64,000 nt of DNA from Candidatus Aenigmatarchaeota archaeon (GTDB lineage Archaea > Aenigmatarchaeota > Aenigmatarchaeia > CG10238-14 > SCSR01). Below, in pieces: positions 1 through 64,000 of this stretch (positions are counted from its first letter, which is position 1; each line of letters begins with the position of its first letter). The DNA lies in NCBI GenBank assembly GCA_016181005.1, contig JACPAE010000002.1, positions 62,001 through 126,000 on the forward strand, in the 5' to 3' direction. The notes under the pieces were generated by a model. That model ran no database searches. It worked only from the letters and a program-made list of their open reading frames with translations, and was not told the origin of the DNA. Made by a program: the position numbers and the translations under genes.

Positions 1-1628
1 CGGAAGACGAAAGATACAAGGATGTTGTAGGCAAGAGTGCGGTGATTCCGCTGTTCAACAGGGAAGTTAAAATCAATGCCCATCCGCAGGCAGACCAGGA
101 GTTCGGAACAGGGGCAGTCATGATTTGCAGCTATGGCGACTATGAGGATGTCAGGCTGTTCAGGGAAATGAAGCTGGAGGAGATCATACTGCTGAACAAG
201 GAAGGGAAGATGACGAGAAATGCGGGGCAGTATGCCGGACTTGATGTGGAAGAGGCGAGAAAGAGAATAATAGAAGACTTGGACAACATGGGGCTTATAG
301 TCAAGAAGGAGGAGATAATGCACAGGACGCCGACATGCGAGAGGAGCAAGAATCCGGTTGAGATTGTTCCGATGAACGAATGGTACATAAAGCAGGTGGA
401 CATGAAGAAGACTCTTAGGATTCTGGCAAAAAAGTTCAAGTTCCATCCTGATGCCCACAGGCAACTGCTATTGGACTGGATAGATTCTGTTAGCATCGAC
501 TGGCCGGTTTCGCGGAGGCGCTATTACGGCACGGAAATTCCGATTTGGTACTGCAGGGACTGCAAAGCAATTATGGTGCCGCCGCCTGGGAAATATTACC
601 AGCCGTGGAAGCAGAAGCCGCCTTTTAAGAAATGCGGCAAGTGCGGCGGGAATTCTTTTGTTGGAGACACAAGAACATTTGACACGTGGGTAGACTCCAG
701 CATATCGCCGCTTTTCATATCAAAGTACGGCAAGGACAAGAAATTCTTTTCCAGGACTTATCCGAATGCTTTGAGGCCGCAGGGAAAGGAGATAGTAAGG
801 ACATGGTTATATTACACACTCCTAAGATGCTACCAGCTGACGAAGAAGTTGCCCTTCGAGCATGTCTGGGTGATGGGATGGGGCGTTGATGAGCACGGGG
901 AGAAGATGAGCAAGAGCAAAGGCAACATCATCGATCCAATTCCTTTGCTTGAGAAATACGGTGCTGATGTCTTCAGGTTTTGGAGCGCGTCAGAAGCGAG
1001 CCTGGGCAGTGATTTTCGGTGCTCTGAACAGAGAATTGCAAGTGCGGGGAAGTTCCTGACGAAGATCTGGAATTTGTCCAGATTCATTTCGATGTTCCCT
1101 GTCGTGAAGAAGGCGACACTGACAGACACCGACAAATGGATTTTATCCGAATTGGGCAATGTGATTGAAGAATGCAAGGAAGGTTACGAAGATTTTAACT
1201 TTTTCGTGCCTGCAAACAAGATAAGAGAATTCACATGGAACATTTTTGCGGACCATTACGTCGAAATGGTGAAGAAGAGGGCTTATGGCGAAGGGTTCAG
1301 CAAAGAAGAGCAGCAGTCGGCTTGGTTCACTCTGCACACATGCCTGGAAGCCGTTCTTGAATTGCTGGCTCCAATAATTCCGCACATGACCGACTTTGTT
1401 GCAAGGCAATTGTACCACAAATACAGTGTGCATGCAGAAGAATTCCCGGAGGCAGAATGGAAAAGCAAATTAACCAATTCCACACAGAAGATTGTCGAGT
1501 TTAATTCTAAGATTTGGAGCGGCAAGAAGAGCCAGGGGAAATCGTTGAAGGACAGCATTGAAATTGAGTTGCCGAAGGAATTGAAGCTGTTTGAGAAAGA
1601 TCTTAAAGCGATGCACAATATCGGCTAA
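1..1628 (+). CDS. valS: valyl-tRNA synthetase, 3' part (5' end outside window)
   Basis: Charges tRNA-Val with valine in the cytosol. The frame is open from base 3 to the stop, so the GTG at 42 is internal and the true start lies before the window. About 541 residues are visible. They run from the end of the editing domain (motif GTGAVMICSYGD) through a Cys-rich zinc insert (CRDC and CGKCGG, near bases 550-650) and the class I signature KMSKSKGN near base 904, to the helical anticodon-binding domain. Archaeal ValRS is usually 800-880 residues, so roughly 300 are missing upstream. It converges with the next gene, and the two stops overlap by 4 bases. Confidence 0.96.
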   Translation, partial: EDERYKDVVGKSAVIPLFNREVKINAHPQADQEFGTGAVMICSYGDYEDVRLFREMKLEEIILLNKEGKMTRNAGQYAGLDVEEARKRIIEDLDNMGLIVKKEEIMHRTPTCERSKNPVEIVPMNEWYIKQVDMKKTLRILAKKFKFHPDAHRQLLLDWIDSVSIDWPVSRRRYYGTEIPIWYCRDCKAIMVPPPGKYYQPWKQKPPFKKCGKCGGNSFVGDTRTFDTWVDSSISPLFISKYGKDKKFFSRTYPNALRPQGKEIVRTWLYYTLLRCYQLTKKLPFEHVWVMGWGVDEHGEKMSKSKGNIIDPIPLLEKYGADVFRFWSASEASLGSDFRCSEQRIASAGKFLTKIWNLSRFISMFPVVKKATLTDTDKWILSELGNVIEECKEGYEDFNFFVPANKIREFTWNIFADHYVEMVKKRAYGEGFSKEEQQSAWFTLHTCLEAVLELLAPIIPHMTDFVARQLYHKYSVHAEEFPEAEWKSKLTNSTQKIVEFNSKIWSGKKSQGKSLKDSIEIELPKELKLFEKDLKAMHNIG

Positions 1629-2488
1629 ATTAAGTGGCCTAGTATTTTCCATATCTCTACAAACCCGTACAAAGCTATGCCTATGAATGCAATGCTCCCT
1701 ATATATGACACCCACTCATTCTTCACAGCCTTTGTAGTGAGATTCGGGTTGACAAACAATGCCGCATTAAGCAGGGTGTGCGCAAGCACGACACCGATGC
1801 TGAAGCTGAATACGTTGATGATGTTGAACAGGGGAACGTAACCGGCAAAATCGTCCAGTCCTAATATGAAAGGTATGCCGAATGAGAAGGCCAGCAAAGC
1901 TTTCCATGTGCTCAGGCTTTCCCCCTTCAAATGTTTTCCAACATTGGGCATTATTCTTCCGAGAACAGGCTTTATGACTTTGAGGAGATAGCGGAGGGGA
2001 AATTCCAGAATGTAGTAAAGGCCCTTCCTGAATCCTTTTGTTTTCCAAGTTGAGAAATGCTCGACCCCTCCATACGCAAGCTCGAACAGCACCAGAGACG
2101 CGAGAAATATCATGCCTGCGAGCAGAATCTCTACATCCTTGACAAAAACCCACAGTATAAGAACTAGTAGAGTCCCAAGACCGTTGCCGATAGCGGTTCC
2201 GAGTTCGATTGCAATCCTATTCCTCCATCCTGGATTTTTGTGCATCAGCCTGCCTATGAATATTGCAAAATCTATTGCCGTCTTCAAGTATATTGTCATC
2301 CCGAGAAGTACGTCAAAGGGTCGGAACTCCAAAGCCAGCTTCTCGCCTGGATATACTTTGTTCAGAAATGTCAGTATCAAATAGATTGAAAGTATCATAA
2401 GACCAGAGGTGAGAAAAGTTAGGATAAGCGGCACGATCTGCTGGAGAGATTTTCGCTGGTCAACATGACCATTTATCCTGTTAAACAT
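1625..2488 (-). CDS. polytopic membrane protein, unknown function
   Basis: A 287-residue protein with about seven hydrophobic segments (roughly residues 18-42, 60-84, 93-117, 120-146, 195-220, 225-247 and 262-285) and short charged loops. Segment 5 is followed by a GLDDF motif, an acidic pair next to a membrane helix. I recognise no family with confidence. Its 3' end overlaps the valS stop by 4 bases. Its start faces the aRF1 gene across a 66-base AT-rich divergent promoter region. Function cannot be inferred from position. Confidence 0.75.
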   Translation of the reverse strand: MFNRINGHVDQRKSLQQIVPLILTFLTSGLMILSIYLILTFLNKVYPGEKLALEFRPFDVLLGMTIYLKTAIDFAIFIGRLMHKNPGWRNRIAIELGTAIGNGLGTLLVLILWVFVKDVEILLAGMIFLASLVLFELAYGGVEHFSTWKTKGFRKGLYYILEFPLRYLLKVIKPVLGRIMPNVGKHLKGESLSTWKALLAFSFGIPFILGLDDFAGYVPLFNIINVFSFSIGVVLAHTLLNAALFVNPNLTTKAVKNEWVSYIGSIAFIGIALYGFVEIWKILGHLI

Positions 2489-2509
2489 TAAACATCATCT
2501 TTTTGCTGG

Positions 2510-2519
2510 TATATAAATA
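2510..2519 (+). promoter_or_regulatory. TATA-like box upstream of aRF1
   Basis: TATATAAATA lies about 40 bases before the proposed ATT start of aRF1 at 2555. An archaeal transcript from this box would begin near 2538-2545 and have a very short leader. A weak GGGT at 2550-2553 overlaps the TAG codon in front of the ATT. The divergent membrane gene probably has its own signal in the same region. Confidence 0.5.
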
Positions 2520-2554
2520 TTTTAGGGACAAAGTTGAAAATGGATTAAGGGTAG

Positions 2555-3769
2555 ATTGTATTTAACGAGGAAGAAAGGCTGAGGATAAAGAAAATTCTTA
2601 AAGAGCTGGAGGGCATCAGGGGGAGGCATACCGAGCTTGTTTCCGTCTACGTGCCGTCGGGCTATAGCCTGGTTGACATTGTCAACCAATTGAGCAACGA
2701 AAAGTCCACCGCCATCAACATCAAGTCAAAGGCAACACGGAACAATGTCGTGGCCGCTTTGGACAAAATCATACAGCACCTGAGGATTTTCAGGCAGACT
2801 CCAGACAACGGCTTGATAGTTTTCTGCGGCAATGTGTCTGAGGATGAGGGGGTTCCGGATTTGAAGATTTGGAGCTTCGAGCCGCCGGAAAAGATGAACA
2901 CGAAAATTTACTGGTGCGACCAGGTGTTTGTCCTCGATCCTTTGAAGGAGATGATTGCGGAGAAGGAAGTTTACGGGCTTATTGTTTTGGATTCGCAGGA
3001 TGCCGATATAGGGTTATTATATGGGAAGAAGGTTATCCCACTTAAGCATATCGATTCACTGGTTGCGGGCAAGGCTATTAAGGGAGGGATGAGCCAGAGA
3101 AGGTATGACCGGATCAGAGAAGAAGCCATTAACGAATATTTCAAGGAAGTTGCGTCAGTTGCATCCGATTTTTTCTTGAAGCAGAAGGAACTGAAGGGCG
3201 TGCTTATAGGCGGGCCAGGACCGCTTAAAGACAAGTTCGTCAAAGAAGAGCATCTCAACTATCAGGTTCAAGGAAAGATTTTGGGAGTTAAAGACATTGG
3301 GTACACAGGCGAGCATGGTTTTGAAGAGTTGGTACAGCGTTCGGAGGAGTTGTTGAAGGAGGCGGCAGTGATGAAGGAGAGGCAGTTGATTGCAAAGTTT
3401 TTAACAGAATTGCAGAAAGGCGGGAATGTTGTTTACGGATACACTCAAGTGATGGAAGCTTTGAATTTAGGCGCGCTGGAGACATTGATGGTCTCAGAAG
3501 GATTTGATTGGGTCAGGGTAAAATTAAAGTGCGACAACACGCATGAAGCAGAAAGGGACCTGCCTGAAAGCGAGATTAACAACCAGAACTGTGATGTTTG
3601 CGGGCAAGGTATGAGAGTTCAGGACAAGGATTATCTTGGTGAATTGCTTTCAGAAAAGGCGAAGAATTACGGTACGGTTGTTGAGCTTATTTCCACGGAC
3701 ACTAATGAGGGACAGCAGTTCAAGAAGCTTGGCGGAATTGGTGGATTCTTGAGATATAGGATTAGATAG
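2555..3769 (+). CDS. prf1: peptide chain release factor aRF1 (non-canonical start; GGM instead of GGQ)
   Basis: Class I release factor: reads stop codons and triggers hydrolysis of peptidyl-tRNA on the ribosome. Codon-recognition motifs are intact: NIKS (near base 2722) and YxCxxxF (YWCDQVF, near 2911). The C-terminal domain has a zinc-type Cys set (KCDNTH, CDVCG). At the position of the catalytic GGQ the sequence reads GGMSQRRYDR (near 3087), so the Gln is Met. The family N-terminus (EEERxRIKK...RGRHTELVSVYVP) is encoded upstream of the first GTG (2651). That stretch contains no ATG, GTG or TTG and begins right after a TAG at 2552-2554. I therefore place the start at ATT 2555, giving 404 residues, the normal family length. 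The stop overlaps the convergent tatD by 8 bases. Confidence 0.9.
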   Translation: MVFNEEERLRIKKILKELEGIRGRHTELVSVYVPSGYSLVDIVNQLSNEKSTAINIKSKATRNNVVAALDKIIQHLRIFRQTPDNGLIVFCGNVSEDEGVPDLKIWSFEPPEKMNTKIYWCDQVFVLDPLKEMIAEKEVYGLIVLDSQDADIGLLYGKKVIPLKHIDSLVAGKAIKGGMSQRRYDRIREEAINEYFKEVASVASDFFLKQKELKGVLIGGPGPLKDKFVKEEHLNYQVQGKILGVKDIGYTGEHGFEELVQRSEELLKEAAVMKERQLIAKFLTELQKGGNVVYGYTQVMEALNLGALETLMVSEGFDWVRVKLKCDNTHEAERDLPESEINNQNCDVCGQGMRVQDKDYLGELLSEKAKNYGTVVELISTDTNEGQQFKKLGGIGGFLRYRIR

Positions 3770-4520
3770 GCAAACTAAAAAATTTCTTAGTATTATTTCC
3801 ACATTTGTTCCAAACTTCTCCGAAGTTCAATTTCTTAACTTCTGAAATTTTCTCGCATGGTATCTTGATGTTAGTGGGCACTCCCTTTTCACCATTTTGT
3901 CCAAACCATGGGGAATCGGTTTCAAGCAAAATATTTTCCAACGGTGTGTCACGAACTATTTTCTTGTGGTTCTTGCTTCTCGCTATTAAGGGACCTATTG
4001 TTATTGAATAATTGTTTTCAATCACTCTTGGCATCAGCTCCCTACTTCCCCAAAAGTGTAACAGTGCTTTCTTTACATCCTCCTGCTCCAGGATTTTCAA
4101 AACATCTTCCCACGCGTCCCGCGAATGAATTACCAGAGGCAGGTTCAATTCTTTTGACAATTCTATATGCCGGATGAAAAGTTCTTTCTGCTTTTCTCTC
4201 CAATCATCTTCCTTTACCCAGAAATAATCCAAGCCGCATTCTCCCACAGCGACCAACTTGTCTTTACTTTCCTTCAACCTGTCGAAATAATTATCGACCT
4301 GCCTTGCTGTAATGTCCTTGATGAATTCAGGGTGTATTGATGCACAAAGGAAAACATAATCAGGATAAACATCGACAATTTCTAGCGATTTGTCAAAGTC
4401 TTTTGGGTCTGCGCATACAGTTACCAACGCCTTCAATCCTTCTTTCTTACACAAGCCAATTACGTCGTCCAAATCCTTCTCGTAAACTTTCTGCTCGAGA
4501 TGACAATGGCTGTCAATCAT
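3762..4520 (-). CDS. tatD: TatD family metal-dependent DNase
   Basis: A 252-residue TIM-barrel amidohydrolase-fold nuclease of the TatD family, whose members are exonucleases acting in DNA repair or turnover. Metal ligands are visible in order: HxH in DSHCHLE at the N-terminus, Glu in GECGLDY, His in VIHSRD, His in LLHFWG, and Asp in LETDSPW near the C-terminus. Length is normal for the family (about 250-260). It is convergent with aRF1 and 24 bases downstream of the MFS gene start side, so it may be transcribed separately. Confidence 0.92.
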   Translation of the reverse strand: MIDSHCHLEQKVYEKDLDDVIGLCKKEGLKALVTVCADPKDFDKSLEIVDVYPDYVFLCASIHPEFIKDITARQVDNYFDRLKESKDKLVAVGECGLDYFWVKEDDWREKQKELFIRHIELSKELNLPLVIHSRDAWEDVLKILEQEDVKKALLHFWGSRELMPRVIENNYSITIGPLIARSKNHKKIVRDTPLENILLETDSPWFGQNGEKGVPTNIKIPCEKISEVKKLNFGEVWNKCGNNTKKFFSLPI

Positions 4521-4544
4521 AAAATCAATTTAACTTGCAAATTA

Positions 4545-6314
4545 TTATTTAGCGGACCTGACCTTCTTAGCAAGCTTGACCATCTTCCTAATGTTCGGCA
4601 CTTGCCGTTCAACCCCGCTTTTCCTTACCATCTGTTCTATTTCTGAAATTTTATCCATCAAGTTCTCAGCGCCATCCTGGATAGTTTTCAGCACATTCTC
4701 GTCGGAAGTAGCAGCAACATCCTCCTTCATCACAAGAATCTCTTTATCCAGTGATTTCAGGTTGGCTGCAATCCGCTCCAAATCCTTGCTTCTTCCTATC
4801 TTTTTTGACGCCGCCTTGACGAGAGTGCCAAGATTTCTTAGTGTTCCCTGGACGTTGCGCCTTACTGTCTTTGTTAATAAACTGCGCCCGTGCCGAATAG
4901 CCTTCATGCTGTATACAAGCGGGATCGTGGCCACGCCGATGGAGAACTTGCTGACGTGGTAAAAATTCACAAAGATGCTCATTGCCTTGTCCTGTTTCAG
5001 ATGCGATATGACATCATCGACATTACCCGAACGGGGTTCGTAAATGCCCCTTACCAAAGTGCCGCTCCACAACCTTAGCAACAGTGCGATGAAGAAAAGT
5101 ATGTGAAGGCCGTACAGCGTAGTGACTCCAATCGAATACGAAGCATTTACAACCGAGGATGCTACAACTCCTCCGACTATGGCGGCCACAGCGAAAGCCA
5201 ATCCAGCAGCAACTGCAAACGACGAGAGGTAAACTGATTTGTTTTCTTTCGGGGACACCCTAAGAACCATCTGGGTCGTTGTGAAATCCACACCAGCCCA
5301 TGCCATACCAGAAGCCAAGTTTATCGGAAAAAGCAGCAGGTAATCGGCACGGCTGATGAAAATGAAGAACAATGGATAAAGCGCGACAAGGAACGAACAG
5401 ATTATGAGCACGGGCTTTGCGCCGTATCTATCGACTACTCTGCCCCACATGCGCAAGGAAACAAGACCGCTCAGGACGAAAAGGGCTTCCAAAGAAGCGA
5501 CCACAAGATAGTCCAAACCGAGAACATTCAGCATGTATACGATGAAGAATGGTGCCGCAATTCCGATTGAAAATCCCCAGAAAAGACCGAACCTCACCAG
5601 CTTCCTGAAGTTCCTATCCTTGTACGGCTTTTTAATCAAGTCTCCAAATCTTCCGAGGTCGACCTTATGTTTTACCTGCGGGACGTCTTTAATGACAATA
5701 AGGAAGAAAGTGCTCACAAGGCCGAAGAAGATTGCGATTGCATAAAGGACAACGAATCCTGTCAATGGCGGATAGTTGATTTTCCAAAAATCGAGAAAAA
5801 TTCCTCCTAGCAACCCGGCTAGAATGCTCGCCGCCCCAAGGTAAATGTTTCTCTTGCTGAAAAAGCGCCCAAGGAACTTTCGCGGCACGATGTCGGAAGT
5901 CCATGAAAGCCATGCGACGCTGCTTGTTGAGCTGAAGATGTTCGACAATGCATACAGCGCCATCACCATCCAAACGGCATATTTAGTCTGGAACATCAGT
6001 AAAGGAACCAAAATTATCAGAACCCACAAGAGCCGTGCGGCAGAAGCGCCTGCGACAGTTATGAACTTTCTGCTTGCGCCGCTTTCTATGAAATATGATC
6101 CTATCAGTTGCGCCACGCTTGCAAAGAATGGAAGCGACGATAGTATGCCTATCTGGACAGGGGATGCTCCAAGTAGAAGTGCGAACCCGACCAGGAAAAC
6201 GCCGGACGTGAGGGATCCCATTATTGCCGCTCCTATGCCGTCCGCGATTGAATAGTTCAACTGCCTCAGCTGATTCTTATCAACATCCTTATACTCGGGA
6301 TCCAAAAGGAACAT
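4545..6314 (-). CDS. MFS transporter with long cytosolic coiled-coil tail
   Basis: A 589-residue major facilitator superfamily permease. The first roughly 420 residues hold 11-12 hydrophobic helices, with a typical loop after helix 2 and a second half after a charged central loop (KHKVDLGRFGDLIKKPYKDR). The last roughly 160 residues are hydrophilic, rich in Lys, Glu and Ile, and look like a cytosolic helical or coiled-coil tail; most MFS proteins end soon after helix 12. Substrate cannot be told from sequence. It is divergent from the CaCA exchanger 50 bases away, so the two may share a promoter region. Confidence 0.88.
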   Translation of the reverse strand: MFLLDPEYKDVDKNQLRQLNYSIADGIGAAIMGSLTSGVFLVGFALLLGASPVQIGILSSLPFFASVAQLIGSYFIESGASRKFITVAGASAARLLWVLIILVPLLMFQTKYAVWMVMALYALSNIFSSTSSVAWLSWTSDIVPRKFLGRFFSKRNIYLGAASILAGLLGGIFLDFWKINYPPLTGFVVLYAIAIFFGLVSTFFLIVIKDVPQVKHKVDLGRFGDLIKKPYKDRNFRKLVRFGLFWGFSIGIAAPFFIVYMLNVLGLDYLVVASLEALFVLSGLVSLRMWGRVVDRYGAKPVLIICSFLVALYPLFFIFISRADYLLLFPINLASGMAWAGVDFTTTQMVLRVSPKENKSVYLSSFAVAAGLAFAVAAIVGGVVASSVVNASYSIGVTTLYGLHILFFIALLLRLWSGTLVRGIYEPRSGNVDDVISHLKQDKAMSIFVNFYHVSKFSIGVATIPLVYSMKAIRHGRSLLTKTVRRNVQGTLRNLGTLVKAASKKIGRSKDLERIAANLKSLDKEILVMKEDVAATSDENVLKTIQDGAENLMDKISEIEQMVRKSGVERQVPNIRKMVKLAKKVRSAK

Positions 6315-6365
6315 AGAACTAATAACGGATTTTTGTTTAAAGTAGTTTCAAACCAAATAATTTTT

Positions 6366-7328
6366 ATGGTAGTCACAGACATCGCGTTGCTAATCGGTTC
6401 GCTTGTTGTGGTGGCGCTTTCGTCGAGGTTTGTGCTTAATTATTCTTTGAACATAGCAAACGCGACCAGACTTGGAGAGATGGTTTTCGGATTCATAGTC
6501 CTCTCCCTCATGACGAACCTCCCGGAGTTTACTCTGGCTGGAACGGCGGTTCTCACAGGAAGTCCGAACGTGAGCATAGGCAACCTTGTTGGCGGCAACG
6601 TCTACAACATAGCTTTCTCCATCGGCTTGATGGCGATAATCACAACAATAAGCATTCGCAAAGAAGCCCTAAGGCAAATGTCGAAGCTGCTTTTTTTCGT
6701 TGCCGGGTTCACTCTTTTGGTGATAATAGCCAACTGGCCCTTCAAGATTCTTGGAGCTTTTCTAATAGTGTTTTATGCGTGGTTCATCTGGACTTCTATC
6801 AAAGGGAAATTGAAGTTGAGGGGGAATAAGAAGGGAGGACGGAAAAGTAAATTCAAGACAGCATGGATTTTTGGGTTGGTCGTCAGCATGGCCGCCGTAA
6901 TTGCAAGCGCATCTATAGCTGTCAATTCTGCGATAAAGTTGTCCGAAGCCTTCGGCATATCACAGCTTTTGATCGGCTCGAGCATTTTTGCAATCGCCAC
7001 CAACCTTCCCGAATTGATGATTGCAATCAGGAGCGCTTCGACCAGGCATACAGGCCTGGGGCTAGGAAGTGTTCTTGGATCCAACCTTACCGGCATAACC
7101 CTGGTCATGGGGCTTGTGTTTCTTCTGTCTCCCACAATATCTCTGGACTATAACGCATACTCCACTGCGGCAGTTTACTTGCTTGGATTAAGCTTGCTGC
7201 TTTGGTTTCTGATCGGCAGGGGAAAGCTGGAAAGGCCGGAAGGCATTCTCCTTGTGTCACTTTACGTGATATTCATACTTGTAAGCTTCGGCTTCAGCTT
7301 GGCGCATCTCACTATCCCGCTGCTCTGA
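6366..7328 (+). CDS. CaCA-family Ca2+/Na+ or Ca2+/H+ exchanger
   Basis: Integral membrane cation antiporter of 320 residues from ATG 6366. An in-frame TTG at 6333 is possible but sits in the AT-rich promoter-like stretch. The two inverted alpha repeats that form the ion site are present: NLPEFTLAGTAVLTGSP with GNLVGGNVYNI in the first half, and NLPELMIAIRSAS with GSVLGSNLTGI in the second. A basic loop (KGKLKLRGNKKGGRKSK) separates the halves. About ten TM helices. The counter-ion cannot be decided from sequence. Confidence 0.92.
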   Translation: MVVTDIALLIGSLVVVALSSRFVLNYSLNIANATRLGEMVFGFIVLSLMTNLPEFTLAGTAVLTGSPNVSIGNLVGGNVYNIAFSIGLMAIITTISIRKEALRQMSKLLFFVAGFTLLVIIANWPFKILGAFLIVFYAWFIWTSIKGKLKLRGNKKGGRKSKFKTAWIFGLVVSMAAVIASASIAVNSAIKLSEAFGISQLLIGSSIFAIATNLPELMIAIRSASTRHTGLGLGSVLGSNLTGITLVMGLVFLLSPTISLDYNAYSTAAVYLLGLSLLLWFLIGRGKLERPEGILLVSLYVIFILVSFGFSLAHLTIPLL

Positions 7329-7370
7329 GAACATATTTAAGACGCCGAATCAAAATTTAATCTGAGAGCA

Positions 7371-8006
7371 ATGGTTTTTGAGAGCATAACAGCTACTTTG
7401 ATAGCTTTGCTGGCGGGCTATTGGAACACGTTCATACTATTTTTGCCGAGGCTTCTGGGTGCATTCATCCTAATGTCTGTCGGGGCGCTGTTCGGCCATC
7501 TTGTGAAGAGCTTTCTGAAGAATATTATGATCAGGTACAAGGTGGAGGAGCGACTGTTCCTTGAAAAACCCACTTTCAAGTTTACCAGCCTTTTGTCGAC
7601 GATTGCGGCGTGGTCGATTTACATAGTTTTCATCAAGGCCGGCATAGACGTGCTTGGCATAGCACCAATCACCACAGTTTCGAATGAAATTATCGGGGTG
7701 CTGCCTGAATTGGTCAAGGCGTCTCTGGTTGTCATCATCGGGTATTCTGTGGCGTCCTTCACAAAACACCACATGGACCATTCAAGGCTGACGTATTCGA
7801 AAGTCATGGCCAATGTAGTGTTCTTTCTGATTATCTACATCTCGTTCGTGATGGCTTTGCCGCTGGTTGGCGTAGAGACTCAGCTGCTGCAGAATCTTTT
7901 GCTGGTTGTCAGCGGGTCTATAGGTCTGGGGATTGCGCTTGCACTGGGACTTGGTCTCAAGGATGCCGTAGCGCAGGAAGCCAAGAAATATAAGAAGAAA
8001 AGATAA
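7371..8006 (+). CDS. small membrane protein with MscS-type conserved TM-helix repeats
   Basis: A 211-residue protein with four or five hydrophobic segments. It resembles the 'conserved TM helix' module that accompanies mechanosensitive channels (LPRLLGAFILMSVGALFG, then LPELVKASLVVIIGYSVAS, then GSIGLGIALALGLGLKDA). The C-terminal Gly/Leu-rich helix followed by a basic tail is the most characteristic part. It lacks the MscS beta-domain, so it is not a complete channel of that family. It starts 42 bases after the exchanger gene and may be co-transcribed with it. Confidence 0.75.
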   Translation: MVFESITATLIALLAGYWNTFILFLPRLLGAFILMSVGALFGHLVKSFLKNIMIRYKVEERLFLEKPTFKFTSLLSTIAAWSIYIVFIKAGIDVLGIAPITTVSNEIIGVLPELVKASLVVIIGYSVASFTKHHMDHSRLTYSKVMANVVFFLIIYISFVMALPLVGVETQLLQNLLLVVSGSIGLGIALALGLGLKDAVAQEAKKYKKKR

Positions 8007-8007
8007 G

Positions 8008-8388
8008 TTACTCGACTGCGACTCCGTTTGCAACGCCGTGCTGGCTGGGCCTTGATGTTATCCTGACTTTACCTGCTTCAGTATTCACAATCGTGCCTTT
8101 TGTGACGATCTTCCTTCTTGCCAAATCTGGGTTTGCAGGATTTGTCACAACGTCTAGGACTTTGACCTTCTTCACGGTCTTGCTCTTTTTATCAACAACA
8201 TTCACGAAAGACATTGATGTGAGCTTGACTTTATATCCTCCGCCTTTAGTTCGAATTTTTTTTCTGCTTTCTTCTCCAAGCCTAGTGTGGACAGCATATC
8301 TCCCCAGCTCGTACTTTCTCTTCTTTCTAGCGAGCTTGATTTTTCCGCCGCTAGGTTTCTTCCCAGACTCGCCGTGCCATATTGCCAT
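8008..8388 (-). CDS. rps8e: 30S ribosomal protein S8e
   Basis: A 126-residue component of the archaeal/eukaryotic small ribosomal subunit. The N-terminus (MAIWHGESGKKPSGG) and the segment KKRKYELGR are hallmark S8e sequence, followed by the beta-rich RNA-binding core (DVVTNPANPDLARRKIVTKG). Length matches archaeal S8e. It converges with the TM-helix gene with one base between the stops. Upstream on its strand is an ATTTAAAT box near 8420, about 30 bases before the ATG, suggesting its own promoter. Confidence 0.97.
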   Translation of the reverse strand: MAIWHGESGKKPSGGKIKLARKKRKYELGRYAVHTRLGEESRKKIRTKGGGYKVKLTSMSFVNVVDKKSKTVKKVKVLDVVTNPANPDLARRKIVTKGTIVNTEAGKVRITSRPSQHGVANGVAVE

Positions 8389-8464
8389 AACACATCACAA
8401 ATTATCTGTAATTGCAAGGTATTTAAATCAGGTTGCAGTGTAGTGCTACAGAAATGTTATCGCA

Positions 8465-8887
8465 TCACTCTGTGAGCAGATGGAGCAATTCCTTGACTAT
8501 GCCGACGCTTAAATCTACTGTATTGCTTTCATTTAATTCCAAGTCTATTTGGATTTGCCTAGTACTGCCAGATGTATAAAAACCATAATCGCCATTGAAT
8601 TTATCACGAAGCTCTTTGCCTATTTCTCGGTATCTTTTTTTGAATGAAAAAATATAGAGGGCACAATTAAGAGAATACAAATCATCGCTGTGTATCGTAA
8701 CAATCTGGGAACAGCCGCTTTGTATTGCCTTTTGCCTAAGCCTTGAATCTGGAGATGTAGTGCCGGGAGACGAGAATTTATACGGAACATATAAGCCGTT
8801 CTGATTTTCTTTCTCAAAGTATTGAGACACGCTGCAAGCATGCATCTCATCCGGGTGATAGAAAAGTACCAATAAAACCTTCTTCAT
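8465..8887 (-). CDS. hypothetical protein (140 aa)
   Basis: I do not recognise a family. The protein opens with a hydrophobic beta strand and HPDE (KKVLLVLFYHPDEMHACS), which superficially recalls the HPDD start of PIG-L deacetylases. The rest does not match and the protein is too short. A second His-Ser-Asp-Asp (HSDD) follows near residue 67. A TATA-like ATATAAAG lies about 27 bases before the ATG, so it is probably a monocistronic, near-leaderless gene. Confidence 0.6.
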   Translation of the reverse strand: MKKVLLVLFYHPDEMHACSVSQYFEKENQNGLYVPYKFSSPGTTSPDSRLRQKAIQSGCSQIVTIHSDDLYSLNCALYIFSFKKRYREIGKELRDKFNGDYGFYTSGSTRQIQIDLELNESNTVDLSVGIVKELLHLLTE

Positions 8888-8911
8888 TAATATTTTTGGA
8901 ACTGCATAAAG

Positions 8912-8920
8912 CTTTATATT
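8912..8920 (+). promoter_or_regulatory. TATA-like box of the Sm-protein gene
   Basis: CTTTATATT sits about 30 bases before the ATG at 8949. This places the predicted transcript start close to the start codon, so the mRNA would have almost no leader. The same AT-rich block probably serves the divergent gene ending at 8465. Confidence 0.45.
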
Positions 8921-8948
8921 TGTAAGGGATAATTAAAAAGAGAAAGTA

Positions 8949-9167
8949 ATGACCGACAGACCCATTGATGTTTTGGACAGGGCGAAAGGAAAGAAGGTGA
9001 TGGTGAAGCTGAAGAACGGCGAGGAGGTCACCGGCATCCTAAGGGCCTTGGACCTTCACTTGAATCTTTGGCTGGACGAGGCCGAGATACAGAAGAACGA
9101 CATGAAGATAAGGCTTGGCAATGTTCTTGTGCGCGGGGATACCATAGTTTACGCAAGCCCTGTTTAG
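8949..9167 (+). CDS. Sm-like archaeal protein (SmAP/Lsm)
   Basis: A 72-residue RNA chaperone of the Lsm fold, which forms heptameric rings that bind U-rich RNA. The Sm1 motif is VMVKLKNGEEVTGILRALD followed by LNLWLDEAE. The Sm2 motif is RLGNVLVRGDTIVYA, with the usual (I/V)RG core. Length is typical for archaeal SmAP1. The sepF-like gene follows 45 bases downstream with its own TATA-like sequence. Confidence 0.96.
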   Translation: MTDRPIDVLDRAKGKKVMVKLKNGEEVTGILRALDLHLNLWLDEAEIQKNDMKIRLGNVLVRGDTIVYASPV

Positions 9168-9169
9168 GC

Positions 9170-9184
9170 TATTTAAATTTATAT
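9170..9184 (+). promoter_or_regulatory. TATA-like box before the sepF-like gene
   Basis: TATTTAAATTTATA-type sequence centred about 35 bases before GTG 9213, with a purine-rich AAGGTG at about 9202-9207 as a possible ribosome-binding site. This supports GTG 9213 as the start. Confidence 0.4.
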
Positions 9185-9212
9185 GCTCAATATTATTTCA
9201 TAAGGTGTAATA

Positions 9213-9539
9213 GTGGGCTTGGCGGATATATTCAAAAGGAAAGTTTCTAGGGAACCTTCTGACGACTCTGTCGAGTTTCCTGATTCAGAGGCGCCTATGG
9301 AAAGGATGAAGATTCGTGTTGAGACTGTGAACAATTTGACAGACTTGGACCGTGTTGCTGGCTATCTGAAGCAAGGCCATGTTATTCTTGTCAAGGTAAA
9401 GGACCTGCAAAGGAACGACGTAGGGCTTTTTCAGACTGCTGTCCAGAAGATGAAGAGGATGAGCACGCAGTTCAACTGGGATTCTTTGCTGTTTACTCCA
9501 CTCTTTATCGGGGTGTGTTCTTACATATTCAGCCCATAG
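9213..9539 (+). pseudogene. sepF: SepF-like cell-division protein, C-terminus replaced
   Basis: Archaeal SepF anchors FtsZ to the membrane through an N-terminal amphipathic helix and a small dimerising core. Here the N-terminal helix (MGLADIFKRK), an acidic linker and the start of the core are present (KIRVETVNNLTDLDRVAGYL, then VKVKDLQRNDV, then AVQKMKRMSTQFNWD). The last core strands and the usual ITP/VTP ending are missing. After about base 9480 the frame runs into sequence that, on the other strand, reads as the start of another protein. I read this as a truncated gene at a deletion junction rather than a functional full-length SepF. An alternative is a very divergent short SepF. Confidence 0.65.
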
Positions 9540-9593
9540 TTCTACAAATTTCATCCTTTCAGCTTGGTTTTTCTGCTTATCAAAATATTTCAT
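9481..9593 (-). pseudogene. 5' fragment of a small gene (truncated at the sepF junction)
   Basis: On the minus strand, from ATG 9593, the sequence reads like a genuine protein start: MKYFDKQKNQAERMKF then ELWAEYVRTHPDKEWSKQQ. This resembles small archaeal/bacterial hypothetical proteins with a THxDKEWSxQQ segment. After about 9481 the frame continues only as antisense of the sepF-like gene. The 3' part therefore seems lost in the same event that removed the end of sepF. Confidence 0.45.
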
Positions 9594-9761
9594 TTCTTAG
9601 GCCTCTTCCCAATTTGTTTAATTTGATGGTTTTCTTGCCTACGACCCTCATATAGCTAATAATGTTAAGTGGTTAAATAAAGTGTGACTTAATGTTTTAG
9701 TCTGTCTTCTTAGGTCAAGTAAATTGCATATGTAACAGCATATGCTGAAGTACATGTTAAC

Positions 9762-10139
9762 TTAAAATCTAGGTGCATATCTATTATCAAGAATAACTGA
9801 CTCTGGATTTTCTGTTCTGAGAAGTCTAAGACCTAAATCAAGTATTTGATAAGCATTGTCACTAAAACCAAAATAAGTATGTGTCAATTCATGTGGATAA
9901 GGAATTATATCCCCATCGCTTCTTTCATTTTCTTGTAATTGTCCAAAAATCTCTAAGATTCTTCTATTTTTTGAAACCACATCCGAAATTTCTCGTAAAG
10001 CTTTTTGACTGGTAAGAGAGTCCTTATAAGTTGATAAAGTTTCTGCTAGTTCTCTAGCAACAACAAGATAAGGATTTAATAATTCAAAGGTCAATTCTGT
10101 GGAAGCTACATCTATATCTACTCTATCTGTACCTACCAT
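9762..10139 (-). CDS. hypothetical protein (125 aa)
   Basis: Not recognised. Predicted mostly helical, with a central Lys/Arg-rich amphipathic stretch and a PYPHELTHTYFGF segment near residue 80. There is no signal peptide or membrane segment. The ATG at 10139 is 38 bases downstream of the nurA stop on the same strand, so it could be the last gene of a nurA transcript. The 168 bases beyond its stop hold no recognisable feature. Confidence 0.55.
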   Translation of the reverse strand: MVGTDRVDIDVASTELTFELLNPYLVVARELAETLSTYKDSLTSQKALREISDVVSKNRRILEIFGQLQENERSDGDIIPYPHELTHTYFGFSDNAYQILDLGLRLLRTENPESVILDNRYAPRF

Positions 10140-10177
10140 GAGTAATTAATGGGTAGTTAACTATTTGAATAGTAATT

Positions 10178-11290
10178 CTAGAAAGGTCTCTGATTCCTTC
10201 TCTGCTCCATCAGGCTTGCCAAATTTCCCGCCTTGTTGATTATATCATAATAAAACATTTCCAAATCTTTCTCCTGCAATTTTGCTCTTTGGTCGGCTTC
10301 TATAAGGACAGAAGGCATGCCGTAGCTTGAGTGGCCTGCAAGCGAAAGCAGAGCGGATGATACAAAGTTCGCCTTGTCCACAGCTCCCTTGTCTGCGAAT
10401 AACTCAACTCTTAACGGCCTGTCCAAGTCGGCAGTCTTAAGATAGAAGACAAGAACCTTGTCCCTGTCCTGGAACTCCTTCAGCACTGTATGCTTCTTAG
10501 GATTGGACGAATAAGGGAACACGAAGCTCCTTTCGCCATAGCTCAACGCGTATGTGAGCAGGTTGGAGTCCTTCGATTTCAGCAGTGCTATTCTTGTGCT
10601 TGGAGTGATGTGCGGATTGAAATGGGTTATAAATAGGCTGTTCAGGACTTCGCAGAACCTTGTCCCGCGGGAGTCTTCCGTCACGCCTGCCAGAATCGTT
10701 TTCTTTTTCTTTACCGTCTCGAAGAGCTGCTTGTATGCATCTATCAGCCTTTGGTAGTTTGCATAAAGCAGAGAGCCTCTCGGGACAAATGTATACTGGC
10801 CTATGTACTGGGGTATTATAGAGCCGTCCAGGAACAGAATGTCAGGCTCATGCAACTCGATTGTCTCTTTGGCAGTTGTGATTTCTTTTAACTGTCTATC
10901 GATATTAGAATTTATTTCAAACTCCAAATCATTAAACGGGTCGAACACTGTTTTTGGCTCAGGACTTGGAATAGAGTCCGGATAATAGTTTGTTGAAGAC
11001 AGCTTGTTGTTTTCATACTGGAAAATAACCCCTATCGCCCGAACAAGCATCACATCAAGTCCATGAAAAGATTTTTTCACCAATCCTCCATCGATTCCTG
11101 CAATTTTGATGTTGTTCAAGTTTGCCTTTTGAACTGGGATGATTATCTTGTCTTCAAGAATTTCATTGGTCAGTGTCAGGTTCGTCAAGGAGTTAACCTC
11201 TTTGAGGAACTGGCCGACTTGCTTTCGCTGGTTTTCAAGTTCGCCCACAATCTTTGCAAGGTTCTCTGTTATCTGGATAAAGTCTTTCAC
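10178..11290 (-). CDS. nurA: NurA family 5'-3' nuclease
   Basis: A 370-residue nuclease that works with HerA and Mre11-Rad50 in DNA end resection. Family signatures: the first acidic motif AGIDGG (near residue 83), ILFLDGSI (near 150), LAGVTEDSRGTRF (near 200), and the C-terminal LIEADQRAKLQ. RNase H-like fold. HerA, Mre11 and Rad50 are not next to it here, although these genes are clustered in many archaea. The mscS gene lies 21 bases upstream on the same strand. Confidence 0.92.
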   Translation of the reverse strand: MKDFIQITENLAKIVGELENQRKQVGQFLKEVNSLTNLTLTNEILEDKIIIPVQKANLNNIKIAGIDGGLVKKSFHGLDVMLVRAIGVIFQYENNKLSSTNYYPDSIPSPEPKTVFDPFNDLEFEINSNIDRQLKEITTAKETIELHEPDILFLDGSIIPQYIGQYTFVPRGSLLYANYQRLIDAYKQLFETVKKKKTILAGVTEDSRGTRFCEVLNSLFITHFNPHITPSTRIALLKSKDSNLLTYALSYGERSFVFPYSSNPKKHTVLKEFQDRDKVLVFYLKTADLDRPLRVELFADKGAVDKANFVSSALLSLAGHSSYGMPSVLIEADQRAKLQEKDLEMFYYDIINKAGNLASLMEQRRNQRPF

Positions 11291-11311
11291 ATGATGTATT
11301 TGGAACTAAAT

Positions 11312-12406
11312 TTATTTATTACCGTGCGCTTTCTTTCCTTCGTCTTTCATGTAGACCTTCCTTACAGGATAAGATATCTCTATACCTTCTTCATCATATC
11401 TTTTCTTCAGCTGTTTGATGAATTCGTGTATAAGAGTATGCCTTTCAGGATAGCTCTTAACTCCCAGAATAACTCTGAAATTTATATTCGAGTCCCCGAA
11501 TTCGGAAAATCTTATAACAGGTTCGTGCTTCTTGTCTGATGAAGGTGAATCCTGCACGACTTTCCTAGCCACCTCAAGAGTGACCTTCTCCACCTTTTCA
11601 AGGTCGCTGTCGTAACTTACGCCAACATTTACAGGAATTCTTGTCTCGAACTCTGGCTCGTGATAGTTCTTGATGATGCTTTCGGCCAGCTTGGAGTTAG
11701 GAATCACGACTATGAAGTTGTGCTGTGTCCTTAGTTTCGTGCTCCTTGAGCCTATCTCTTCGATAAAGCCTGACGTCCCGTTTTCCAGCTCAATGAAATC
11801 CCCGGTTTTTAGCATGCCTTCTGACATGACATACGTTCCGGCGAAAAAGTTTGACAATGTCGGCTGCAGCGCGAGCGCCACGGCCAGGCCACCTATGCCC
11901 AAGCTCGCCACCAGAGGCGTGATTTCGACGCCGAATACGTTCAGTATAAGTATCACTGCCAGTGCAAAAATTGCGATGTTAACTAGCTTGTTCAGCAGCG
12001 GCAGAAGCTTGTCGTCTATCTTCGTATGGGTCTTCTGCGCTATTGAGACCTGATACCAGTTTATCATTACTCTGATTATTCCAGTCGAAGTGAATGCAAC
12101 GAGCAGAATTCCAAAACTCCACGAGATGTTCTGGATAATCTGTTTGTAAGGATCCAGATAGTCTATCCCAGTAATTGCAAGGTAGACGCCTGTAAGAAGA
12201 ATCGTGAAATAAATTGGCTTTTCGAGCGCAGCTACTACCTCGTCGTCCAAAGTAGTCTCAGTCTTCCTTGTGAAATGATGAATCAGTTTTTTAATTAATG
12301 GGTACAGAACTCTCGCGACTATGAGCATCGCTATAAAAATGGCTGCTGTCCTATATACATCGCCGTATACTTCCTGAGTGAAGATTTCAAAAGCCACGCT
12401 CCTCAT
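11312..12406 (-). CDS. mscS: MscS family mechanosensitive channel
   Basis: A 364-residue small-conductance mechanosensitive channel that releases solutes on osmotic downshock. About five TM helices. The pore helix is the Gly/Ala-rich VASLGIGGLAVALALQPTLSN, followed by the beta domain with GDFIELENGTSGFIEEIG and VVIPNSKLAESIIKNY, then the alpha/beta C-terminal domain. All diagnostic MscS segments are present. It starts just below a TTTATTA-rich stretch and is followed closely by nurA. Confidence 0.95.
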   Translation of the reverse strand: MRSVAFEIFTQEVYGDVYRTAAIFIAMLIVARVLYPLIKKLIHHFTRKTETTLDDEVVAALEKPIYFTILLTGVYLAITGIDYLDPYKQIIQNISWSFGILLVAFTSTGIIRVMINWYQVSIAQKTHTKIDDKLLPLLNKLVNIAIFALAVILILNVFGVEITPLVASLGIGGLAVALALQPTLSNFFAGTYVMSEGMLKTGDFIELENGTSGFIEEIGSRSTKLRTQHNFIVVIPNSKLAESIIKNYHEPEFETRIPVNVGVSYDSDLEKVEKVTLEVARKVVQDSPSSDKKHEPVIRFSEFGDSNINFRVILGVKSYPERHTLIHEFIKQLKKRYDEEGIEISYPVRKVYMKDEGKKAHGNK

Positions 12407-12445
12407 TTATTTGTCAAAGTTTATTAAGATTTACTCTCAATTGAG

Positions 12446-12712
12446 CTAAACAAATCTTATGCCGATCATTCTAAAGTACAAGTCTCTTAAGAAAGATTTT
12501 TCTTCTTCATCGGCATTTTTCAAATCAAAACGATTGTCGTATAGTGCTGCAACTCTTCTTTCGCCTTTCCATAATACCAGATAATCCGGACCTAAATCAG
12601 CTTCTCTTGCGGAACTCCACACGCCCACTATTTTATAACCTGGTTTACTTGCTCCCGTAAGTAATTTCACCATATGCTCTTTTCTAGAATAGCCTCCAAC
12701 GCCGTAAGCCAT
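12446..12712 (-). CDS. hypothetical protein (88 aa)
   Basis: Not recognised. The middle looks beta-rich (YKIVGVWSSAREADLGPDY, then LVLWKGERRVAALYDN) and could form a compact alpha/beta fold. A GTTTAAATATT box lies about 27 bases before the ATG, suggesting its own promoter and a leaderless transcript. It is divergent from metG. Confidence 0.55.
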   Translation of the reverse strand: MAYGVGGYSRKEHMVKLLTGASKPGYKIVGVWSSAREADLGPDYLVLWKGERRVAALYDNRFDLKNADEEEKSFLRDLYFRMIGIRFV

Positions 12713-12784
12713 TGATGAATAGTAGGGGTGAAAAATATTTAAACGTATTCTCTTTAAATTACTTAAATCAAAAATATTCTAAAG

Positions 12785-14260
12785 GTGATTGGCTTAGTTA
12801 AGAAAAAATTCTACATAACTACACCTATTTACTACGTTAATGCAGAACCTCATCTCGGGCATGCGTATACGACCATAGCAGCAGATGCAATAGCAAGATG
12901 GCACAAGCTCAAAGGGGAAGACGTGTTTTTCCTTACTGGCACAGACGAGCACGGTGAGAAGATAGAGCAGGCTGCGCAAGCGGCGGGAAAGACTCCGAAA
13001 AGATTCTGCGATGAAATAGCTAAAAACTTCAAGGGTGCGTGGAAGGCGTTAAACATAAGCTATGACAATTTTATCAGAACTACAGACGTGAACCATGTCA
13101 AGGCTGTCGAGAAAACCCTCAAGATGCTTCATGGCTCTGGATACATTTACAAGGGAAAGTATGAAGGGATGTACTGCGTCGGATGCGAGCGTTACAGGAC
13201 AGAATCAGAGCTTGTTGACGGCAAATGTCCCGACCACTTGAAAAAGCCGGAGGTTGTTAGCGAGGAGTCGTATTTCTTCAGCCTTTCAAAATTCCACAAT
13301 ATCCTCTACCAGAAAATAAAGCACGGCGACATTGAAATAAAGCCTGACTCAAGGAGAAATGAGATACTATCGTTCCTTGAAAACAACAAGCTCGAGGACA
13401 TCTCGATATCAAGGGAGAAGGTCAAATGGGGGATAAAAATACCGTGGGACGATTCTCACACGACATATGTGTGGGTTGATGCGTTCTTGAACTATATAAC
13501 CGGGATTGGATGGCCGAACAAAAGGTTTGAAGAATACTGGCCTGCCGACTTGCACTTGATAGGGAAGGATATACTCAGGGTGCATGCGACAATCTGGCCT
13601 GCGCAACTGCTTGCACTAGGATTGAAGGCACCGAAGAAGTTCTTTGCGCACGGCTATTTCACGATTGACGGGCAGAAAATGAGCAAGACTTTAGGCAATG
13701 TAGTCGATCCAGTGAAGCTTGCAAAGGAGTATTCTTCGGATGCTGTAAGGTATTACCTGCTCAGGGAGTTTCCTTTCGGCGAGGATGGCAACTTTTCCGA
13801 GCGTGAATTTATCCTCAAAATTAATGGAGAATTAGTTGCAGACTTGGGCAACCTTATTTATAGGGTACTGACACTTGCAGAGAAGTTCAAGGGAAATATC
13901 GAGGGGCAGCCGGAACTAGACAAGCATTTGCATTTGGACGAACTTGAGCACTATATGGAGAACTTGGAGCTGCACAAGGCTATTGAAACCATCTGGGAAT
14001 TTGTCAGGGCGACAAACAAGTACATCAATATAAAGGAGGCGTGGAAGCTGAAGGACAAGGAACTATCGCAAGTGATTTACAATCTTCTTGAGGCTTGCAG
14101 GATAATCTCCATTCTTGTTTCTCCTTTCATGCCGGATACATCGGAAAAAATTAACAAGCAGCTCGGAGTCAAGGCTGGCGGATTGAAGGATTGCAAGTTT
14201 GGGGAATTCACCGGAAAGATAAAGAGGGGCGGTTACTTGTTTGAAAAGGTTGAGGTTTAA
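12785..14260 (+). CDS. metG: methionyl-tRNA synthetase (catalytic subunit, no C-terminal tRNA-binding domain)
   Basis: A 491-residue class I synthetase that attaches Met to tRNA-Met. HIGH-type signature is PHLGHAYTT (residues about 24-32). A zinc-knuckle insert has CVGC and CPDH near residues 131-155, the second pair with His in place of Cys. WAxxxx binding region, GQKMSKTLGN signature near residue 300, then the helical anticodon-binding domain. The EMAP/Trbp111-like C-terminal domain is absent and is encoded separately at 15383. GTG 12785 fits the family N-terminus. The 3' end overlaps convergent dinB by 4 bases. Confidence 0.96.
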   Translation: MIGLVKKKFYITTPIYYVNAEPHLGHAYTTIAADAIARWHKLKGEDVFFLTGTDEHGEKIEQAAQAAGKTPKRFCDEIAKNFKGAWKALNISYDNFIRTTDVNHVKAVEKTLKMLHGSGYIYKGKYEGMYCVGCERYRTESELVDGKCPDHLKKPEVVSEESYFFSLSKFHNILYQKIKHGDIEIKPDSRRNEILSFLENNKLEDISISREKVKWGIKIPWDDSHTTYVWVDAFLNYITGIGWPNKRFEEYWPADLHLIGKDILRVHATIWPAQLLALGLKAPKKFFAHGYFTIDGQKMSKTLGNVVDPVKLAKEYSSDAVRYYLLREFPFGEDGNFSEREFILKINGELVADLGNLIYRVLTLAEKFKGNIEGQPELDKHLHLDELEHYMENLELHKAIETIWEFVRATNKYINIKEAWKLKDKELSQVIYNLLEACRIISILVSPFMPDTSEKINKQLGVKAGGLKDCKFGEFTGKIKRGGYLFEKVEV

Positions 14261-15330
14261 AGTTCCTTCAAAGTTTTCTGGTTTTTCCCAAATCTCAGGC
14301 CGGAAACCCTGACACCAACCAGCCTGACTTTCCTGCCGCTGTCTAAAAACGGTTGTATAAGGTTTCTTGCGACTTTTTTTATCGTCTCCATGTCATTGCT
14401 GTAATGCCCCAGCGTATTTGCGCGCGTGTGAGTTTCAAAGTTTTCATACCTGACCTTCAAGTTGACTGTCTTGAATTGCATGCCACTGGATGAAAGCTCA
14501 GGATGAAACTCCTCAATTAAATCGACTAAAGCCTGGAGAATTGTTTGAGGGTCATCAACGTCTTCCTCGAAAGTTAGCTCCTTCCCAATGGATTTAATCT
14601 CGCCTTCTTCAGAGACGTCGCTATCATCAATGCCTAGAGCCATCTCATGCATTCTATAGCCGAATTTGCCAAAAACTTCCGTCAGTATCTTCACATCAAC
14701 TTTGGCAAGCTGCTCTACAGCATCTATCTTCATTTCTTTAAGCGCAGCTTCAGTTTTAGGCCCTATCCCTATTAACTTTCTTACAGGCAAGGGACTTAGA
14801 AATTTCCTACTATCTTCCGGTTTTACTATCGTGAGACCGTAAGGTTTCCTGTAGTCCGACGCGAGCTTTGCTATCAGCTTGTTCGGCCCTATGCCAATCG
14901 AAGAGCCAATTTGCTCTTTGGTTAGGATTTCCCTTTTCAACTTTTCCGCCAGATCGCCGGCCTCTTCAAAGTCTTTCACTTTGCCGGTCACGTCAATAAA
15001 TGCCTCGTCTATGCTCAGCTGCTGGAATTTCTCCGAGTACTTTCTTATTATCGACATTGCATCATAGGACACTTTCACGTAGAGGGGAAGATTAGGCCGC
15101 AAGTAAATTCCATGCGGACACAGCTTCCATGCGCGGGAAATAGGCATCGCAGACCTTACACCAAACTCTCTTGCGATATAGTTAGCGCTGGCTACTACGC
15201 CTCTTCCTTTTCCGTCGCGCGGATCCGCTCCGACAATTACCGGCCTGCCCTTCCATTCTGGGCGTTCTCTTTCCTCAACAGAAGGATAAAATGCATCAAA
15301 ATCTATGTGCATTATAATTCTGCCTGCCAT
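14257..15330 (-). CDS. dinB: DNA polymerase IV (Y family)
   Basis: A 357-residue translesion polymerase. Catalytic acidic residues lie in DFDAFYPSVEE (near residue 10) and LSIDEAFIDVT (near 105). The helix-hairpin-helix (LIGIGPKTEAALKEM) and little-finger domain follow. Length is typical of Dpo4. The C-terminus (GKNQKTLKEL) does not contain a clear PCNA-binding box of the usual Q-x-x-L-x-x-F-F form. It converges with metG and is divergent from the MetRS tRNA-binding gene. Confidence 0.95.
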   Translation of the reverse strand: MAGRIIMHIDFDAFYPSVEERERPEWKGRPVIVGADPRDGKGRGVVASANYIAREFGVRSAMPISRAWKLCPHGIYLRPNLPLYVKVSYDAMSIIRKYSEKFQQLSIDEAFIDVTGKVKDFEEAGDLAEKLKREILTKEQIGSSIGIGPNKLIAKLASDYRKPYGLTIVKPEDSRKFLSPLPVRKLIGIGPKTEAALKEMKIDAVEQLAKVDVKILTEVFGKFGYRMHEMALGIDDSDVSEEGEIKSIGKELTFEEDVDDPQTILQALVDLIEEFHPELSSSGMQFKTVNLKVRYENFETHTRANTLGHYSNDMETIKKVARNLIQPFLDSGRKVRLVGVRVSGLRFGKNQKTLKEL

Positions 15331-15382
15331 GCATCATAGCTGTCTGCCTGCTTATATAAACTTTAACAGAGTAAATCTCCTT

Positions 15383-15709
15383 ATGGAAATTCCGTTCGAA
15401 CAATTCAAGGCTTTGGATATCAGGATTGGTTTGGTGAATGATGTTCAAGAGATAGAAGGCTCGAAGAACTTGATAAAGCTGATTGTGGATTTCGGGCTGG
15501 AACAGAGGCAGGCTGTTGCAGGGATTAAGAACCATTACTCGAAGGAAGAATTGATTGGAAAAAAGTTTGTGTTTATTCTGAACCTTGAAAGGAAGAAGCT
15601 GATGGGCATTGAGAGCCAGTGCATGATTCTTGCGGCGGACGACAGTAATGGAAATATTGCTCTGCTGCAGCCGGTTAAAGACATTGAGGTTGGAAGCAAG
15701 ATAAGATAA
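15383..15709 (+). CDS. free-standing tRNA-binding domain (MetRS beta-type)
   Basis: A 108-residue OB-fold tRNA-binding protein of the Trbp111/MetRS-C-terminal family. Start taken at ATG 15383 (MEIPFEQFKALDIRIG); a longer frame from 15305 runs antisense into dinB and is not family-like. The motif ALDIRIGLVNDVQEIEGSKN and the segment RQAVAGIKNHYSKEEL are diagnostic, as is the NLERKKLMGIESQCMILAA block. It probably supplies in trans the domain missing from metG. Confidence 0.93.
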   Translation: MEIPFEQFKALDIRIGLVNDVQEIEGSKNLIKLIVDFGLEQRQAVAGIKNHYSKEELIGKKFVFILNLERKKLMGIESQCMILAADDSNGNIALLQPVKDIEVGSKIR

Positions 15710-15746
15710 GTTCATAACGATTAAGAACGAAATATCATTAGTCAGG

Positions 15747-16217
15747 ATGAAGCTTGTAAAGGACTATATGAAGACACGCGTAAAAAAGGTAAGGCCTAGG
15801 GATTCTATATTCAAAGCTGCGGAAACTTTGGCCAAATACCACATATCAGGCGCGCCAGTTGTCACCGGCAGAAAAGTTGTGGGTATACTTACGGAAGCCG
15901 ACATTATCAAGTTCATGAAAGTCGACCTTGCAAAGACGCACAATGAGCTTGCGGCAGAGCCTCATTCCCTCAGCATAGTCCTGCTGACTCTGCTCAAGGG
16001 CGAGATAGACATAAAGAGGGAGATTGAACGCATGTCCAAGCTCCTAGTGAAGGATTTTATGAGCAAGGACGTGATTTCAATAGGTCCGGACGAGAGCGTC
16101 TTGGAGGCTGCAAACCTTCTGGACAAGCACCAGATAGACAGGCTGCCTGTCATCGACACAGGAAGATTGGTTGGGATTGTCTCCCGAGCGGACTTGATCA
16201 AGGCTTTGTTGGATTGA
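15747..16217 (+). CDS. CBS domain-pair protein
   Basis: A 156-residue protein made of two CBS motifs (about residues 1-60 and 98-156). Each has the usual VRPRDSIFKAAETLAKY or IGPDESVLEAANLLDKH start and a GILTEADIIKF or GIVSRADLIKA end. CBS pairs bind adenosine nucleotides such as AMP/ATP and act as energy sensors. No enzymatic or DNA-binding domain is fused to it. Convergent with the dehydrogenase gene, with 2 bases between stops. Confidence 0.93.
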   Translation: MKLVKDYMKTRVKKVRPRDSIFKAAETLAKYHISGAPVVTGRKVVGILTEADIIKFMKVDLAKTHNELAAEPHSLSIVLLTLLKGEIDIKREIERMSKLLVKDFMSKDVISIGPDESVLEAANLLDKHQIDRLPVIDTGRLVGIVSRADLIKALLD

Positions 16218-16219
16218 GC

Positions 16220-17113
16220 TCACACTTTCTGAACTTCCCGCATTTTTTCAACCACGGCATTTAGTTGTTTTCGTTCGTTTTCGTCTATATTCAATTCAAC
16301 AATTCTTTCTACACCGCCCCTGCCGATTACACACGGGCTGCCAACGTACAAACCCCGAACACCATATTCTCCATCAAACAAAGTGGAGACGCATAAAGTC
16401 TCTTTCTTATCGTTCGCAATAGCTTCGACTAATTTGGAAACATTTTGCCCAGGTCCGTATTGCGTGTACGAAGCTAATTTTATGACTTCAATAGCTGCAT
16501 TAACCAACCGGGTTTTAATTTCGTCCCTTGCTGACTGGTCTAAATCTCTGCCGACGCTTGTATGGCTAAAAACTGGTATCATTCCGCTACCATGCTCACC
16601 AATTACATAGGTTTCTATTTCACCAGCGTTAATTCCCAATTTCTCCCCGAGCAAGAATCTGAACCTAGCTGTGTCCAGCTGATTGCCAAAACCTATTACC
16701 TGCTTGGAATTCAAGCCAGACAAGTTCCAAGCCACATAAGCCATTACATCGCTCGGGTTAGAGACGATTACAAGAATAGCATCTTTCTTGGGTGTGAATT
16801 TCTCGAAAATGTTTTTTAATATCTCTGCATTCTTGCTCAAAAGATCCATTCTATCAAATTGGTTGCTTCCAGAAAACATTGTTATGCCAGCAGTTATAAT
16901 TACAATATCGCAATTGTTCAATTGCTCATAGCCGCCGACAACTATTTTATTGCCCATTTCGGGGAATGCGTGGCACAGATCTAGCCTGACTCCATAGACT
17001 TTATCAACGATGTCATTCAGCAATAGCATATCAAGTTTTATATTTTCGTTATGGAGAATGCTGTAAGCTATACCACCACCGACATTGCCCAATCCTATGA
17101 TGCCAATCTTCAT
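16220..17113 (-). CDS. lactate/malate dehydrogenase family protein
   Basis: A 297-residue NAD(P)-dependent 2-hydroxyacid dehydrogenase. Rossmann motif GIIGLGNVGGGIA at the N-terminus, VSNPSDV (cofactor/substrate Asn), the Arg in LDTARFRFLLGEKL, and catalytic His in IGEHGSGMIPVFS. The specificity loop reads AGITMFSGSNQFDRMDLL. It keeps the second Arg of the family but has an insertion and no obvious Gln (lactate) or Arg (malate) at the discriminating position. The substrate, pyruvate or oxaloacetate, is therefore undecided. Likely a redox-balancing enzyme. Confidence 0.88.
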   Translation of the reverse strand: MKIGIIGLGNVGGGIAYSILHNENIKLDMLLLNDIVDKVYGVRLDLCHAFPEMGNKIVVGGYEQLNNCDIVIITAGITMFSGSNQFDRMDLLSKNAEILKNIFEKFTPKKDAILVIVSNPSDVMAYVAWNLSGLNSKQVIGFGNQLDTARFRFLLGEKLGINAGEIETYVIGEHGSGMIPVFSHTSVGRDLDQSARDEIKTRLVNAAIEVIKLASYTQYGPGQNVSKLVEAIANDKKETLCVSTLFDGEYGVRGLYVGSPCVIGRGGVERIVELNIDENERKQLNAVVEKMREVQKV

Positions 17114-17159
17114 TAAACCACAAATGTTACAATTTTATTTTTAACCGCTTTAAGTTTTG

Positions 17160-17247
17160 CGCTGAGGGTGGGATTTGAACCCACGCGTACCATGAAGGTA
17201 CATCAGCTTTCCAGGCTGACCCGTTTACCAGCTTCCGGCACCTCAGC
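17160..17247 (-). tRNA. tRNA-Ser (anticodon GGA)
   Basis: Type II tRNA on the minus strand: a 7-bp acceptor stem GCTGAGG/CCTCAGC, a 5-bp anticodon stem TCAGC/GCTGA with loop CTGGAAA (GGA anticodon), a long variable arm (GTACCTTCATGGTAC forms a hairpin), and a T arm with GTTCAAATC. Discriminator base is G, as expected for serine. CCA is not fully encoded. No intron. Confidence 0.95.
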
Positions 17248-17280
17248 ATAACATTTATTATAAAGCCTGTAATTCTTATA

Positions 17281-17682
17281 ATGGATAAAAAGTTTCCCTC
17301 CAAGGCAAAACTGCGGGATGTTGTCAAGAATGTGTTGTCTTCGCATTTGAAGGTGAGCTCACAGGAGGAATTGATGAGACTTGTTTCAAAAAGGTTGAGG
17401 GTGGAAAACAAGAATTTCGTTGTCTCACCAACCAGGGTAAAAAGGACTGCGCTAGAAATGCCTGAAGTTGAAGTTAAAGCCAAGACAAAGAAGGCTGTGA
17501 AATTGCAGAAAATAAGCAACTGTCCTGTTTGTCATTCGAAAATACAGCCGTTAGAAGTAAAGAACTTGTTGGATAGAAATGTCCTTATTGGTTATAGCTG
17601 CACAGGATGCAAGTATCAAAGCGACTTGGAAGCCTTCATGCCGATGAAATATGCATTCCTGTGGAAAGAGGCTAAAGTTTAA
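17281..17682 (+). CDS. hypothetical zinc-ribbon protein (133 aa)
   Basis: The N-terminal half is basic and helical (KAKLRDVVKNVLSSHL, then EELMRLVSKRLRVENKNF). It could be a small winged-helix-like or RNA-binding fold. The C-terminal half has two Cys pairs, CPVC and CTGC, spaced by about 30 residues, forming a zinc ribbon. No specific family is recognised, though this architecture looks like an archaeal nucleic-acid-associated protein. It begins 33 bases after the divergent tRNA-Ser. Confidence 0.7.
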   Translation: MDKKFPSKAKLRDVVKNVLSSHLKVSSQEELMRLVSKRLRVENKNFVVSPTRVKRTALEMPEVEVKAKTKKAVKLQKISNCPVCHSKIQPLEVKNLLDRNVLIGYSCTGCKYQSDLEAFMPMKYAFLWKEAKV

Positions 17683-17707
17683 ATACAAGTAAGAATATCT
17701 TACTAAT

Positions 17708-17992
17708 ATGAAAAAGGAACAATTTGAGATACCTGAGTTGGCGAGAGCGAGTTCTAAGGGTCAAATAGTAATACCAACCGATATTAGAAAAAAGCTTGGT
17801 ATAAAGGAAGGCAGTACCTTCGCTGTAACTTCAAAGAAAAATATGATAGTTCTAAAGAAGTTGGATACTAAAATGAAGCCTGATGATTTGAAAACCTTAC
17901 AACTTATCGAAGAAGCTTGGGAAGATATTGAAAAGGGTAGATACAAAGTTTATCCCGTGAGAGATTTCTTCAAAGAGCTGAAGAAATGGTAG
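17708..17992 (+). CDS. AbrB/MazE-type antitoxin-like protein
   Basis: A 94-residue protein with an N-terminal swapped-hairpin AbrB domain (RASSKGQIVIPTDIRKKLGI then EGSTFAV, residues about 13-50) and an acidic helical tail that would bind a toxin. It overlaps the next gene by 7 bases, the classical arrangement of a toxin-antitoxin pair with the antitoxin first. A TTTAAATACA box lies 35-40 bases before the ATG. Such antitoxins usually repress their own promoter. Confidence 0.85.
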   Translation: MKKEQFEIPELARASSKGQIVIPTDIRKKLGIKEGSTFAVTSKKNMIVLKKLDTKMKPDDLKTLQLIEEAWEDIEKGRYKVYPVRDFFKELKKW

Positions 17993-18240
17993 AAATCAAG
18001 TTTGTTATTCCTACCGAAAAGTTCGAAAAAGAATTTAAAAAAATTAAGGACGAACGATTGAAAGAAAAACTAAAAAAGCAAATAATCAAAATAACAGAAA
18101 ATCCTGATTTTGGTAAACCTCTAAGATATGAACTAAAAGGTGAATGGACGATATATGTTAAACCTTATAGACTGATTTACAAAATTGAAGGTGACAAATT
18201 AATACTATTGAGGTTTGAGCACAGAGATGATGTCTATTAG
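17986..18240 (+). CDS. RelE/ParE-fold toxin-like protein
   Basis: An 84-residue, very basic protein. Its helical start (FEKEFKKIKDERLKEKL) and beta-sheet end (GEWTIYVKPYRLIYKI, then LILLRFEHRDDVY) match the RelE superfamily, including the C-terminal hR..vY ending. RelE toxins cleave mRNA at the ribosome; ParE toxins poison gyrase. The basic residues favour an RNase, but this is inference. It follows an AbrB-type antitoxin with a 7-base overlap. Confidence 0.85.
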   Translation: MVEIKFVIPTEKFEKEFKKIKDERLKEKLKKQIIKITENPDFGKPLRYELKGEWTIYVKPYRLIYKIEGDKLILLRFEHRDDVY

Positions 18241-18293
18241 ATTGACTGGGCATAAATGCACTTCCTATGAAATATTCGTTTGTTAGGAAAGAT

Positions 18294-18596
18294 TCAGTTT
18301 CTTGACCTGTACGGCGGGTCAATTCTCTGTACTAAAACAGACATCGAGTCCCTTCCTACACCAGTAATGTCCAATTCAGCATCGAACTTTATACCCATTG
18401 CCAATGAGCCTACAATTGCATAACCTCTTCTGTATAATCTGCCTTCGAAATTGTCACCACTTAAATCTGCGACTTCCTTCTCGTCAATGTACATATCGCA
18501 TATACTTTTCACCAAAAGCTGTGTGTCGGCGAATAAGCCGGGTGCAATAAGAAAGTTATAGCTTAATAGTGCATCTCTGTGTTTGATAGTGACCAT
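18294..18596 (-). CDS. hypothetical protein (100 aa)
   Basis: Not recognised. Contains a Gly-rich stretch (VGSLAMGIKFDAELDITGVG) predicted as beta strands and no membrane segment. A GCTATATTTCC box lies about 28 bases before the ATG, so it seems to be a separate short transcription unit. It is divergent from the 50-residue gene at 18681. Confidence 0.5.
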   Translation of the reverse strand: MVTIKHRDALLSYNFLIAPGLFADTQLLVKSICDMYIDEKEVADLSGDNFEGRLYRRGYAIVGSLAMGIKFDAELDITGVGRDSMSVLVQRIDPPYRSRN

Positions 18597-18667
18597 TGAA
18601 TTGCCTCTGAAATATCTGGAAATATAGCTTTAAAACAATATTTAAACCACAAACCACATCTAATTTT

Positions 18668-18674
18668 AGGAGGT
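18668..18674 (+). promoter_or_regulatory. strong Shine-Dalgarno sequence
   Basis: AGGAGGT lies 6 bases before ATG 18681. It is one of the best matches to the 16S 3' end in this window and marks the 50-residue gene as efficiently translated. A TATA-like ATATTTAAA lies at 18638-18646. Confidence 0.8.
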
Positions 18675-18680
18675 TGTTAA

Positions 18681-18833
18681 ATGGCAAAGAAAGCATTCGG
18701 TGGATATACCATCAGTTTCAAGGGAAGAAAAGAGACTGTTGAGCAAGTCTTCGGTTCAGGAAAGATAACACCGAGCGAGATGACAAAGAAGATATGGACT
18801 TTCGTCAAGGGCAAGAAATTGGCTGGCAAGTAA
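18681..18833 (+). CDS. small basic protein (50 aa), unknown
   Basis: Encodes 50 residues from ATG to TAA: MAKKAFGGYTISFKGRKETV then EQVFGSGKITPSEMTKKIWT then FVKGKKLAGK. Support comes from the strong AGGAGGT ribosome-binding site, a TATA box and protein-like composition. Net charge is high and positive. The C-terminal TKKIWTFVKGKKLAG faintly recalls the end of a SWIB-type helix-turn-helix, but this is weak. It could bind nucleic acid or the ribosome. It is followed by tRNA-Gly on the other strand. Confidence 0.75.
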   Translation: MAKKAFGGYTISFKGRKETVEQVFGSGKITPSEMTKKIWTFVKGKKLAGK

Positions 18834-18895
18834 TGCTCAGTTGCTGATTTTGGATTTTTCTTTACTTTTCTCTATTTCTTTTAATTAGGAATTAG

Positions 18896-18968
18896 TGCGC
18901 CGAACGGGATTTGAACCCGTGCACCAAGCTTGGAAGGCTTGTGTCATACCAGACTAGACTATCGGCGC
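18896..18968 (-). tRNA. tRNA-Gly (anticodon TCC)
   Basis: Minus-strand cloverleaf: acceptor GCGCCGA/TCGGCGC, anticodon stem CAAGC/GCTTG with loop CTTCCAA (TCC anticodon, reads GGA codons), T arm GGGTTCAAATCCC. Discriminator A. No intron and no encoded CCA. Confidence 0.95.
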
Positions 18969-19039
18969 ATCGTTAATTTATGAAACTTATTACTTTTACT
19001 TAAACTTATAAATTTTGCAAATGACATTGATATAATTGT

Positions 19040-19903
19040 ATGGAGCTTAAAGTTCCTTTTTATGCAAGCAAAGAATATGAAGAGAATCCACAAGTTGTTA
19101 TGAAAACTGTATTAAAATATTTTTTAAACAAAGAATTCACAATTTCGCAACTTAACAAACACACCAGAAGAGAAGGCTTTTTTGTTTGGACGGCTCAAAT
19201 AGCTTCAGTACTCCATGAATTAGGTTTGAAAATCAAGTTTTATTCAAATTTAGACTTGAAATCGTTGCTAGGAGGGGAATCTTCTTTTTGAGAATATTAT
19301 GATGATGAAGCAGATAAAATACTGGAACACACTGATTTACTTTGGGTTACTTATTCGATTGAGAGACTGATTAAATACAAAATTTTCGAGAAAACTAAGT
19401 TGTCCTTCGACAAAATTGAATCTTACATTAGAAGTGGGTGTGTTCCCATTATGTTGATTAACTACAATAAAATTATTGGGAAAAGGTTGCCAGATTGTCG
19501 TTTTGTTGTTGTTACTGGATTTGATGAAAATGATGTTTATTTTCATGAAACTGGACCTGAACATCCAGAGCCAAATAGAAAACTTCTAAAGGAAACTTTT
19601 ATAAACGCGTGGAACGATGAGCATACATCTAATGATGTAATAATTGTTTTTGGTAGAAGAAAAATCACGGATCTTTCAGATTTAGAAAATATGAAAATGT
19701 TCTCCAAGAAAAAATGTTGTGAAGAAAATCCCAATAATCCTGCTGAATATTTTTGCTTTAAATGTAAAAGACTCTATACAAAAGCTCATGAAAAAGGAAA
19801 GCTTTTACACAAGGATGCATTCGAGAAAGATATCTGCGATAAAGGTCATACTTCACTTTTGTTACATATTGATAAACTAAGTCAACAGAGAAAGAGTTCC
19901 TAA
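19040..19903 (+). pseudogene. C39-peptidase-like protein with C-terminal Cys/His-rich tail, interrupted by in-frame TGA
   Basis: One reading frame runs from ATG 19040 to 19903 except for a TGA at 19289-19291, between GESSF and EYYDDEADK. Without it the product would be 287 residues. The first part resembles papain-fold C39-like domains: VPFYASKEYEENPQ, then VLKYFLNKEFTISQL, later CRFVVVTGFDENDVYFHETG with the expected His. The position of the catalytic Cys (near ENPQVVMKTVLKYF) has no Cys, so even the intact form would not be a normal peptidase. The last 60 residues hold CC, CFKC, two His and C..H, a possible zinc site. Sequencing error cannot be excluded. Confidence 0.6.
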
Positions 19904-19955
19904 TTTGCCCATTCTTAGAAAAATGTTTAATTTATATTGTTACACTATTTAAATT

Positions 19956-20105
19956 ATGCAGACTGAGGAGTTTATCAAAAGGAAGATTAGGAAATTGAAG
20001 AGAGCTCATCCTGGACTGGATGAAAAGCAGCTGGAAAGAGAGTTGATACCTCTGTCTGGTGAGGATATTGGAGTCAAGACTTTGAAGAAGAGAAAGCGAC
20101 TATGA
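19956..20105 (+). CDS. small basic protein (49 aa), unknown
   Basis: A 49-codon frame from ATG 19956 to TGA 20105. The product is highly charged (KRKIRKLKRAHPGLDEKQ, ending VKTLKKRKRL). Its stop overlaps the ATG of the next gene as ATGA, a typical translational-coupling arrangement. An ACTATTTAAATT sequence just upstream is a TATA candidate. Pairing with the HExxH protein downstream suggests they function together, possibly like a small regulator and a protease; this is inference. Confidence 0.6.
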   Translation: MQTEEFIKRKIRKLKRAHPGLDEKQLERELIPLSGEDIGVKTLKKRKRL

Positions 20106-20461
20106 GTATGCTGGAATACGCTAAAAGTTTGTATGAAGTTTTTCGTGGCTGGGATAGAGAATCTGATGGGATTACTCGGGATGAGAACCCCTATTCCTAC
20201 AGAAAAGAAAGATGGAGCTATCTGCATTATGTAAGAGACGTTTTTGTTAAAGTTGGCGGTTATCTTCCTAGAATCCCGAATGGGATAATACTTGGAATGA
20301 CAGATGGGATAAGGAATATTGTATTGAGACACGCTGGCGATGAAAAGACGTTGGATCATGAACTAGGCCACATAATGGGATATGATGAATATACTATAAG
20401 ATTGAAAATGGCTGCTGGATGGAGAGCTCCTAGGAGGATGTTCAGATTGCACTTCATTTAG
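20102..20461 (+). CDS. small HExxH zinc-peptidase-like protein
   Basis: A 119-residue protein with HELGH near residue 87 (DHELGHIMGYDEY), the zinc-binding and catalytic motif of gluzincin/metzincin-like peptidases. The preceding segment (RNIVLRHAGDEKTL) and the following helix fit a minimal metallopeptidase domain. No signal peptide, so probably cytosolic. It starts inside the stop codon of the 49-residue gene. The only other HExxH protein in the window is at 27266. Substrate unknown. Confidence 0.65.
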   Translation: MSMLEYAKSLYEVFRGWDRESDGITRDENPYSYRKERWSYLHYVRDVFVKVGGYLPRIPNGIILGMTDGIRNIVLRHAGDEKTLDHELGHIMGYDEYTIRLKMAAGWRAPRRMFRLHFI

Positions 20462-20469
20462 TTTAGTCC

Positions 20470-20489
20470 TATGTCGTACGTACGACATA
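20470..20489. repeat. 20-bp perfect palindrome
   Basis: TATGTCGTAC followed by its exact reverse complement GTACGACATA, located between two convergent genes. It could form a hairpin in RNA and act as a bidirectional terminator, though no T-tract follows. It could also be a protein-binding site. Confidence 0.8.
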
Positions 20490-20505
20490 ATAACACATCA
20501 GATGT

Positions 20506-21036
20506 TTATTTGATATTTTCCAAAATCATCTTGACCCTGTCCTCAATCGGCATTACGGGAATCCTTACAATTTTGTAGCCTAACTTCTCATAAGCTTGTT
20601 TAATCAGCCTATGCAACTTGTAGGCATGCTTCTTAGTTTCAGTTCTTGCATAGTCCTGCTTGTACGGTAATATGTCAAGGATGAAAACCTTTTTGTAGCG
20701 GTTTTTGCATAGCTTAACAAGGTCTTTTAAAAGTGGGGTTCTGAGGAATTTGTAGTAAGCTGTAGCGTCGACAAGCCCTCTATCGATGAACACATCCTTG
20801 TCTTTTGGCAATTTGTGCTCCAATTCCAGCTTGACTTTTACAAGAGCGTCCTGATAGGACTTGGCGTTTTTCCTTATCTCTTCCAACGATCTGCCTTTTT
20901 CTAGTTCTTTGTCGATGAACAGCCTGGAATATTCTGGGCTGGTTTCATAACCCAACTCCGCAAGGCGGTTCACGGTGGTGGTCTTGCCGGAATGAGGGCC
21001 TCCTGTAATCACGTACCATCCCGGAACTTTTTCCAT
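20506..21036 (-). CDS. P-loop ATPase/nucleotide kinase-like protein (AAA_28 type)
   Basis: A 176-residue protein with Walker A GGPHSGKTTT near residue 12, a switch-like DRGLVDATAYYKFL segment near 89 and an LDILPYKQDYART lid-like segment near 121. This layout matches small NadR-kinase/AAA_28 proteins that phosphorylate small molecules or bind nucleotides. The substrate is not known. It sits 27 bases downstream of the HIT gene on the same strand, and the two may form an operon in nucleotide metabolism. Confidence 0.85.
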   Translation of the reverse strand: MEKVPGWYVITGGPHSGKTTTVNRLAELGYETSPEYSRLFIDKELEKGRSLEEIRKNAKSYQDALVKVKLELEHKLPKDKDVFIDRGLVDATAYYKFLRTPLLKDLVKLCKNRYKKVFILDILPYKQDYARTETKKHAYKLHRLIKQAYEKLGYKIVRIPVMPIEDRVKMILENIK

Positions 21037-21063
21037 AGAATCATTATTCGAGTTTAAAGGATA

Positions 21064-21567
21064 TCAAGTCCTTTGCAGCTCTCTCTTTATTATGTCAAGC
21101 TCCTCATCAGACCATTTCGGCTCTTTCCTGGGTTCCGGTTTTTCTTCCGCAACAATTCTTTCTTGCGGTATTGAACTTTTGAGTTTCTCTGCCATCTCCT
21201 TCATCTCCTCCTCGGTTAGCTGAAGCCTGTGCGACAGATCGGGCAGTTCCGGATGGCCGTCTTCGTCATAACGAGGAATCACGTGTATGTGGGCGTGGGG
21301 CACTTCGAGGCCTGCTGTGATGAACTGCATGTATTTGGGCTCTAACGAAGACAGCGTGGAAGATGATATCTTCTTTGCAACCTCCCAGTATCTGCCAAAG
21401 TCCTCGACGTCATGGACCCATCGGTGGTGCTTCTTGGGGGCAACAAGTGCATGCCCCTTGGTCAAGGGCCTTATGTCTAGGAATGCCATGAAATTCTCGT
21501 CCTCGTATATGCCGTAGGAAGGTATCTGCTTGGCTATAATAGCGCAGAAGATGCATTTCTGTTCCAT
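21064..21567 (-). CDS. HIT family nucleotide hydrolase/transferase
   Basis: A 167-residue histidine-triad protein. The motif HAHIHVIPRY (HxHxH) near residue 93 and the N-terminal CIFCAIIAKQIPSY zinc-type Cys pair are characteristic of HIT proteins acting on AMP-linked nucleotides. The tail after residue 120 is charged and helical. It is divergent from the ribosomal L3 operon. Confidence 0.93.
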   Translation of the reverse strand: MEQKCIFCAIIAKQIPSYGIYEDENFMAFLDIRPLTKGHALVAPKKHHRWVHDVEDFGRYWEVAKKISSSTLSSLEPKYMQFITAGLEVPHAHIHVIPRYDEDGHPELPDLSHRLQLTEEEMKEMAEKLKSSIPQERIVAEEKPEPRKEPKWSDEELDIIKRELQRT

Positions 21568-21625
21568 AAATTCAATAATACATTAAGTTTTTTAAGGTTA
21601 TAACTAGAATTACTGATGACTGATT

Positions 21626-22597
21626 ATGCCAGAAGTGAAAAAGTCTAGAAGAGGCTCGAAGGCATTTTGGCCGAGGAAAAGGGCGAAGAGAATTTATCCT
21701 GATATCACATCGTATCCTGCTGCGGACAAAGCCAAAGTCATGGGGTTTGCTGCCTACAAGGCAGGAATGCTTCATGCCATAGTCTTTGACAACCGGAAAG
21801 GCTCCCTCACATACGGCCAGGAGGTATCCACTCCTATCACAGTTTTGGACTGCCCGCCGCTGAAGGTCATCGGCATAAGGGCTTATAGAAATTCTTTTGA
21901 CGGCATGAAAGTTCTTACTGAAGCTGTGTCAAAGAACGTGCCGAAGGACGTGGGAAGAAAGCTCAAGGCTGGAAACTTCAAGACCGAGGAAAACCTTGGG
22001 GAACTGGAGAAGAGAATGGAGCAAATTTCCAAAGTAAGGCTGATAGTTGCAACCCAGCCAAGAATCTCCGGTGTCAGAAAGAAGACTCCTGAAGTTTTCG
22101 AGCTGGAAATCGGCGGCAAGAATGTCAAGGAAAACTTTGAGTTTGCCAAGAATCAGCTGAACAAGGAAATCTCGGCAAAGGACTTTGTAAAGGAAGGTGA
22201 GCTTGTTGACGTTGTTGCTGTCACAAAAGGCAAGGGAACCCAGGGTCCTGTAAAGAGGTTCGGCGTCAAGATCCAGAACAGGCATGCGAAGAAAAAATTG
22301 AGGCACGTTGGCAGCTTGGGACAGGAAAGACCGGGCAAAGTAAGGCATACAGTTGCGCAAGCCGGACAGATGGGATTCCAGAGAAGGACTGAAGTCAACA
22401 AGCGGGTGCTTAAGATCGGGAATGGCGACATAACGCCTAGCAATGGTTTTGTTAGATATGGCGTTGCTAAAGGAGATTACATCTTGATTCAAGGCTCTGT
22501 CCCCGGCAGCAAGAAAAGGTTGGTAATGCTAAGATATGCTGTCAGACCAGGTAAAGTGAAATTCTTCTTGCCTGAAATCAGGGAAATTGTGAAGTGA
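21626..22597 (+). CDS. rpl3: 50S ribosomal protein L3
   Basis: A 323-residue large-subunit protein, first gene of the ribosomal cluster. Diagnostic sequence: VMGFAAYKAGMLHAI near the start, KGKGTQGPVKRFGVKIQ, and RHVGSLGQERPGKVRHTVAQ, which is the archaeal/eukaryotic W-loop region. Length is typical for archaeal L3 (about 330-350). The likely promoter is in the 58 bases upstream (TTTTTTAAGG near 21588). L4 follows 4 bases after the stop. Confidence 0.98.
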   Translation: MPEVKKSRRGSKAFWPRKRAKRIYPDITSYPAADKAKVMGFAAYKAGMLHAIVFDNRKGSLTYGQEVSTPITVLDCPPLKVIGIRAYRNSFDGMKVLTEAVSKNVPKDVGRKLKAGNFKTEENLGELEKRMEQISKVRLIVATQPRISGVRKKTPEVFELEIGGKNVKENFEFAKNQLNKEISAKDFVKEGELVDVVAVTKGKGTQGPVKRFGVKIQNRHAKKKLRHVGSLGQERPGKVRHTVAQAGQMGFQRRTEVNKRVLKIGNGDITPSNGFVRYGVAKGDYILIQGSVPGSKKRLVMLRYAVRPGKVKFFLPEIREIVK

Positions 22598-22601
22598 TTT
22601 T

Positions 22602-23393
22602 ATGCTAGCTGATGTTTTGGATTTGAATGGGAAATCGATGGAAAAGGTGGAATTGCCGAAAGTGTTTGAAGAGCCTGTCAGGGAGGATTTGGTCAAGCGG
22701 GCAGTGCTAGCTTCTCAGAGCAAAAGACGACAGCCTTATTCTCCAAACGAAATGGCTGGCAAGAGAACATCAGCCCACTATCATGGGAGAAGAAGGGAAA
22801 GGAACTCGATGATGAACAGGGAGATGGCCAGGGCTCCGAGACTGCACGGCAAGACTGTGCCTTTTCTGACAATGACTGCGAGATTCGTTCCGCATGCCGT
22901 CAAAGGCAGGAGAGCCCATCCGCCGATGGTAGAAAAAGTCTGGGGGCAGAAGATAAACAGAAAGGAAAGGCGGAAGGCTGTCAAAGGTGCTATTGCGGCA
23001 ACAGCGGTCAAAGAATTAGTTGTAAAAAGAGGGCACAAAGTTGATGCTCAACTGCCGATTATAGTGGAAGACAAGATAGGGGAATTGAAGAAGACGAAAG
23101 ATGTTGTAGAATTTTTGAAGAAAATCGGATTGGAGAAAGAGTTGGAAAGAATCAGCGAAAGAAAAGTTAGGTCTGGGAAAGGAAAGGCGCGTGGAAGAAA
23201 ATACAAAACTAAAGTTGGCCCATTGTTTGTCACCACAGAAGACAATGGAATTTCAAAAGCTGTCAAAAATCTTTCCGGCTGCAATGTTTGCAGAGTTGAA
23301 AATTTGTCTGCGGAATATCTTGCACCAGGCGCTGCTGTTGGAAGATTGACTATTTTTACAAAAAGCGCCGTGGAGAAATTGAGGAGATTGTGA
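22602..23393 (+). CDS. rpl4: 50S ribosomal protein L4
   Basis: A 263-residue archaeal L4. The long basic loop that reaches into the exit tunnel is present ([20 protein letters not shown]), followed by [21 protein letters not shown] and the C-terminal [18 protein letters not shown]. Four bases separate it from L3 and four from L23, consistent with one transcript. Confidence 0.98.
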
Positions 23394-23397
23394 TTCT

Positions 23398-23658
23398 ATG
23401 GATCCGTACAAGACAATCCGCTACCCCTATTTGACAGAAAAATCTGTGGGGGCCATAGAAAAAACTAATGAGTTAGTGTTTATTGTGGCGAGGACGTCGA
23501 ACAAAAAGCAGATAAAGGAAGCTGTGGAAAAGGCGTTTGAAGTAAAGGTCGCCAAGGTTAATACCCAGATTAAAGGCAGTGAAAAGAAGGCTTTTGTCAA
23601 GCTGACGCCGGAGTTTAAGGCGATTGATGTTGCTGTAAAGTTAGGTCTGACGGTTTAA
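23398..23658 (+). CDS. rpl23: 50S ribosomal protein L23
   Basis: An 86-residue large-subunit protein at the tunnel exit, docking site for SRP and nascent-chain factors. Family sequence is clear: [40 protein letters not shown], then [20 protein letters not shown]. It lies between L4 and L2 as in other archaea. Confidence 0.98.
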
Positions 23659-23667
23659 GGCGGTGTT

Positions 23668-24366
23668 ATGGGAAAAAGGTTGATTGTGCAGGCAAGGGGA
23701 AGAGGAGGGCCTAGGTACAAGATACCGTCACATAGGTATTTGGGGAGGATAGATTATCTCCCTTCGGGAAACTTTACTGCAAAAGTTGTTGATATCGTTA
23801 GCGATGCGATTCATCTTGCTCCTATAATGGTTGTGAAAACTGAAGACGGCAAAAAGATTCTCCAGATAGCACCTGAAGGTGTGCAAGCCGGTGATTTCAT
23901 CAATTACGGCAGCAATGAAGCAAACGTCGGCAATGTCATCGAATTGTCAAAGGTTCCAGTAGGCACAAGGGTTTTCGGGATTGAGACTTATACCGGATCT
24001 GGCCCCAAGCTCTGCAGAAGCTCCGGCAGCTATGCTCTAGTCGCAGGTGTAAGCGGCAACAATGTCACTCTCCAGCTCACTTCAGGCAAGGAGAAGATTC
24101 TGGACGGAAGGTGCAGGGCAACAATCGGTGTTCCTGCAGGAGGAGGAAGACTGGAAAAACCTTATTATAAAGTGGGGCAAAAGTGGCATGCAATGACTGC
24201 ACGGGGAAAGCTTTTCCCGAGGACTGCCGGCGTTGCAATGACTCCTACAGACCATCCCTACGGTGGAAGGAAGAAGTCTGCCAAGTTCAAGACCATCTCA
24301 AGGCACGCTCCTCCTGGAAGGAAGATTGGCAGCATTGCTGCAAGAAGATCGGGGAAGCCCAAGTGA
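23668..24366 (+). CDS. rpl2: 50S ribosomal protein L2
   Basis: A 232-residue component of the peptidyl-transferase region. Conserved features: the N-terminal RLIVQARGRGGPRYKIPSHR, the central GSYALVAGVSGNNVTLQL, and the C-terminal GVAMTPTDHPYGGRKKSAK with the conserved His. About 10 bases after L23. Confidence 0.98.
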   Translation: MGKRLIVQARGRGGPRYKIPSHRYLGRIDYLPSGNFTAKVVDIVSDAIHLAPIMVVKTEDGKKILQIAPEGVQAGDFINYGSNEANVGNVIELSKVPVGTRVFGIETYTGSGPKLCRSSGSYALVAGVSGNNVTLQLTSGKEKILDGRCRATIGVPAGGGRLEKPYYKVGQKWHAMTARGKLFPRTAGVAMTPTDHPYGGRKKSAKFKTISRHAPPGRKIGSIAARRSGKPK

Positions 24367-24378
24367 GTTTAAATATAA
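24367..24378 (+). promoter_or_regulatory. TATA-like sequence inside the ribosomal cluster, before S19
   Basis: GTTTAAATATAA begins right after the L2 stop and lies about 25-30 bases before ATG 24397. It could give an internal start for a near-leaderless S19 transcript. The 30-base spacer here is wider than the gaps upstream (4-10 bases). Confidence 0.4.
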
Positions 24379-24396
24379 CATTGAGGTATTGATAGT

Positions 24397-24810
24397 ATGG
24401 CAAGGGAATACGCTTTACGTGGAAAAACATGGAATGAAATAAAGGGTATGAACATTGATGAGTTTGTAAAATTGCTGACCGCAAGGGAGAGGAGAACTTT
24501 CAAGCGGGGTCTGGGAGAGCAGCACAAGAAATTGCTGGAAAAGGTGAGGAAAAAGCCTGAGAAATTCCACAAGACGCACTTGAGAGACATGATAATTTTT
24601 CCCGAGATGGTCGGCAAGAAATTCGGCGTGCACAAGGGCGGTGCTCCAGAGGGCGACAAGTCCAACAAGTGGGCCACCATCGAGATAAAGCCGGAGATGA
24701 TCGGCTTTAGGCTGGGTGATTTTGCCATTCCTGTAAAGCGTGTGCAGCATTCTGCTCCAGGCATCGGCGCTTCAAGGTCGACAAAGCATGCCAACATGAG
24801 GACCACCTAA
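24397..24810 (+). CDS. rps19: 30S ribosomal protein S19
   Basis: A 137-residue archaeal S19 of the small-subunit head. Typical archaeal/eukaryotic features: the N-terminal extension ALRGKTWNEIKGMNIDEFVK, then KTHLRDMIIFPEMVGKKFGV and the C-terminal GDFAIPVKRVQHSAPGIGAS. L22 starts 8 bases after the stop. Confidence 0.98.
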   Translation: MAREYALRGKTWNEIKGMNIDEFVKLLTARERRTFKRGLGEQHKKLLEKVRKKPEKFHKTHLRDMIIFPEMVGKKFGVHKGGAPEGDKSNKWATIEIKPEMIGFRLGDFAIPVKRVQHSAPGIGASRSTKHANMRTT

Positions 24811-24818
24811 GTGGTTTT

Positions 24819-25178
24819 ATGGCTGAAGCAATTGCTAAAGAAACCGGTGCACGCGTGTCGTTGAAGTCCTCGAGGATTTTGCTGGGCGAAATAAGGGGCA
24901 AGAAGACTGACAAGGCGAAGAGGTTGCTGAATGACTTGATAGGTGAGAAGAGGAGCTTGGATGGAAAATACTATACCAAAACCGCTGAAAAGGTTCTGGA
25001 CATCTTAGAATCTGCAGAGGCTAACGCGAAAAACAAGACTATGAATGTTGAAAGGCTCTTTATCAAGAACGCTGTTGCGAACAAGCCTGAGAAGAGAATG
25101 CTGCCGAAAAGCAGGGTTTTTATGAGAGGGAGGGCGGCGAAAGGCGCGCATATCGAAATTGTTTTAGAGGAGAGGTAG
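24819..25178 (+). CDS. rpl22: 50S ribosomal protein L22
   Basis: A 119-residue protein lining the exit tunnel. Family features: VSLKSSRILLGEIRGKK (helix with conserved Ser-Arg), the beta-hairpin region KPEKRMLPKSRVFMRGRAAK and AHIEIVLEE at the end. Shorter than many archaeal L22 proteins (about 150) because the N-terminal extension is reduced. S3 follows after 30 bases. Confidence 0.96.
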   Translation: MAEAIAKETGARVSLKSSRILLGEIRGKKTDKAKRLLNDLIGEKRSLDGKYYTKTAEKVLDILESAEANAKNKTMNVERLFIKNAVANKPEKRMLPKSRVFMRGRAAKGAHIEIVLEER

Positions 25179-25208
25179 CTTAATAAGAGAGAACTTTAAA
25201 GGTGTAGA

Positions 25209-25799
25209 ATGGCTATCGAGAAACTGTTCGTCAAGGAAGGGATAAAGGAATCTGAAGTCGAGGAATATCTGAAGAAAAAGTTCGAAAGAGCGGGCTACAG
25301 CCATACGGAAATCCAGAGGACGCCATTGGGAACAAGGATAATTGTCTATGTGAATAGACCGGGCTTGGTCATCGGCAGGGGCGGAAGGAGAATAAACGAG
25401 ATTACAGAGGAGATTAAGAACAAGTTCAATTTTGATAACCCGCTGCTTGACGTAAAGGAAGTCTTGGAACCGCTGCTTGATTCGAACATTGTTGCAAGGA
25501 GGATTGCAGCCTCTATAGAGAAGGGGACCCACTACAAGAAGGTTGCGAACTATTACTTGGAGAAGATTATGGAGGCCGGTGCCGTTGGCGTGCATATTGA
25601 GATTGCTGGCAAGATTGGCGGCGTTGAAAGATCGAGGGAGCAGAAGTTCGGGAGGGGATTTGTCGCGCATTCCGGCAACTATGCAGAACAGCTTGTTGAT
25701 GTCGGCTATACGCAGGCTCTAATCAAGGCGGGAATAATCGGGATCAAGGTGAAGATAATGAAAAGCATGCCAAAGGAAGTCACGATTATAGGGGTTTAA
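25209..25799 (+). CDS. rps3: 30S ribosomal protein S3
   Basis: A 196-residue small-subunit protein at the mRNA entry. The N-terminal KH domain has the GxxG loop in RPGLVIGRGGRRINEI, and the C-terminal domain is recognisable by YAEQLVDVGYTQALIKAGII and GIKVKIM. Archaeal forms often carry a longer acidic tail; here the protein stops right after the core. Followed by L29 after 20 bases. Confidence 0.97.
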   Translation: MAIEKLFVKEGIKESEVEEYLKKKFERAGYSHTEIQRTPLGTRIIVYVNRPGLVIGRGGRRINEITEEIKNKFNFDNPLLDVKEVLEPLLDSNIVARRIAASIEKGTHYKKVANYYLEKIMEAGAVGVHIEIAGKIGGVERSREQKFGRGFVAHSGNYAEQLVDVGYTQALIKAGIIGIKVKIMKSMPKEVTIIGV

Positions 25800-25819
25800 T
25801 ATTTATATCTCCACAAATA

Positions 25820-26035
25820 ATGAATAGAGGGTTTCTGTTGAGGATAAAGGAAGTTCGTTCGATGAACAGAAGTGACTTGGATAACAGACTTGCAGAACTC
25901 CGGCTGGAGCTGATGAAGGAAGTCGGCAACGTAAAGCGTGGGAGGCCGACGAAAAACCCAGGCAAGATTCGTGTTCTAAAGAGGGACATTGCAAGGATTC
26001 TCACCGTCAAAAAACATGGAGAGGGAAAGAAATAG
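25820..26035 (+). CDS. rpl29: 50S ribosomal protein L29
   Basis: A 71-residue two-helix protein near the exit tunnel. MNRSDLDNRLAELRLELMKE is the family core, followed by KNPGKIRVLKRDIARILTV. Start at ATG 25820; the family usually begins a few residues before the (L/I)RxKE(I/V)R motif, as here. The SUI1 start follows its stop directly. Confidence 0.95.
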   Translation: MNRGFLLRIKEVRSMNRSDLDNRLAELRLELMKEVGNVKRGRPTKNPGKIRVLKRDIARILTVKKHGEGKK

Positions 26036-26368
26036 ATGGCTGTTTGCCCAAAGTGCGGCGCTCAAGCGACATTGAACAACTGTTCCAAGTGTGGACTGCC
26101 TTTTGATTTGTGCGTATGCGCAACGATCGAGCGTGAAACCGAGAAGATCGTGGTCTCGACCGAGATGAGAAGGTTCAACAAGCCAATTACGCTTATAACC
26201 GGCATAATGGAGAACTCGAAGGACGTTGCAAAGCAGCTCAAGTCAAGGCTCGCGTGCGGCGGAACTGTCAAAGAAGGCCACATAGAGCTGCAGGGAAACC
26301 ACAAGGCGAGGATAAAGCAGATTCTTGTCAAGCTCGGCTATGCGGAAGAGCAAATCGAAGTTAGATAA
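26036..26368 (+). CDS. translation initiation factor aIF1 (SUI1)
   Basis: A 110-residue protein with an N-terminal zinc module (CPKCGAQATLNNCSKCG) and the SUI1 fold (KPITLITGIMENSKDVAKQL, then LACGGTVKEGHIELQG). aIF1 checks start-codon pairing on the small subunit. It abuts L29, placing it in the ribosomal operon as in many archaea. The cluster is then interrupted by two unrelated genes. Confidence 0.95.
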   Translation: MAVCPKCGAQATLNNCSKCGLPFDLCVCATIERETEKIVVSTEMRRFNKPITLITGIMENSKDVAKQLKSRLACGGTVKEGHIELQGNHKARIKQILVKLGYAEEQIEVR

Positions 26369-26408
26369 TAACATATTATATACTACTATTGAGTGATTAA
26401 AGATAGGA

Positions 26409-26418
26409 ACCTTTAAAT
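26409..26418 (+). promoter_or_regulatory. TATA-like box before the HD-domain gene
   Basis: CCTTTAAATATTCC-type sequence about 31 bases before ATG 26449, predicting a leaderless transcript that starts within a few bases of the ATG. It separates the two inserted genes from the ribosomal transcript. Confidence 0.5.
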
Positions 26419-26448
26419 ATTCCTACAACATATATATGCTGTGATAAA

Positions 26449-27240
26449 ATGCCGCGCTATGGGCCTGAAAGCCAAATTGAAGACGCTGGAAGATATGCTT
26501 TTGATATTTTGGACAAAGTTCATTCAAACCGGCGTAGAAAAGGTATAAGTTATCACGACAGGCCACACACGGAAAAGTATGTTTATCCATATGGAATGGA
26601 AATTGGGCGGGCAGAAGTTGAAGCTGGGAGGTTGCCTAAAAATTCATTAGTGCCTCTAGGAATTGAACTATTGTTTCATGACACAGGATTTTATGACGGA
26701 CCTTATGATGATAATGAGCCATTCGGTGCTGCGCATGCCACCAGATACATGACACAAAAGGGTTATCCAAGAGAAATGATTACTTTAGTTACTAACGGTA
26801 TTCTGCTCACAAATCCAAATATAGTGCCAGGCACAAAACCGCATGCATCAGCACTAGTAAAGGTTCCGCGCATATCGCATACAGGAAGGATAACAAAAGA
26901 TTCAGATGTAATATATCTGGGTCTTGCAAACACAGATGAATTCTTTGAGGTCGAGGACAGCCTTAGAAGAGAGGTATTTCTTCATCCAGAATCCCGGCTA
27001 TACGAGCGGGTCAAAGGAGTTCTGATGGGTAGCGGGCAGGCTATTCCGAATGGCATCCCTACTGAGATGTTCGACCTTGGCTGGCATAAAGTATCTTCCA
27101 ATTTTATGAGAAACTACGACCCTAGAAACTCCCATAGATGGCAAACACGATCTGTAATAGAATTATTTGGGGACAATGTCGAAAAAAATATTGCTGCATA
27201 CTTGAGACGATACCAAAACAGCAGAATTCCGCTGGTTTAA
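26449..27240 (+). CDS. HD-domain phosphohydrolase-like protein
   Basis: A 263-residue protein with an HD-type metal site: YHDRPHTEKYVYPY near residue 35, FHDTGFYDGPYDDNEPFGAA near 82, then helices as in metal-dependent phosphohydrolases. Such enzymes cleave phosphate esters of nucleotides or cyclic nucleotides. The substrate is unknown here. It lies between aIF1 and RNase P p29 in what is otherwise a translation operon and has its own TATA box. It may be a later insertion. Confidence 0.7.
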   Translation: MPRYGPESQIEDAGRYAFDILDKVHSNRRRKGISYHDRPHTEKYVYPYGMEIGRAEVEAGRLPKNSLVPLGIELLFHDTGFYDGPYDDNEPFGAAHATRYMTQKGYPREMITLVTNGILLTNPNIVPGTKPHASALVKVPRISHTGRITKDSDVIYLGLANTDEFFEVEDSLRREVFLHPESRLYERVKGVLMGSGQAIPNGIPTEMFDLGWHKVSSNFMRNYDPRNSHRWQTRSVIELFGDNVEKNIAAYLRRYQNSRIPLV

Positions 27241-27265
27241 ATCTATAGTTACCTCTGCTGGTTTT

Positions 27266-27721
27266 ATGAAAATTGGTGGACTAGTTTCGCAAATTAGGAA
27301 AATTACTGGCGGAACTATATTAGCAGTAGAACTTTACTTTGGAGCCTTATCGGGCTTGGGTGCATACGCAGATATCAATTCTCCACAAATTAGAGACCAG
27401 TATCATTCAGAACGACTTGTGGAAGAAGAGATGAGGAGGCTGGGGGTAGTAAACAAAAGAGTAAATGTAAGATTTATTAATAGATCTTGTGATGGCATCC
27501 TAGCTCCAGCTTATTCTGAGAAAATCAGAGAAGGCGAATATGAAATAACTATTTATCCATGCGCCACTGCTTCATCGGTAAAGCATGAACTATACCATAT
27601 AGAAGATGGTCATATAGATGCTTATGATAAATTGCCACGATTTTTATGGAGTGTTATGGACTTAATTTACTATGAGCCTAGGGCTGAACTATATTCAATA
27701 GGTCTAGAACTGAAGAAGTAA
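27266..27721 (+). CDS. HExxH zinc-peptidase-like protein with N-terminal hydrophobic segment
   Basis: A 151-residue protein. Residues about 15-36 are hydrophobic (GGTILAVELYFGALSGLGAY) and could be a signal or anchor. VKHELYHIEDGHID near residue 109 contains HExxH plus a downstream His, and an EPRAELY helix follows with a possible third ligand Glu. A minimal metallopeptidase is plausible. It lies 26 bases after the HD-domain gene and is probably co-transcribed with it. No family recognised. Confidence 0.6.
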   Translation: MKIGGLVSQIRKITGGTILAVELYFGALSGLGAYADINSPQIRDQYHSERLVEEEMRRLGVVNKRVNVRFINRSCDGILAPAYSEKIREGEYEITIYPCATASSVKHELYHIEDGHIDAYDKLPRFLWSVMDLIYYEPRAELYSIGLELKK

Positions 27722-27755
27722 TTCAACTAAAAAGTTTAAGTTACATATCTTTTAT

Positions 27756-28037
27756 ATGCCAATAAACGCCAATAACCTCGTCAGGCATGAATTGATTTCT
27801 TTACCTGTAAAAATTATAAAATCTACCGACCCGACACAAAGGGGATTAAAAGGAACTGTTATAGATGAGACATACAATACTCTTAAAATAGAAACTAAAT
27901 CCGGTGAAAAAACTGCGGTGAAGGGGAATTGTATTTTTGTCTTCACTCTGCCAAATAAAACAAAAGTCCAGGTAGATGGAAAGCTTCTTATAGCCAGGCC
28001 TGAAGATAGAATCAAGAAGAAATTTCCAAGATGGTGA
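27756..28037 (+). CDS. rnp1: ribonuclease P protein component 1 (p29/Rpp29)
   Basis: A 93-residue RNase P subunit of the Sm-like Rpp29 fold. Family segments: NLVRHELISLPVKIIKSTDP, then GLKGTVIDETYNTLKIET and CIFVFTLPNKTKVQVDG near the end. It stimulates the catalytic RNA in tRNA 5' processing. The gene sits inside the ribosomal cluster near S17, its common archaeal position, so its neighbours to the left are the intruders. Confidence 0.93.
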   Translation: MPINANNLVRHELISLPVKIIKSTDPTQRGLKGTVIDETYNTLKIETKSGEKTAVKGNCIFVFTLPNKTKVQVDGKLLIARPEDRIKKKFPRW

Positions 28038-28041
28038 CATT

Positions 28042-28422
28042 ATGGCAGTGTATAGGATGGGTTATAAACTTGAGAAAGTAGAATATAAACCCCCGCCTGA
28101 AAGGCCCAATCAGTTTTCTTTTCTAGAGTTAACTTTTCTAAAGTTAACATTTGGCGAACCTGTCGAAGATGCAGATCTTTTAATTGAAGATTATCTGGTA
28201 GCATTAGTAGAAGACTATAAGAGTGCTCATAGAAGGATAATCGGTGGAGATATTTTTATTGATATCGGTAGAGTGAGGGATTCTGAATATAAATTGCGTT
28301 TAGTTTATAATCCGAGAAGAAGGCAGCTTTCTCTAATGAGCGAAGATCCCACCTATAATAAAAAGCTAGAAGAGTTGGCTCAGATATCCGAACAAGACTT
28401 AGTTCAAAATAAAAACCAATAA
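28042..28422 (+). CDS. hypothetical protein (126 aa) inside ribosomal cluster
   Basis: Not recognised. Basic N-terminus, then a hydrophobic/acidic helix pair (LTFGEPVEDADLLIEDYLVA) and a beta-rich stretch (GDIFIDIGRVRDSEYKLRLV). Four bases after p29 and 33 before S17, so it is probably co-transcribed. It is more AT-rich than the ribosomal genes around it, suggesting later acquisition. Confidence 0.55.
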   Translation: MAVYRMGYKLEKVEYKPPPERPNQFSFLELTFLKLTFGEPVEDADLLIEDYLVALVEDYKSAHRRIIGGDIFIDIGRVRDSEYKLRLVYNPRRRQLSLMSEDPTYNKKLEELAQISEQDLVQNKNQ

Positions 28423-28455
28423 AAGCATATCTTCGCTAATTAATAGAGTGAAATT

Positions 28456-28785
28456 ATGAAAGTTAGGAACATAGGCATTGACGCAAATCCGCCAAAGAAG
28501 GAATGCTCTGATGCAAAGTGCGTTTGGCATGGAAAGACGCCAATAAGAGGCGGTGTTCTCAAGGGAAAAATTGTGTCGGCGAAAGCGCACAAGACTGCTG
28601 TCGTCAAGCGGGAATTTCTGCACTTTCTCCCAAAGTATGAAAGATACGAAAGGCGGCATTCAAAGATTACAGCATATAATCCTGCATGCATCGACGCAAA
28701 GGAAGGAGACACTGTGACCATAGCCGAGTGCAGGCCGCTGAGCAAGACAAAGAGCTTTATAATTATAGAAAAGGTGAACGCATGA
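28456..28785 (+). CDS. rps17: 30S ribosomal protein S17
   Basis: A 109-residue archaeal S17. N-terminal GIDANPPKKECSDAKC is the archaeal extension. The OB-fold core includes GKIVSAKAHKTAVVKREFLH and GDTVTIAECRPLSKTKSFII. Its TGA overlaps the ATG of L14 (ATGA), indicating coupled translation. Confidence 0.97.
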   Translation: MKVRNIGIDANPPKKECSDAKCVWHGKTPIRGGVLKGKIVSAKAHKTAVVKREFLHFLPKYERYERRHSKITAYNPACIDAKEGDTVTIAECRPLSKTKSFIIIEKVNA

Positions 28786-29180
28786 AGGGCGTCAAGGCTT
28801 CCGTCGTAAGGGGGTTGAAGGTCGGAAGTCTTCTTACTTGCGCTGACAACAGCGGGGCAAAGGTTTTGAGGATAATCTCTGTTTCAGGCTACAAGGGCAA
28901 GAGGAAAAGGATGCCGTCCGCTGGCATAGGCATGATGATAAAGATTACTGTAAAGGCGGGCGACCCGAAGGTTAGGAAACAGATGTTCAATGCTGTTATC
29001 GTAAGGCAGAGGCAGGAATACAGGAGGCTGGATGGGATGAGGGTCACTTTTGCTGACAATGCCGCTGTGCTCACAGACGAGGACGGCGCTCCCAAGGGTA
29101 CCGAGGTCAAGGGACCTATAGCAAAGGAAGTTGTGGAAAGGTTTTCTGCGATAGGCAAGATTGCAACGATAGTGGTGTAG
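28782..29180 (+). CDS. rpl14: 50S ribosomal protein L14
   Basis: A 132-residue protein at the subunit interface. Start set at ATG 28782, which gives the normal archaeal N-terminus; the open frame extends upstream only as an overlap with S17. Conserved core: LLTCADNSGAKVLRIISVSG, then AVIVRQRQEYRRLDGMRVTF and GTEVKGPIAKEVVERFSAIG. Confidence 0.97.
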   Translation: MKGVKASVVRGLKVGSLLTCADNSGAKVLRIISVSGYKGKRKRMPSAGIGMMIKITVKAGDPKVRKQMFNAVIVRQRQEYRRLDGMRVTFADNAAVLTDEDGAPKGTEVKGPIAKEVVERFSAIGKIATIVV

Positions 29181-29582
29181 ATGAGACGGCCAAAATCAAA
29201 GAAACCAAGGAAGCAGAGAAAGTTTTTGTACGATGCACCTTTTCATTTGAGAAGGAAAATTCTAGCTGCGCATTTGTCAAAGGAGCTGAGGGAAAAGTAC
29301 AAGAGAAGAGCCATGCCTGTCAGGAAAGGAGACGAGGTGCAGGTGGTAAGGGGAAAGATGAAGGGCAAGTCAGGAAAGATTGCGCGCGTAAACTACAAGA
29401 AATATCGCATTTATATCGAAGGCGTCACCAGGAAAAGGACAGTTGGAACAGAGGCACAAGTTGGAATCCATCCCAGCAAGCTGAAAATAATTTCCCTGAG
29501 TTTGGATGACAAGAAAAGGCAGAAGATTCTGGAAAGAAAGGGAGTAAAAGTGGAAACAACGCAAACGACTGCGCCTGCATAA
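29181..29582 (+). CDS. rpl24: 50S ribosomal protein L24
   Basis: A 133-residue assembly-initiating large-subunit protein. The archaeal N-terminal region ([20 protein letters not shown]) precedes the KOW motif ([20 protein letters not shown]). Its start codon follows the L14 stop directly. Confidence 0.97.
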
Positions 29583-29616
29583 GTTTTATAAGCCTTTGAA
29601 ATTAATTGTTGAAAGT

Positions 29617-30315
29617 ATGCCGCACTTGAAAAGGCTTTTGGCACCACCATTTTGGAAGGTATCGAGGAAGGAAAGCAAGTGGGTAGTTGCACCTAGGGCT
29701 GGTCCTCATCCGAAAAGGCAGTCAATTCCGCTTTCAATAATGCTGACATCCATCCTAAAGGCGGTTGACACCACGACAGAAGCAAAGAAAGTCGTCAGAA
29801 GGGGGGATGTTCTTGTCGACGACAAGAGAAGGAAGGATTACGGTTATCCTGTTGGACTGTTCGATGTGGTGACAATTCCGAAAATGAAGAAAAGCTATCG
29901 TCTGATCCCGAGCAAAAAGGGGCTGAATGTCGTGGAAATAAGCGAGAACGAAGCCAAGACGAAGCTCTGCAAGATCAGGGGGAAGACTGCTGTCAAAGGC
30001 GGCAAGGTGCAGCTGAACCTTCATGACGGAAAGAATATTTTAGTTCAGGACGTCAATTATAATACAGGGGATTCGCTACTGGTAGAGTTGCCTAAGCTCA
30101 AGATTGTCGAGCACATACCCCTGCAGGCTGGCAACACAGGAATTGTGTTGAAGGGGACGACTGCTGGAAAGCTCGCCAAAGTCAAGCAGTTGTTGAAAGG
30201 CGGGATGAGGGAGCAGCCTAAAATAGTATGCGATATCGGCAACGAAGACAAGACTGTCACGAAGGAAAACCTGTTTATTGTCGGCAAGGACAAGCCCCTG
30301 ATAACGGTTGGTTGA
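29617..30315 (+). CDS. rps4e: 30S ribosomal protein S4e
   Basis: A 232-residue small-subunit protein found only in archaea and eukaryotes. Start set at ATG 29617, where the family N-terminus PHLKRLLAPPFWKVSRKESK begins. An S4-type RNA-binding segment (VVRRGDVLVDDKRRKDYGYP) and a C-terminal KOW-like GNTGIVLKGTTAGKL follow. A TTTATAAGCC stretch upstream could be a weak internal promoter. Confidence 0.97.
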   Translation: MPHLKRLLAPPFWKVSRKESKWVVAPRAGPHPKRQSIPLSIMLTSILKAVDTTTEAKKVVRRGDVLVDDKRRKDYGYPVGLFDVVTIPKMKKSYRLIPSKKGLNVVEISENEAKTKLCKIRGKTAVKGGKVQLNLHDGKNILVQDVNYNTGDSLLVELPKLKIVEHIPLQAGNTGIVLKGTTAGKLAKVKQLLKGGMREQPKIVCDIGNEDKTVTKENLFIVGKDKPLITVG

Positions 30316-30316
30316 T

Positions 30317-30820
30317 ATGGAAAATCCTATGAGAAACATCAGGATAGAGAAGGTCACCGTCAATATCGGATGCGGCGACGACAAGCTGAAGATTGAAAAA
30401 GCGCAAAAGCTTGTCGAGATGGTGACGAAGGGCAAGCCAGTTGTTACAAGATCGAGAAAGAGGTCGACTTTTGGAGTTGCCAAGGGCAAGCCTCTGGGGG
30501 TCAAGGTGACCTTGAGGAAGAAGAATGCCGAGGAAATGTTTGACTCTGTTGTCAAGTCTGTGGACAATGTTGTGAAAAATTCCCAGATAGACAAGGAAGG
30601 GAACATTAATTTCGGCGTAAAGGAGTACATAGATTTGCCGAATGTCCGTTATTCGCCAGAGATTGGCATGATGGGAATGGATGTTGCGGTCACTTTGGAG
30701 AGGCCGGGCTTCAGGGTGAAGAAGAGGAAGGTTGGAAAAAGTATAATAGGAAAGTTGCACAAGATTTATAAAGAAGATACTGTAAATTGGTTACAGCAGA
30801 GAGGTGTTAAGGTTGAGTGA
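30317..30820 (+). CDS. rpl5: 50S ribosomal protein L5
   Basis: A 167-residue protein that binds 5S rRNA. ATG 30317 is preferred over the in-frame TTG 30308 because the family begins just before NIRIEKVTVNIGCGDD. Further signatures: LPNVRYSPEIGMMGMDVAVT and RPGFRVKKRKVGK. Confidence 0.96.
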   Translation: MENPMRNIRIEKVTVNIGCGDDKLKIEKAQKLVEMVTKGKPVVTRSRKRSTFGVAKGKPLGVKVTLRKKNAEEMFDSVVKSVDNVVKNSQIDKEGNINFGVKEYIDLPNVRYSPEIGMMGMDVAVTLERPGFRVKKRKVGKSIIGKLHKIYKEDTVNWLQQRGVKVE

Positions 30821-30824
30821 AGTA

Positions 30825-30983
30825 ATGGAAATGGTTTTGGATGTGAGCGGATCTATATTCAGGCAGGCCGAGTGGGAGAAAAGCTACATGAAAACTTATA
30901 CAAGGGTTTTTGAGAAGTTGATTGAGCTGGAGTATTCGGAGCATCCGGAAGTCTTGCGAGTTCTTGGAAACGTGGGTGGATAG
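30825..30983 (+). CDS. small ORF (52 aa) between L5 and S14, uncertain
   Basis: ATG 30825 to TAG 30983, about 52 residues, acidic and helical (FRQAEWEKSYMKTYTRVFEK, LIELEYSEHPEVLRVLGNVG). Usually S14 follows L5 directly in archaea, so this frame is unexpected. It overlaps the S14 GTG start by 8 bases. The protein-like composition and the spacing after L5 (4 bases) support a real gene, but no homologue is recognised and it may be spacer. Confidence 0.4.
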   Translation: MEMVLDVSGSIFRQAEWEKSYMKTYTRVFEKLIELEYSEHPEVLRVLGNVGG

Positions 30984-31128
30984 GCTGCCTAAAAAGTTTG
31001 GAAAAGCTACACGTAGGTGCAGGAGATGCAAGAATTTCCGCGGCGTAATTAGGAAGTATGGCTTGTTTTACTGCAGAAGGTGTATAAGGGAAGTTGCATC
31101 TAGTCTGGGATTCAAGAGATACGGTTAA
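30976..31128 (+). CDS. rps14: 30S ribosomal protein S14 (zinc type)
   Basis: A 50-residue zinc S14. KKFGKATRRCRRCKNF, RKYGLFYCRRCIREVAS and GFKRYG carry the four zinc Cys and the conserved end. I set the start at GTG 30976 to match the usual 50-56-residue archaeal size. A TTG at 30922 would add 18 residues without family similarity. The end of the cluster here is unusual: S8, L6 and the rest of the spc genes do not follow. Confidence 0.92.
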   Translation: MDRLPKKFGKATRRCRRCKNFRGVIRKYGLFYCRRCIREVASSLGFKRYG

Positions 31129-31411
31129 CTCTTGACCAAATACTTTTATATGGATATCTAATTTCAATTCGATATTCTTCTGGTAATGTAACTCCACGGT
31201 TTGTTAAAATATCGTGTAGTTCTAATAGTACATCTCTCTCATATAATTTGAATACCTTGTCTGCTAGCATGTCGTATGGCGGTTCAGGCTCGAATCTCAG
31301 ATGCATGAATTGCCTATCTATGTCATATGAAAAATAGACCCGCGATATTAGTTCTGTTTCATTCGTACGATGAACTAAACGTATGGTTCCCGTTACGCCG
31401 TTTGATACCAT
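31112..31411 (-). CDS. hypothetical protein (99 aa)
   Basis: Not recognised. Beta-rich with an aromatic/acidic middle (FMHLRFEPEPPYDMLADKVF). Its 3' end overlaps S14 by 17 bases tail to tail. A CATTAAATAA box lies about 24 bases before the ATG, consistent with a leaderless short transcript. Confidence 0.5.
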   Translation of the reverse strand: MVSNGVTGTIRLVHRTNETELISRVYFSYDIDRQFMHLRFEPEPPYDMLADKVFKLYERDVLLELHDILTNRGVTLPEEYRIEIRYPYKSIWSRVNRIS

Positions 31412-31457
31412 TTTATTACTACATTATTTAATGAAATAAACTTTTTATTATTTGTTG

Positions 31458-31700
31458 TTAACTTCTAGAGGCTTGATAATATTTAACTTCTTCACGACAT
31501 TCTAGAAATATTTTCCTAATTCTAGAATCGCGTTTATTTTGGGGACTACCTAACAATCTATAGTGCTCTAATGAAACCAAGGGCTGTATGCAAGATTCTG
31601 TGTCAACGAGTATCAATGTGGGAAAATGCACATAAAAACCAGGCCTGTCGGGTTGGTCAGGTTTCTTATACAGCAAATGAGTTTTGATTAAAGTAGCCAT
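31458..31700 (-). CDS. hypothetical protein (80 aa)
   Basis: Not recognised. Starts MATLIKTHLLYKKPDQPDRP, a basic, Pro-containing segment, then a hydrophobic strand and an Arg/Lys-rich tail. An ATTTAAATC box lies about 28 bases before the ATG. It is divergent from the prepilin peptidase gene 36 bases away. Confidence 0.5.
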   Translation of the reverse strand: MATLIKTHLLYKKPDQPDRPGFYVHFPTLILVDTESCIQPLVSLEHYRLLGSPQNKRDSRIRKIFLECREEVKYYQASRS

Positions 31701-31736
31701 TTTTTTTATTTATTATTACAAGTGAAGATTTAAATA

Positions 31737-32600
31737 ATGGTATTTGCTTACATCCCATTGGCTACAGCATTCATTGGCGCAACAATCGCCACAATCTGGG
31801 ATTTGAAGACAACAGAAGTTCCTGACCAAGTTCCTTATGCGATGATTGCTATTGCTTTGCTTTTCTACGGCTACCAATCTTTAGTTGGTGGAACGTTCGA
31901 GCCAATTCTGAACAGTCTGATTTACGGCATAACATTTCTGGCATTCGGCGCTTTAATGTATTACGTCGGGCAGTGGGGCGGAGCTGACTCGCTGATTCTC
32001 GGTGCATTGGGATTCCTTCTTCCTTACGTTCCTGCAGGCTTTGCACATACCTCCCTAAGATTCCCGCTGAGCTACTTGGTCAACCTATTCATACTGGGCG
32101 CCGTCTACCTGCTCGCATACGGATTTGTATTTTCCATAAGGAACAAGGCGGTTCTGCAGGGATTCGCCAAGGACTTCAAGGCCGCGAGCAACTTGTTGTT
32201 GGTGGGCTTGGTTGGATTATTTGTTGCTTCCTATGCAGTTGGGATAGGCATTACAAAGCTGTTCTACCAGACATTCGACTTTCAAAGGGCATTTTACATT
32301 TCACTATACCCATTCGCAACTACTGCGCTTTTGTATCTTATATGGAAGTTTTCCAAATCCATCGAGACTTACGGATTCAGGAAAAGAATATCAATTTCCA
32401 AATTGAAAGTTGGCGACATGCTTATGTCGGAGAAGAAGCTTGTAGGTGTGACGGAAAATCAGATTAAAGCATTGAAGAGGTCGGGAAAGAGGTATGTTGA
32501 CATCAAGCTTGGCGTGCCTTTCGCCCCTGCATTTCCGTTGGCATTGCTGGTTACTTTGCTTTACGGAGATTTGATTTTCATACTTCTTAATTTTGCTTAG
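31737..32600 (+). CDS. archaeal type IV prepilin/preflagellin peptidase (A24 family)
   Basis: A 287-residue membrane aspartyl peptidase that removes the class III signal peptide of pilins and archaellins. The two catalytic Asp occur in IWDLKTTEVPD (near residue 24) and GQWGGADSLILGA (near residue 83), the latter matching the GxGD-type motif in variant form. Six or more TM helices. No pilin or secretion ATPase gene is next to it in this window. Confidence 0.88.
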   Translation: MVFAYIPLATAFIGATIATIWDLKTTEVPDQVPYAMIAIALLFYGYQSLVGGTFEPILNSLIYGITFLAFGALMYYVGQWGGADSLILGALGFLLPYVPAGFAHTSLRFPLSYLVNLFILGAVYLLAYGFVFSIRNKAVLQGFAKDFKAASNLLLVGLVGLFVASYAVGIGITKLFYQTFDFQRAFYISLYPFATTALLYLIWKFSKSIETYGFRKRISISKLKVGDMLMSEKKLVGVTENQIKALKRSGKRYVDIKLGVPFAPAFPLALLVTLLYGDLIFILLNFA

Positions 32601-33477
32601 AGTTTTCCCTGCTGAAATGTTCTCGTGCAATTAACGCCGACGTAATAACGACTATTGCACCTCCGACGAGTTGAACCGTATTTAATGTTTCCCCGAACAC
32701 TATCCAGGCGAATGGCAATCCTGCCAATGGTCCCAGAGATCTAAGCGCTGAAACTATCCAGCTTTTAACAGTCTTTAAAGAAGCGAACCATAGGGTCATT
32801 GATATGACGCTGAAAAGAATGACATAAGCAAGCAAATAATACCAACCTGTGAACTCTGTAAATTGAGAAGGTTGCGATAATACTAGTGCAAGTGGTAAAA
32901 GAATAATACCCCCAAGTCCCATTGTAATCGCATTCGATATCTTAGGGTCCAGAACTTTGGGGATTTTTGAGGCATAGATATATGAAAACCCTGATATGAA
33001 CATAGCCATTATTATCAGCAAATCACCGGTTTGCGCCTTGCCGAATTGTAGCAGACCACCTGTCGACAAAAGGATTGCACCGATGGCATGAACCCCAAGC
33101 AAAAGAAGATGTTGTGACTTAATCTTTTCCTTCCTTATGATCCAATGCCAAAACAGAACAAAATAAGGCTCTGCCTTGGTGAAAAATATTGCCTTTACTC
33201 CCTGCGTCAGGCTTAATCCGTAAGCAAAAATAGCAGCGACGGCCAAATTTCTGAGAAGCGCAGTCGTTATTATGTCTTTTGAATTTGCTTTAATCAGTCT
33301 GTAGTTGATTTTTTCTTTAGAAATGATTATCAGAAAAAGCAAGATTAATGCACCAAGTATACCGCTAATGCTGACTACAAATATAGGATTCATAATCTTT
33401 ACGGCGGCACTTTGGTAGATTGTCGCTATGCTTGAAAATAGAGGTGACAGAATTGCGAAAATAATGCCGTATTCCAT
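32587..33477 (-). CDS. EamA/DMT family transporter
   Basis: A 296-residue drug/metabolite transporter superfamily protein with ten predicted helices in two repeats of five. Start taken at MEYGIIFAILS (ATG 33477), which removes an 8-residue overlap with serS. The second repeat ends with SLGPLAGLPFAWIVFGE followed by AIVVITSALIA, a common EamA ending. Substrate unknown. It starts 7 bases after serS and ends overlapping the prepilin peptidase gene by 14 bases. Confidence 0.88.
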   Translation of the reverse strand: MEYGIIFAILSPLFSSIATIYQSAAVKIMNPIFVVSISGILGALILLFLIIISKEKINYRLIKANSKDIITTALLRNLAVAAIFAYGLSLTQGVKAIFFTKAEPYFVLFWHWIIRKEKIKSQHLLLLGVHAIGAILLSTGGLLQFGKAQTGDLLIIMAMFISGFSYIYASKIPKVLDPKISNAITMGLGGIILLPLALVLSQPSQFTEFTGWYYLLAYVILFSVISMTLWFASLKTVKSWIVSALRSLGPLAGLPFAWIVFGETLNTVQLVGGAIVVITSALIAREHFSRENSKQN

Positions 33478-33484
33478 AGAACCA

Positions 33485-34768
33485 TTATTTCTTTTCCAGC
33501 TTTTCAATTCCAAACATGTATGGCCTCAAAACTTTAGGTATGACAACGCTTCCGTCTCTCTGCTGGAACTGCTCTATAATTGCAATCATTGTTCGGCTTG
33601 TAGCCAATGCAGTATTGTTCAAAGTGTGAACGAAGCCTTTCACTGGCTTGCCTTCGCCTTCCCTGTATCTTATTCCCAACCTCCTTGCCTGATAGTCTGT
33701 GCAATTTGAATTCGAGCCTATTTCCCTGAACTTTCCGTCGGCCATCCAGAATTCCGTGTCATACTTCTTCGCTGCTATGTTGCCTATGTCTCCTGTGCAG
33801 ACGTTAACAACACGGTAATGAAGACCTAAGGACTGGTATAACAATTCACAATTTCTCTGTATATCTTCATGCAATTTCCATGATTGTTCTGGTAAACAGA
33901 AAACAAATTGTTCGACTTTATTGAAATGATGCGTCCTAAACAAGCCTTTAGTGTACTTTCCATGAGCACCAACTTCTTTCCTAAAGCAGGGAGAAATGCC
34001 GGCAAATAACAGTGGGAGTTTGTTTCCCTCAAGTATTTCATCCATAAACATAGCACTTATCGGATGCTCGCTGGTGGCAATCATATAAGCATCTTCGCCC
34101 TCTATCTTGTAGGTAACCATTTCAAAATCAGACAAATCGATAACGCCTTCATAGGGTTTCCTCTTTATCATTAAAGGTGGTTCTATTATTGTAAAACCTA
34201 CTTTTCTGAGGACATCCAGCGCAAATTTCTGCAATGCTAGGTCTAGAAGAACCAAGTCGCCTTTAAGATAGTAGAATCTTTCACCTGCAACTTTTGCTCC
34301 GCGTTCAACATCTATCAAATCAAGGTCTTGTAAGATTTCTAAATGACTTTTCGGCCTGAAATCAAACTGCGGTGGCTCTCCCCATCGTCTTACCTCAATG
34401 CTGTCATTCTCGTCTTCTCCGACCGGAACGCTTCCATGGAGCAGGTTCGGTATGCTCAAAAGTAGCATTCTTCCTTTTGTTTCCAGCTTTGCTAATTTTT
34501 TGTCGTTTTTTTGGATTAAGGCATCTACCTTCTTTGCCTCTGCCAGCTCCTTTTTAGCTGGCTTTCCCATTCTCTTGGACCTTGCAACATCGATGCTCAG
34601 CTGGTTTCGTTTCTGCTTTAGGCTGTTGGTTTGTGTTTGAAGCTTTCTCCATTCTGTATCTACTTTAAGCAACTCGTCAAGAAGTTTCAATTTTTCGGGA
34701 TTGTTCCTCTTCTTCAGGTTTTCTCTTACCAAAGAAGTATTCTCCCTAACCAGTTTGATGTCAAGCAT
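33485..34768 (-). CDS. serS: seryl-tRNA synthetase
   Basis: A 427-residue class II synthetase. N-terminal coiled-coil arm that grips the long variable arm of tRNA-Ser (residues about 1-105, with WRKLQTQTNSLKQKRNQLS). Class II motif 2 (PCFRKEVGAHGKYTKGLFRT) and motif 3 (NNTALATSRTMIAIIEQ) are intact. This is the common SerRS type, not the rare methanogenic type. It is divergent from the MGMT gene and followed by the DMT transporter after 7 bases. Confidence 0.97.
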   Translation of the reverse strand: MLDIKLVRENTSLVRENLKKRNNPEKLKLLDELLKVDTEWRKLQTQTNSLKQKRNQLSIDVARSKRMGKPAKKELAEAKKVDALIQKNDKKLAKLETKGRMLLLSIPNLLHGSVPVGEDENDSIEVRRWGEPPQFDFRPKSHLEILQDLDLIDVERGAKVAGERFYYLKGDLVLLDLALQKFALDVLRKVGFTIIEPPLMIKRKPYEGVIDLSDFEMVTYKIEGEDAYMIATSEHPISAMFMDEILEGNKLPLLFAGISPCFRKEVGAHGKYTKGLFRTHHFNKVEQFVFCLPEQSWKLHEDIQRNCELLYQSLGLHYRVVNVCTGDIGNIAAKKYDTEFWMADGKFREIGSNSNCTDYQARRLGIRYREGEGKPVKGFVHTLNNTALATSRTMIAIIEQFQQRDGSVVIPKVLRPYMFGIEKLEKK

Positions 34769-34802
34769 AAGTAGATTTAATGAATTAGATTTAAAATAGT
34801 AT

Positions 34803-35090
34803 ATGCACAGGGCGCTTTTGCTGCTGAAGAAAGTCCCTAAGGGGAAAGTGGTTTCTTATGGTGAGCTTGCTAGGAATTGCAAAACCTCGCCACGAGCTAT
34901 AGGAATCGTAATGAAATCGAATCCATTTCCTGAAAAGTATCCTTGCTACAAGGTAGTTGGCAGCGACGGAAGATTAGTTGGTTATTCAGGTAAAGGTGGA
35001 TTGAAAACCAAGATAATGCTACTGAAGAGTGAAGGTGTGAAAATCGACGGGGGTAAGATAAGCGGAAATTATTTTTACAAGCTGTCCTAG
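34803..35090 (+). CDS. ogt: O6-alkylguanine-DNA alkyltransferase (catalytic domain only)
   Basis: A 95-residue MGMT C-terminal domain. It keeps the winged-helix ([20 protein letters not shown]) and active-site loop PCYKVV, with the reactive Cys but Tyr in place of the usual His. The following [11 protein letters not shown] is typical. The N-terminal domain is missing, as in small archaeal and ATL-type proteins. The Cys suggests real methyl transfer; the Tyr change weakens that. Transcript is probably leaderless (TTTAAAATA just upstream). Confidence 0.9.
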
Positions 35091-35575
35091 TTTTTCTCTA
35101 TTTTCACTATCGTTATGTCAAATATCAGAGTTTTTCCTGCCAAGAAATGATTCGTGTCTATCGTGACAGTTTCATTTGTGACTTTGACGACTTTTATCGG
35201 CTGGCCGTTTGCATATAATGTGTCGCCTTCCTTTACGCCGTCAGGAACTTGGCTTCTTGGTACGAGTATTATGTTCGATGGATCCCGCATGCCATAAGCA
35301 TCTTCTGGCTTTATCATGACTGTTTTCTTTTCACCCAATGTCATGCCTATTACAGCATCGTCAAACCCCTTTATCATCTGGCCAGCACCTGCAATAAAAT
35401 CTAGAGGATTTCTGCCTTCGGACGAGTCGAATACAGTCCCGTCCTCAAGCTTTCCTGTATAATGGACGTATACGTGATCGCCCTTTTCTACTGTATCGCT
35501 CATTGAATAGACCCCTTTTGTAGTTGTGCATCCTGCCATCAGAATCATAGGGACAAGCAGCAATGCAATTTTCAT
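35087..35575 (-). CDS. FKBP-type peptidyl-prolyl isomerase, lipoprotein-like
   Basis: A 162-residue protein. An N-terminal hydrophobic signal ends in a lipobox-like LMAGC, so the mature protein may be lipid-anchored outside the membrane. The FKBP domain starts with [20 protein letters not shown] and [12 protein letters not shown], then [19 protein letters not shown]. An insert-in-flap region follows ([20 protein letters not shown]), as in archaeal SlyD-type FKBPs that also act as chaperones. Start placed at ATG 35575 because upstream residues are not signal-like. Confidence 0.9.
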
Positions 35576-35627
35576 ACTCTGATTTATACACTGCATTTTA
35601 AAAAGGATTGCATCTTTTAAGGAACGC

Positions 35628-36716
35628 CTACCTGGTGATCTCCTGCTTCTTCACGAACTCGTACAACTTCTTTGCTTTCCTGTCCTTCTCGAAATGTTTC
35701 CTTATAGGATCTACCATCTGGTCTATGTAGAAGGCAACTGAATTCTTTAAATCGGCTGGGTGCAACTTGCCTTCCCTAAACATCTTCTCCAGCTCCTGAT
35801 AATTGTCAAAATCTAAATCTCCACCAAACTTCTTGTCACGCTCAATTTTCATTGATTTGAATTTTCTGAATACAAGATGTTTTGAATACTCAAGTACAGG
35901 ATTTCCTTCTATAACTTTCTCTGGACAGAACGCGGAATTTATTTTCTTATGAATTTCTTCCTTCGAGTCATGCACGAATATTGATGTTTGAGGCCTTGAT
36001 TTGCTCATTTTCGACGAGATTTCTATGTCCAGTGCTTTGTTCTCTTCATATCCTTCGGGCTGCTTTACACCTTCTAAACCCATTAGCATGTGATGAGAGA
36101 CTACAACTGGTTTTTTCCATTTCATCTTTTCTGCAACCTCCCTTGCTAACATACCCGATCTTCTTTGATCTAAACCTAACTGGCAAATATCTACATTCAA
36201 ATGAAATGCATCTGCAGTTTGCATCATTGGATAAAAATATTGTGCTACTTCTTGAAGTTCGCCTTCTTTTCTTCCCATTATTGTCAAAGCCCTGTTAGCA
36301 CGGCTAATTGTTGTTTTTTTAGCGATTAGGATGACTTTCTTCCAGTATTCTTTGTCAGAAAAGGCGTCAGATGCCCACAGGAATTCCACTTTCTTCTCGT
36401 CCACTCCAGCAGATTTCCAGACTTCAATAAAGTATTCCCCTACCTTTCTGATTCTATTCATGTCTCCTCCCATCTTGTTGTTTATCCAACCGAATGAATC
36501 GGCGAGCCAAAGCTTGAAATGTATACCGGCTTTTGTGAGCTCTTTGAGTAACAAAGGTCTAAAAACTCCGAAAGGTAGATGTGCAAGTCCACTCGGCTCA
36601 AAGCCGTCATAAGCCACAGGATGCAATTTCGTTGATAAAAGTTCTCGAAGTTCATTCTCAGTTATTATTTCTTCACCAACACCTTTTACAAGTTCTAAGC
36701 GCGATTCTAAATCCAT
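35628..36716 (-). CDS. tyrS: tyrosyl-tRNA synthetase (archaeal type)
   Basis: A 362-residue class I synthetase. HIGH-equivalent is [13 protein letters not shown] near residue 40. Tyr-binding region [20 protein letters not shown]. Signature [18 protein letters not shown] near residue 233. Length and the KMSKSR form match archaeal TyrRS. It lies 52 bases upstream of the FKBP gene on the same strand. TrpRS shares this fold but not the loops seen here. Confidence 0.95.
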
Positions 36717-36783
36717 ATAACCACTATTTGATTTACTAATTTAATTGTTTTAGAGCTCATTACAACTATTCAAGGATAGGGAA

Positions 36784-37128
36784 TCAAAAATATATACCGT
36801 ACGGTCGCAAACTTTGTGGACAAGGTAGAAATTTTCGTAAATTTCGTAAACTTTTATTCCCTGCAGGAAATACGCTTCTAAGGATTCTGTATATCTTATT
36901 GTTGTATTCTACTAGTCCGTTCACTACTACCACATAACCTCTATTGACAGCTATTAACGGCTCTGGTACTTGACCATAGAATTCCCATTCTTTTACAGCG
37001 ACATCCCCAATGTCTATGTATTCTTCAGGAGATATGTTGAGTTTGTGCTTATCTATGTGGTCGTTTATCCTAGCTATACTGGAAGCGACCCTTTGCCCGT
37101 ACATTCGGGGTGTAATTATTTCATTCAT
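36784..37128 (-). CDS. hypothetical protein (114 aa)
   Basis: Not recognised. Helical N-terminal half (RVASSIARINDHIDKHKLNI) and a beta hairpin (NRGYVVVVNGLVEYNNKIYR). The start abuts the stop of the racemase gene, so the two are likely one transcript. No signal peptide. Confidence 0.5.
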   Translation of the reverse strand: MNEIITPRMYGQRVASSIARINDHIDKHKLNISPEEYIDIGDVAVKEWEFYGQVPEPLIAVNRGYVVVVNGLVEYNNKIYRILRSVFPAGNKSLRNLRKFLPCPQSLRPYGIYF

Positions 37129-37815
37129 TTAATTCACCAATGCTTTAACTGTAGAATCTGCTAGAACATCTAAAGTGTCAATTAATTCAATTGAAAAGCC
37201 ATTCCGATTTAAAAGTTGCAAATCTGTGCAACCGAGTATTATAGCTTCTACACCTGCTTTCTGTAAATTTTTAACAACTTTCGAAAACTCTAAATTCATT
37301 TTTGCAGTTTTATGTCCTTTTAGAAGCCATTGAATTAATTTGGATATCATCTTTTGATTGATTTTGTTCGGTCTTACTAGCTTTACACCGATTTCTCGTA
37401 ACTTTTCATCAAATAATCTTTCTTTAATGGTTTTAGGTGTAGCCAATAAGCCGACTCTTTTAAATTGTTTAGATTTGATTTTATTTACTGTCTCTTCGAT
37501 TATGCTTATAACTGGCACTTTGGATTCTTTTCTTAATTCTTTGATGAAGATATGGACAGTATTGCACGGAATTACTATGAACTCCACTTTATCTTGCAAG
37601 TCTCTGATCCCATTAATTAGAAAAGGTAGAATTTTGTCTATGTTTTTAGCATTTTTGACTGCATCTTCTTCAAGCTTGAACGGGACTGGTGCATTGTGAA
37701 TTAAAATATTCGGATGGCTAAGTCTTTTCAGACCTCGATTCTTATTAATTATGCTAATGTAGAATTTTGCAGTAGTTTCTGGTCCAAATCCGCCTAATAT
37801 ACCAACAGTTTTCAT
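37129..37815 (-). CDS. aspartate/glutamate racemase family protein
   Basis: A 228-residue cofactor-independent amino-acid racemase. GILGGFGPETTAKFY at the start, the first catalytic Cys in IPCNTVHIF (near residue 83) and the second in ILGCTDLQLL (near residue 193). Both Cys are present, so activity is expected; Asp or Glu is the likely substrate. It sits between a small winged-helix protein and an orphan gene in the same direction, with the upstream winged-helix stop 2 bases from its start. Confidence 0.93.
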   Translation of the reverse strand: MKTVGILGGFGPETTAKFYISIINKNRGLKRLSHPNILIHNAPVPFKLEEDAVKNAKNIDKILPFLINGIRDLQDKVEFIVIPCNTVHIFIKELRKESKVPVISIIEETVNKIKSKQFKRVGLLATPKTIKERLFDEKLREIGVKLVRPNKINQKMISKLIQWLLKGHKTAKMNLEFSKVVKNLQKAGVEAIILGCTDLQLLNRNGFSIELIDTLDVLADSTVKALVN

Positions 37816-37816
37816 A

Positions 37817-38098
37817 TTAGCACCGAATTATTTTGAGTACTAGTCTACCCGTAGCTGTTAATTCTGCAGGCTTGGAGTAATTAAGAAGCCCTAAATCTTT
37901 TAATGACCTGGCGTTCAGTTTAAGCGTAGATATAGGAATTCTTGTACTCTCAGAGAGCACATTCAGTAAAGTTGTAATTGTTTTCGTAGAATTGTTTTCA
38001 ATTTCATTCAAGAGGAGAACTTGATTTTTAGTGAGAGCTTTAAGCAAAATCTTCTTTAGACTAGAAAGATCGCTACATATTGGCGATCCGTCACCCAT
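37817..38098 (-). CDS. small winged-helix DNA-binding protein
   Basis: A 93-residue protein with a predicted winged helix-turn-helix: LLNEIENNSTKTITTLLNVL, then STRIPISTLKLNARSLKDLG and a beta wing ending LTATGRLVLKII. Resembles small archaeal regulators that bind DNA as dimers. It precedes the racemase gene by 1 base and may regulate that operon. Confidence 0.7.
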   Translation of the reverse strand: MGDGSPICSDLSSLKKILLKALTKNQVLLLNEIENNSTKTITTLLNVLSESTRIPISTLKLNARSLKDLGLLNYSKPAELTATGRLVLKIIRC

Positions 38099-38168
38099 TG
38101 GCCACTTTTCACCTTGTATTGGTTGCTCATCAACTCACTTCAGTTTATTATGAAATGATAGCCTAATA

Positions 38169-38202
38169 AATCAGTCGGATAGGAAAACCTGCCTATCTGA
38201 TT
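38169..38202. repeat. imperfect inverted repeat upstream of a TATA box
   Basis: Arms AATCA(gtcg)GATAGG and CCTATCTGATT around an 8-base loop. It ends 2 bases before a GAATTTAAATG box at 38204-38214. The position next to the TATA/BRE site would suit an operator. Confidence 0.6.
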
Positions 38203-38235
38203 CGAATTTAAATGCCTGGGATGCAATGTAATTTT

Positions 38236-38325
38236 ATGAGAGAAATGGATAGAAAGGAGAGGCTTGAGGAGTTCCTTAAGAGAAATAGAAGGTTTTTCGA
38301 AAAAATGGCAACTAGGCTCAAGTAA
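38236..38325 (+). CDS. 29-aa basic amphipathic peptide, uncertain
   Basis: MREMDRKERLEEFLKRNRRF then FEKMATRLK. An ATTTAAAT box is centred about 28 bases before the ATG, so a leaderless mRNA would start at the codon. The sequence would form one long charged helix. Its stop overlaps the end of the split PIN gene by 8 bases. Very short, so it could also be chance. Confidence 0.35.
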   Translation: MREMDRKERLEEFLKRNRRFFEKMATRLK

Positions 38326-38517
38326 ACATTTTCCTTAATTCCGGATAAGTCATGATCTTCTCGTATAACTTATGGATTCTGACGACTTCAACCAAATTCA
38401 AATCTCCAGTTAATAAATAGGCGTCTTCATTCATTGCTATAAATATATGCTGGAAATTGATAACTGTTCTTAACCTCAAAGGCATCGAATATACTATCTC
38501 TAATAGTCTAGCATCTG
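38318..38517 (-). pseudogene. PIN-domain toxin-like gene, 3' part (split by insertion)
   Basis: C-terminal half of a PIN nuclease. Reading frame after the duplication (DAR) gives LLEIVYSMPLRLRTVINFQH and IFIAMNEDAYLLTGDLNLVE, carrying the last conserved Asp pair, and ending ELRKMFT. The upstream part of the apparent 76-residue frame (MTLSPVIATLP) comes from the inserted element. Joining it to the fragment at 40006-40297 restores a PIN protein of about 158 residues. Confidence 0.8.
38506..38517 (+). repeat. 12-bp target-site duplication, left copy
   Basis: GTCTAGCATCTG, identical to 40006-40017. It flanks the inserted element and is the part of the PIN gene shared by both halves. Confidence 0.85.
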
Positions 38518-38569
38518 GCAGTGTCGCAATAACGGGTGATAGGGTCAAAATGTCGAATGAGGGTGATAA
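38518..38569 (+). repeat. left terminal inverted repeat of the inserted element
   Basis: About 48 bp with two internal copies of TGTCG...GGGTGAT (38521-38541 and 38551-38569). It pairs with the right end at 39956-40005: block 1 matches about 15 of 20 positions and block 2 about 16 of 18. Two repeated subsites per end would suit two transposase-binding sites. Confidence 0.75.
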
Positions 38570-38729
38570 TCTGACGAACTACTTTTTAAGCTTGAAAATT
38601 CAATTTTTATCAAGATATACGTGGGGAATATTTACTATGATTTACGTAGTTTTGTCATATTTGTCAACCCACATAACATACTTTTAAGTTTAGCTAATCT
38701 TATTAACAATCCTTTAAGAGGCAATTAAA

Positions 38730-39209
38730 ATGGTTTATCTTGCTATAATTAGCCTTATAGCATATGCAATTGGTGTATTTTTATTTGCTGTGGCAATTTA
38801 TTTTAATTTAAAAAAAGACAAAGAAAAATATCGAACTGCTTTGAAATATTCTCTTTATGCGTTGTTTTTATTTATATCTGCTTTAATATTGTCTATAATA
38901 ACAAATGACCCAATACCATATTTCAATGTTTTAATGATTGTGGGTGTTTTTACATTTGGTATAGCTTTTCCTATTATATTTCCAACACTCATTGCCAATG
39001 AAGTAAAAAGGGAACTAGGTGAAAAAGAAGAAATTCATTATAGAAAGCTTTCAGAAAATGAGGCCAAAGAAGAAATTTCAGAATATCTTAAACATAAAAA
39101 AGGTAATGTTTGGATTGAGGATGTAATAAACGATTTAAAAATTGAACCTGAAATAGTTGTTAAGATTATAAAAGTATTTCATAAAAAAAATAAAATTAAA
39201 GAAGTGTAA
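38730..39209 (+). CDS. membrane protein with C-terminal winged-helix domain (element cargo)
   Basis: A 159-residue protein. Three hydrophobic segments (about residues 3-26, 41-63 and 69-90) are followed by a charged linker and a C-terminal domain (EEISEYLKHKKGNVWIEDVI, then KIEPEIVVKIIKVFHKKNKI) predicted as a winged helix. A membrane-anchored DNA-binding or sensor protein is possible. The next gene follows after 3 bases. Unknown family. Confidence 0.65.
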   Translation: MVYLAIISLIAYAIGVFLFAVAIYFNLKKDKEKYRTALKYSLYALFLFISALILSIITNDPIPYFNVLMIVGVFTFGIAFPIIFPTLIANEVKRELGEKEEIHYRKLSENEAKEEISEYLKHKKGNVWIEDVINDLKIEPEIVVKIIKVFHKKNKIKEV

Positions 39210-39212
39210 TAA

Positions 39213-39401
39213 ATGGCTGACCATTTTACATTAGGTGAAACACTTAAGGGAGATAAGATATTTTTAGAAGCTGGATTCATACCAACACCAAGAGAAATTA
39301 AAATAGGTAAACACCATAGCTATCGAACATATGGTGAAACAAATGCAACTGCATATATATCTAAACCATTTCAATGGACAAATAAAACACCAATTAAATA
39401 A
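39213..39401 (+). CDS. hypothetical protein (62 aa, element cargo)
   Basis: Not recognised. Hydrophilic (MADHFTLGETLKGDKIFLEA ... THE C-terminal part is Thr/Lys-rich). Follows the membrane protein by 3 bases and is probably co-transcribed. Could be a soluble partner of that protein. Confidence 0.5.
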   Translation: MADHFTLGETLKGDKIFLEAGFIPTPREIKIGKHHSYRTYGETNATAYISKPFQWTNKTPIK

Positions 39402-39408
39402 TCGGTAA

Positions 39409-39549
39409 TTATTTTTTACGTATCTCTTTCTTTAATGAGAGTTCAATTAAATCAGAAAGAGTCAGATTCTCTTCAATGGCATAATGTTTAGCTTCTTTCA
39501 ATACATCTGGATGAATTTTTATTGTGGTTGGTATTCTTCCGCTTACCAT
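39409..39549 (-). CDS. ribbon-helix-helix (CopG-like) protein, 46 aa
   Basis: ATG 39549 to TAA 39409: MVSGRIPTTIKIHPDVLKEA then KHYAIEENLTLSDLIELSLK and KEIRKK. The TTIKIHP beta strand, helix DVLKEAKHYAIEEN and second helix LSDLIELSLKKEI match RHH DNA-binding domains, which are often antitoxins or plasmid/transposon regulators. No partner toxin is adjacent. Located inside the inserted element. Confidence 0.75.
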   Translation of the reverse strand: MVSGRIPTTIKIHPDVLKEAKHYAIEENLTLSDLIELSLKKEIRKK

Positions 39550-39593
39550 AAATACATATTACCCTACTACTATTTATACTTATAGTAATACAT

Positions 39594-39824
39594 ATGTCAG
39601 ATGTACAAAATCTAAGACAAATAAAAGGATATTCGATTCTCGCCAAAGGCGATATACCCGTAATGATTAACAAGGAGAATTTCCTAGTCCCGTCTCAATT
39701 AAACCACAGCAAATACAAGGTAATCCACTTGGACGGTTGGACTTGCGAGTACATGAATTTTATAAAGAGGAAACAACTATGTAAGCACATATACACGACA
39801 AAGAAATTGATTTTGAAGACATAG
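39594..39824 (+). pseudogene. SWIM zinc-finger fragment, transposase-like remnant
   Basis: 76 residues: GYSILAKGDIPVMINKENFL then VPSQLNHSKYKVIHLDGWTC then EYMNFIKRKQLCKHIYTTKK. The C-terminal part matches the SWIM pattern CxCx(n)CxH with the second Cys changed to Tyr (WTCEYMNF, CKHI). SWIM fingers precede the catalytic domain in some archaeal transposases. Nothing of a catalytic domain follows, so it looks like a decayed or minimal fragment. Confidence 0.55.
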
Positions 39825-39943
39825 GAATTGTATTGCATTTTATTGATACAACCAAAAAAATAGACGAACTTATTTCAATAAGTTATTATCCAGATGATAC
39901 TATACTAGTTCGTGAAGTAAGATACTCGAAAAATTACCATTAG
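39785..39943 (+). other. 52-codon open frame without a start codon
   Basis: Follows the SWIM fragment in another frame and begins after TAA 39782-39784: IDFEDIGIVLHFIDTTKKID then ELISISYYPDDTILVREVRY then SKNYH. It has protein-like alternation of hydrophobic and charged residues but no ATG/GTG/TTG start. Possibly the tail of a frameshifted gene in the element. Confidence 0.35.
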
Positions 39944-39955
39944 TAATAATTCGTT

Positions 39956-40005
39956 TCTATCACCCTCGTGCGACACCCCTAAAAATCACCCTTAATTAAG
40001 ACAAT
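39956..40005 (-). repeat. right terminal inverted repeat of the inserted element
   Basis: Read on the minus strand from 40005 it begins ATTGTCTTAATTAAGGGTGA and has a second block TGTCGCACGAGGGTGATAG, matching the left end. The outer block is more diverged than the inner block. Confidence 0.75.
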
Positions 40006-40297
40006 GTCTAGCATCTGTATCGAATCTTTCTATAAACTTGCAGTTTAAGCTTTCCATAAACTGTTCCCAGACAGGCTCTATTTCATGCTTTTTCATGCCA
40101 AAGGCGGCGACCAACTCTCTTGCTATTTCAACCTTTGTTAAGATTGATGTAACAAATTCGATTTCGTTTGACTTGGCAGTCAAAAACTGAAATTTATTTG
40201 GTATCTTTACAGCCTCTTTATTTCTGATCACCTTTGCTTCATTGATAAAGAAATCTAAGATAGTATTTGTGTCCAAATAAATTTTTATTTTGTCCAT
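39992..40297 (-). pseudogene. PIN-domain toxin-like gene, 5' part (split by insertion)
   Basis: N-terminal half of a PIN nuclease. MDKIKIYLDTNTILDFF carries the first catalytic Asp, then FVTSILTKVEIARELVAAFG the acidic helix. After FDTDAR the frame enters the element and stops (HCLN). PIN proteins such as VapC are RNases in toxin systems. The fragments here lack a functional join, so the gene should be inactive. Confidence 0.8.
40006..40017 (+). repeat. 12-bp target-site duplication, right copy
   Basis: GTCTAGCATCTG, identical to 38506-38517. On the minus strand it encodes part of TDAR in the PIN protein. Confidence 0.85.
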
Positions 40298-40339
40298 TAT
40301 ATCAGTAGTTATAATAAGTTTGCCGATTAAATTAACATA

Positions 40340-41602
40340 ATGGTTCAGCTAAGCTTTCTTGGCGCTATGAGTTCTGTCGGTTCCAGCGGCATCCTTGTCG
40401 ACACAGGCGTTGAAAAGATTCTTCTGGACTACGGAACCAAGATCCAGGACACTCCACCAAAATTCCCAATATCAATCGAGGGGAGGATTGACGCCTTGCT
40501 GCTGTCCCATGCCCATCTTGACCATAGCGGGGGTGCATCGATATTCTCCGCAAGGGGCAACGGCTGCACAACTTATGCAGGCTATACAACGAGGGAGCTT
40601 TGCCGGCTTTTGTGGACGGATTCGATAAAAATAAGCAAGGAGGAAGGCTACGACCTGCCGTTCACCAAGCATGATGTGGAAAAGACATTGGCCAAGTTCA
40701 TGCCGACAAAATTCCGGATTCCTGTAAAGCTTCACAAAAGCAAAGTTACTCTTTTCGATGCTGGCCACATCCCCGGCTCTGTAATGCCGTTTATCGATAC
40801 CGGCAATAAAACGATTCTCTATACAGGAGACTATAAGATTGGCAGCACAAGGCTCATGAAAGGGGCTGACACCAACCTGCCGAAAGTTGACGCTCTTATC
40901 ACCGAGAGTACCTACTGCGACAGGGAGCATGCCGAAAGAGGGTCGCAGGAGAATGAGCTTGCCAGGATTGTAAGGGAGACTCTGTCTAACGATGGTGTGG
41001 CACTTATTTCCGGCTTTGCCGTGGGAAGGATAGACGAGCTTTTGCTGGTGCTTGACAGTTTCGGCATTGACTATCCTGTGTACGTCGACGGGATGGCGAA
41101 GAAGGCTATAACGATAATAAATGAGCAGAAGGGTGTGCTCAGGGATCCGAAAAGCTTGGACAAGGTGCTGCAGAAGGTCGAGTATGTCACCAGCCACCAG
41201 ATGAGGAAGAAAGTAATAAAGCAGCCCGGAGTAATACTTTCTACCAGCGGCATGCTTACGGGCGGGCCGATAGCCTGGTATATGGGAAAGCTCTTCGACA
41301 AACAGAACTGCAGCTTGACGCTTAGCGGTTTTCAGGTGGAGGGAACGCCAGGCAAGACCCTGCTGGAAACCGGGAGGTTCATCAACGAGGAGATTGATGT
41401 GGAAGTGAAGATGCGTGTCAGGAGATTGGATTTCTCAAGTCACCTAGGAAGGAAGGACTTGTTTGACTTTATAAACAAACTTAATCCGGAAAAGGTGTTT
41501 TGCGTTCATGGGGAGCATACGGAAGAGTTTGCTTTGGAATTGAAGGAAAAAGGTTATGATGCTGTGGCTCCTGTGGCGAACAACAGGATTTTTGATATTT
41601 AG
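40340..41602 (+). CDS. beta-CASP metallo-beta-lactamase nuclease (aCPSF2-like)
   Basis: A 420-residue RNA-processing nuclease. The metal motif HAHLDHSGG (near residue 57), a DAGHIPGS, GDYKIG and the beta-CASP segment with GFAVGRIDELLLVLDSF, then LSTSGMLTGGPI and the C-terminal VHGEHTEEF. Without N-terminal KH domains, so closer to aCPSF2 than aCPSF1. RNase J-like activity is an alternative. Start ATG 40340 follows a promoter-like AT-rich stretch. Its stop overlaps the next minus gene by 4 bases. Confidence 0.92.
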   Translation: MVQLSFLGAMSSVGSSGILVDTGVEKILLDYGTKIQDTPPKFPISIEGRIDALLLSHAHLDHSGGASIFSARGNGCTTYAGYTTRELCRLLWTDSIKISKEEGYDLPFTKHDVEKTLAKFMPTKFRIPVKLHKSKVTLFDAGHIPGSVMPFIDTGNKTILYTGDYKIGSTRLMKGADTNLPKVDALITESTYCDREHAERGSQENELARIVRETLSNDGVALISGFAVGRIDELLLVLDSFGIDYPVYVDGMAKKAITIINEQKGVLRDPKSLDKVLQKVEYVTSHQMRKKVIKQPGVILSTSGMLTGGPIAWYMGKLFDKQNCSLTLSGFQVEGTPGKTLLETGRFINEEIDVEVKMRVRRLDFSSHLGRKDLFDFINKLNPEKVFCVHGEHTEEFALELKEKGYDAVAPVANNRIFDI

Positions 41603-41922
41603 TTTCTTCTTTTGAAAACTTGTGGAGATATCGTATGAGGTTGTAGGTGCTGTGACCATAAATATTCTCGTTCCGCTTCGTGTATAGCAGATGACAATAA
41701 ACCACTAATTACAGGATTTTGATAATCAGATGGGTAAGATGTTCTCATATAAAATTCAATTCCTTGTGGAGTTACATCCTCTTTCAGTACCTCGTAAATT
41801 TGCCATATAATTCCAGGAGGTACCTCACTAATTTGGCGTTTTCTAGTGCCGCTATATGCTACAAGCCAAGACTGTATCCCACTTAATCTAGATTGTGCTC
41901 TCTCTGAAAACCTATTTCCCAT
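41599..41922 (-). CDS. hypothetical protein (about 107 aa)
   Basis: Not recognised. Starts MGNRFSERAQSRLSGIQSWL (ATG 41922 preferred over an in-frame GTG at 41931). Has an amphipathic C-terminal region (SSAIHEAEREYLWSQHLQ). A TTTTTAAATAC box lies about 25 bases upstream. Stop overlaps the aCPSF2-like gene stop. Confidence 0.5.
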   Translation of the reverse strand: MGNRFSERAQSRLSGIQSWLVAYSGTRKRQISEVPPGIIWQIYEVLKEDVTPQGIEFYMRTSYPSDYQNPVISGLLSSAIHEAEREYLWSQHLQPHTISPQVFKRRN

Positions 41923-42027
41923 GTTTATCACTTTCTTTAGTATTTAAAAATATTCGAGGGTAAGTTCTTAAAGTTATCACTATAGAATAGTAAAGCTTAT
42001 ATACTAGTAACTACCATACAGTAACAT

Positions 42028-42306
42028 ATGTCGACCGAGACACAGATAGCAACCTGCACAGAGCACTACAAATCTTGGAGAGAAAAGGCTCTGGGTTTAA
42101 ATGACATCCAGGGTGTTAAAAAGGCCACAGAAAGGGCTTTCTTCTGGCTCGAACTGAGATCGGCTCTTATGTTTCTGAAAATGATAGAGCAGACAAATGC
42201 TGATGGCGAAACTAAGAAAAAGTTGATAATTGCCAAGTCCAATCTTTCGAGAAAGTTGAGCGACTATATGAAGAAGATTCTGGACGAGATGGAACAGCAG
42301 AATTAA
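42028..42306 (+). CDS. hypothetical helical protein (92 aa)
   Basis: Not recognised. All-helical and charged (CTEHYKSWREKALGLNDIQG, then RAFFWLELRSALMFLKMIEQ and a coiled-coil-like tail). A GCTTATATAC box lies about 25-30 bases before the ATG. Its stop overlaps the following minus-strand gene by 4 bases. Confidence 0.55.
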   Translation: MSTETQIATCTEHYKSWREKALGLNDIQGVKKATERAFFWLELRSALMFLKMIEQTNADGETKKKLIIAKSNLSRKLSDYMKKILDEMEQQN

Positions 42307-42488
42307 AGCTTGATTCTTGCGCATACTTTGCAGTCGCATAACTCGTCGGTAGAAATTGTTGCAACCGGCTTGTGGGCTATGGTTATCTGGCTGTCGTCCT
42401 TCGGCAGGGGCATCTTCTGCTTTTTCATCTGCTCCTTCACCTTACCCAGATACTCTTCGTTGACTTCACAGACCACGAACTTCGGCAT
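42303..42488 (-). CDS. hypothetical small protein with C-terminal CxCxxC (61 aa)
   Basis: MPKFVVCEVNEEYLGKVKEQ then MKKQKMPLPKDDSQITIAHK. Ends with STDELCDCKVCARIKL, a possible metal-binding site. The helical middle is basic. It is divergent from the ferredoxin gene 21 bases away. No family recognised. Confidence 0.55.
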   Translation of the reverse strand: MPKFVVCEVNEEYLGKVKEQMKKQKMPLPKDDSQITIAHKPVATISTDELCDCKVCARIKL

Positions 42489-42509
42489 TAAATCACTAAT
42501 TATTTAAAC

Positions 42510-42812
42510 GTGGCACAGATATTAAGAGATATGCCGCCGATTATAGTCCAGGAGAAGTGCATCGGGTGCGGCGCGTGCGTGGCAGTATGCCCGTACAAGG
42601 CTATAGAGATGGACAAGGACAACATTGCCGAGCTGATTATCGACAAGTGCGTGGATGACTGGAGCTGCGTTCCTGTTTGCCCTACTGAAGCTGTGCTAAA
42701 GCCGCCTGCAGACTTTAAAGTCACTAAACGGGTTTATACGGAGAAGGAGATTGCCGAGATGGGATTGATTATCAAAGGGACTAGCGCTTTTTGGAAGGAA
42801 AAGAAAGACTAA
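42510..42812 (+). CDS. ferredoxin-like 2[4Fe-4S] protein
   Basis: A 100-residue protein with two cluster motifs: KCIGCGACVAVCPYKA (near residues 16-31) and CVDDWSCVPVCPTEA. The second is spaced atypically (C-x5-C-x3-CP), so it may bind a [4Fe-4S] in a variant fold. GTG 42510 or ATG 42531 may start it. It could carry electrons for an uncharacterised redox enzyme; no partner is adjacent. A charged helical tail follows. Confidence 0.88.
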   Translation: MAQILRDMPPIIVQEKCIGCGACVAVCPYKAIEMDKDNIAELIIDKCVDDWSCVPVCPTEAVLKPPADFKVTKRVYTEKEIAEMGLIIKGTSAFWKEKKD

Positions 42813-43426
42813 GCCATATCATACATTCCTCGAACGCTATTTCTGCCTGAATCTTTGGCCGATATCATTGCTTTTTCAGCCAAGTCGTGAAGCTCTAAGG
42901 CGGATACTATACCGGTATCTTGTGGGGAATATGTAGCAACGCCGAAACTTATTGTCACATTGCCTTGCATTTCTTCTTCAACAAGCTGTCTGAACCTTTT
43001 GGCGGCAACCATAGCCTCATCGTATTCGGTATAAGGCAACAATACACCTATTTCCTCTCCTCCTAATCTTCCCGCGACATCATTAACACGTTTATTTCTT
43101 CTAATTACATAACCTATTCTGCTCAATGCCTCGTGCCCAGCTTGTTGGCCGTTGTTTCTGTTAAAATCATGGAATCTGTCTAAATCTCCGAATAATAGCG
43201 ACAAATCTGGAACTAGTATTCTTGCTCTTCGGTGATTATTTGCTCTGTAAGACGATGCTTCGGCAAATCTAACAGCCAATTGTTCGTTGAAGTATCTTAG
43301 CTTATAAAGACCCGTTAATTCATCCACAGTTTTCAAATCTTCCACATATGACCTAACGCCGGGAAGAAGAAACTTCAGCAGTTTGAGAATCCGAGGCTCC
43401 CTTGGTTGTGTATACGGGATTTGCAT
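42809..43426 (-). CDS. GGDEF-domain diguanylate cyclase-like protein
   Basis: A 205-residue protein. The GGDEF domain starts DELTGLYKLRYFNEQLA, has the metal-binding region FGDLDRFHDFNRNNGQQAG, and the active loop GRLGGEEIGVLLP (GGEE variant). An RVND motif sits five residues before GGEE, matching the RxxD inhibitory site of canonical cyclases. It would make cyclic di-GMP, rare in archaea. The N-terminal 30 residues are basic/hydrophobic; there is no sensor domain. It ends 4 bases into the ferredoxin stop. Confidence 0.85.
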   Translation of the reverse strand: MQIPYTQPREPRILKLLKFLLPGVRSYVEDLKTVDELTGLYKLRYFNEQLAVRFAEASSYRANNHRRARILVPDLSLLFGDLDRFHDFNRNNGQQAGHEALSRIGYVIRRNKRVNDVAGRLGGEEIGVLLPYTEYDEAMVAAKRFRQLVEEEMQGNVTISFGVATYSPQDTGIVSALELHDLAEKAMISAKDSGRNSVRGMYDMA

Positions 43427-43494
43427 AGCAATCTTAAAAACGACTGCCGTTAAGATATTTAAGCTTAACTACTTTCAACCGAAAATTACATTTA

Positions 43495-44568
43495 ATGAAA
43501 GTTGAAGACATTAACATACGTGAAGTTTTCACTTCAAATTCCAAGAAAACTATTGAGATCAACATAGCTACGCGCAATTTTGCAGTAAATTCGTCTGCGC
43601 CGGAAACAAGCGAATCATGCAAGCTAGTTTGTTTTCCCTACACTCTTGCAACCAAAGCCTTTCTCGGAATCAAAAAATACTTTGTTGGAAGCAGCTTCGA
43701 TTCTGTGGAAGAAGTGGACGCACTCTTGAAAGAGCTGGATCCGACAAACGACTTTAATGGGATTGGGGGAAACCTTGCGTTCGCAATCTCGTCCGCGTTG
43801 CTCAAGGCGCTTGCAAAGTCGGAAGGCGTCCAAGTACACGAATATTTGGGAAAAAGGAAATCTGATATGCCGGCTCCATTGGGCCAGGTTCTAGTAACGC
43901 CTAAAATTGGCTTTTCAGAGATGATGCTCTTTCCAGCCCGAGAAAGAGATTTTTCCAAGTCTGCATCCTTGCTGAATTCTGTCAGAAATGATTTCGTACA
44001 ACCTGCAAACTTGCATTCTGCATTGGCTGAACTTTCAAAATTCACCACACCGCTGTCGCTTAGGATAGGCGTCAGGTTGGCGGTGCCTTACGATACCAAG
44101 GACGGCAGATACGTCTACCCGAAGGAGAAAATGAACGCGCAGGAGCACATGCTGTTCATACAGGAAATTGCAAAGGACTATCCTGTCTCCTACATCGAAG
44201 ACCCGTTCTACAAGGAGGACTTTGTGCTTCCGGCAACGCTTACGCATCGGCTTCCCACAAGAATAGTTGCCGGAAATGAGCTGTATTCAAACGATATCAG
44301 CAGGCTGGATACAGGGACGCGGATAAAGTCAACCAACGGCATAGTCATAACTCCGCACGAAGCTGGGACGATAACCGGCACTATTAACCTGGTGGAGAAG
44401 GCTAGGAAGCACAACATGGCAATCGTCATGTCCTGCATCAATAATGTTGACGATAACTTGGCGGCGCAGCTTGCCGTAGGCCTTAGGTGCGACTTTGCAA
44501 AGATTGCTTTCGATAGTAACTCAATTGCCAAGGTCAATGAGCTGATAAGAATCAGCGAAGCGCCGTAG
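43495..44568 (+). CDS. divergent enolase-like protein
   Basis: A 357-residue relative of enolase. PVSYIEDPFYKEDF, AGNELYSNDISRLDTGT, HEAGTITGTINLVEKARKHN and LAAQLAVGLRCDFAKI align with enolase. Several catalytic positions are changed: the Lys of KPNQ is in a VITPHEAGT context, and the C-terminal Lys loop is missing. It is about 60 residues shorter than true enolase. Some archaea carry an enolase-like paralogue of this size, so it may have a different function. A TTTAAGCTT box lies about 40 bases upstream. Confidence 0.8.
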   Translation: MKVEDINIREVFTSNSKKTIEINIATRNFAVNSSAPETSESCKLVCFPYTLATKAFLGIKKYFVGSSFDSVEEVDALLKELDPTNDFNGIGGNLAFAISSALLKALAKSEGVQVHEYLGKRKSDMPAPLGQVLVTPKIGFSEMMLFPARERDFSKSASLLNSVRNDFVQPANLHSALAELSKFTTPLSLRIGVRLAVPYDTKDGRYVYPKEKMNAQEHMLFIQEIAKDYPVSYIEDPFYKEDFVLPATLTHRLPTRIVAGNELYSNDISRLDTGTRIKSTNGIVITPHEAGTITGTINLVEKARKHNMAIVMSCINNVDDNLAAQLAVGLRCDFAKIAFDSNSIAKVNELIRISEAP

Positions 44569-44600
44569 CTTTTTTCTGTATCAACTACCAATTTAATTAA

Positions 44601-45242
44601 ATGGAAAGATATTCCTACGAGGAGAGCCTGAGGCAGAAGCGGGTAGACAAGATACTCAGGGCGTTGGTAAAATTCCAGCTGACCCACCAGAGCCTGTTTT
44701 TGTTCATCCTCGGCATACTATTTTCCTACCTCCTTTTCAAGAGCCATGTGCTCTACAGGTTTGCTTTATCGCTGAGTGATTTCGGCTATCTGAGCGTATT
44801 TTTCCTGGGCTTCCTATCCTCCTTCGGCAGCTTTACAATCCCGACCGCAACCGCCGTTTTCATTATGGCAAAGAACTTTAATCCGCTTTATTTCGCATTT
44901 GTAGCGTCCGTCGCCGCCACGGCCAGCAACTACTTGGTTTACAAGCTCGTAAAGCACGGGCTGCTGGAAGAAATGAAGAATGTTTTGGCGCAGGACTTTG
45001 GAGTTGACGCGTCGGTGCTTGAGCACAAAATCAGCAGGAAGATTCGCACTTCCAAATTCCTTAAATCGTCCATACCTGCTTTATCCGGTATACTTATCTC
45101 GCTGCCGCTGCCTACAGAATTTCTTGTCTCGGTCATGTGGACTGTGGCAAGGTACGATACTAGGAAGATACTGTTCTTTTCGTTCGTCTTCAGCTTTTTG
45201 GGGATGTTTCTTCTGGCGACGGCATCGCGCTTTGCAGGCTAG
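44601..45242 (+). CDS. VTT/DedA-like membrane protein
   Basis: A 213-residue membrane protein with a basic, charged N-terminal segment followed by five or six hydrophobic stretches. FGYLSVFFLGFLSSFGSFTI and ATASNYLVYKLVKHG recall the VTT/DedA fold (a lipid scramblase/transporter-like family), but the diagnostic motif is incomplete. It is 33 bases after the enolase-like gene and 33 before rtcA. Confidence 0.55.
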   Translation: MERYSYEESLRQKRVDKILRALVKFQLTHQSLFLFILGILFSYLLFKSHVLYRFALSLSDFGYLSVFFLGFLSSFGSFTIPTATAVFIMAKNFNPLYFAFVASVAATASNYLVYKLVKHGLLEEMKNVLAQDFGVDASVLEHKISRKIRTSKFLKSSIPALSGILISLPLPTEFLVSVMWTVARYDTRKILFFSFVFSFLGMFLLATASRFAG

Positions 45243-45274
45243 ATTAATATCTTTCAAAACAAAATCTACATTTT

Positions 45275-46303
45275 ATGATTGCGATTGACGGTTCCATCGG
45301 CTATGGCCAGGTGCTGAGAACTTCTATAGCTCTGTCTTCACTGACATTGAAGCCGGTAAAAATAATCAACATAAGGAAGAACAGGCCCAACCCCGGGCTG
45401 CAGGCGCAGCATTTAACTGGAGTGAAGATAGCTGGCGAATTTACTAATGCCGAAATTAAAGGATTAAACCTGCACTCTACAGAAGTTGAATTCAGCCCAA
45501 AATCACACAGCGTTAAAGGCAGGGAAATTGACATAGGGACTGCGGGTTCCATAGGCTTGCTGCTGCAGACGCTCGCTCCTTTGCTGGTTTTTGCTGGCAA
45601 GGAAGTTGCTTTGGAGATTAAAGGAGGCACTGCAGGATTGGGTGCTCCGACGATTCAATACATGCGACATGTCACTTTTCCTGTTCTTGAGAAAATTGGT
45701 GTTCCTCTGCCGGAGATGGAAGTTGCTAAAGAGGGATTTTACCCCAAAGGCCAAGGCGAAGTTAAAGTAACTTTCAAGCCTGTGGAGAAATTGCAAGGCG
45801 TGAAGTTAACTGAAAGGGGCGGGATAAACTCGATAGAGGGCGTGTCCATTGTAGGTTCATTGCCGGAGGATATAGCAAGAAGGCAGGCGAATTCCGCGAA
45901 AAGTGTCTTAATTCAAAATAATTTTCCTGATGCAAAGATGGAAAAGAAAATCGCAGACACGGCTTCTCCAGGGACTTCGGTAACTTTGTGGGCAAACTGC
46001 GGCAACACGATTATAGGCGACGATGTGATAGGAGAAAGGTGGAAGCCTGCCGAGAAAGTAGGTGCAGAGGCTGCCCGCGGGCTGATTGATTCGTTGAATG
46101 CCGACTGCGCCTTGGACAAGCACATGGCAGACCAGATTATTCCTTTCCTGGCTTTGGCAAAAGGCATTTCGGCGGTCAAGGTCGAGGAGATTACAGAGCA
46201 CTGCAGGACAAACATGGCAGTAACCGAACAGTTCCTTGGGGTGAAGTTCGAGGTGGGTGAAGACAGGATTATATCGGTGGATGGAATTGATTTTAACGGA
46301 TAA
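45275..46303 (+). CDS. rtcA: RNA 3'-terminal phosphate cyclase
   Basis: A 342-residue enzyme that converts RNA 3'-phosphates to 2',3'-cyclic phosphates using ATP. DGSIGYGQVLRTSIALSSLT at the N-terminus, KIINIRKNRPNPGLQAQHLT, then GAPTIQYMRHVTFPVLEKIG and the C-terminal HMADQIIPFLALA with the His nucleophile. Length and motifs match the RtcA family. In RNA repair or tRNA splicing it works with ligases; none is adjacent. Confidence 0.95.
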   Translation: MIAIDGSIGYGQVLRTSIALSSLTLKPVKIINIRKNRPNPGLQAQHLTGVKIAGEFTNAEIKGLNLHSTEVEFSPKSHSVKGREIDIGTAGSIGLLLQTLAPLLVFAGKEVALEIKGGTAGLGAPTIQYMRHVTFPVLEKIGVPLPEMEVAKEGFYPKGQGEVKVTFKPVEKLQGVKLTERGGINSIEGVSIVGSLPEDIARRQANSAKSVLIQNNFPDAKMEKKIADTASPGTSVTLWANCGNTIIGDDVIGERWKPAEKVGAEAARGLIDSLNADCALDKHMADQIIPFLALAKGISAVKVEEITEHCRTNMAVTEQFLGVKFEVGEDRIISVDGIDFNG

Positions 46304-46318
46304 AACGATAATTATCTT

Positions 46319-46861
46319 ATGGGCTTTTTCACCAAGGACTTTAAGGAAATATTCTACACGCAGATAATCTCTGTTACGGGTGGGCTGCTCGCGGGCACGT
46401 TGCTTGCAGTATATCTGAACAAAATCTACCTCATACCAGGTTTTTTCATATTATTCCCCGGCCTGATGGACATGCGCGGAAGCATCAGCGGCAGCCTTGC
46501 TGCAAGGTTGAGCGCCGGCCTGCACCTCGGCGCCATAAAGCCTGCTAAAATGGTCAGCGAAATCACAATAGGCAACTTCAAGGCCGCGCTTCTGCTGACC
46601 GTGATTGTAAGCCTTCTGCTGGGGACGGTCGCCTACATCGTGAATTTGATAATATTCAGCATTGATTACCCCAGGATTATTCTGATATCAGTGTTTGCGG
46701 CGCTGATGGCAAACCTCGTGGAAGTCCCAATGACCATTCTGATAACCTTTTGGCTGTTCAGAAAAGGGCATGATCCGAACAACATAATGGGGCCGTATGT
46801 ATCCACGTCCGGTGATATTGTGACTGTGGTCTCCCTGTTGATAGCGATAGTGGTTGTATGA
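46319..46861 (+). CDS. MgtE/SLC41-type divalent cation transporter half (1)
   Basis: A 180-residue membrane protein equal to one MgtE transmembrane repeat. PGLMDMRGSISGSLAARLSA lines the pore in the family, and DPNNIMGPYVSTSGDIVTVV is the second diagnostic motif. The CBS/N regulatory domains are absent. It overlaps the next gene (ATGA), and the two probably form one heteromeric transporter. Confidence 0.88.
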   Translation: MGFFTKDFKEIFYTQIISVTGGLLAGTLLAVYLNKIYLIPGFFILFPGLMDMRGSISGSLAARLSAGLHLGAIKPAKMVSEITIGNFKAALLLTVIVSLLLGTVAYIVNLIIFSIDYPRIILISVFAALMANLVEVPMTILITFWLFRKGHDPNNIMGPYVSTSGDIVTVVSLLIAIVVV

Positions 46862-47556
46862 GAAGGCTCACCCCTGCATTAAAGAGGAGATTGGTTAAGC
46901 TTAGGAGATACGAACATCATCCAATCATACATCTGGTTGCAAAAAAACACAAGATTTCGCGCAGGACGCTGTTTTACATGAAGGAATACGGCTCAAAATC
47001 CCACATCGTTTCGCTCATAATTAAGGAGAGCATGTTTTCATTGATATTGGCTTTCATAATCGGAACATTTGCCGGCATAAGCTTGGAGTCCATCGGGGAC
47101 AGCTTCTTTTTGATCCTGCCGCTGGTGATCCTTTTCCCGGCCATCAACGACATGATAGGAGACTATAGCATGATAATGGTTTCGAGAATGTCTACGCTGG
47201 CGTTCACCAAGAACCTCAAGGGCGGATGGTGGGAGGACAGAAGTGTCAGAAAGCTAATCAAGACTATATTCGAGGTGGCAGTGCTCTCCGCATTTTACAT
47301 AAGCATGCTCTCTTCTGCTATAGCATATCTCAAGGGCTATCAGCTGACCACGCCAGCCGTATTTAGGATTTTGCAAGTGTCCTTGCTCACCACTCTGGTG
47401 ATGGTCGCCATAGTTGTTGTCCTGTCTTCTTTTGCCGTGTTCTATATTTACAAAAGGCGGGAAGACCCCAACAATTTTGTAATGCCTATTATGACGTCGC
47501 TTGCCGATTTGGGAACTATCCTGACGTTCGGCCTGTTCGTGTCCCTGATTTTCTAG
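46858..47556 (+). CDS. MgtE/SLC41-type divalent cation transporter half (2)
   Basis: A 232-residue companion with the same MgtE repeat: ILFPAINDMIGDYSMIMVSR, then EDPNNFVMPIMTSLADLGTI. It has a hydrophilic N-terminal extension of about 50 residues with a helix-turn-helix-like stretch (HLVAKKHKISRRTLFYMKEY) not found in half 1. Starts within the stop codon of half 1. Mg2+ is the likely substrate by family. Confidence 0.85.
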   Translation: MRRLTPALKRRLVKLRRYEHHPIIHLVAKKHKISRRTLFYMKEYGSKSHIVSLIIKESMFSLILAFIIGTFAGISLESIGDSFFLILPLVILFPAINDMIGDYSMIMVSRMSTLAFTKNLKGGWWEDRSVRKLIKTIFEVAVLSAFYISMLSSAIAYLKGYQLTTPAVFRILQVSLLTTLVMVAIVVVLSSFAVFYIYKRREDPNNFVMPIMTSLADLGTILTFGLFVSLIF

Positions 47557-48135
47557 CTATTTCAAAACTTCTATTTTCAGTACGCCGTCCTTGAATTCGT
47601 TGCTGACTGTCGAGTTTGATGGTATCGGGATGAGTTTGAAGTACGCCTTGTCTCCCGCAAACGCCCTTATTTCAATGCTCTGGGAAAGCTTCCTTATCTC
47701 AATGTCGGCCACGCTTCTGACATCGGGCAAATTAACTTTGATTAACTGCCTTCCGCCTTTCCGCTCAACATCGGTCTCGGGCTCTTCGGTGTATTTGGAA
47801 ACTCGAACGGGCTTGTGTTCATGCACGGGCTTGTGTTCATGCTTGTCATGCCTGTGCCCGTGATGCCCGGCATCCTCGGAAGTTATAACTTCTATTTTCG
47901 GCGGGGAGATGTTGTCCGACATTATCGTAATGCTTACGCCCTTGGCGTTCATTCCTGGCTTTAGCATGAACCTTGGTATCTTGACATTCATTTCCCTTTC
48001 CATCTGCTGTAACTCCCTTTGTGCATCGGCAAATATGTCGCGCTTTTTCAAGCTTATGCCACAGCTCGGGCACCATTTCCACTCTGCTTTTGTTTTCGTC
48101 TCGCAATTGCTGCACTTGCTAGACTTCCAAAACAT
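47557..48135 (-). CDS. Hsp20/CS-like domain protein with N-terminal zinc ribbon and His-rich linker
   Basis: A 192-residue protein. The zinc ribbon (CSNCETKTKAEWKWCPSCG) is at residues 8-26. The His-rich linker (HHGHRHDKHEHKPVHEHKPV) lies near residue 91. The C-terminal domain (LIKVNLPDVRSVADIEIRKL, ... FKDGVLKIEVLK) has the beta-sandwich pattern of Hsp20/CS proteins. The His-rich segment might bind metal. A metal-linked chaperone is suggested, but only from architecture. It is convergent with the MgtE-like pair. Confidence 0.72.
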   Translation of the reverse strand: MFWKSSKCSNCETKTKAEWKWCPSCGISLKKRDIFADAQRELQQMEREMNVKIPRFMLKPGMNAKGVSITIMSDNISPPKIEVITSEDAGHHGHRHDKHEHKPVHEHKPVRVSKYTEEPETDVERKGGRQLIKVNLPDVRSVADIEIRKLSQSIEIRAFAGDKAYFKLIPIPSNSTVSNEFKDGVLKIEVLK

Positions 48136-48173
48136 GTACTTCTATAATTAATTGGCATTCTTAAAATTAATAC

Positions 48174-48362
48174 TTAAGTGAATGTCCGTGCCGCCCTTCC
48201 CTTTATTTCGGCTGTACCCCCGGTTGGGGCCAGAAGCTCTGCTCCGCATTTTAGGCAGTTGACAACCGTGGACGCCTTGTTGAAAACTATCTGATCGTTC
48301 CTGCACTTCCTGCATGCAACCCGCAAAAATCTGCTCTCAGGCATTTGTACCGGATCCTTCAT
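48174..48362 (-). CDS. rps27e: 30S ribosomal protein S27e
   Basis: A 62-residue zinc-ribbon ribosomal protein. SRFLRVACRKCRNDQIVFNK then VNCLKCGAELLAPTGGTAEI shows the CxxC pair and family end. It begins immediately after L44e, the usual archaeal order L44e-S27e. Start ATG 48362. Confidence 0.96.
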   Translation of the reverse strand: MKDPVQMPESRFLRVACRKCRNDQIVFNKASTVVNCLKCGAELLAPTGGTAEIKGRAARTFT

Positions 48363-48647
48363 TCAATCAACCTTCACCAGTTCGAACTTTTTTGCTCTCC
48401 AGCCGCTACCCCTCATGTGCTTCTTGCCGCATACTGTGCACTTGTACCGCAGGTCAACTTTCTTGGTTGGTTTTTCATGGTCTGGCTGCGGACGCGGGAA
48501 GCTGCCGTAACCTTTCATTTTCCGAAGGAATCTTCTCTGCCCCTGCGCCATAGTCCTTCTGGGCTTTTTCTTTGTAATTTCCACTTCGTGGACTGTGTGC
48601 TTCTTGCAATGAGGGCACAATATACGCATCTTTTTCGGGAATTTCAT
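48363..48647 (-). CDS. rpl44e: 50S ribosomal protein L44e
   Basis: A 94-residue zinc-binding protein of the archaeal/eukaryotic large subunit. [20 protein letters not shown], then [21 protein letters not shown] use ATG 48647; a GTG at 48656 is possible, but GAGTGAT lies 5-7 bases before the ATG and suits a ribosome-binding site. Followed directly by S27e. Confidence 0.95.
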
Positions 48648-48705
48648 TTTAATCACTCGGGATAAATCTTCTTTTCTTTACCATCTAATATGATTCGGAA
48701 CTTAT

Positions 48706-49221
48706 TTAAAAGGTTTCTTCGACTATTTCCCTTTCAAGAAAAATTTTCATGTTTTCTTCCGGCAGCACGGCCTTGTCTCCCTTCTTAAACGGCCCGTAGG
48801 TCTTCTCGTCTATGCCTACAAACTCTGGTACGTCCTCCTTGAAGACAACTTCCGGCTTTGACTCTTTTGCCGGCATTTTGAACAGCTCGCTTCTCCTTGC
48901 CTTGATCAGGCTTAGGACAGACTTGTAGAACGGCTTTTCCTCCTCCACCAAGTTCTCAGGCGGCAGGCCTGTCCTCGCAGCGATTATCGCGTAATTTAGA
49001 ATCTTCCTCTCCCTCCTGTCAAAGATATTCTGCACCATGTTCTCTATGCTTCTCAGCTCGAGGACATTTTTTCTATCATCAATCTCCAGCTGTTTCTTCT
49101 GGCTCAAGTAATCCAATACGGATTGGAAAAAATTCTGCGGCAGCTTTGTCAGGCTTGGGATTCTCTGCTCATCCATGTGTATTCTTCTTATCAGCTCAAA
49201 AGTTATCGTTTCTTCTGCCAT
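48706..49221 (-). CDS. GINS complex subunit (Gins15/51 type)
   Basis: A 171-residue subunit of the GINS complex, which holds MCM and Cdc45/GAN at the replication fork. N-terminal helical A domain (ITFELIRRIHMDEQRIPSLT, KLPQNFFQSVLDYLSQKK), then a B domain with EFVGIDEKTYGPFKKGDKAV and LPEENMKIFLE. This A-then-B order is the Gins15 (Gins51) form. It is adjacent to the primase gene, a replication pair conserved in several archaea. Confidence 0.9.
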   Translation of the reverse strand: MAEETITFELIRRIHMDEQRIPSLTKLPQNFFQSVLDYLSQKKQLEIDDRKNVLELRSIENMVQNIFDRRERKILNYAIIAARTGLPPENLVEEEKPFYKSVLSLIKARRSELFKMPAKESKPEVVFKEDVPEFVGIDEKTYGPFKKGDKAVLPEENMKIFLEREIVEETF

Positions 49222-49265
49222 TGTCTCAGATTATAGATTAAACGAAAACATTAATAACCTTGCAA

Positions 49266-50555
49266 TTACTTGATTCTATGCTTTCTTTCTCTCAATCTTC
49301 TCAGTGGGACGTTTACAGGGTTTTTGATATTCGAATGGTCTATTGCCTTGCAGCAGATGTCGTAGAGGCCAAGCTGGCGGTAGAAAACATCGTTCTCGCA
49401 GTTCGGCGGCAGCAGATTCCTGTCCTGCCTAAAGTGCCATCTCAACTGCGAACGCAGGTAGTTTGCCCTTAGCGGAGGTATGTTTTTCTCGTTCCATTCG
49501 AATAACCTCTGCTCTATCTTGTCGTCCGGCCATCCCATATTCCTGAGGAATGTTATTAGGATGAAGACTGACCGCTTCTTGCCTTCCATCATCCCGTTTG
49601 TCAGGACGTGTTTTATGCATGGCGGAAAGTAGTTTTCAGGTATTTCCTTCATCTGCACTTGGAACTTGCGCGGTGTTGCAACCCTTTCCTCGACTTTGAA
49701 TTTGGTTGCCCAGTCCAGAGCCTCGACTATCAATCCTTCGCCGTCTCCTGTTATTTTTGGTAGCAAGAACTTTTCTTCAATTTTAGCTCTTTCTATTGTC
49801 GCGTCATCTTTTTCGAACCTGTCGATTTTATTGGGGTTTATAGGCAAACTAACAAGCAGACTTGACTCGTGCAAGGAAAATGGCAAACGGAATAAATGCC
49901 GGGAGCCGAAAAGATCCATGGAGATTAGTTTGTAAGGATCAAACTCGTTATCGGTCACGACTTCATGCAGCTGTTTGTCTACCCTTTTGGCAAGCCCCTC
50001 TGCATCGTCCATCTCGAGCAGCTTTTCCTTGAGCTGGTCCTTAAGGTACCATTTCAGATATTCGATAACAGTCTGCGAAAGCATGGGATAAAGGTTGCTG
50101 GTTTTCTGCAGGTTCACCATTTCAGGGAAAGACTCGAAGCTGATGCCTATGTGGAAGCCTTTTCCGCCGGTGAACTTTATTGAATAATTTTTTATCTTGT
50201 GCTTGTCGAGAGCCTTGATGATTTCCTTTGCCACCAGCTTTGATATTTCAAAATCTTTTACATCGGGGTCTATGATGATGTCCCAGCATTTCCTTAGATT
50301 GTCCAATTCCTTCTTGCCCATTCCCACGCCAAGGCTCATGGGATTGTTCCACCTCTCTGCGGAGCCGTGGAAAGCAACTGTGCCGTTTGCAACGGATTGC
50401 GTTATGTCTGCCGGATATTGTAGAATGTCTGGGCGCTTGCCGAAACTTCCATCCTGAAAAACAGAGACAACTTCGCGGTCTTTGGAAACTTCTAGAAGAG
50501 CCTTTTGTACAGACTCGCGAGAATACCATAGCCAGATTTTCTTGAAGTCGACCAT
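49266..50555 (-). CDS. priS: single-chain DNA primase (PriS fused to PriL Fe-S domain)
   Basis: A 429-residue protein. The PriS polymerase part (residues about 1-300) has the acidic pair in WDIIIDPDVKD (near 90), SIKFTGGKGFHIGISF (near 123) and GSRHLFRLPFSLH. The last roughly 115 residues match the Fe-S domain of the large subunit: FPPCIKHVL, the helix region MEGKKRSVFILITFLRNMGW, PPNCENDVFYRQLG and YDICCKAI, giving Cys in the expected order. PriS and PriL are separate genes in most archaea, while Nanoarchaeum encodes a fused form. It makes primers on its own here. Confidence 0.88.
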   Translation of the reverse strand: MVDFKKIWLWYSRESVQKALLEVSKDREVVSVFQDGSFGKRPDILQYPADITQSVANGTVAFHGSAERWNNPMSLGVGMGKKELDNLRKCWDIIIDPDVKDFEISKLVAKEIIKALDKHKIKNYSIKFTGGKGFHIGISFESFPEMVNLQKTSNLYPMLSQTVIEYLKWYLKDQLKEKLLEMDDAEGLAKRVDKQLHEVVTDNEFDPYKLISMDLFGSRHLFRLPFSLHESSLLVSLPINPNKIDRFEKDDATIERAKIEEKFLLPKITGDGEGLIVEALDWATKFKVEERVATPRKFQVQMKEIPENYFPPCIKHVLTNGMMEGKKRSVFILITFLRNMGWPDDKIEQRLFEWNEKNIPPLRANYLRSQLRWHFRQDRNLLPPNCENDVFYRQLGLYDICCKAIDHSNIKNPVNVPLRRLRERKHRIK

Positions 50556-50616
50556 GTTAATGCCTTGAGAAGTTGGACTTCTCGAAAGAATATTGGAAGG
50601 AAGGATTTAAATTAGT

Positions 50617-52038
50617 TTAATCTGCAGATTTCCATCTGAAACCGTCTTTAGTGTCTTCTATGACAACTCCGTATTTTTCCCTGATTTCATTCCTTATCTT
50701 GTCCGCAAGCTCAAAGTTCCCAATCTTTCTAGCGGCCTCTCTTTTTCTAATCAAGTCCAGAACCGCCTTAGGCAATTGCGCTTTTTTCTTTTCTGGAATT
50801 ATCTGGAAAAATTCTCCCAGTTCTTTTATAACATCTTGAGAAAGTTTCAAGTCGCTGTTGGAAAACTTGCCATTATATATGTGCTTGTTGACAAGGGTGA
50901 TAATTTCAAAAAACTTTGATAGCGCCAAAGGTGTGTTAAAATCGTCCTCCATTGCTTTGAAGAACTCCTTCTTTAGTTTCTCAAGTTTGGCAGAGAATAT
51001 CCTTTTGCTTCCACCTTTACCAATGTTTTCTTTAATCCTTTCCAACGTCGACCCTATTCTTTCCATTCTCTTTTTCGCAACTTCCAAATCATTTTCATTG
51101 TAATCTATAGGTTTCCTGTAATTGGTCGATGCTATCCACAATCTCAACGCTTCCGGCCCCCACTTTTCTACCATGTCTGATATCATAACAATATTGCCGA
51201 CAGATTTGGACATTTTCTGCTTGTTGATGGTCAGCAGTCCTGTATGAACCCAATACTTGACATACGGCTTCTTGCCTGTAGCTGCTTCTGCCTGCGCTAT
51301 CTCGGCCTCATGATGCGGGAATGCCAATTCTATAGCACCGCCGTGGACATCATACTGCGGACCAAAATATCTAACAGCTATTGCAGTGTCTTCTACGTGC
51401 CATCCCGGATAGCCAACTGACCATGGAGACTCCCACCTAAGCACGTGCTCTGGCGGAGCTTGTATCCAAAGAGCAAAATCGTGCGGATCAGTTTTATCGA
51501 CATTGATGCCAACCCTTGCACCTGCTTTTAATTCATTTGGAATTTTTTTGGATAGTTTGCCATATCCCTTGAATTTTGAAACATCGAAATAAACAGAGCC
51601 GTTAGCAATGTACGCATAACCATTTTTGATTATATCCGAGATTTGCTTGGTGATTTCTTTTATATGCTCGGTTGCGCGCGGCATTAAATCAGGTTTGTCT
51701 ATTTTCATCTTTTCCATCATTTCCATCCAGTGGTTCAAATACAATTGAGCTATTTCCAGTGGATTTTTCTTTTCTTCCCTTGCCTTCTTTAGAATTCTGT
51801 CCTCGCCCGTATCCAAAAGATGACCGACGTCTGTAACATTCTGAATGTATTTGACCTTATAACCTTGATGATTTAGAAACCTGACCAAAGTATCATAAAA
51901 TGAGTATGTTCTTGCATGCCCTAGATGAGTATAATCGTAGACCGTGACACCACAAACGAAGAGTTTTACTTGCTTGCTTTTCAAGGGTTTGAAGGCTTCT
52001 TTCTTCTTGGTCATTGTGTTGAAGAGTCTGATGGTCAT
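50617..52038 (-). CDS. cysS: cysteinyl-tRNA synthetase
   Basis: A 473-residue class I synthetase. HIGH motif THLGHARTYSF (near residue 37), zinc ligands at KLFVCGVTVYDYTHLGH and downstream Cys/His, and INKQKMSKSVGN near residue 269. Anticodon-binding helix bundle follows, ending with a charged C-terminal helix typical of CysRS. It is encoded next to tRNA-Cys on the same strand, an arrangement that may allow shared expression. Confidence 0.96.
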   Translation of the reverse strand: MTIRLFNTMTKKKEAFKPLKSKQVKLFVCGVTVYDYTHLGHARTYSFYDTLVRFLNHQGYKVKYIQNVTDVGHLLDTGEDRILKKAREEKKNPLEIAQLYLNHWMEMMEKMKIDKPDLMPRATEHIKEITKQISDIIKNGYAYIANGSVYFDVSKFKGYGKLSKKIPNELKAGARVGINVDKTDPHDFALWIQAPPEHVLRWESPWSVGYPGWHVEDTAIAVRYFGPQYDVHGGAIELAFPHHEAEIAQAEAATGKKPYVKYWVHTGLLTINKQKMSKSVGNIVMISDMVEKWGPEALRLWIASTNYRKPIDYNENDLEVAKKRMERIGSTLERIKENIGKGGSKRIFSAKLEKLKKEFFKAMEDDFNTPLALSKFFEIITLVNKHIYNGKFSNSDLKLSQDVIKELGEFFQIIPEKKKAQLPKAVLDLIRKREAARKIGNFELADKIRNEIREKYGVVIEDTKDGFRWKSAD

Positions 52039-52069
52039 AATTGACTAATTGAATTTTAAAGAATAAATG

Positions 52070-52152
52070 AGCTCAGGGCGAGAGTCGAACTCGCTTAAAC
52101 CGCTAACTACTAGAATCTGCAGGCGGTCGCATCGCCGGTCTGCCACCTGAGC
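52070..52152 (-). tRNA. tRNA-Cys (anticodon GCA) with a 12-nt intron
   Basis: Acceptor stem GCTCAGG/CCTGAGC and discriminator U73, as expected for Cys. Anticodon stem ACCGC/GCGGT encloses 19 bases instead of 7. CTGCAG fits loop bases 32-37 with anticodon GCA, then 12 extra bases (52105-52116 on the plus strand), then A38. This is the canonical intron site 37/38. T arm GCGAGTTCGACTCTCGC. No encoded CCA. Confidence 0.9.
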
Positions 52153-52203
52153 ATAATGATATAGTGTTGATTTAATTTTATAAAACCCATTTATATTGAT
52201 AAC

Positions 52204-53355
52204 TTGGTATCTGGCCAGCTTGTAATAATAATTGCATTGATGATTGTTAGTGCCACGATCTCTTACCTAGTTCTTATATTGACTGAGCCTATCAAAAAGG
52301 ATATAGACTCTGATAATTCTCAAGTTAACAATTCTGAGTCAATTCCTATTTCTGTTCCCGTCCTAGTTCTGAAATACTTCCCTCTTGATAGTAGTGGCAC
52401 TAAACTTGACCAAACAATAACTGGCATGACTATCGACCTTGCGACAATAAGGTCAAAAGTTAACAGCCTTAATCAGCAAGGTATTGAAAAACTGACTATA
52501 GTCACTAAATATCACGGTTACAAAAATACTGTAGAACCGTCCTTAAATTATTCTATATTCGAAGAAAAGGAATTCTTAACGTCAATTCCAATATCCATAA
52601 ATAAAGTTCCATGGAACCAGAACACATTCAGACCTGACTATACGAAAATCTTGAATGATGCAAACATATGCGATTATGTGGACAATAAGGGCGTAAAACA
52701 AGTGTGGGTCTGGAGCTACCATTATGGAAATGTAGAACCTGCTGAGGCTGACATGGCCATGGGTACAAACTCGCAAGCCTATTGGAACCATGGGACATAC
52801 GGCGATGTTAGCAATAGTGAGCAAACCAACGATATGCCAACTTGCCAAAAAACGTATACACTATACAATTACAATTACGACCGTGGGCTTGGTGAACTTT
52901 TGGAAGACCATGGACACCAAATAGAATCATTGTTCTCTTTTGTAGATAATGCATTATGGAGCAAGTTCAAAAGCCCTAATGGAGAACTTCCACCCACTGT
53001 TAATCATTGTGGCTGGACGCACTCGCCGCCAAATGCAGGCGATTGGTCTGGTGATAGGGGCCAATATGATTGGGGCGATGAAACAGATGTCTTGTCAGAT
53101 TGTGAAGACTGGAAGCCTGATGGAACAGGAACTGTGAAAACTGTTGATTGCCATACGTGGGCTGGGAATGATTGTGACCAGTTTACTGCTGGAAAACCGA
53201 ATGAAGCCGGTGTAGCTTTCAAGGTTTGGTGGATGCAGAATATTCCAGGAAAGAATAATGGGCTGACTTACGATAGCAAATCCCTAAGGAACTGGTGGGA
53301 ATTTTATGGTGATTTTGATAACGCTATGGCAAAAGGCAAGAGCCTTGTTTCTTAA
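52204..53355 (+). CDS. secreted protein of unknown function (N-terminal anchor)
   Basis: A 383-residue protein. Start at TTG 52204; a hydrophobic signal/anchor follows (LVIIIALMIVSATISYLVLI). The remainder is hydrophilic, rich in Trp, Tyr, Asp and Asn. VKQVWVWSYHYGNVEPAEAD, LYNYNYDRGLGELLEDHGHQ and DDETDV-type acidic patches stand out, and several Cys suggest disulphides. The HGHQIES segment could bind metal. It resembles secreted hypothetical proteins of bacteria by layout, but I cannot name a family. It sits alone after tRNA-Cys. Confidence 0.65.
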   Translation: MVSGQLVIIIALMIVSATISYLVLILTEPIKKDIDSDNSQVNNSESIPISVPVLVLKYFPLDSSGTKLDQTITGMTIDLATIRSKVNSLNQQGIEKLTIVTKYHGYKNTVEPSLNYSIFEEKEFLTSIPISINKVPWNQNTFRPDYTKILNDANICDYVDNKGVKQVWVWSYHYGNVEPAEADMAMGTNSQAYWNHGTYGDVSNSEQTNDMPTCQKTYTLYNYNYDRGLGELLEDHGHQIESLFSFVDNALWSKFKSPNGELPPTVNHCGWTHSPPNAGDWSGDRGQYDWGDETDVLSDCEDWKPDGTGTVKTVDCHTWAGNDCDQFTAGKPNEAGVAFKVWWMQNIPGKNNGLTYDSKSLRNWWEFYGDFDNAMAKGKSLVS

Positions 53356-53357
53356 AT

Positions 53358-53639
53358 TCATTTCTTCTTTAAGGCAGTCACTTTAATTACGCTGTTGCAC
53401 TTGGAACAAGAAAACTCCGGCCTGTCGAACTTTCTGCTGACCTTTCCGGACTTTGCAATTCCTTTTTCCATTTTGACGCTCTTCATCTCGTAGAACTTGC
53501 ATGACGGGCATACATATTCCACTTCAGCATCCTGATTAGGTATCTTGCCCACGACCAAATCCGGCCTGTTGGTGAAGAACTCCAAATTGCTCGGCCTAAT
53601 GCCAGCATTCTTCCATTTCTGAATTAATTTGCTGTCCAT
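53358..53639 (-). CDS. small zinc-ribbon protein (93 aa), unknown
   Basis: Start at ATG 53639; the frame further upstream overlaps L40e in another frame and is not used. KIPNQDAEVEYVCPSCKFYE and RPEFSCSKCNSVIKVTALKK form one CxxC zinc ribbon. A basic N-terminal segment precedes it (IQKWKNAGIRPSNLEFF). Probably nucleic-acid or ribosome associated. It directly follows L40e (2 bases), suggesting co-expression with translation. Confidence 0.7.
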   Translation of the reverse strand: MDSKLIQKWKNAGIRPSNLEFFTNRPDLVVGKIPNQDAEVEYVCPSCKFYEMKSVKMEKGIAKSGKVSRKFDRPEFSCSKCNSVIKVTALKKK

Positions 53640-53641
53640 CT

Positions 53642-53815
53642 CTACACCGCCGGCTTTCTCTTCGGCCTCAGAGCCCTTGAGCCGCACTTTCTGCATTTTA
53701 TCTTTTCCAGCCTGACTTTGGCAGGATCCGCCCTTATCTTCGACTTGCACACCTTGCACACGAAAACTCGCGTATAAAGTCTCGCCATAGCTTCGGGAAA
53801 AAGTTTCTTGGCCAT
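53642..53815 (-). CDS. rpl40e: 50S ribosomal protein L40e
   Basis: 57 residues: MAKKLFPEAMARLYTRVFVC then KVCKSKIRADPAKVRLEKIK then CRKCGSRALRPKRKPAV. The FPEAxARL start, the two CxxC pairs and the basic end match archaeal L40e, a small zinc protein of the large subunit. The ATG at 53815 is close to a AAATATA-type sequence. The following zinc-ribbon gene starts 2 bases after its stop. Confidence 0.92.
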   Translation of the reverse strand: MAKKLFPEAMARLYTRVFVCKVCKSKIRADPAKVRLEKIKCRKCGSRALRPKRKPAV

Positions 53816-53878
53816 AAAACTATAATTTCGGTGTTAGCTTTAAATATACTTGGTTTGTATTTAGTTAGTTAGACAATA

Positions 53879-54457
53879 ATGTTCAAGTCTGAGATAAGGA
53901 TACTTGGTTTCGACGATTCTCCTTTCAAAAGAACTGACAGGAAAGTTCTTGTTGTCGGCGTCATATTTCGGGGCGGGAGCTTTCTTGACGTTGTCCTAAA
54001 GACTCAAGTCGATGTTGACGGCTTGAATTCGACTGAAAAATTAATCCGGTTGATAAATTCATCTAGGCAAAAACCGCAGTTGAAAGTCTTGATGTTTGAC
54101 GGGATTGCATTCGGCGGGTTTAACATAATTGACATCCAAAGGCTGCACAAAAAAACTGGGCTGCCAATAATTGTGATCAACAGAAAGCATCCTGACGTGA
54201 AATCGGTTGAGAATGCGTTAAAGCACTTCAGGGACTATGGAAAAAGGTGGGGCCTAATCTTAAAAGCGGGGAAAATAAAATCTTGTAAGTTGAAGGATGG
54301 TGTAATGGTTTATTATCAGGCTGTCGGTCTGGACGATGAAGAGGCTGAGGAGATAATACAGCTCAGTTCGACACGCAGCAACATTCCGGAGCCTTTGAGG
54401 GTCGCGCATCTGATCGGCACGGCTATGATTAAAGGGGAAAGCAGTGGTAGGGCATGA
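53879..54457 (+). CDS. DUF99 family protein (endonuclease V-like fold)
   Basis: A 192-residue archaeal protein of the DUF99/UPF0215 family, related to the endonuclease V fold. ILGFDDSPFKR near the start carries the first acidic residue; VLMFDGIAFGGFNIIDIQRL and PEPLRVAHLIGTAMIKGES follow. Predicted nuclease, role not established. It overlaps signal peptidase I by 4 bases. Confidence 0.85.
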   Translation: MFKSEIRILGFDDSPFKRTDRKVLVVGVIFRGGSFLDVVLKTQVDVDGLNSTEKLIRLINSSRQKPQLKVLMFDGIAFGGFNIIDIQRLHKKTGLPIIVINRKHPDVKSVENALKHFRDYGKRWGLILKAGKIKSCKLKDGVMVYYQAVGLDDEEAEEIIQLSSTRSNIPEPLRVAHLIGTAMIKGESSGRA

Positions 54458-55026
54458 AAAAGTTCTGGAAGACTCTTACAGACAGCTGGTGGGGAAATAT
54501 ATTGCTTGGTTTTGCGGCGGCCGTCATTTTCTACTATGTTGTCCTGGTTAACGTTCTGTCCAGCAGCACTCCTGTCGTGGCTGTTGTGAGCGGTTCGATG
54601 TACCACGGCCCAAGTGATGGAAAACAGATTTGCGGGATTGCTATAGACGGGTTTAAACAATTTGACGATTATTGGAAAATCTGTGGGGAGACTTATGAAG
54701 AGTTTGGAATAACCAAGGAGCAGTTTGCTTCATTTAATTTCAAGGACGGCTTCGGCGTCGGTGACATGCCGGTCGTCAAAGGCGAAGGCACGTATATGGT
54801 GGGTGACATCATAGTTTACTCTGTTCAGGGAATTAACGCCCCCATAATCCACAGAATCGTGAAAATTAACGGCGACGGAACTTACCAGACGAAAGGCGAC
54901 AACAACAACGGCCAAAATCCTTACGAATACAGCGTTTCGCCCAGCCAGATAAAGGGAAAGGTAATCTTTATAATTCCCAAAATCGGTTATTTTAAGGTGC
55001 TAACTACCAGGCTGTTTGGTGTTTGA
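54454..55026 (+). CDS. signal peptidase I (archaeal type)
   Basis: A 190-residue membrane serine protease that releases secreted proteins. An N-terminal TM helix (ILLGFAAAVIFYYVVLV) is followed by VVAVVSGSMYHGP (catalytic Ser in SGSM), and IIHRIV near residue 130, where His replaces the bacterial catalytic Lys, the archaeal/ER-type hallmark. Downstream is KGDNNNGQNPYE. Starts in the stop codon of DUF99. Confidence 0.93.
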   Translation: MKKFWKTLTDSWWGNILLGFAAAVIFYYVVLVNVLSSSTPVVAVVSGSMYHGPSDGKQICGIAIDGFKQFDDYWKICGETYEEFGITKEQFASFNFKDGFGVGDMPVVKGEGTYMVGDIIVYSVQGINAPIIHRIVKINGDGTYQTKGDNNNGQNPYEYSVSPSQIKGKVIFIIPKIGYFKVLTTRLFGV

Positions 55027-55356
55027 ATGAAGTTCTGCGAAAAGTGCAACAACCTTCTTGTTGTTGAGAAAAAGAGAAAGAACGTTTATCTTGTCTGCAG
55101 GAAATGCGGCAGGGTCTACAAGGGCAAGGGGGAGAAGCTGAGGATTTCTTCCGCGGTTCCCGAGGGGAAAAAGAAGGTTGTTATAATGAGCGAGAGGGAC
55201 CAGTTTTCGGAATTGCCTAAGACGAAAATAATGTGCCCCAAGTGCGAGCATATGGAGGCATACTGGTGGATGCAGCAGACTAGGTCCGAAGACGAGCCGC
55301 CGACGACTTTCTACAGGTGCGCCAAATGCAGCTACAGTTGGAGATCTTATGGCTAG
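55027..55356 (+). CDS. transcription factor S (TFS)
   Basis: A 109-residue archaeal TFIIS/RpoM-like cleavage factor of RNA polymerase. N-terminal zinc ribbon FCEKCNNLLVV with CRKCG, and a C-terminal zinc ribbon IMCPKCEHMEAYWWMQQTRS with DEPPTTFYRCAKC. The acidic tip DE (SEDEPPTT) inserts into the catalytic centre to restart stalled polymerase. It directly follows the signal peptidase gene and is part of a run up to PCNA. Confidence 0.95.
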   Translation: MKFCEKCNNLLVVEKKRKNVYLVCRKCGRVYKGKGEKLRISSAVPEGKKKVVIMSERDQFSELPKTKIMCPKCEHMEAYWWMQQTRSEDEPPTTFYRCAKCSYSWRSYG

Positions 55357-55639
55357 TCTTCAACACATACTTCCCGGATTCGAAAGGTATTTTAGAAATT
55401 TGGTTTATGCTACAGATGGAGGTAAAATAGTATCACCGCCACTCTATTCATCTGATATTAAGAGTGGTGGTGGCACCTATGTGCAAAGAGGACGAGGACC
55501 TGTTTTAATAGGTGAGAATGCGGGTGTTATTTGTATTGGAAGTCCTGAAGCTACCCGAGCCTTCGTCGAGCGTATTATAGCGCATCCGGATACTGTTGAA
55601 TATGAACCAGGAAAATTTTACAATAGATATGTTTGGTAG
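55349..55639 (+). CDS. hypothetical protein (96 aa)
   Basis: Not recognised. Overlaps the end of TFS by 8 bases and precedes the OB-fold protein. Contains a Gly-rich turn (DIKSGGGTYVQRGRGPVLIG) then a helical end (SPEATRAFVERIIAHPDTVE). Position suggests co-transcription with the TFS-PCNA group. May be an inserted orphan gene. Confidence 0.5.
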   Translation: MASLQHILPGFERYFRNLVYATDGGKIVSPPLYSSDIKSGGGTYVQRGRGPVLIGENAGVICIGSPEATRAFVERIIAHPDTVEYEPGKFYNRYVW

Positions 55640-55670
55640 TATTTAAATTTTTCAAACTAACTAAGTCTTT

Positions 55671-55961
55671 ATGCAGCAACATTACACGCCAAAAGAAATT
55701 TCGAAAGTCGATTCAAAGGATTCCAGAGTTTGTTTAATCGGCAAGGTTGTTGACTCTGCTGGAAATTCTTTCGTCTTGGACGACGGCACTGGAAAGATTG
55801 AGATTATTTATGATGGTGCCATAGATGCAAACAAGTTAGTAAGAGTCTTCTGTTCCATAGCGGATGAAAAGCTGAAAGCAGATGTAGTGCAGGACGTAGA
55901 GGATTTGGACATGAATCTATTTAAAAAGGTTAAAGGACTATATAATCTCACAGGTGTCTAA
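55671..55961 (+). CDS. OB-fold RPA-like protein (small)
   Basis: A 96-residue protein whose beta-rich centre, SRVCLIGKVVDSAGNSFVLD then DGTGKIEIIYDGAIDANKLV, has the pattern of an OB fold in RPA-type proteins (strand, VxDxxGxxxLDDGTG motif). Single-stranded nucleic-acid binding is plausible. It lies directly before PCNA, whose GTG starts 1 base later. A separate, larger RPA would be expected elsewhere. Confidence 0.75.
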   Translation: MQQHYTPKEISKVDSKDSRVCLIGKVVDSAGNSFVLDDGTGKIEIIYDGAIDANKLVRVFCSIADEKLKADVVQDVEDLDMNLFKKVKGLYNLTGV

Positions 55962-56711
55962 GTGTTCAAAGCGAAGCTGTCCGAACCGAAAATTTTTGTT
56001 AACGCAGTCTCGACTATAGGGGAGTTGATTGACGAAGGCATTTTCATAATCAACAACAATGGAATTGAGCTGACTGCTGCCGACAGGGCGATGGTTGCTG
56101 TCGTAGATTTCAGGATGGGGACGAATGCCTTTGACAGCTTTGAGGTTGATGGTGAAGAGAGGATAGGATTGAACATAACGAACTTGCTTTCTGTTTTGAA
56201 GAGGGTCGGCGCTGACGACAAGCTTTCTCTCAACCTGACCGGATCCAAGCTTGAAATCATGCTTGATGGGAAATCCAAAAGAAGATTTGTAGTGCCGCTA
56301 CTTGACATCAGCCAAGAAGAAGTGCCGCCGATAAGCCAGCTCGAGTTCACTTCAAAGGCTGAAATAAAACCGCACATACTGGAATCGGGCGTTGACGATG
56401 CGGACATTATTTCCGATTCTGTACTTTTCGAAGTCTCGGACGGCAAGTTTACCATGCGTGCAGAAGGCGATGTCAGCAGGGCTGAACTTGAACTTGAGAA
56501 GGGAAATGAGAATTTGATTAACCTGGAAGTTACGAATGCCGTCAAGTCCAGGTTCCCGATTGATTATCTGAAGAAGATGGTTAAAGCGGCTAAAATTGCC
56601 GATAGTGCAACTGTTAGATTAGGTCAAGATTATCCGATGAAGTTGGAATTCAAAACAGGTGACAAAGCAAGTTTGTCATTTGTACTCGCTCCGCGAATAG
56701 CAGAGGAGTAA
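55962..56711 (+). CDS. pcn: DNA polymerase sliding clamp PCNA
   Basis: A 249-residue clamp that holds polymerases and other factors on DNA. GTG start (MFKAKLSEPK) fits the family N-terminus. Conserved elements: LTAADRAMVAVVDFRM, the interdomain connector region near residue 120, and the C-terminal LEFKTGDKASLSFVLAPRIA. Archaeal PCNA is about 245-250 residues. It follows the OB-fold protein directly, so the two are probably co-transcribed. Confidence 0.96.
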   Translation: MFKAKLSEPKIFVNAVSTIGELIDEGIFIINNNGIELTAADRAMVAVVDFRMGTNAFDSFEVDGEERIGLNITNLLSVLKRVGADDKLSLNLTGSKLEIMLDGKSKRRFVVPLLDISQEEVPPISQLEFTSKAEIKPHILESGVDDADIISDSVLFEVSDGKFTMRAEGDVSRAELELEKGNENLINLEVTNAVKSRFPIDYLKKMVKAAKIADSATVRLGQDYPMKLEFKTGDKASLSFVLAPRIAEE

Positions 56712-56796
56712 ACTCTTACTTAAGGGGGGATATAAGTTTATTCCTAAAAATATCATTGGTAATTGGATTTATTCTAAAAATAGAATTTCAAATTCT

Positions 56797-57282
56797 TTAA
56801 ATAGTGATTAAAAAGTATTCTATAATAGCACCTAGGAAAATAAGGATAGTTGCCAGAAAGAAGAGCTGCTTCCAATCGAGCTTTGATTTTATTTTCAACA
56901 GCGTCCTTTCGACAAAGCTTATTCCGACCAAACCAAGCAGCAGACTGCCGGCCAATTCAAGAAAACCGATTACCACAAGTATAGGCAACCCTATCAGCTG
57001 CCCATTTGTATAAAGATAGCTGGAAGCTGTCGAGAATGTGTGAAAATTCAGGTAAATGCCGAACAATCCAGCGGTGAACATTTCTATCAGGCCGAGAAAG
57101 TAATTGTTTGAGAATATTTCAATCGGGCTACTACCTTCCTTTGGGACGCCCAAATATTCCTCGCAACACAGATAATAGCTTGGGTCAACCAAGCCGTAAA
57201 CCACACCTGCTCCTATAGAAGCTATGAACAGTATAGCGAACCATTTTTCCAACTTGGTAAACTTTTTTACAAACTTGAACAT
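56797..57282 (-). CDS. SpoIIM-like integral membrane protein
   Basis: A 161-residue membrane protein with four or five hydrophobic segments. FLGLIEMFTAGLFGIYLNFH and LELAGSLLLGLVGISFVERT resemble the SpoIIM/DUF95 family. I take the start as ATG 57282 (MFKFVKKF), after the end of the coiled-coil gene. It is the last gene of the surface-protein operon. No partners for SpoIIM function (sporulation) are expected in an archaeon; the role is unknown. Confidence 0.6.
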   Translation of the reverse strand: MFKFVKKFTKLEKWFAILFIASIGAGVVYGLVDPSYYLCCEEYLGVPKEGSSPIEIFSNNYFLGLIEMFTAGLFGIYLNFHTFSTASSYLYTNGQLIGLPILVVIGFLELAGSLLLGLVGISFVERTLLKIKSKLDWKQLFFLATILIFLGAIIEYFLITI

Positions 57283-57292
57283 TGCAAACGGC

Positions 57293-57646
57293 CTACTTTG
57301 AAAACTCATCCTTTAGTTTCTTGAGTTCGCTGCTCAATTTTATCATGGATGTCCTGAGGTCTTCTATCTGACCCTGCAATCGCATCATCTGCTTTTCCTG
57401 CTCGGACATCCACTCTTCCGATTTTTCCGTTATCTGCCTTTCAAGCTCCATGGCAGTTGTTCGATAGTCCCTTAGATGTTCCTCGAATTTTTCCTGCAAA
57501 CCTGCTTTGGAAGAATTTTTATAAATTTTATTGCTTGGTTTTAATCTCATGGGCGGGCTTGTTTCAAGGACATCGCCTTCATTCAATATCTCGTCTACTA
57601 TCTCGTCTATTACCTTATCGTCTATTTGAAGAGGCTGCCTACTCAT
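57293..57646 (-). CDS. coiled-coil protein (117 aa)
   Basis: An acidic N-terminus (DKVIDEIVDEILNEGDVLET), a basic middle and a long C-terminal coiled coil (MQRLQGQIEDLRTSMIKLSS-type heptads, residues about 60-115). It overlaps the MinD-like gene by 8 bases, so its translation is coupled to it. It may be a partner that localises the ATPase. No family recognised. Confidence 0.65.
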   Translation of the reverse strand: MSRQPLQIDDKVIDEIVDEILNEGDVLETSPPMRLKPSNKIYKNSSKAGLQEKFEEHLRDYRTTAMELERQITEKSEEWMSEQEKQMMRLQGQIEDLRTSMIKLSSELKKLKDEFSK

Positions 57647-58580
57647 TCAGTTTCTCCCTCAACCTTTTTCTTATCCTTTCCTTAATTTCCTTCTTCAGCT
57701 CGGTCTTTATCTCGTCCACAAGCTCTGCTCTGACATTGTCCAAGTTTTCCACCTCACTTTTCAGAGATTCCTGCGGCTGGACGACTGGCTGCAGCGGCAA
57801 TTGACTGCTGGTTTTCTTGCGCTTGAAAACGCCCAGCAGCTTGCCCCATAAGCTAGCATCCTCATACGGCTGATTGAGCAGCCTTGCGGACAGCTTCTTG
57901 AAGACCTTGCTCGAAGCGGAATTTGGATGGGACATGACAACAGGCGACCCTTTCGATATGCTTTCCGGAATTCCCGAATCCTCAGGCACAACTGAAAGTA
58001 TATTGTAGTTTGTTGTGGATGCGACTTCTTCAGGCGTCAGCTCGTATTTCTGGTGCTTGTACCTGTTGAGCACGATTCCCAGAACCGTCTTTTTCATTTT
58101 CTTCAAAAGCTCTATAGTTTTCAGGGTGTCTGCCAAAGAAGCCAGATCCGGCGTGCTGATTACGACTGCTTCATCCACGGCGCACATTGGAGCCAGCACT
58201 TCGCTCCCGAGACCAGGCGCGCAGTCCAGAATAACAATGTCGTAGCTGCCTTTTACCTGGCCGACCAAACTCTTGCATTTTTCTTTTGTGAGATTCAACC
58301 CGTCAAAATTCAACGGCGCGGGGATTATCCTCAAGCCAGTAGGCGGATGGATGTACACTGCCTGAGTTATGGGAGTTCTCTGTTTCAAGACTTCCCTGAG
58401 AGTCACAGGCAGGTCATCATACAAGCCGAAGTGAAGGCCCAGATGCGATGCGTGGATATTGCTGTCAAAAACTACCACGTTCTTGTGGAATACGTGCGTC
58501 AGTGCAGCACCCAGGTTTGCCACAAGGGTGGTTTTGCCGACGCCTCCCTTGCCCGAGAAGATGCCAATTACTCTAGCCAA
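57639..58580 (-). CDS. MinD/ParA-like ATPase
   Basis: A 313-residue deviant Walker A ATPase. IFSGKGGVGKTTLVANLGAA (with the signature Lys), then VVVFDSNIHASHLGLHFG, DIVILDCAPGLGSEVLAPM and LGIVLNRYKHQKYE. After residue 240 a basic-acidic helical tail follows (KELKKEIKERIRKRLREKLN), likely a coiled-coil or membrane-targeting region. MinD proteins position proteins at the membrane or poles. It lies between two surface-protein genes and a coiled-coil gene in one operon. Confidence 0.9.
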   Translation of the reverse strand: MARVIGIFSGKGGVGKTTLVANLGAALTHVFHKNVVVFDSNIHASHLGLHFGLYDDLPVTLREVLKQRTPITQAVYIHPPTGLRIIPAPLNFDGLNLTKEKCKSLVGQVKGSYDIVILDCAPGLGSEVLAPMCAVDEAVVISTPDLASLADTLKTIELLKKMKKTVLGIVLNRYKHQKYELTPEEVASTTNYNILSVVPEDSGIPESISKGSPVVMSHPNSASSKVFKKLSARLLNQPYEDASLWGKLLGVFKRKKTSSQLPLQPVVQPQESLKSEVENLDNVRAELVDEIKTELKKEIKERIRKRLREKLNE

Positions 58581-58622
58581 TGCCTCACTAAATAGAACTT
58601 GGTTTTGCTAGAATAAAAGCAA

Positions 58623-59840
58623 TTACTTTTTGATTTTGTCTTTTATTCGCTTGAGTATGTCGGACCTATCGGAATGTGTATAAGGTACTCTATCCTGCCT
58701 CTCCTTCAGTTTTTTCCTGATTATAAATCCTGTCGAGCCAATCCCGGCAATACCCAAAAGCCACCAAACATAATTTATGATGGATGCAGAGCCTGCTATC
58801 GGAATTGGCGCGGCTACAGCTCCCAGCGGAAGTATCTCCAAATGCGTGATTTGCCTTTCCAATGTTTCCTCGGCAACTGCTGTTGCCCTCAAGTTGTATG
58901 TAGTTGGGTCTGCGTCAAGTGGCACAGTTATGTTGACTATGAACACTGCTATTTCATTCGGCTTGACTTTGACGACCGAGGAAGGCGATACATGCTGCCA
59001 TGCCAAAGGAATCCGCTGTATTACAAACTTGAGGTCGCTTACCTCCTGAGTGCCGTTATTGGTGACCTCAACCGGAAAATATACGGACTGCCCAGGCTTT
59101 AGAGTTATGTTTTCTGGAAACTCAAAGCTCAACTGGATATATGATGCATTAACGAAAAAGTGGCTGGACGAAGAAACCCATTCCTTGTTGAAAATTATGA
59201 TGCTTGCCGTCACATCGTACAACCCTTCTTCCTGGCAAGTCTCGACGCTGACCAGCCTTTCGCTATGGCCTTTTGCCGGCATGAAGATAGTCGAACTTTG
59301 CGTAAGGGTTTTGTTTGGGCAATTCACGCTGATCCTGACTTCTATGTCAGTTCCTTTCACCCCCATGTTTTCCAAAATAAGCTTGGTTGGCAGGAATGTC
59401 CCAGGCCTTATCCTCGTAGCCAAGGGATCCACGATTATGTCAAAAGGCCCTATGTTGCTGACAGAACTCAGCTCGAGTATTTTTGTGTCGTACAAGTTTG
59501 TTTTTAACCTGTCGTAAAGCCTGAATATAATCTCATGCTTCCCAATGTCCTGGGGCGCATACGTCGGATTGAAACTTATTCCCTTCCCACTTTCCAACGA
59601 AAAGGCGAACTCTGCCGAATCCGCCACTCTGCCGTCCTTAACGATCAACTGCTCGAGAAGATAGTTGCGCGCTTCGTTGCTGGGATTCTCCACGCTGACC
59701 GATATTTTTATGTCTTCAAGAACGACAGGCTCGCCGGGCGAATAGGACAGCTGGTATATCTTCCCATTCTCGTCGGCGAGGACCGGAGATATGAATAGGA
59801 ACAGCAAGGCCGCAAATGCCATCCACGTTTTTTGTTCCAT
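58623..59840 (-). CDS. membrane-anchored surface protein with CARDB/NEW3-like domains
   Basis: A 405-residue protein. N-terminal signal peptide (MAFAALLFLFISPVLADENG), three extracellular beta-sandwich domains, and a C-terminal TM helix (YVWWLLGIAGIGSTGFII) followed by a basic tail. The last extracellular domain shows the NEW3/CARDB pattern (LKPGQSVYFPVEVTNNGTQE, LDADPTTYNLRATAVAEE). Likely tethered outside the cell. Its start adjoins the stop of the giant repeat protein, and the MinD-like gene follows 42 bases later, so they form one operon. Confidence 0.82.
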   Translation of the reverse strand: MEQKTWMAFAALLFLFISPVLADENGKIYQLSYSPGEPVVLEDIKISVSVENPSNEARNYLLEQLIVKDGRVADSAEFAFSLESGKGISFNPTYAPQDIGKHEIIFRLYDRLKTNLYDTKILELSSVSNIGPFDIIVDPLATRIRPGTFLPTKLILENMGVKGTDIEVRISVNCPNKTLTQSSTIFMPAKGHSERLVSVETCQEEGLYDVTASIIIFNKEWVSSSSHFFVNASYIQLSFEFPENITLKPGQSVYFPVEVTNNGTQEVSDLKFVIQRIPLAWQHVSPSSVVKVKPNEIAVFIVNITVPLDADPTTYNLRATAVAEETLERQITHLEILPLGAVAAPIPIAGSASIINYVWWLLGIAGIGSTGFIIRKKLKERQDRVPYTHSDRSDILKRIKDKIKK

Positions 59841-62782
59841 TTATCCACTCCCCCTTATTCCAGAGGCAATCTTCCTGAACTTGGCGGCAAGGGGCCTTTC
59901 CTGCCTCCTGGACTTGATCAGGTACGCTGCTAATACAACTATGGCAATCGCCCCGATTATAATTATCACCGTGGCGCCTGCAATTGGAGCTATGCTTAGC
60001 ACAGACTCGCTTATGAAGACATCCTCGCCCCAGTTTACGACAGAAGTCCCTATGTAATCTCCAGGCAATGCGTCTTCCGGCACCATGATCGAGAATTTGA
60101 ATTCCTTTCTTTCATGCGGCTGGATTACCGCTTCTATCTTTTGCGGGTCCATCTTCCATCCTGAAGGAAGCTGCATGGTGAATTCCAGCTTCTTCGGCGC
60201 TTCGCCCGTGTTTTCAATCACCAGCCTTCCTACTGAAGATTTTCCTGAATACAGCGGGGAAATTTTTATTTCTGCTATCTTCAGCCCCGTGGGTATCTTC
60301 GTCTCGATTATCTTCAGCTCCTTCAGGGGCAGGTAGATGTAGGTCGTGAATTCGCTCAGGATTCCTTTGGTCACATACTGTAACTCCCTTGTGTCATTTA
60401 CTTTCAAGTCCTTGAGGTTCCATTGCACCAGCGGGTCGTCCCTGAGAATTTCGTCTGGATACGGATTAAATTCCACGTCTGCCGCTGATGTTGCAAGCTT
60501 CTTCGGTATTTCTTCCTGGACTTGGACAAGCTGGTGGTATTTGACGGGATTGTCTACATCCAGGATAATCTTCGACTTGTTCAACTCATAATCCAGTTGG
60601 ACAGTCCTTGTAACTATAGGTTTGTCATAAGTAACTGGATAGTTCTTGACTCTCACTATCATGAAATTGGAGTCTTCCACCTGGCTGTTCTTCAGCGTTA
60701 CCAGCATTTTGTAATCCCCAGGCTCTGTGTTCTTCGGGACGGTTATTATCAGGTTGAATCCTTTTGTTTCATGCGCCTCCAAATTTAATGACTTGGGGAC
60801 GACGGACACCCACTCTGCCGGGACTCCAGAGACCTCGACATGTACGTCAGTTAATTTGGTTCCCTCCTTATTTTTCACAACTATTCCCTCAACGGCGCTT
60901 TGGCCGGCAGAGATTTCCCTGAGGACTGACCAACCGACGAACTCCACCTTGACCGTAGGCAATGCGGATATTGTTCCGCCTCCACCGCCTGCTCCTCCTG
61001 ATGGTGCTGGCCCTGAAGGTGCTGATGAAGTGGAGTATATTCCGAAGAGGCTGAAATGGGATACGTTTGCCCAGACATAGTTAGTCGATGTTTCTACTCC
61101 TGTACTGGATTCTTGTTGCCAGCTGCTTGTGGTTGTGTTGTAGAACCATATCTTCAGTCCTGATTCCGTCACGCCTGCAGATGCTATTTCTGCGTCTGTA
61201 TAGGAAATGTTGAGCCAATACCATCTCAAGTTGTTTGTTATGTTCGGGCTTGCTGTTATGTGGATGAATTTAAGCTTGCTTTGGCCACTTATCGTCTGGT
61301 TGACAACCGAGCTGAACTCGGCAACTCCTATGCCTCCTTCCTGACTTGAGTTCAGGACAATGCTTATGTTAGATGTTGTTGTAGAGCTTGTATTTGCGAT
61401 TATTAAAGTGGGTGTATCGACTGCGAAGCTTATCGAAGTATTGGTGTAGTTTCCTATGAGCACATTTGCGGCTGAACTGACGTTGAAGAATTTTGTCATG
61501 TTTATTGTCGCCCTGCCATCGAACAGAACTCTGCCTTCTGCACGATAGTTGTCTGCAGAGAGATTTATTGAATTGGTGAATGTTATAATTGTTTTAGACT
61601 GACCTTGGATCAATGATGTGTTTGTGGAGTTTACAGTTTTAACAAGACTTCCAGTTGAGTTGTAAATTTCTACGCCCGTGCTTGCATTCAGATCGACATT
61701 GCCTGTATTCTTCACGTTTATATCAAATTCTACAAATTCTCCCTGGACAACAGATGCTGTTGGTACTGTGAAGGTTGCGCTTACTGTTTTGAAGGACGGT
61801 GAGGCCAAGGCTGTAACTAGGAATTGTAATGAGGTGATTCTTTGGAAAAGGGACAGTCTAGATGTTATGCCATCCAAATCCAACGATTGAGTTATCATTC
61901 TCGGATAAGTAATAAGCCTTTGTAGAGCTTCAGCAATTGAAAAGGAATCTGTGATTGAGCGCAAGACGGTTGCTATTCTGATTGAGATTTCTTCGAATGA
62001 AAATGAAGATTGGATGTTTCTTGAAAAGCTGATTATTCTTTGCGAGATTTCTGTGAAATCCATGGCATTTGTCGCTAATCTTACATTGGTCAACAATGTC
62101 ACTATGTTGTCAGTTAAATCAATGGCCAGAGTCGACGATATATTTGTGATAACGCTTGCCACTGCAGTTATTCTTTCAGTAATTGAAAGAGACTGGGAAA
62201 CAGCTCTAATGAATGAGGCTAATCTTTGTGCGGTTTCTGAGAGGTCTATGGATTGGGTGATCTGTACAGCTTCTGTGAGGTCGAATGATTGGGTTATGTT
62301 TCTAGGTATCCTCATAAAAGCCTGAATGGATTCTGCCAGATCGATAGACTGGGTTATGCTTCTGGCGAAGGATGCAAGGCGGGTCATGGCATCAGTTATG
62401 TCGAGGGATTGGGTGATTTGGAATACACGGGTGGTGAAGGTTGAGATCGAGTCTGCCAGATCGATAGACTGGGTTATCGAATATAGACGGGTAACGAATG
62501 CCATGATGCTGTTTGTCAGGTTTATTGAATTCGTGAGGCTGCGGATGAACGAGACTAGATTTGAGGTTGTTTCTGTAAGACCTATCTCGATCGTGTTTAG
62601 TCTAATATTTGCCAGTAAATAGGTGATATTGTCAGTAATATCAAGAGATTGTGTTACTGAACGTGGAAAAGATTGTAAAGCAGCTGCAGTTATTCTTTCA
62701 GTAATTGAAAGAGACTGGGAAACAGCTCTAATGAATGAGGCTAATCTTTGTGCGGTTTCTGAGAGGTCTATGGATTGGGTGA
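59841..62782 (-). CDS. giant 20-residue-repeat surface protein, downstream part (after frameshift)
   Basis: Reading frame from the junction at about 62782 to the stop. If the frameshift is real this part starts at ATG 62504 at the earliest. It contains the last repeats (to about base 61832), CARDB-like domains (NVKNTGNVDLNASTG), a PGF-pre-PGF-type segment (WFYNTTTSSWQQESSTG, then NVSHFSLFGIYS), a Gly/Pro/Ser linker, two more beta-sandwich domains of the NEW3 type and a C-terminal TM helix (IAGATVIIIIGAIAIVVLAA) with a basic tail (KSRRQERPLAAKFRK). It is anchored to the membrane with the repeats outside. Confidence 0.82.
62162..62260. repeat. 99-bp direct repeat, copy 1
   Basis: Identical by eye to 62684-62782 over 99 bases, from CTGCAGTTATTC to GATTGGGTGA. 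It covers several repeat units of the surface protein. Confidence 0.9.
62684..62782. repeat. 99-bp direct repeat, copy 2 (ends at frameshift)
   Basis: Second copy of the 99-bp block. Its right end (GATTGGGTGA) coincides with the point where the reading frame changes, followed by AGATCGATAGACTGGG. A mis-joined repeat, either natural recombination or assembly, is the simplest explanation. Confidence 0.85.
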
Positions 62783-64000
62783 AGATCGATAGACTGGGTT
62801 ATTTGCGCCAGCCTTGTGGTGAAGGTTGAGATAGAGTCTGCCAGATCGATGGATTGGGTTATGCTTCTGGCGAAGGATGCAAGGCGGGTCATGGCATCAG
62901 TTATGTCGAGGGATTGGGTTATGCTTCTGGCGAAGGATGCAAGGCGGGTTACTGACTCTGCGAGGTCGAATGATTGGGTTATTGCCATAACTCTTATTAT
63001 CAAGGCTTGTGTAGCATCGGTCAGATCGAAAGAATTGGTCAAATAGCGTGTATAAGACGAAATTGATGATATTCGATCGGCTACAGTAATTGAAAGAGTA
63101 CTAGTTCGACTGATAAGAGGTACAATTACTGTATTTGTAATTCGCTCTGTCAAGCTGAACGACTGGGTTATGCTTCTGGCGAAGGATGCAAGGCGGGTTA
63201 CTGACTCTGCGAGGTCGAATGATTGGGTGATTTGGAATACACGGGTGGTGAAGGTTGAGATCGAGTCTGCCAGATCGATAGACTGGGTTATTTGCGCCAG
63301 CCTGATAGCGAATGTAGTTACGGTTTCTGCGAGGTCGAACGCCTGGGTAATTTGGCGTATGTATGAAGAGAGTGCTGCTATACGTTCTGTCAAATCAATC
63401 GACTGGGTCGTTTGGCGCAGGTACATGATTAGGGAGCTCATTGTCTCTGATAAATCTAACCCATTAACCGCATTTCTTATATTTATAAAAATAGACCCCA
63501 CTCTGTCCGTGGTTAAAAAAGAAGCGGTGCTAGTTCTTCCTACAATAGCTGATCTCTGATTGGGTGCAGTTAAAGTGAATGAGCTTGTTGATGCTCTGGT
63601 CAAGGCTTGTATAGACTCTCGTGTTTCCGATAAATCCAATCCGTTTGTTAGCCTTCTGTTGAAAGATATAAGTGCTGGTGAATTTGGTGTTAATGTTATG
63701 GCATTGGTTGCAGTTCTTTTTTCTGTTGCCCCAGCTGGCGTATAGTCTACAGTGACATTAAACCAGTCTATACGGCAACCGTCGGTTGATTCAAACAGTT
63801 CTCCTGCCGACATTACAGAAAGATTACCAGATGCATCAATAATATTTAGGGCTTGGGCATTGGTGGTGAAATTCATCATTCGTGTAACTTCTGTTTCAGT
63901 CGTATCTGTTGTTTGAGTCCACGCACCATTAGTGAAATTGGCGACTAGATTCTGGCATTCTTCATTATTTGTCGTCTGGGGGAATTCTTGCTGCTCAATA
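62728..64000 (-). CDS. giant 20-residue-repeat surface protein, upstream part (partial at window end)
   Basis: Open in frame to base 64000, so the N-terminus lies outside. The visible part begins with an extracellular beta-rich region containing CQNLVANF and SGNLSVMSAGELFESTDG, then about 16 tandem 20-residue repeats of type QSFDLAESVTRLASFARSIT. The frame ends after QSIDL with 17 unrelated residues and a stop at 62728, because of a frameshift at about 62782. Removal of this shift would join it to the downstream part into a protein of more than 1350 residues. See the repeat and findings entries. Confidence 0.78.
   Translation of the reverse strand, partial: IEQQEFPQTTNNEECQNLVANFTNGAWTQTTDTTETEVTRMMNFTTNAQALNIIDASGNLSVMSAGELFESTDGCRIDWFNVTVDYTPAGATEKRTATNAITLTPNSPALISFNRRLTNGLDLSETRESIQALTRASTSSFTLTAPNQRSAIVGRTSTASFLTTDRVGSIFINIRNAVNGLDLSETMSSLIMYLRQTTQSIDLTERIAALSSYIRQITQAFDLAETVTTFAIRLAQITQSIDLADSISTFTTRVFQITQSFDLAESVTRLASFARSITQSFSLTERITNTVIVPLISRTSTLSITVADRISSISSYTRYLTNSFDLTDATQALIIRVMAITQSFDLAESVTRLASFARSITQSLDITDAMTRLASFARSITQSIDLADSISTFTTRLAQITQSIDLHPIHRPLRNRTKISLIH

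Follow-up and report, generated by a model that had tools for sequence, protein, structure and literature searches.

In the 64,000-nt stretch of DNA analysed here (the window), a PIN-like gene on the minus strand lies in two parts, the 5' half at 40017-40297 and the 3' half at 38318-38508, and between them stands an insert of 1,492 bp (38517-40008), hereafter E1. The insert has a G+C content of 30%, against 43% in its surroundings, and the 8-bp target site TAGCATCT is duplicated on its two sides, at 38509-38516 and 40009-40016. Since E1 and a single copy of the duplication together measure exactly 1,500 bp, the reading frame of the gene is arithmetically kept, in line with the original prediction that removal of the insert restores it.

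The same prediction had regarded the two segments as halves of one gene, and their use as separate queries bears this out. Each half matches one continuous ORF in an intact paralogue of the same 740-kb genome (G000:C5:36215), on whose locus positions 1501-1785 correspond to the first half and 1783-1977 to the second, in the same frame and end to end, with identities of 56% and 51%, respectively. Each half also matches single intact ORFs in relatives (G063, G005, G074 and G122), so that uninterrupted copies exist both in the host genome and elsewhere, and the identity of the 3' half to the second half of the intact paralogues is 46-51%. The Pfam PIN match of the intact copies is weak (6e-4, below the cut-off), and for this reason we call the gene PIN-like and consider its toxin activity putative.

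Both ends of E1 carry the doubled TGTC…GGGTGAT subsites that had been predicted for them. The left end (38517-38567, plus strand) reads GGCAG, TGTCGCAATAACGGGTGAT, a spacer and TGTCGAATGAGGGTGAT, with subsites at 38522-38540 and 38551-38567, while the right end (39959-40008, minus strand) reads GACAT, TGTCTTAATTAAGGGTGAT, a spacer and TGTCGCACGAGGGTGAT, with subsites at 40003-39985 and 39975-39959. The borders were assigned by comparing the tips with those of E2, a second element of the same genome described below. A 12-bp repeat is indeed present at both joints, but the claim that all of it is duplicated target did not survive this comparison: its GTC is part of the right tip (...GACAATGTC) and its final G part of the left one (GGCAG...), leaving a duplication of 8 bp, with the remaining positions matching by chance; a 9-bp duplication was dropped in the same way. 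A lone TGTCGAGGGATTGGGTGAT at window 62399-62417 has no partner subsite and is probably fortuitous.

The ORFs expected in the interior of E1 are all present. The largest, at 38730-39209 (plus strand), encodes a 159-aa membrane protein with a C-terminal winged-helix-like part, whose last 90 aa have counterparts of 131-132 aa in other Aenigmatarchaeota (E 1.7e-13); the two best of these counterparts have no visible element ends beside them. A membrane protein of G079 looks similar to this cargo by eye, and the similarity is insignificant (E 0.6). A 62-aa ORF belonging to no family follows at 39213-39401 (plus strand) and, at 39409-39549 on the minus strand, a 46-aa ribbon-helix-helix-like (RHH) ORF (DUF6364, E 1.5e-5, below the cut-off), which runs divergently from a transposase remnant at 39594-39824 (plus strand). 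Because in G079 an IS6-like transposase has a comparable divergent RHH gene as its neighbour, and in G089 and G092 the transposase is preceded by a divergent ORF of 47-48 aa, the RHH gene of E1, formerly counted in a membrane/regulator module, would probably be a former transposase-linked regulator and not cargo. The remnant itself, described at first as a SWIM scrap of a possible transposase, can be assigned more precisely: since it aligns to the N-terminus of relatives that pass the IS6 cut-off, it is, as judged by sequence comparison, the N-terminus of an IS6-like transposase, with its SWIM finger, in a decayed state. Its identity to this transposase is about 53%, and to the G228 protein in particular 54% (E 3.5e-19), and it has lost the second Cys of its C-x-C pair (CxC changed to CEY). 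At 39785-39943 (plus strand) an open frame of 52 codons, which lacks a good start codon, is a probable remnant of another passenger gene. Against models of defence systems, the passengers gave weak matches only.

Other copies with the same ends had been anticipated, and a search by the ends found one in the host genome. E2 (G000:C2:87197-87920, 724 bp) has the ends of E1, its own 8-bp duplication (GGTATGCC) and a different cargo, a 161-aa predicted secreted protein; a small membrane-protein ORF appears to be cut by it in the 3' part (L003 5903-6169, G000:C2). The right tip is GACATTGTC in both elements, and on the left GGCAG or GGTTC precedes TGTC. The paired-end pattern TGTCN{8,9}GGRTGAN{9,12}TGTCG, which represents two subsites, has four matches in the 740-kb genome, forming the two inverted pairs of E1 and E2, and none in a reversed control; the paired subsites thus exceed chance, as all four matches fall in the two elements.

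The same pattern matched twice in the same-genus genome G006 and in none of the other 14 genomes of the family, and a scan of 156 genomes of the phylum added G127 and G079; matches in G063, G096, G113 and G143 lack the second subsite and were discarded as chance. A stricter pattern, run over all GTDB contigs, recovered both G006 ends and matched three Thermoplasmatales MAGs; its bacterial matches (Stackebrandtia, Streptomyces) and one in a viral contig were put down to chance, since their tips do not fit and their number is about the expected one. Among 80 Thermoplasmata genomes, six contain the pattern. The element of G216 is complete (811 bp, duplication TGAGATAC) and encodes a predicted secreted protein of 171 aa besides a relic of the transposase C-terminus; that of G228 is also complete (2.08 kb, duplication of 8-9 bp). 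In G016, G017 and G195 a single end is recognisable, with no partner within about 20 kb, and the paired end of the Thermoplasmatales genome G017 is immediately followed, on its inner side, by a third TGTCGGGTGAT-like motif (L032, around 14246). Several elements are truncated by contig ends (G006 C1:1-380 and C7:35664-35860; G127 C11:11485-11919; G079 C45:1-511), as repeats are in short-read MAGs, and copy numbers in MAGs are therefore underestimated. One G006 element (L017 1-301) shows a 74-aa zinc-ribbon-like passenger and then the start of an ORF (MGTSLKQIFTNPTIVNQIKSKLPK) before the contig ends. In G006 (L018 7285-7665) and G008 (L092 1938-2569) elements that differ in end type are found immediately upstream of one gene, an ORF of about 115 aa adjoining a CDC48-like ATPase; the common position reflects either an old insertion that both genomes share or the choice of a promoter region as preferred target. 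That Aenigmatarchaeota and Thermoplasmata have such closely similar ends suggests that elements may have been exchanged horizontally.

In an alignment of 23 ends, taken from 14 genomes, the layout tip-TGTC-GG(G/T)TG is shared by nearly all. Most tips are GGTTCTGTC or similar, the right tips in the host genome and G006 are GACATTGTC or GACACTGTC, and one further tip is CGTTC. The GG tips with a TGT motif around position 6-8 that characterise IS6 elements are thus found here, except that the right tips of E1 and E2 start with GA, which counts against an IS6-like reading. The 8-bp target duplication typical of that family is exact in four elements, E1 (TAGCATCT), E2 (GGTATGCC), G216 (TGAGATAC) and G089 (CGTTTTTC), measures 8-9 bp in one, is imperfect in G092 and absent from G090.

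Full-length relatives with a transposase, which the original prediction had proposed to look for, do occur. In autonomous members the enzyme is a protein of about 375 aa made of a SWIM zinc finger, a zinc ribbon, an HTH and a DDE domain. The G228 element encodes such a SWIM/zinc-ribbon/HTH/IS240-type DDE protein, broken by frameshifts, and three passenger ORFs with CxxC zinc-ribbon-like motifs. A search of the phylum with the N-terminal part of this protein led to intact relatives, including those of G089 (378 aa) and G008 (374 aa), which score 125.2 and 131.4 bits, respectively, with NCBIfam transpos_IS6 (cut-off 125); Pfam DDE_Tnp_IS240 (PF13610) is above its cut-off for G089, G008 and G228 (2e-16 and 4e-20 reported). 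In G228 and G089, ends of this kind, the SWIM/zinc-ribbon/DDE transposase and passengers are thus united in one element. The intact transposases with ends found in the host phylum have a sister end type (GGTTG...), not GGGTGAT, and the three IS240-type transposases of G079, tried as partners, have no paired ends.

E1 retains only the SWIM N-terminus of its transposase, and apart from this scrap the host assembly (about 92% complete) contains no match to PF13610 or to the SWIM transposase; the enzyme may be encoded in the missing 8% or so of the genome or may possibly be delivered from outside. The PIN-like halves and the 8-bp repeats flanking E1 are undecayed, which points to a recent entry of E1, probably already without most of its transposase, and suggests that a transposase was recently available.

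The cargo varies from element to element: E1 carries a membrane/winged-helix protein, E2 and G216 secreted proteins, G127 a retropepsin-like protein, G089 and G092 zinc-ribbon/membrane proteins and G090 an archaeal ATPase (ATPase_2, 2e-14). Cargo was therefore rightly predicted, whereas a single fixed module was not found. The elements of the family are 0.7-3.6 kb long, and almost every relative, autonomous ones included, has passengers. Three congeneric species, G089, G090 and G092, carry an element at the same chromosomal site, where identity is 77-81% in the left flank, 78-83% in the left end, 78-90% in the right end and 82-86% in the transposase, whose N-terminus is lost in G090. The segment from the transposase to the right end is unrelated in all three (blastn and tblastx), and that from the left end to the transposase is unrelated in G090. 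Because flank, ends and transposase are conserved next to unrelated cargo, it is far likelier that the cargo was swapped in place than that these segments diverged beyond recognition.

Taken as a whole, these observations argue strongly that E1 derives from an IS6-like transposon lineage of archaea and is a form that carries passengers but is not autonomous. Against this stand the missing IS6-type transposase in the host assembly, the GA of the two right tips, the frameshifts in the G228 transposase, the sister end type of the intact transposases whose ends were found in the host phylum, and the absent or imperfect duplications in G090 and G092. We think it unlikely that E1 is simply an ordinary single-gene IS6-like insertion sequence that degraded in place, its supposed cargo being host genes that were inserted, or acquired, by chance at a later time; the transposase remnant would fit such a history, and IS6 members normally consist of a transposase alone (PMC7986276), but the undecayed PIN-like halves and repeats indicate a recent entry, and passengers occur in almost every relative, also in the autonomous ones.

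Outside the IS6 family, a Mutator/IS256-type or casposon-type element is very improbable. The SWIM zinc finger is known from MULE transposases, a 9-12-bp duplication, as first reported, would suit such elements, and Pfam Transposase_mut gives a weak, partial match (8e-5); however, the IS240 and IS6 models perform far better (2e-16 and 2.6e-36, over the cut-off), the duplication is 8 bp, and no cas1-like ORF lies within the 1.49 kb. We give hardly any credence to a tyrosine-recombinase or integron-like cassette, in which the direct repeat would be an attachment site and the doubled ends the arm sites of the recombinase: short direct border repeats, doubled inverted subsites and variable cargo recall such cassettes, but the border repeats differ in each copy (TAGCATCT, GGTATGCC, TGAGATAC, CGTTTTTC), like target duplications and unlike attachment cores, and the linked enzyme is a DDE transposase.

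The passenger-carrying IS6-like derivative can be pictured as follows. Autonomous relatives have two bipartite ends (GGTTC-TGTC-N7/8-CGG(G/T)TG... with an inner TGTC...GG(G/T)TG subsite) and a transposase of about 375 aa with passenger genes to either side; in E1 the transposase is lost beyond its first 70 or so codons, passengers occupying the space. An IS6-like transposase supplied in trans would bind the doubled subsites, the SWIM and zinc-ribbon extension reading the extra ones, and cut both tips, so that E1 would have inserted into the PIN-like gene with an 8-bp stagger. The cargo would be carried along and could be replaced, between the ends and the transposase, via recombination between related elements. 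A bolder idea, which we hold to be possible though improbable, is that the fixed ends and transposase form a platform for cargo exchange whose two "bays" are repeatedly refilled by the SWIM transposase acting on the doubled subsites rather than by ordinary homologous recombination, and through which genes also pass from DPANN archaea to Thermoplasmata or the other way.

IS6 elements are characterised by 8-bp repeats, GG tips, TGT motifs and a length of about 800 bp (PMC7986276, a 2021 review), and Harmer and Hall argued that the archaeal members are only distantly related and may form a separate family (PMC6807381). The lineage described here shares with IS6/IS26 (IS240) a DDE domain over the model cut-off, 8-bp duplications and GG...TGT tips; unlike IS6/IS26, it has an extra SWIM finger, two subsites per end and a length of 0.7-3.6 kb with passengers, compared with about 0.8 kb and a transposase alone. 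Zinc-finger extensions are confined in IS6 to clades h (all clostridial) and i, and the N-terminal zinc ribbon resembles that of clade h (PMC7986276). Passengers are the rule in this lineage, whereas that review lists a single passenger-carrying IS6 member, ISDsp3, with one passenger (PMC7986276); the G228 and G089 relatives resemble this transporter IS (tIS) in carrying both transposase and passenger genes, but here several genes stand in two places and vary between species. The two IS6 MITEs (227 and 336 bp, without ORFs; PMC7986276) likewise have ends and no transposase, whereas E1 and E2 carry protein-coding genes (ORFs of 159 and 161 aa).

Mobile insertion cassettes (MICs) and transporter ISs are defined kinds of element (PMC3129680), and E1, being a deletion derivative of an IS6-like element, is comparable to a MIC in its terminal inverted repeats, duplication, passengers, lack of a transposase and presumed trans-mobilisation (PMC3129680). 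It differs in that no cognate transposase was seen in its own genome, in an assembly about 92% complete. In MICs a cognate transposase in the same genome is usual, not strictly required. No description of MICs of the IS6 family or of DPANN archaea was found in the literature searched, nor one of SWIM-bearing IS6-like elements or of this lineage, in a search that covered subscription journals thinly and lay outside ISfinder.

The IS6 family is known chiefly for compact elements by which replicons are joined, and a branch in archaea whose transposase is extended, whose ends are doubled and whose passengers are routinely exchanged widens the range of the family. Its end signature is searchable and delimits foreign genes, and the branch raises the question of whether the cargo is swapped by the transposase itself. 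For DPANN archaea, with their reduced genomes, this lineage represents a concrete route of gene gain.

Follow-up and report, generated by a model that had tools for sequence, protein, structure and literature searches.

A chromosomally resident archaeal GGDEF-domain protein that is probably either altered in base selectivity or losing activity

A GGDEF gene in the genome of a Candidatus Aenigmatarchaeota archaeon (GCA_016181005.1) bears on the question of whether archaea make real use of GGDEF-based signalling, in which enzymes of a bacterial type normally produce cyclic di-GMP (c-di-GMP). A census published in 2018 found almost no archaeal GGDEF proteins and put cases like Micrarchaeum down to possible contamination (PMC5847659), and a paper of 2021 reported >300 archaeal GGDEF BLAST hits, many of them in DPANN and Asgard (PMC8646023). 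Since archaeal and DPANN GGDEF proteins have already been published, the presence of the gene in an archaeon is not new. The statement in an initial annotation of this DNA that c-di-GMP signalling is rare in archaea is dated by the same >300 hits, and by our survey of 156 genomes from this phylum, 30 of which have GGDEF. Our analysis adds positional evidence of residence, the absence of EAL and PilZ from 97 genomes and the description of an unusual base pocket. Where the database hits of 2021 had no context, synteny at the genus level shows that at least one archaeal GGDEF gene is resident.

The gene lies in a 64,000-nucleotide stretch of contig JACPAE010000002.1 (positions 62,001 to 126,000), here called the window. 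It is an ORF with an ATG start at window positions 42809–43426 on the minus strand, encoding a stand-alone protein of 205 aa. PF00990 matched residues 33–196 with 85.7 bits (E=3.8e-24), above the Pfam gathering score of 23.8, and TIGR00254 (diguanylate cyclase domain) matched with 96.1 bits against a cut-off of 37.4; beyond GGDEF, no Pfam domain exceeded its own cut-off. A sequence search of the PDB returned 44 distinct matches at E≤0.001, with WspR as the best. The AlphaFold2 model, built from an input alignment that included 28 bacterial GGDEF domains, had a mean pLDDT of 90.7 and showed the GGDEF fold. Its nearest solved structures were WspR and a phytochrome-activated cyclase, with PleD lower in the list; the comparison with WspR 3i5c gave E=1.6e-16, and query TM-scores across WspR chains were 0.72–0.80. 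A predicted helix at residues 12–33 (43328–43393, minus strand) precedes the domain in place of any sensor domain, and is probably a dimer stalk. The window gene encodes a genuine archaeal GGDEF-domain protein, as first annotated. Membership of the Cas10/mCpol group, considered on account of a weak palm-domain match that scored 16.9 bits against a cut-off of 27, was rejected.

The genomic setting is archaeal. The window is part of a 215-kb contig of a reduced, 739,890-bp genome that is 92.2 % complete with 0.05 % contamination, and archaeal models matched the ribosomal proteins L3, L4, S3 and L14 encoded in the window far better than bacterial ones. In two other members of the genus, G002 and G004, a GGDEF gene is found at the corresponding position and runs divergently from a counterpart of the enolase-like gene (44 % identity) that lies at 43495–44568 on the plus strand of the window and is syntenic in G000, G002 and G004. 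Further flanking genes shared with the window locus include one for a beta-CASP protein (both genomes), those for a 213-aa membrane protein and an RNA 3'-phosphate cyclase (G002), and that for a 4Fe-4S ferredoxin (G004), the convergent neighbour at 42510–42812 (plus strand), which also adjoins the locus in G001. The genome G001 has the same neighbourhood, with a 100-aa ORF where the GGDEF gene would stand, and no match to the GGDEF or the enolase-like gene was found in G003. A TATA-like block, ATATTTAAGCTTAACTACT, at 43455–43473 separates the divergent GGDEF and enolase-like genes and recurs almost identically in the intergenic region of G004; the block common to the two loci, ATATTTAAGCTTAA[CT]TACT, has a start codon ~28 bp away on either side and looks like a possible shared promoter of two leaderless genes.

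Several of these neighbours have features of their own. No other protein of the genome matches Enolase_C, yet the enolase-like protein scores 119 bits, far below the enolase equivalog cut-off of 300, and on visual inspection the catalytic motifs expected of an enolase seem degraded; in G003 there is not a single enolase match. The beta-CASP nuclease (40340–41602, plus strand; 420 aa), conserved in the genus, covers positions 175–609 of the aCPSF1 model without the N-terminal part, and has a further resemblance, scoring under the model's cut-off, to the Cas14 nuclease of type VII CRISPR systems. Weakly similar small proteins of 96–100 aa are encoded upstream of the GGDEF gene in G002 and in place of it in G001 (L034, 3444–3746; L032, 9273–9563).

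We compared the window protein with canonical diguanylate cyclases using residue numbers of PleD; the offset is a constant 246 as far as the signature. Alignments showed that D327, D329, F331, N335, R359, D362, R366, G368–E371, R390, K442 and R446 are kept. The metal carboxylates D327, E370 and E371 are present as D81, E124 and E125, the first within the GDLDRF motif (residues 80–85) and the others within the signature GGEE (residues 122–125; 43052–43063, minus strand), which is followed by Ile in place of F372. The triphosphate-binding K442 and R446 are present as K191 and R195 in the motif KDSGR (42842–42856, minus strand). The base-reading side is different. In residues 81–98 (43133–43186, minus strand), four positions are changed: K332 to His (H86), D336 to Arg (R90), H340 to Gln (Q94) and D344 to His (H98). 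Only N335 (N89) thus remains of the guanine-recognising pair. The initial annotation, which described the metal-binding and active-site segments as present, was right for the metal and phosphate half of the site, but the half that reads guanine is altered in an enzyme with GGEE.

The D344 position contacts the Watson–Crick face of the nucleobase. It is the guanine-selecting position of GGDEF enzymes, and work on GacA and WspR established that the residue there has to suit the central letter of GGDEF in length: GGEEF enzymes in which Asp is swapped for Ser are inactive, and enzymes that naturally carry Ser or Thr have GGDE[F/Y] exclusively (PMC6456294). The combination of His with GGEE falls under neither case. 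Given that the Asp-to-Ser swaps abolish activity, canonical c-di-GMP synthesis by the window protein cannot be assumed from its residues. We aligned 29 archaeal GGDEF proteins, gathered by profile and so without selection for the residue at this position; Asp is present in 28, the window protein with His being the sole exception. The H98 codon, CAC (43133–43135), is one base from an Asp codon; a lone sequencing error does not account for the pattern in the base pocket, because neighbouring family positions are altered as well.

The RxxD inhibitory (I-) site is common, though not universal, in canonical cyclases. In the window protein it reads RVND (residues 113–116; 43079–43090, minus strand), with R113 and D116 equivalent to R359 and D362, and the five residues VAGRL separate it from GGEE. 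The motifs and the spacing first reported for this protein are all present, but to read them as those of an active bacterial cyclase is too generous given K332H, D336R, H340Q and D344H. RxxD alone is weak evidence of cyclase activity, because 23 of the 29 archaeal proteins retain the Arg and 26 the Asp, including proteins with broken signatures.

No known partner accompanies the gene. It is the only GGDEF gene in its genome, which is 92 % complete and in which searches found no EAL, HD-GYP, PilZ or MshEN domain, and hence neither the phosphodiesterase nor the receptor of a c-di-GMP network; the initial annotation had reported the lack of EAL and PilZ genes for the window and proposed a search of the rest of the genome, and this absence extends to the whole. 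Among 97 genomes (its own and relatives), GGDEF is sporadic (12 genomes), HD_5 (HD-GYP) occurs in three, and domain searches for EAL and PilZ found neither in any. The c-di-GMP-I riboswitch RF01051 matched none of the five genomes of the genus, in a search in which no control genome matched either, so that it had no positive control. The window GGDEF protein is an orphan, like most of its relatives. The occurrence of GGDEF without any EAL or PilZ across the phylum sample points either to a novel effector and possibly a different product, or to repeated acquisition and decay.

The window protein resembles cyclases of the WspR/PleD type (PF00990, TIGR00254) in fold, metal carboxylates, GGEE, K442/R446 and the spacing of RxxD, but differs from them in the lack of a receiver domain, in the His residues that replace D344 and K332, and in an archaeal host without known effector or phosphodiesterase. 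It shares with the Hypr GGDEF enzymes (GacA of Geobacter and Bd0367 of Bdellovibrio) the replacement of the GTP-selectivity Asp, whereas Hypr enzymes are defined by Ser or Thr together with GGDE[F/Y] (PMC6456294) and the window protein has His and GGEEI. Like the published archaeal and DPANN proteins (PMC8646023), including the REC-GGDEF protein of Micrarchaeum (PMC5847659), it places a GGDEF domain in an archaeal genome; unlike the Micrarchaeum protein, it is stand-alone and has no REC domain. Its chromosomal position is shown here to be shared within the genus, which lifts for this lineage the doubt about contamination (PMC5847659).

The best reading of these data is an archaeal GGDEF protein that either has altered base selectivity or is losing activity. 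We tentatively favour, on the pattern of residues, a dinucleotide cyclase whose preference among purines is relaxed or altered and that would retain I-site feedback. The analysis shows the family, predicted fold, residues, synteny and lack of partners, while dimerisation, catalysis, product and feedback are inferences. The protein would probably dimerise through its N-terminal helix, bind NTP-Mg by D81, E124 and E125 with K191/R195, and condense two nucleotides head to tail; the remodelled base side would relax or alter the purine preference, feedback inhibition at RxxD would persist, and the receptor of the product would be none of the known c-di-GMP effectors. This reading is preferred because the loss is confined to four base-pocket positions, with the metal, phosphate and inhibitory sites (the equivalents of D327, E370, E371, K442, R446, R359, D362 and R390) untouched, and because no other GGDEF protein in the genome could feed a receptor-only protein. 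The position of the locus in G002 and G004, the intergenic block of G004 and the archaeal ribosomal models on the contig are also in its favour. Against it stand the absence of EAL, HD-GYP, PilZ, MshEN and DAC from the genome and the inactivity of GGEEF enzymes with Asp-to-Ser swaps (PMC6456294), although the literature case is Ser and here the residue is His.

The history of the genus also weighs against altered selectivity, whose lead over a reading of decay is small. The G002 orthologue has GQHADEY instead of GGDEF, with RxxD present as RETD, the G004 orthologue has lost the K442/R446 equivalents, with RxxD present as RRRD, and G001 and G003 lack the gene; this pattern looks like relaxed constraint. 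It is a somewhat less probable but serious alternative that a bacterial acquisition is losing its enzyme function and survives either as a short-lived remnant or as a domain that binds nucleotides or proteins. The four base-pocket changes and the lack of partner genes are consistent with such decay, and an inactivated REC-GGDEF protein was reported earlier in Micrarchaeum (PMC5847659). However, the ORF, the metal and phosphate residues and the I-site are intact, where mere decay should hit residues at random, and one locus has been retained across proteins of only 21–25 % identity.

An ordinary GTP-specific diguanylate cyclase, in which the His tolerates guanine and I-site-limited c-di-GMP is read by a novel archaeal effector, is unlikely. 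The catalytic and I-site residues outside the base pocket are all kept, the core is 36–42 % identical to bacterial GGDEF domains, above its identity to archaeal relatives, and its top PDB matches include WspR, PleD and other enzymes that are active; yet the guanine-binding Asp is lost in a GGEE background (PMC6456294), and the genome has no known c-di-GMP receptor or phosphodiesterase. Less probable still is that the His-type pocket would make a dinucleotide, cyclic or linear, that is not c-di-GMP (e.g. cGAMP or c-di-AMP) and that a novel archaeal receptor reads or a host or neighbour receives; the c-di-AMP option concerns a genus in whose five genomes no DAC (diadenylate cyclase) domain was found. 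That the gene is bacterial contamination through binning or assembly can be dismissed, in spite of closest database matches to bacterial GGDEF proteins, because two genus members carry it at the matching position, facing away from the enolase-like gene, and the archaeal ribosomal operon on the 215-kb contig and a composition near that of the neighbours (GC 0.42 vs 0.44±0.05; codon distance rank 34 of 44) agree with the first assessment that contamination was unlikely.

A phylogeny had initially been proposed as a test of bacterial transfer. Trees were run, but the window protein stayed unplaced, in no starred clade, and neither a donor nor a number of transfers was obtained. A single archaeal clade (AU P=0.065) and a clade of the window protein with G002 and G061 (AU P=0.335) were not rejected, and the syntenic proteins are less alike than the window protein and bacterial domains. 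In-place replacement by a fresh bacterial copy is therefore conceivable, but it is simpler to assume common descent, with the relatives having diverged faster, and the gene most likely descends within the genus. A search of genome contigs with the window protein alone as query found nothing, and with a mixed alignment all 80 loci kept were bacterial; that set was picked by patterns including FK and GHxAGD, which biases its K332 and D344 counts, so that it gives no estimate of frequency.

Conserved neighbours were also considered as effector candidates and rejected, as no partner is shared and contexts differ between families: named by eye from sequence, they include suf genes, CTP synthase, an NAD-kinase-like gene and the ribosomal operon. 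Elsewhere, another archaeon of this class, whose genome gave no GGDEF match, has two tandem HD_5 (HD-GYP-like) matches (L014; G074:C4:10543-11979), and a genome of the same family, also without a GGDEF match, has an MshEN domain match of 67.1 bits (L149; G007:C12:11282-11521). G061 and G077, in family f7, carry divergent GGDEF genes (L035 and L037) that both lie near genes identified by eye as encoding a small membrane protein, an antiporter-like protein and a HIT-like protein, an arrangement that suggests a second conserved GGDEF locus.
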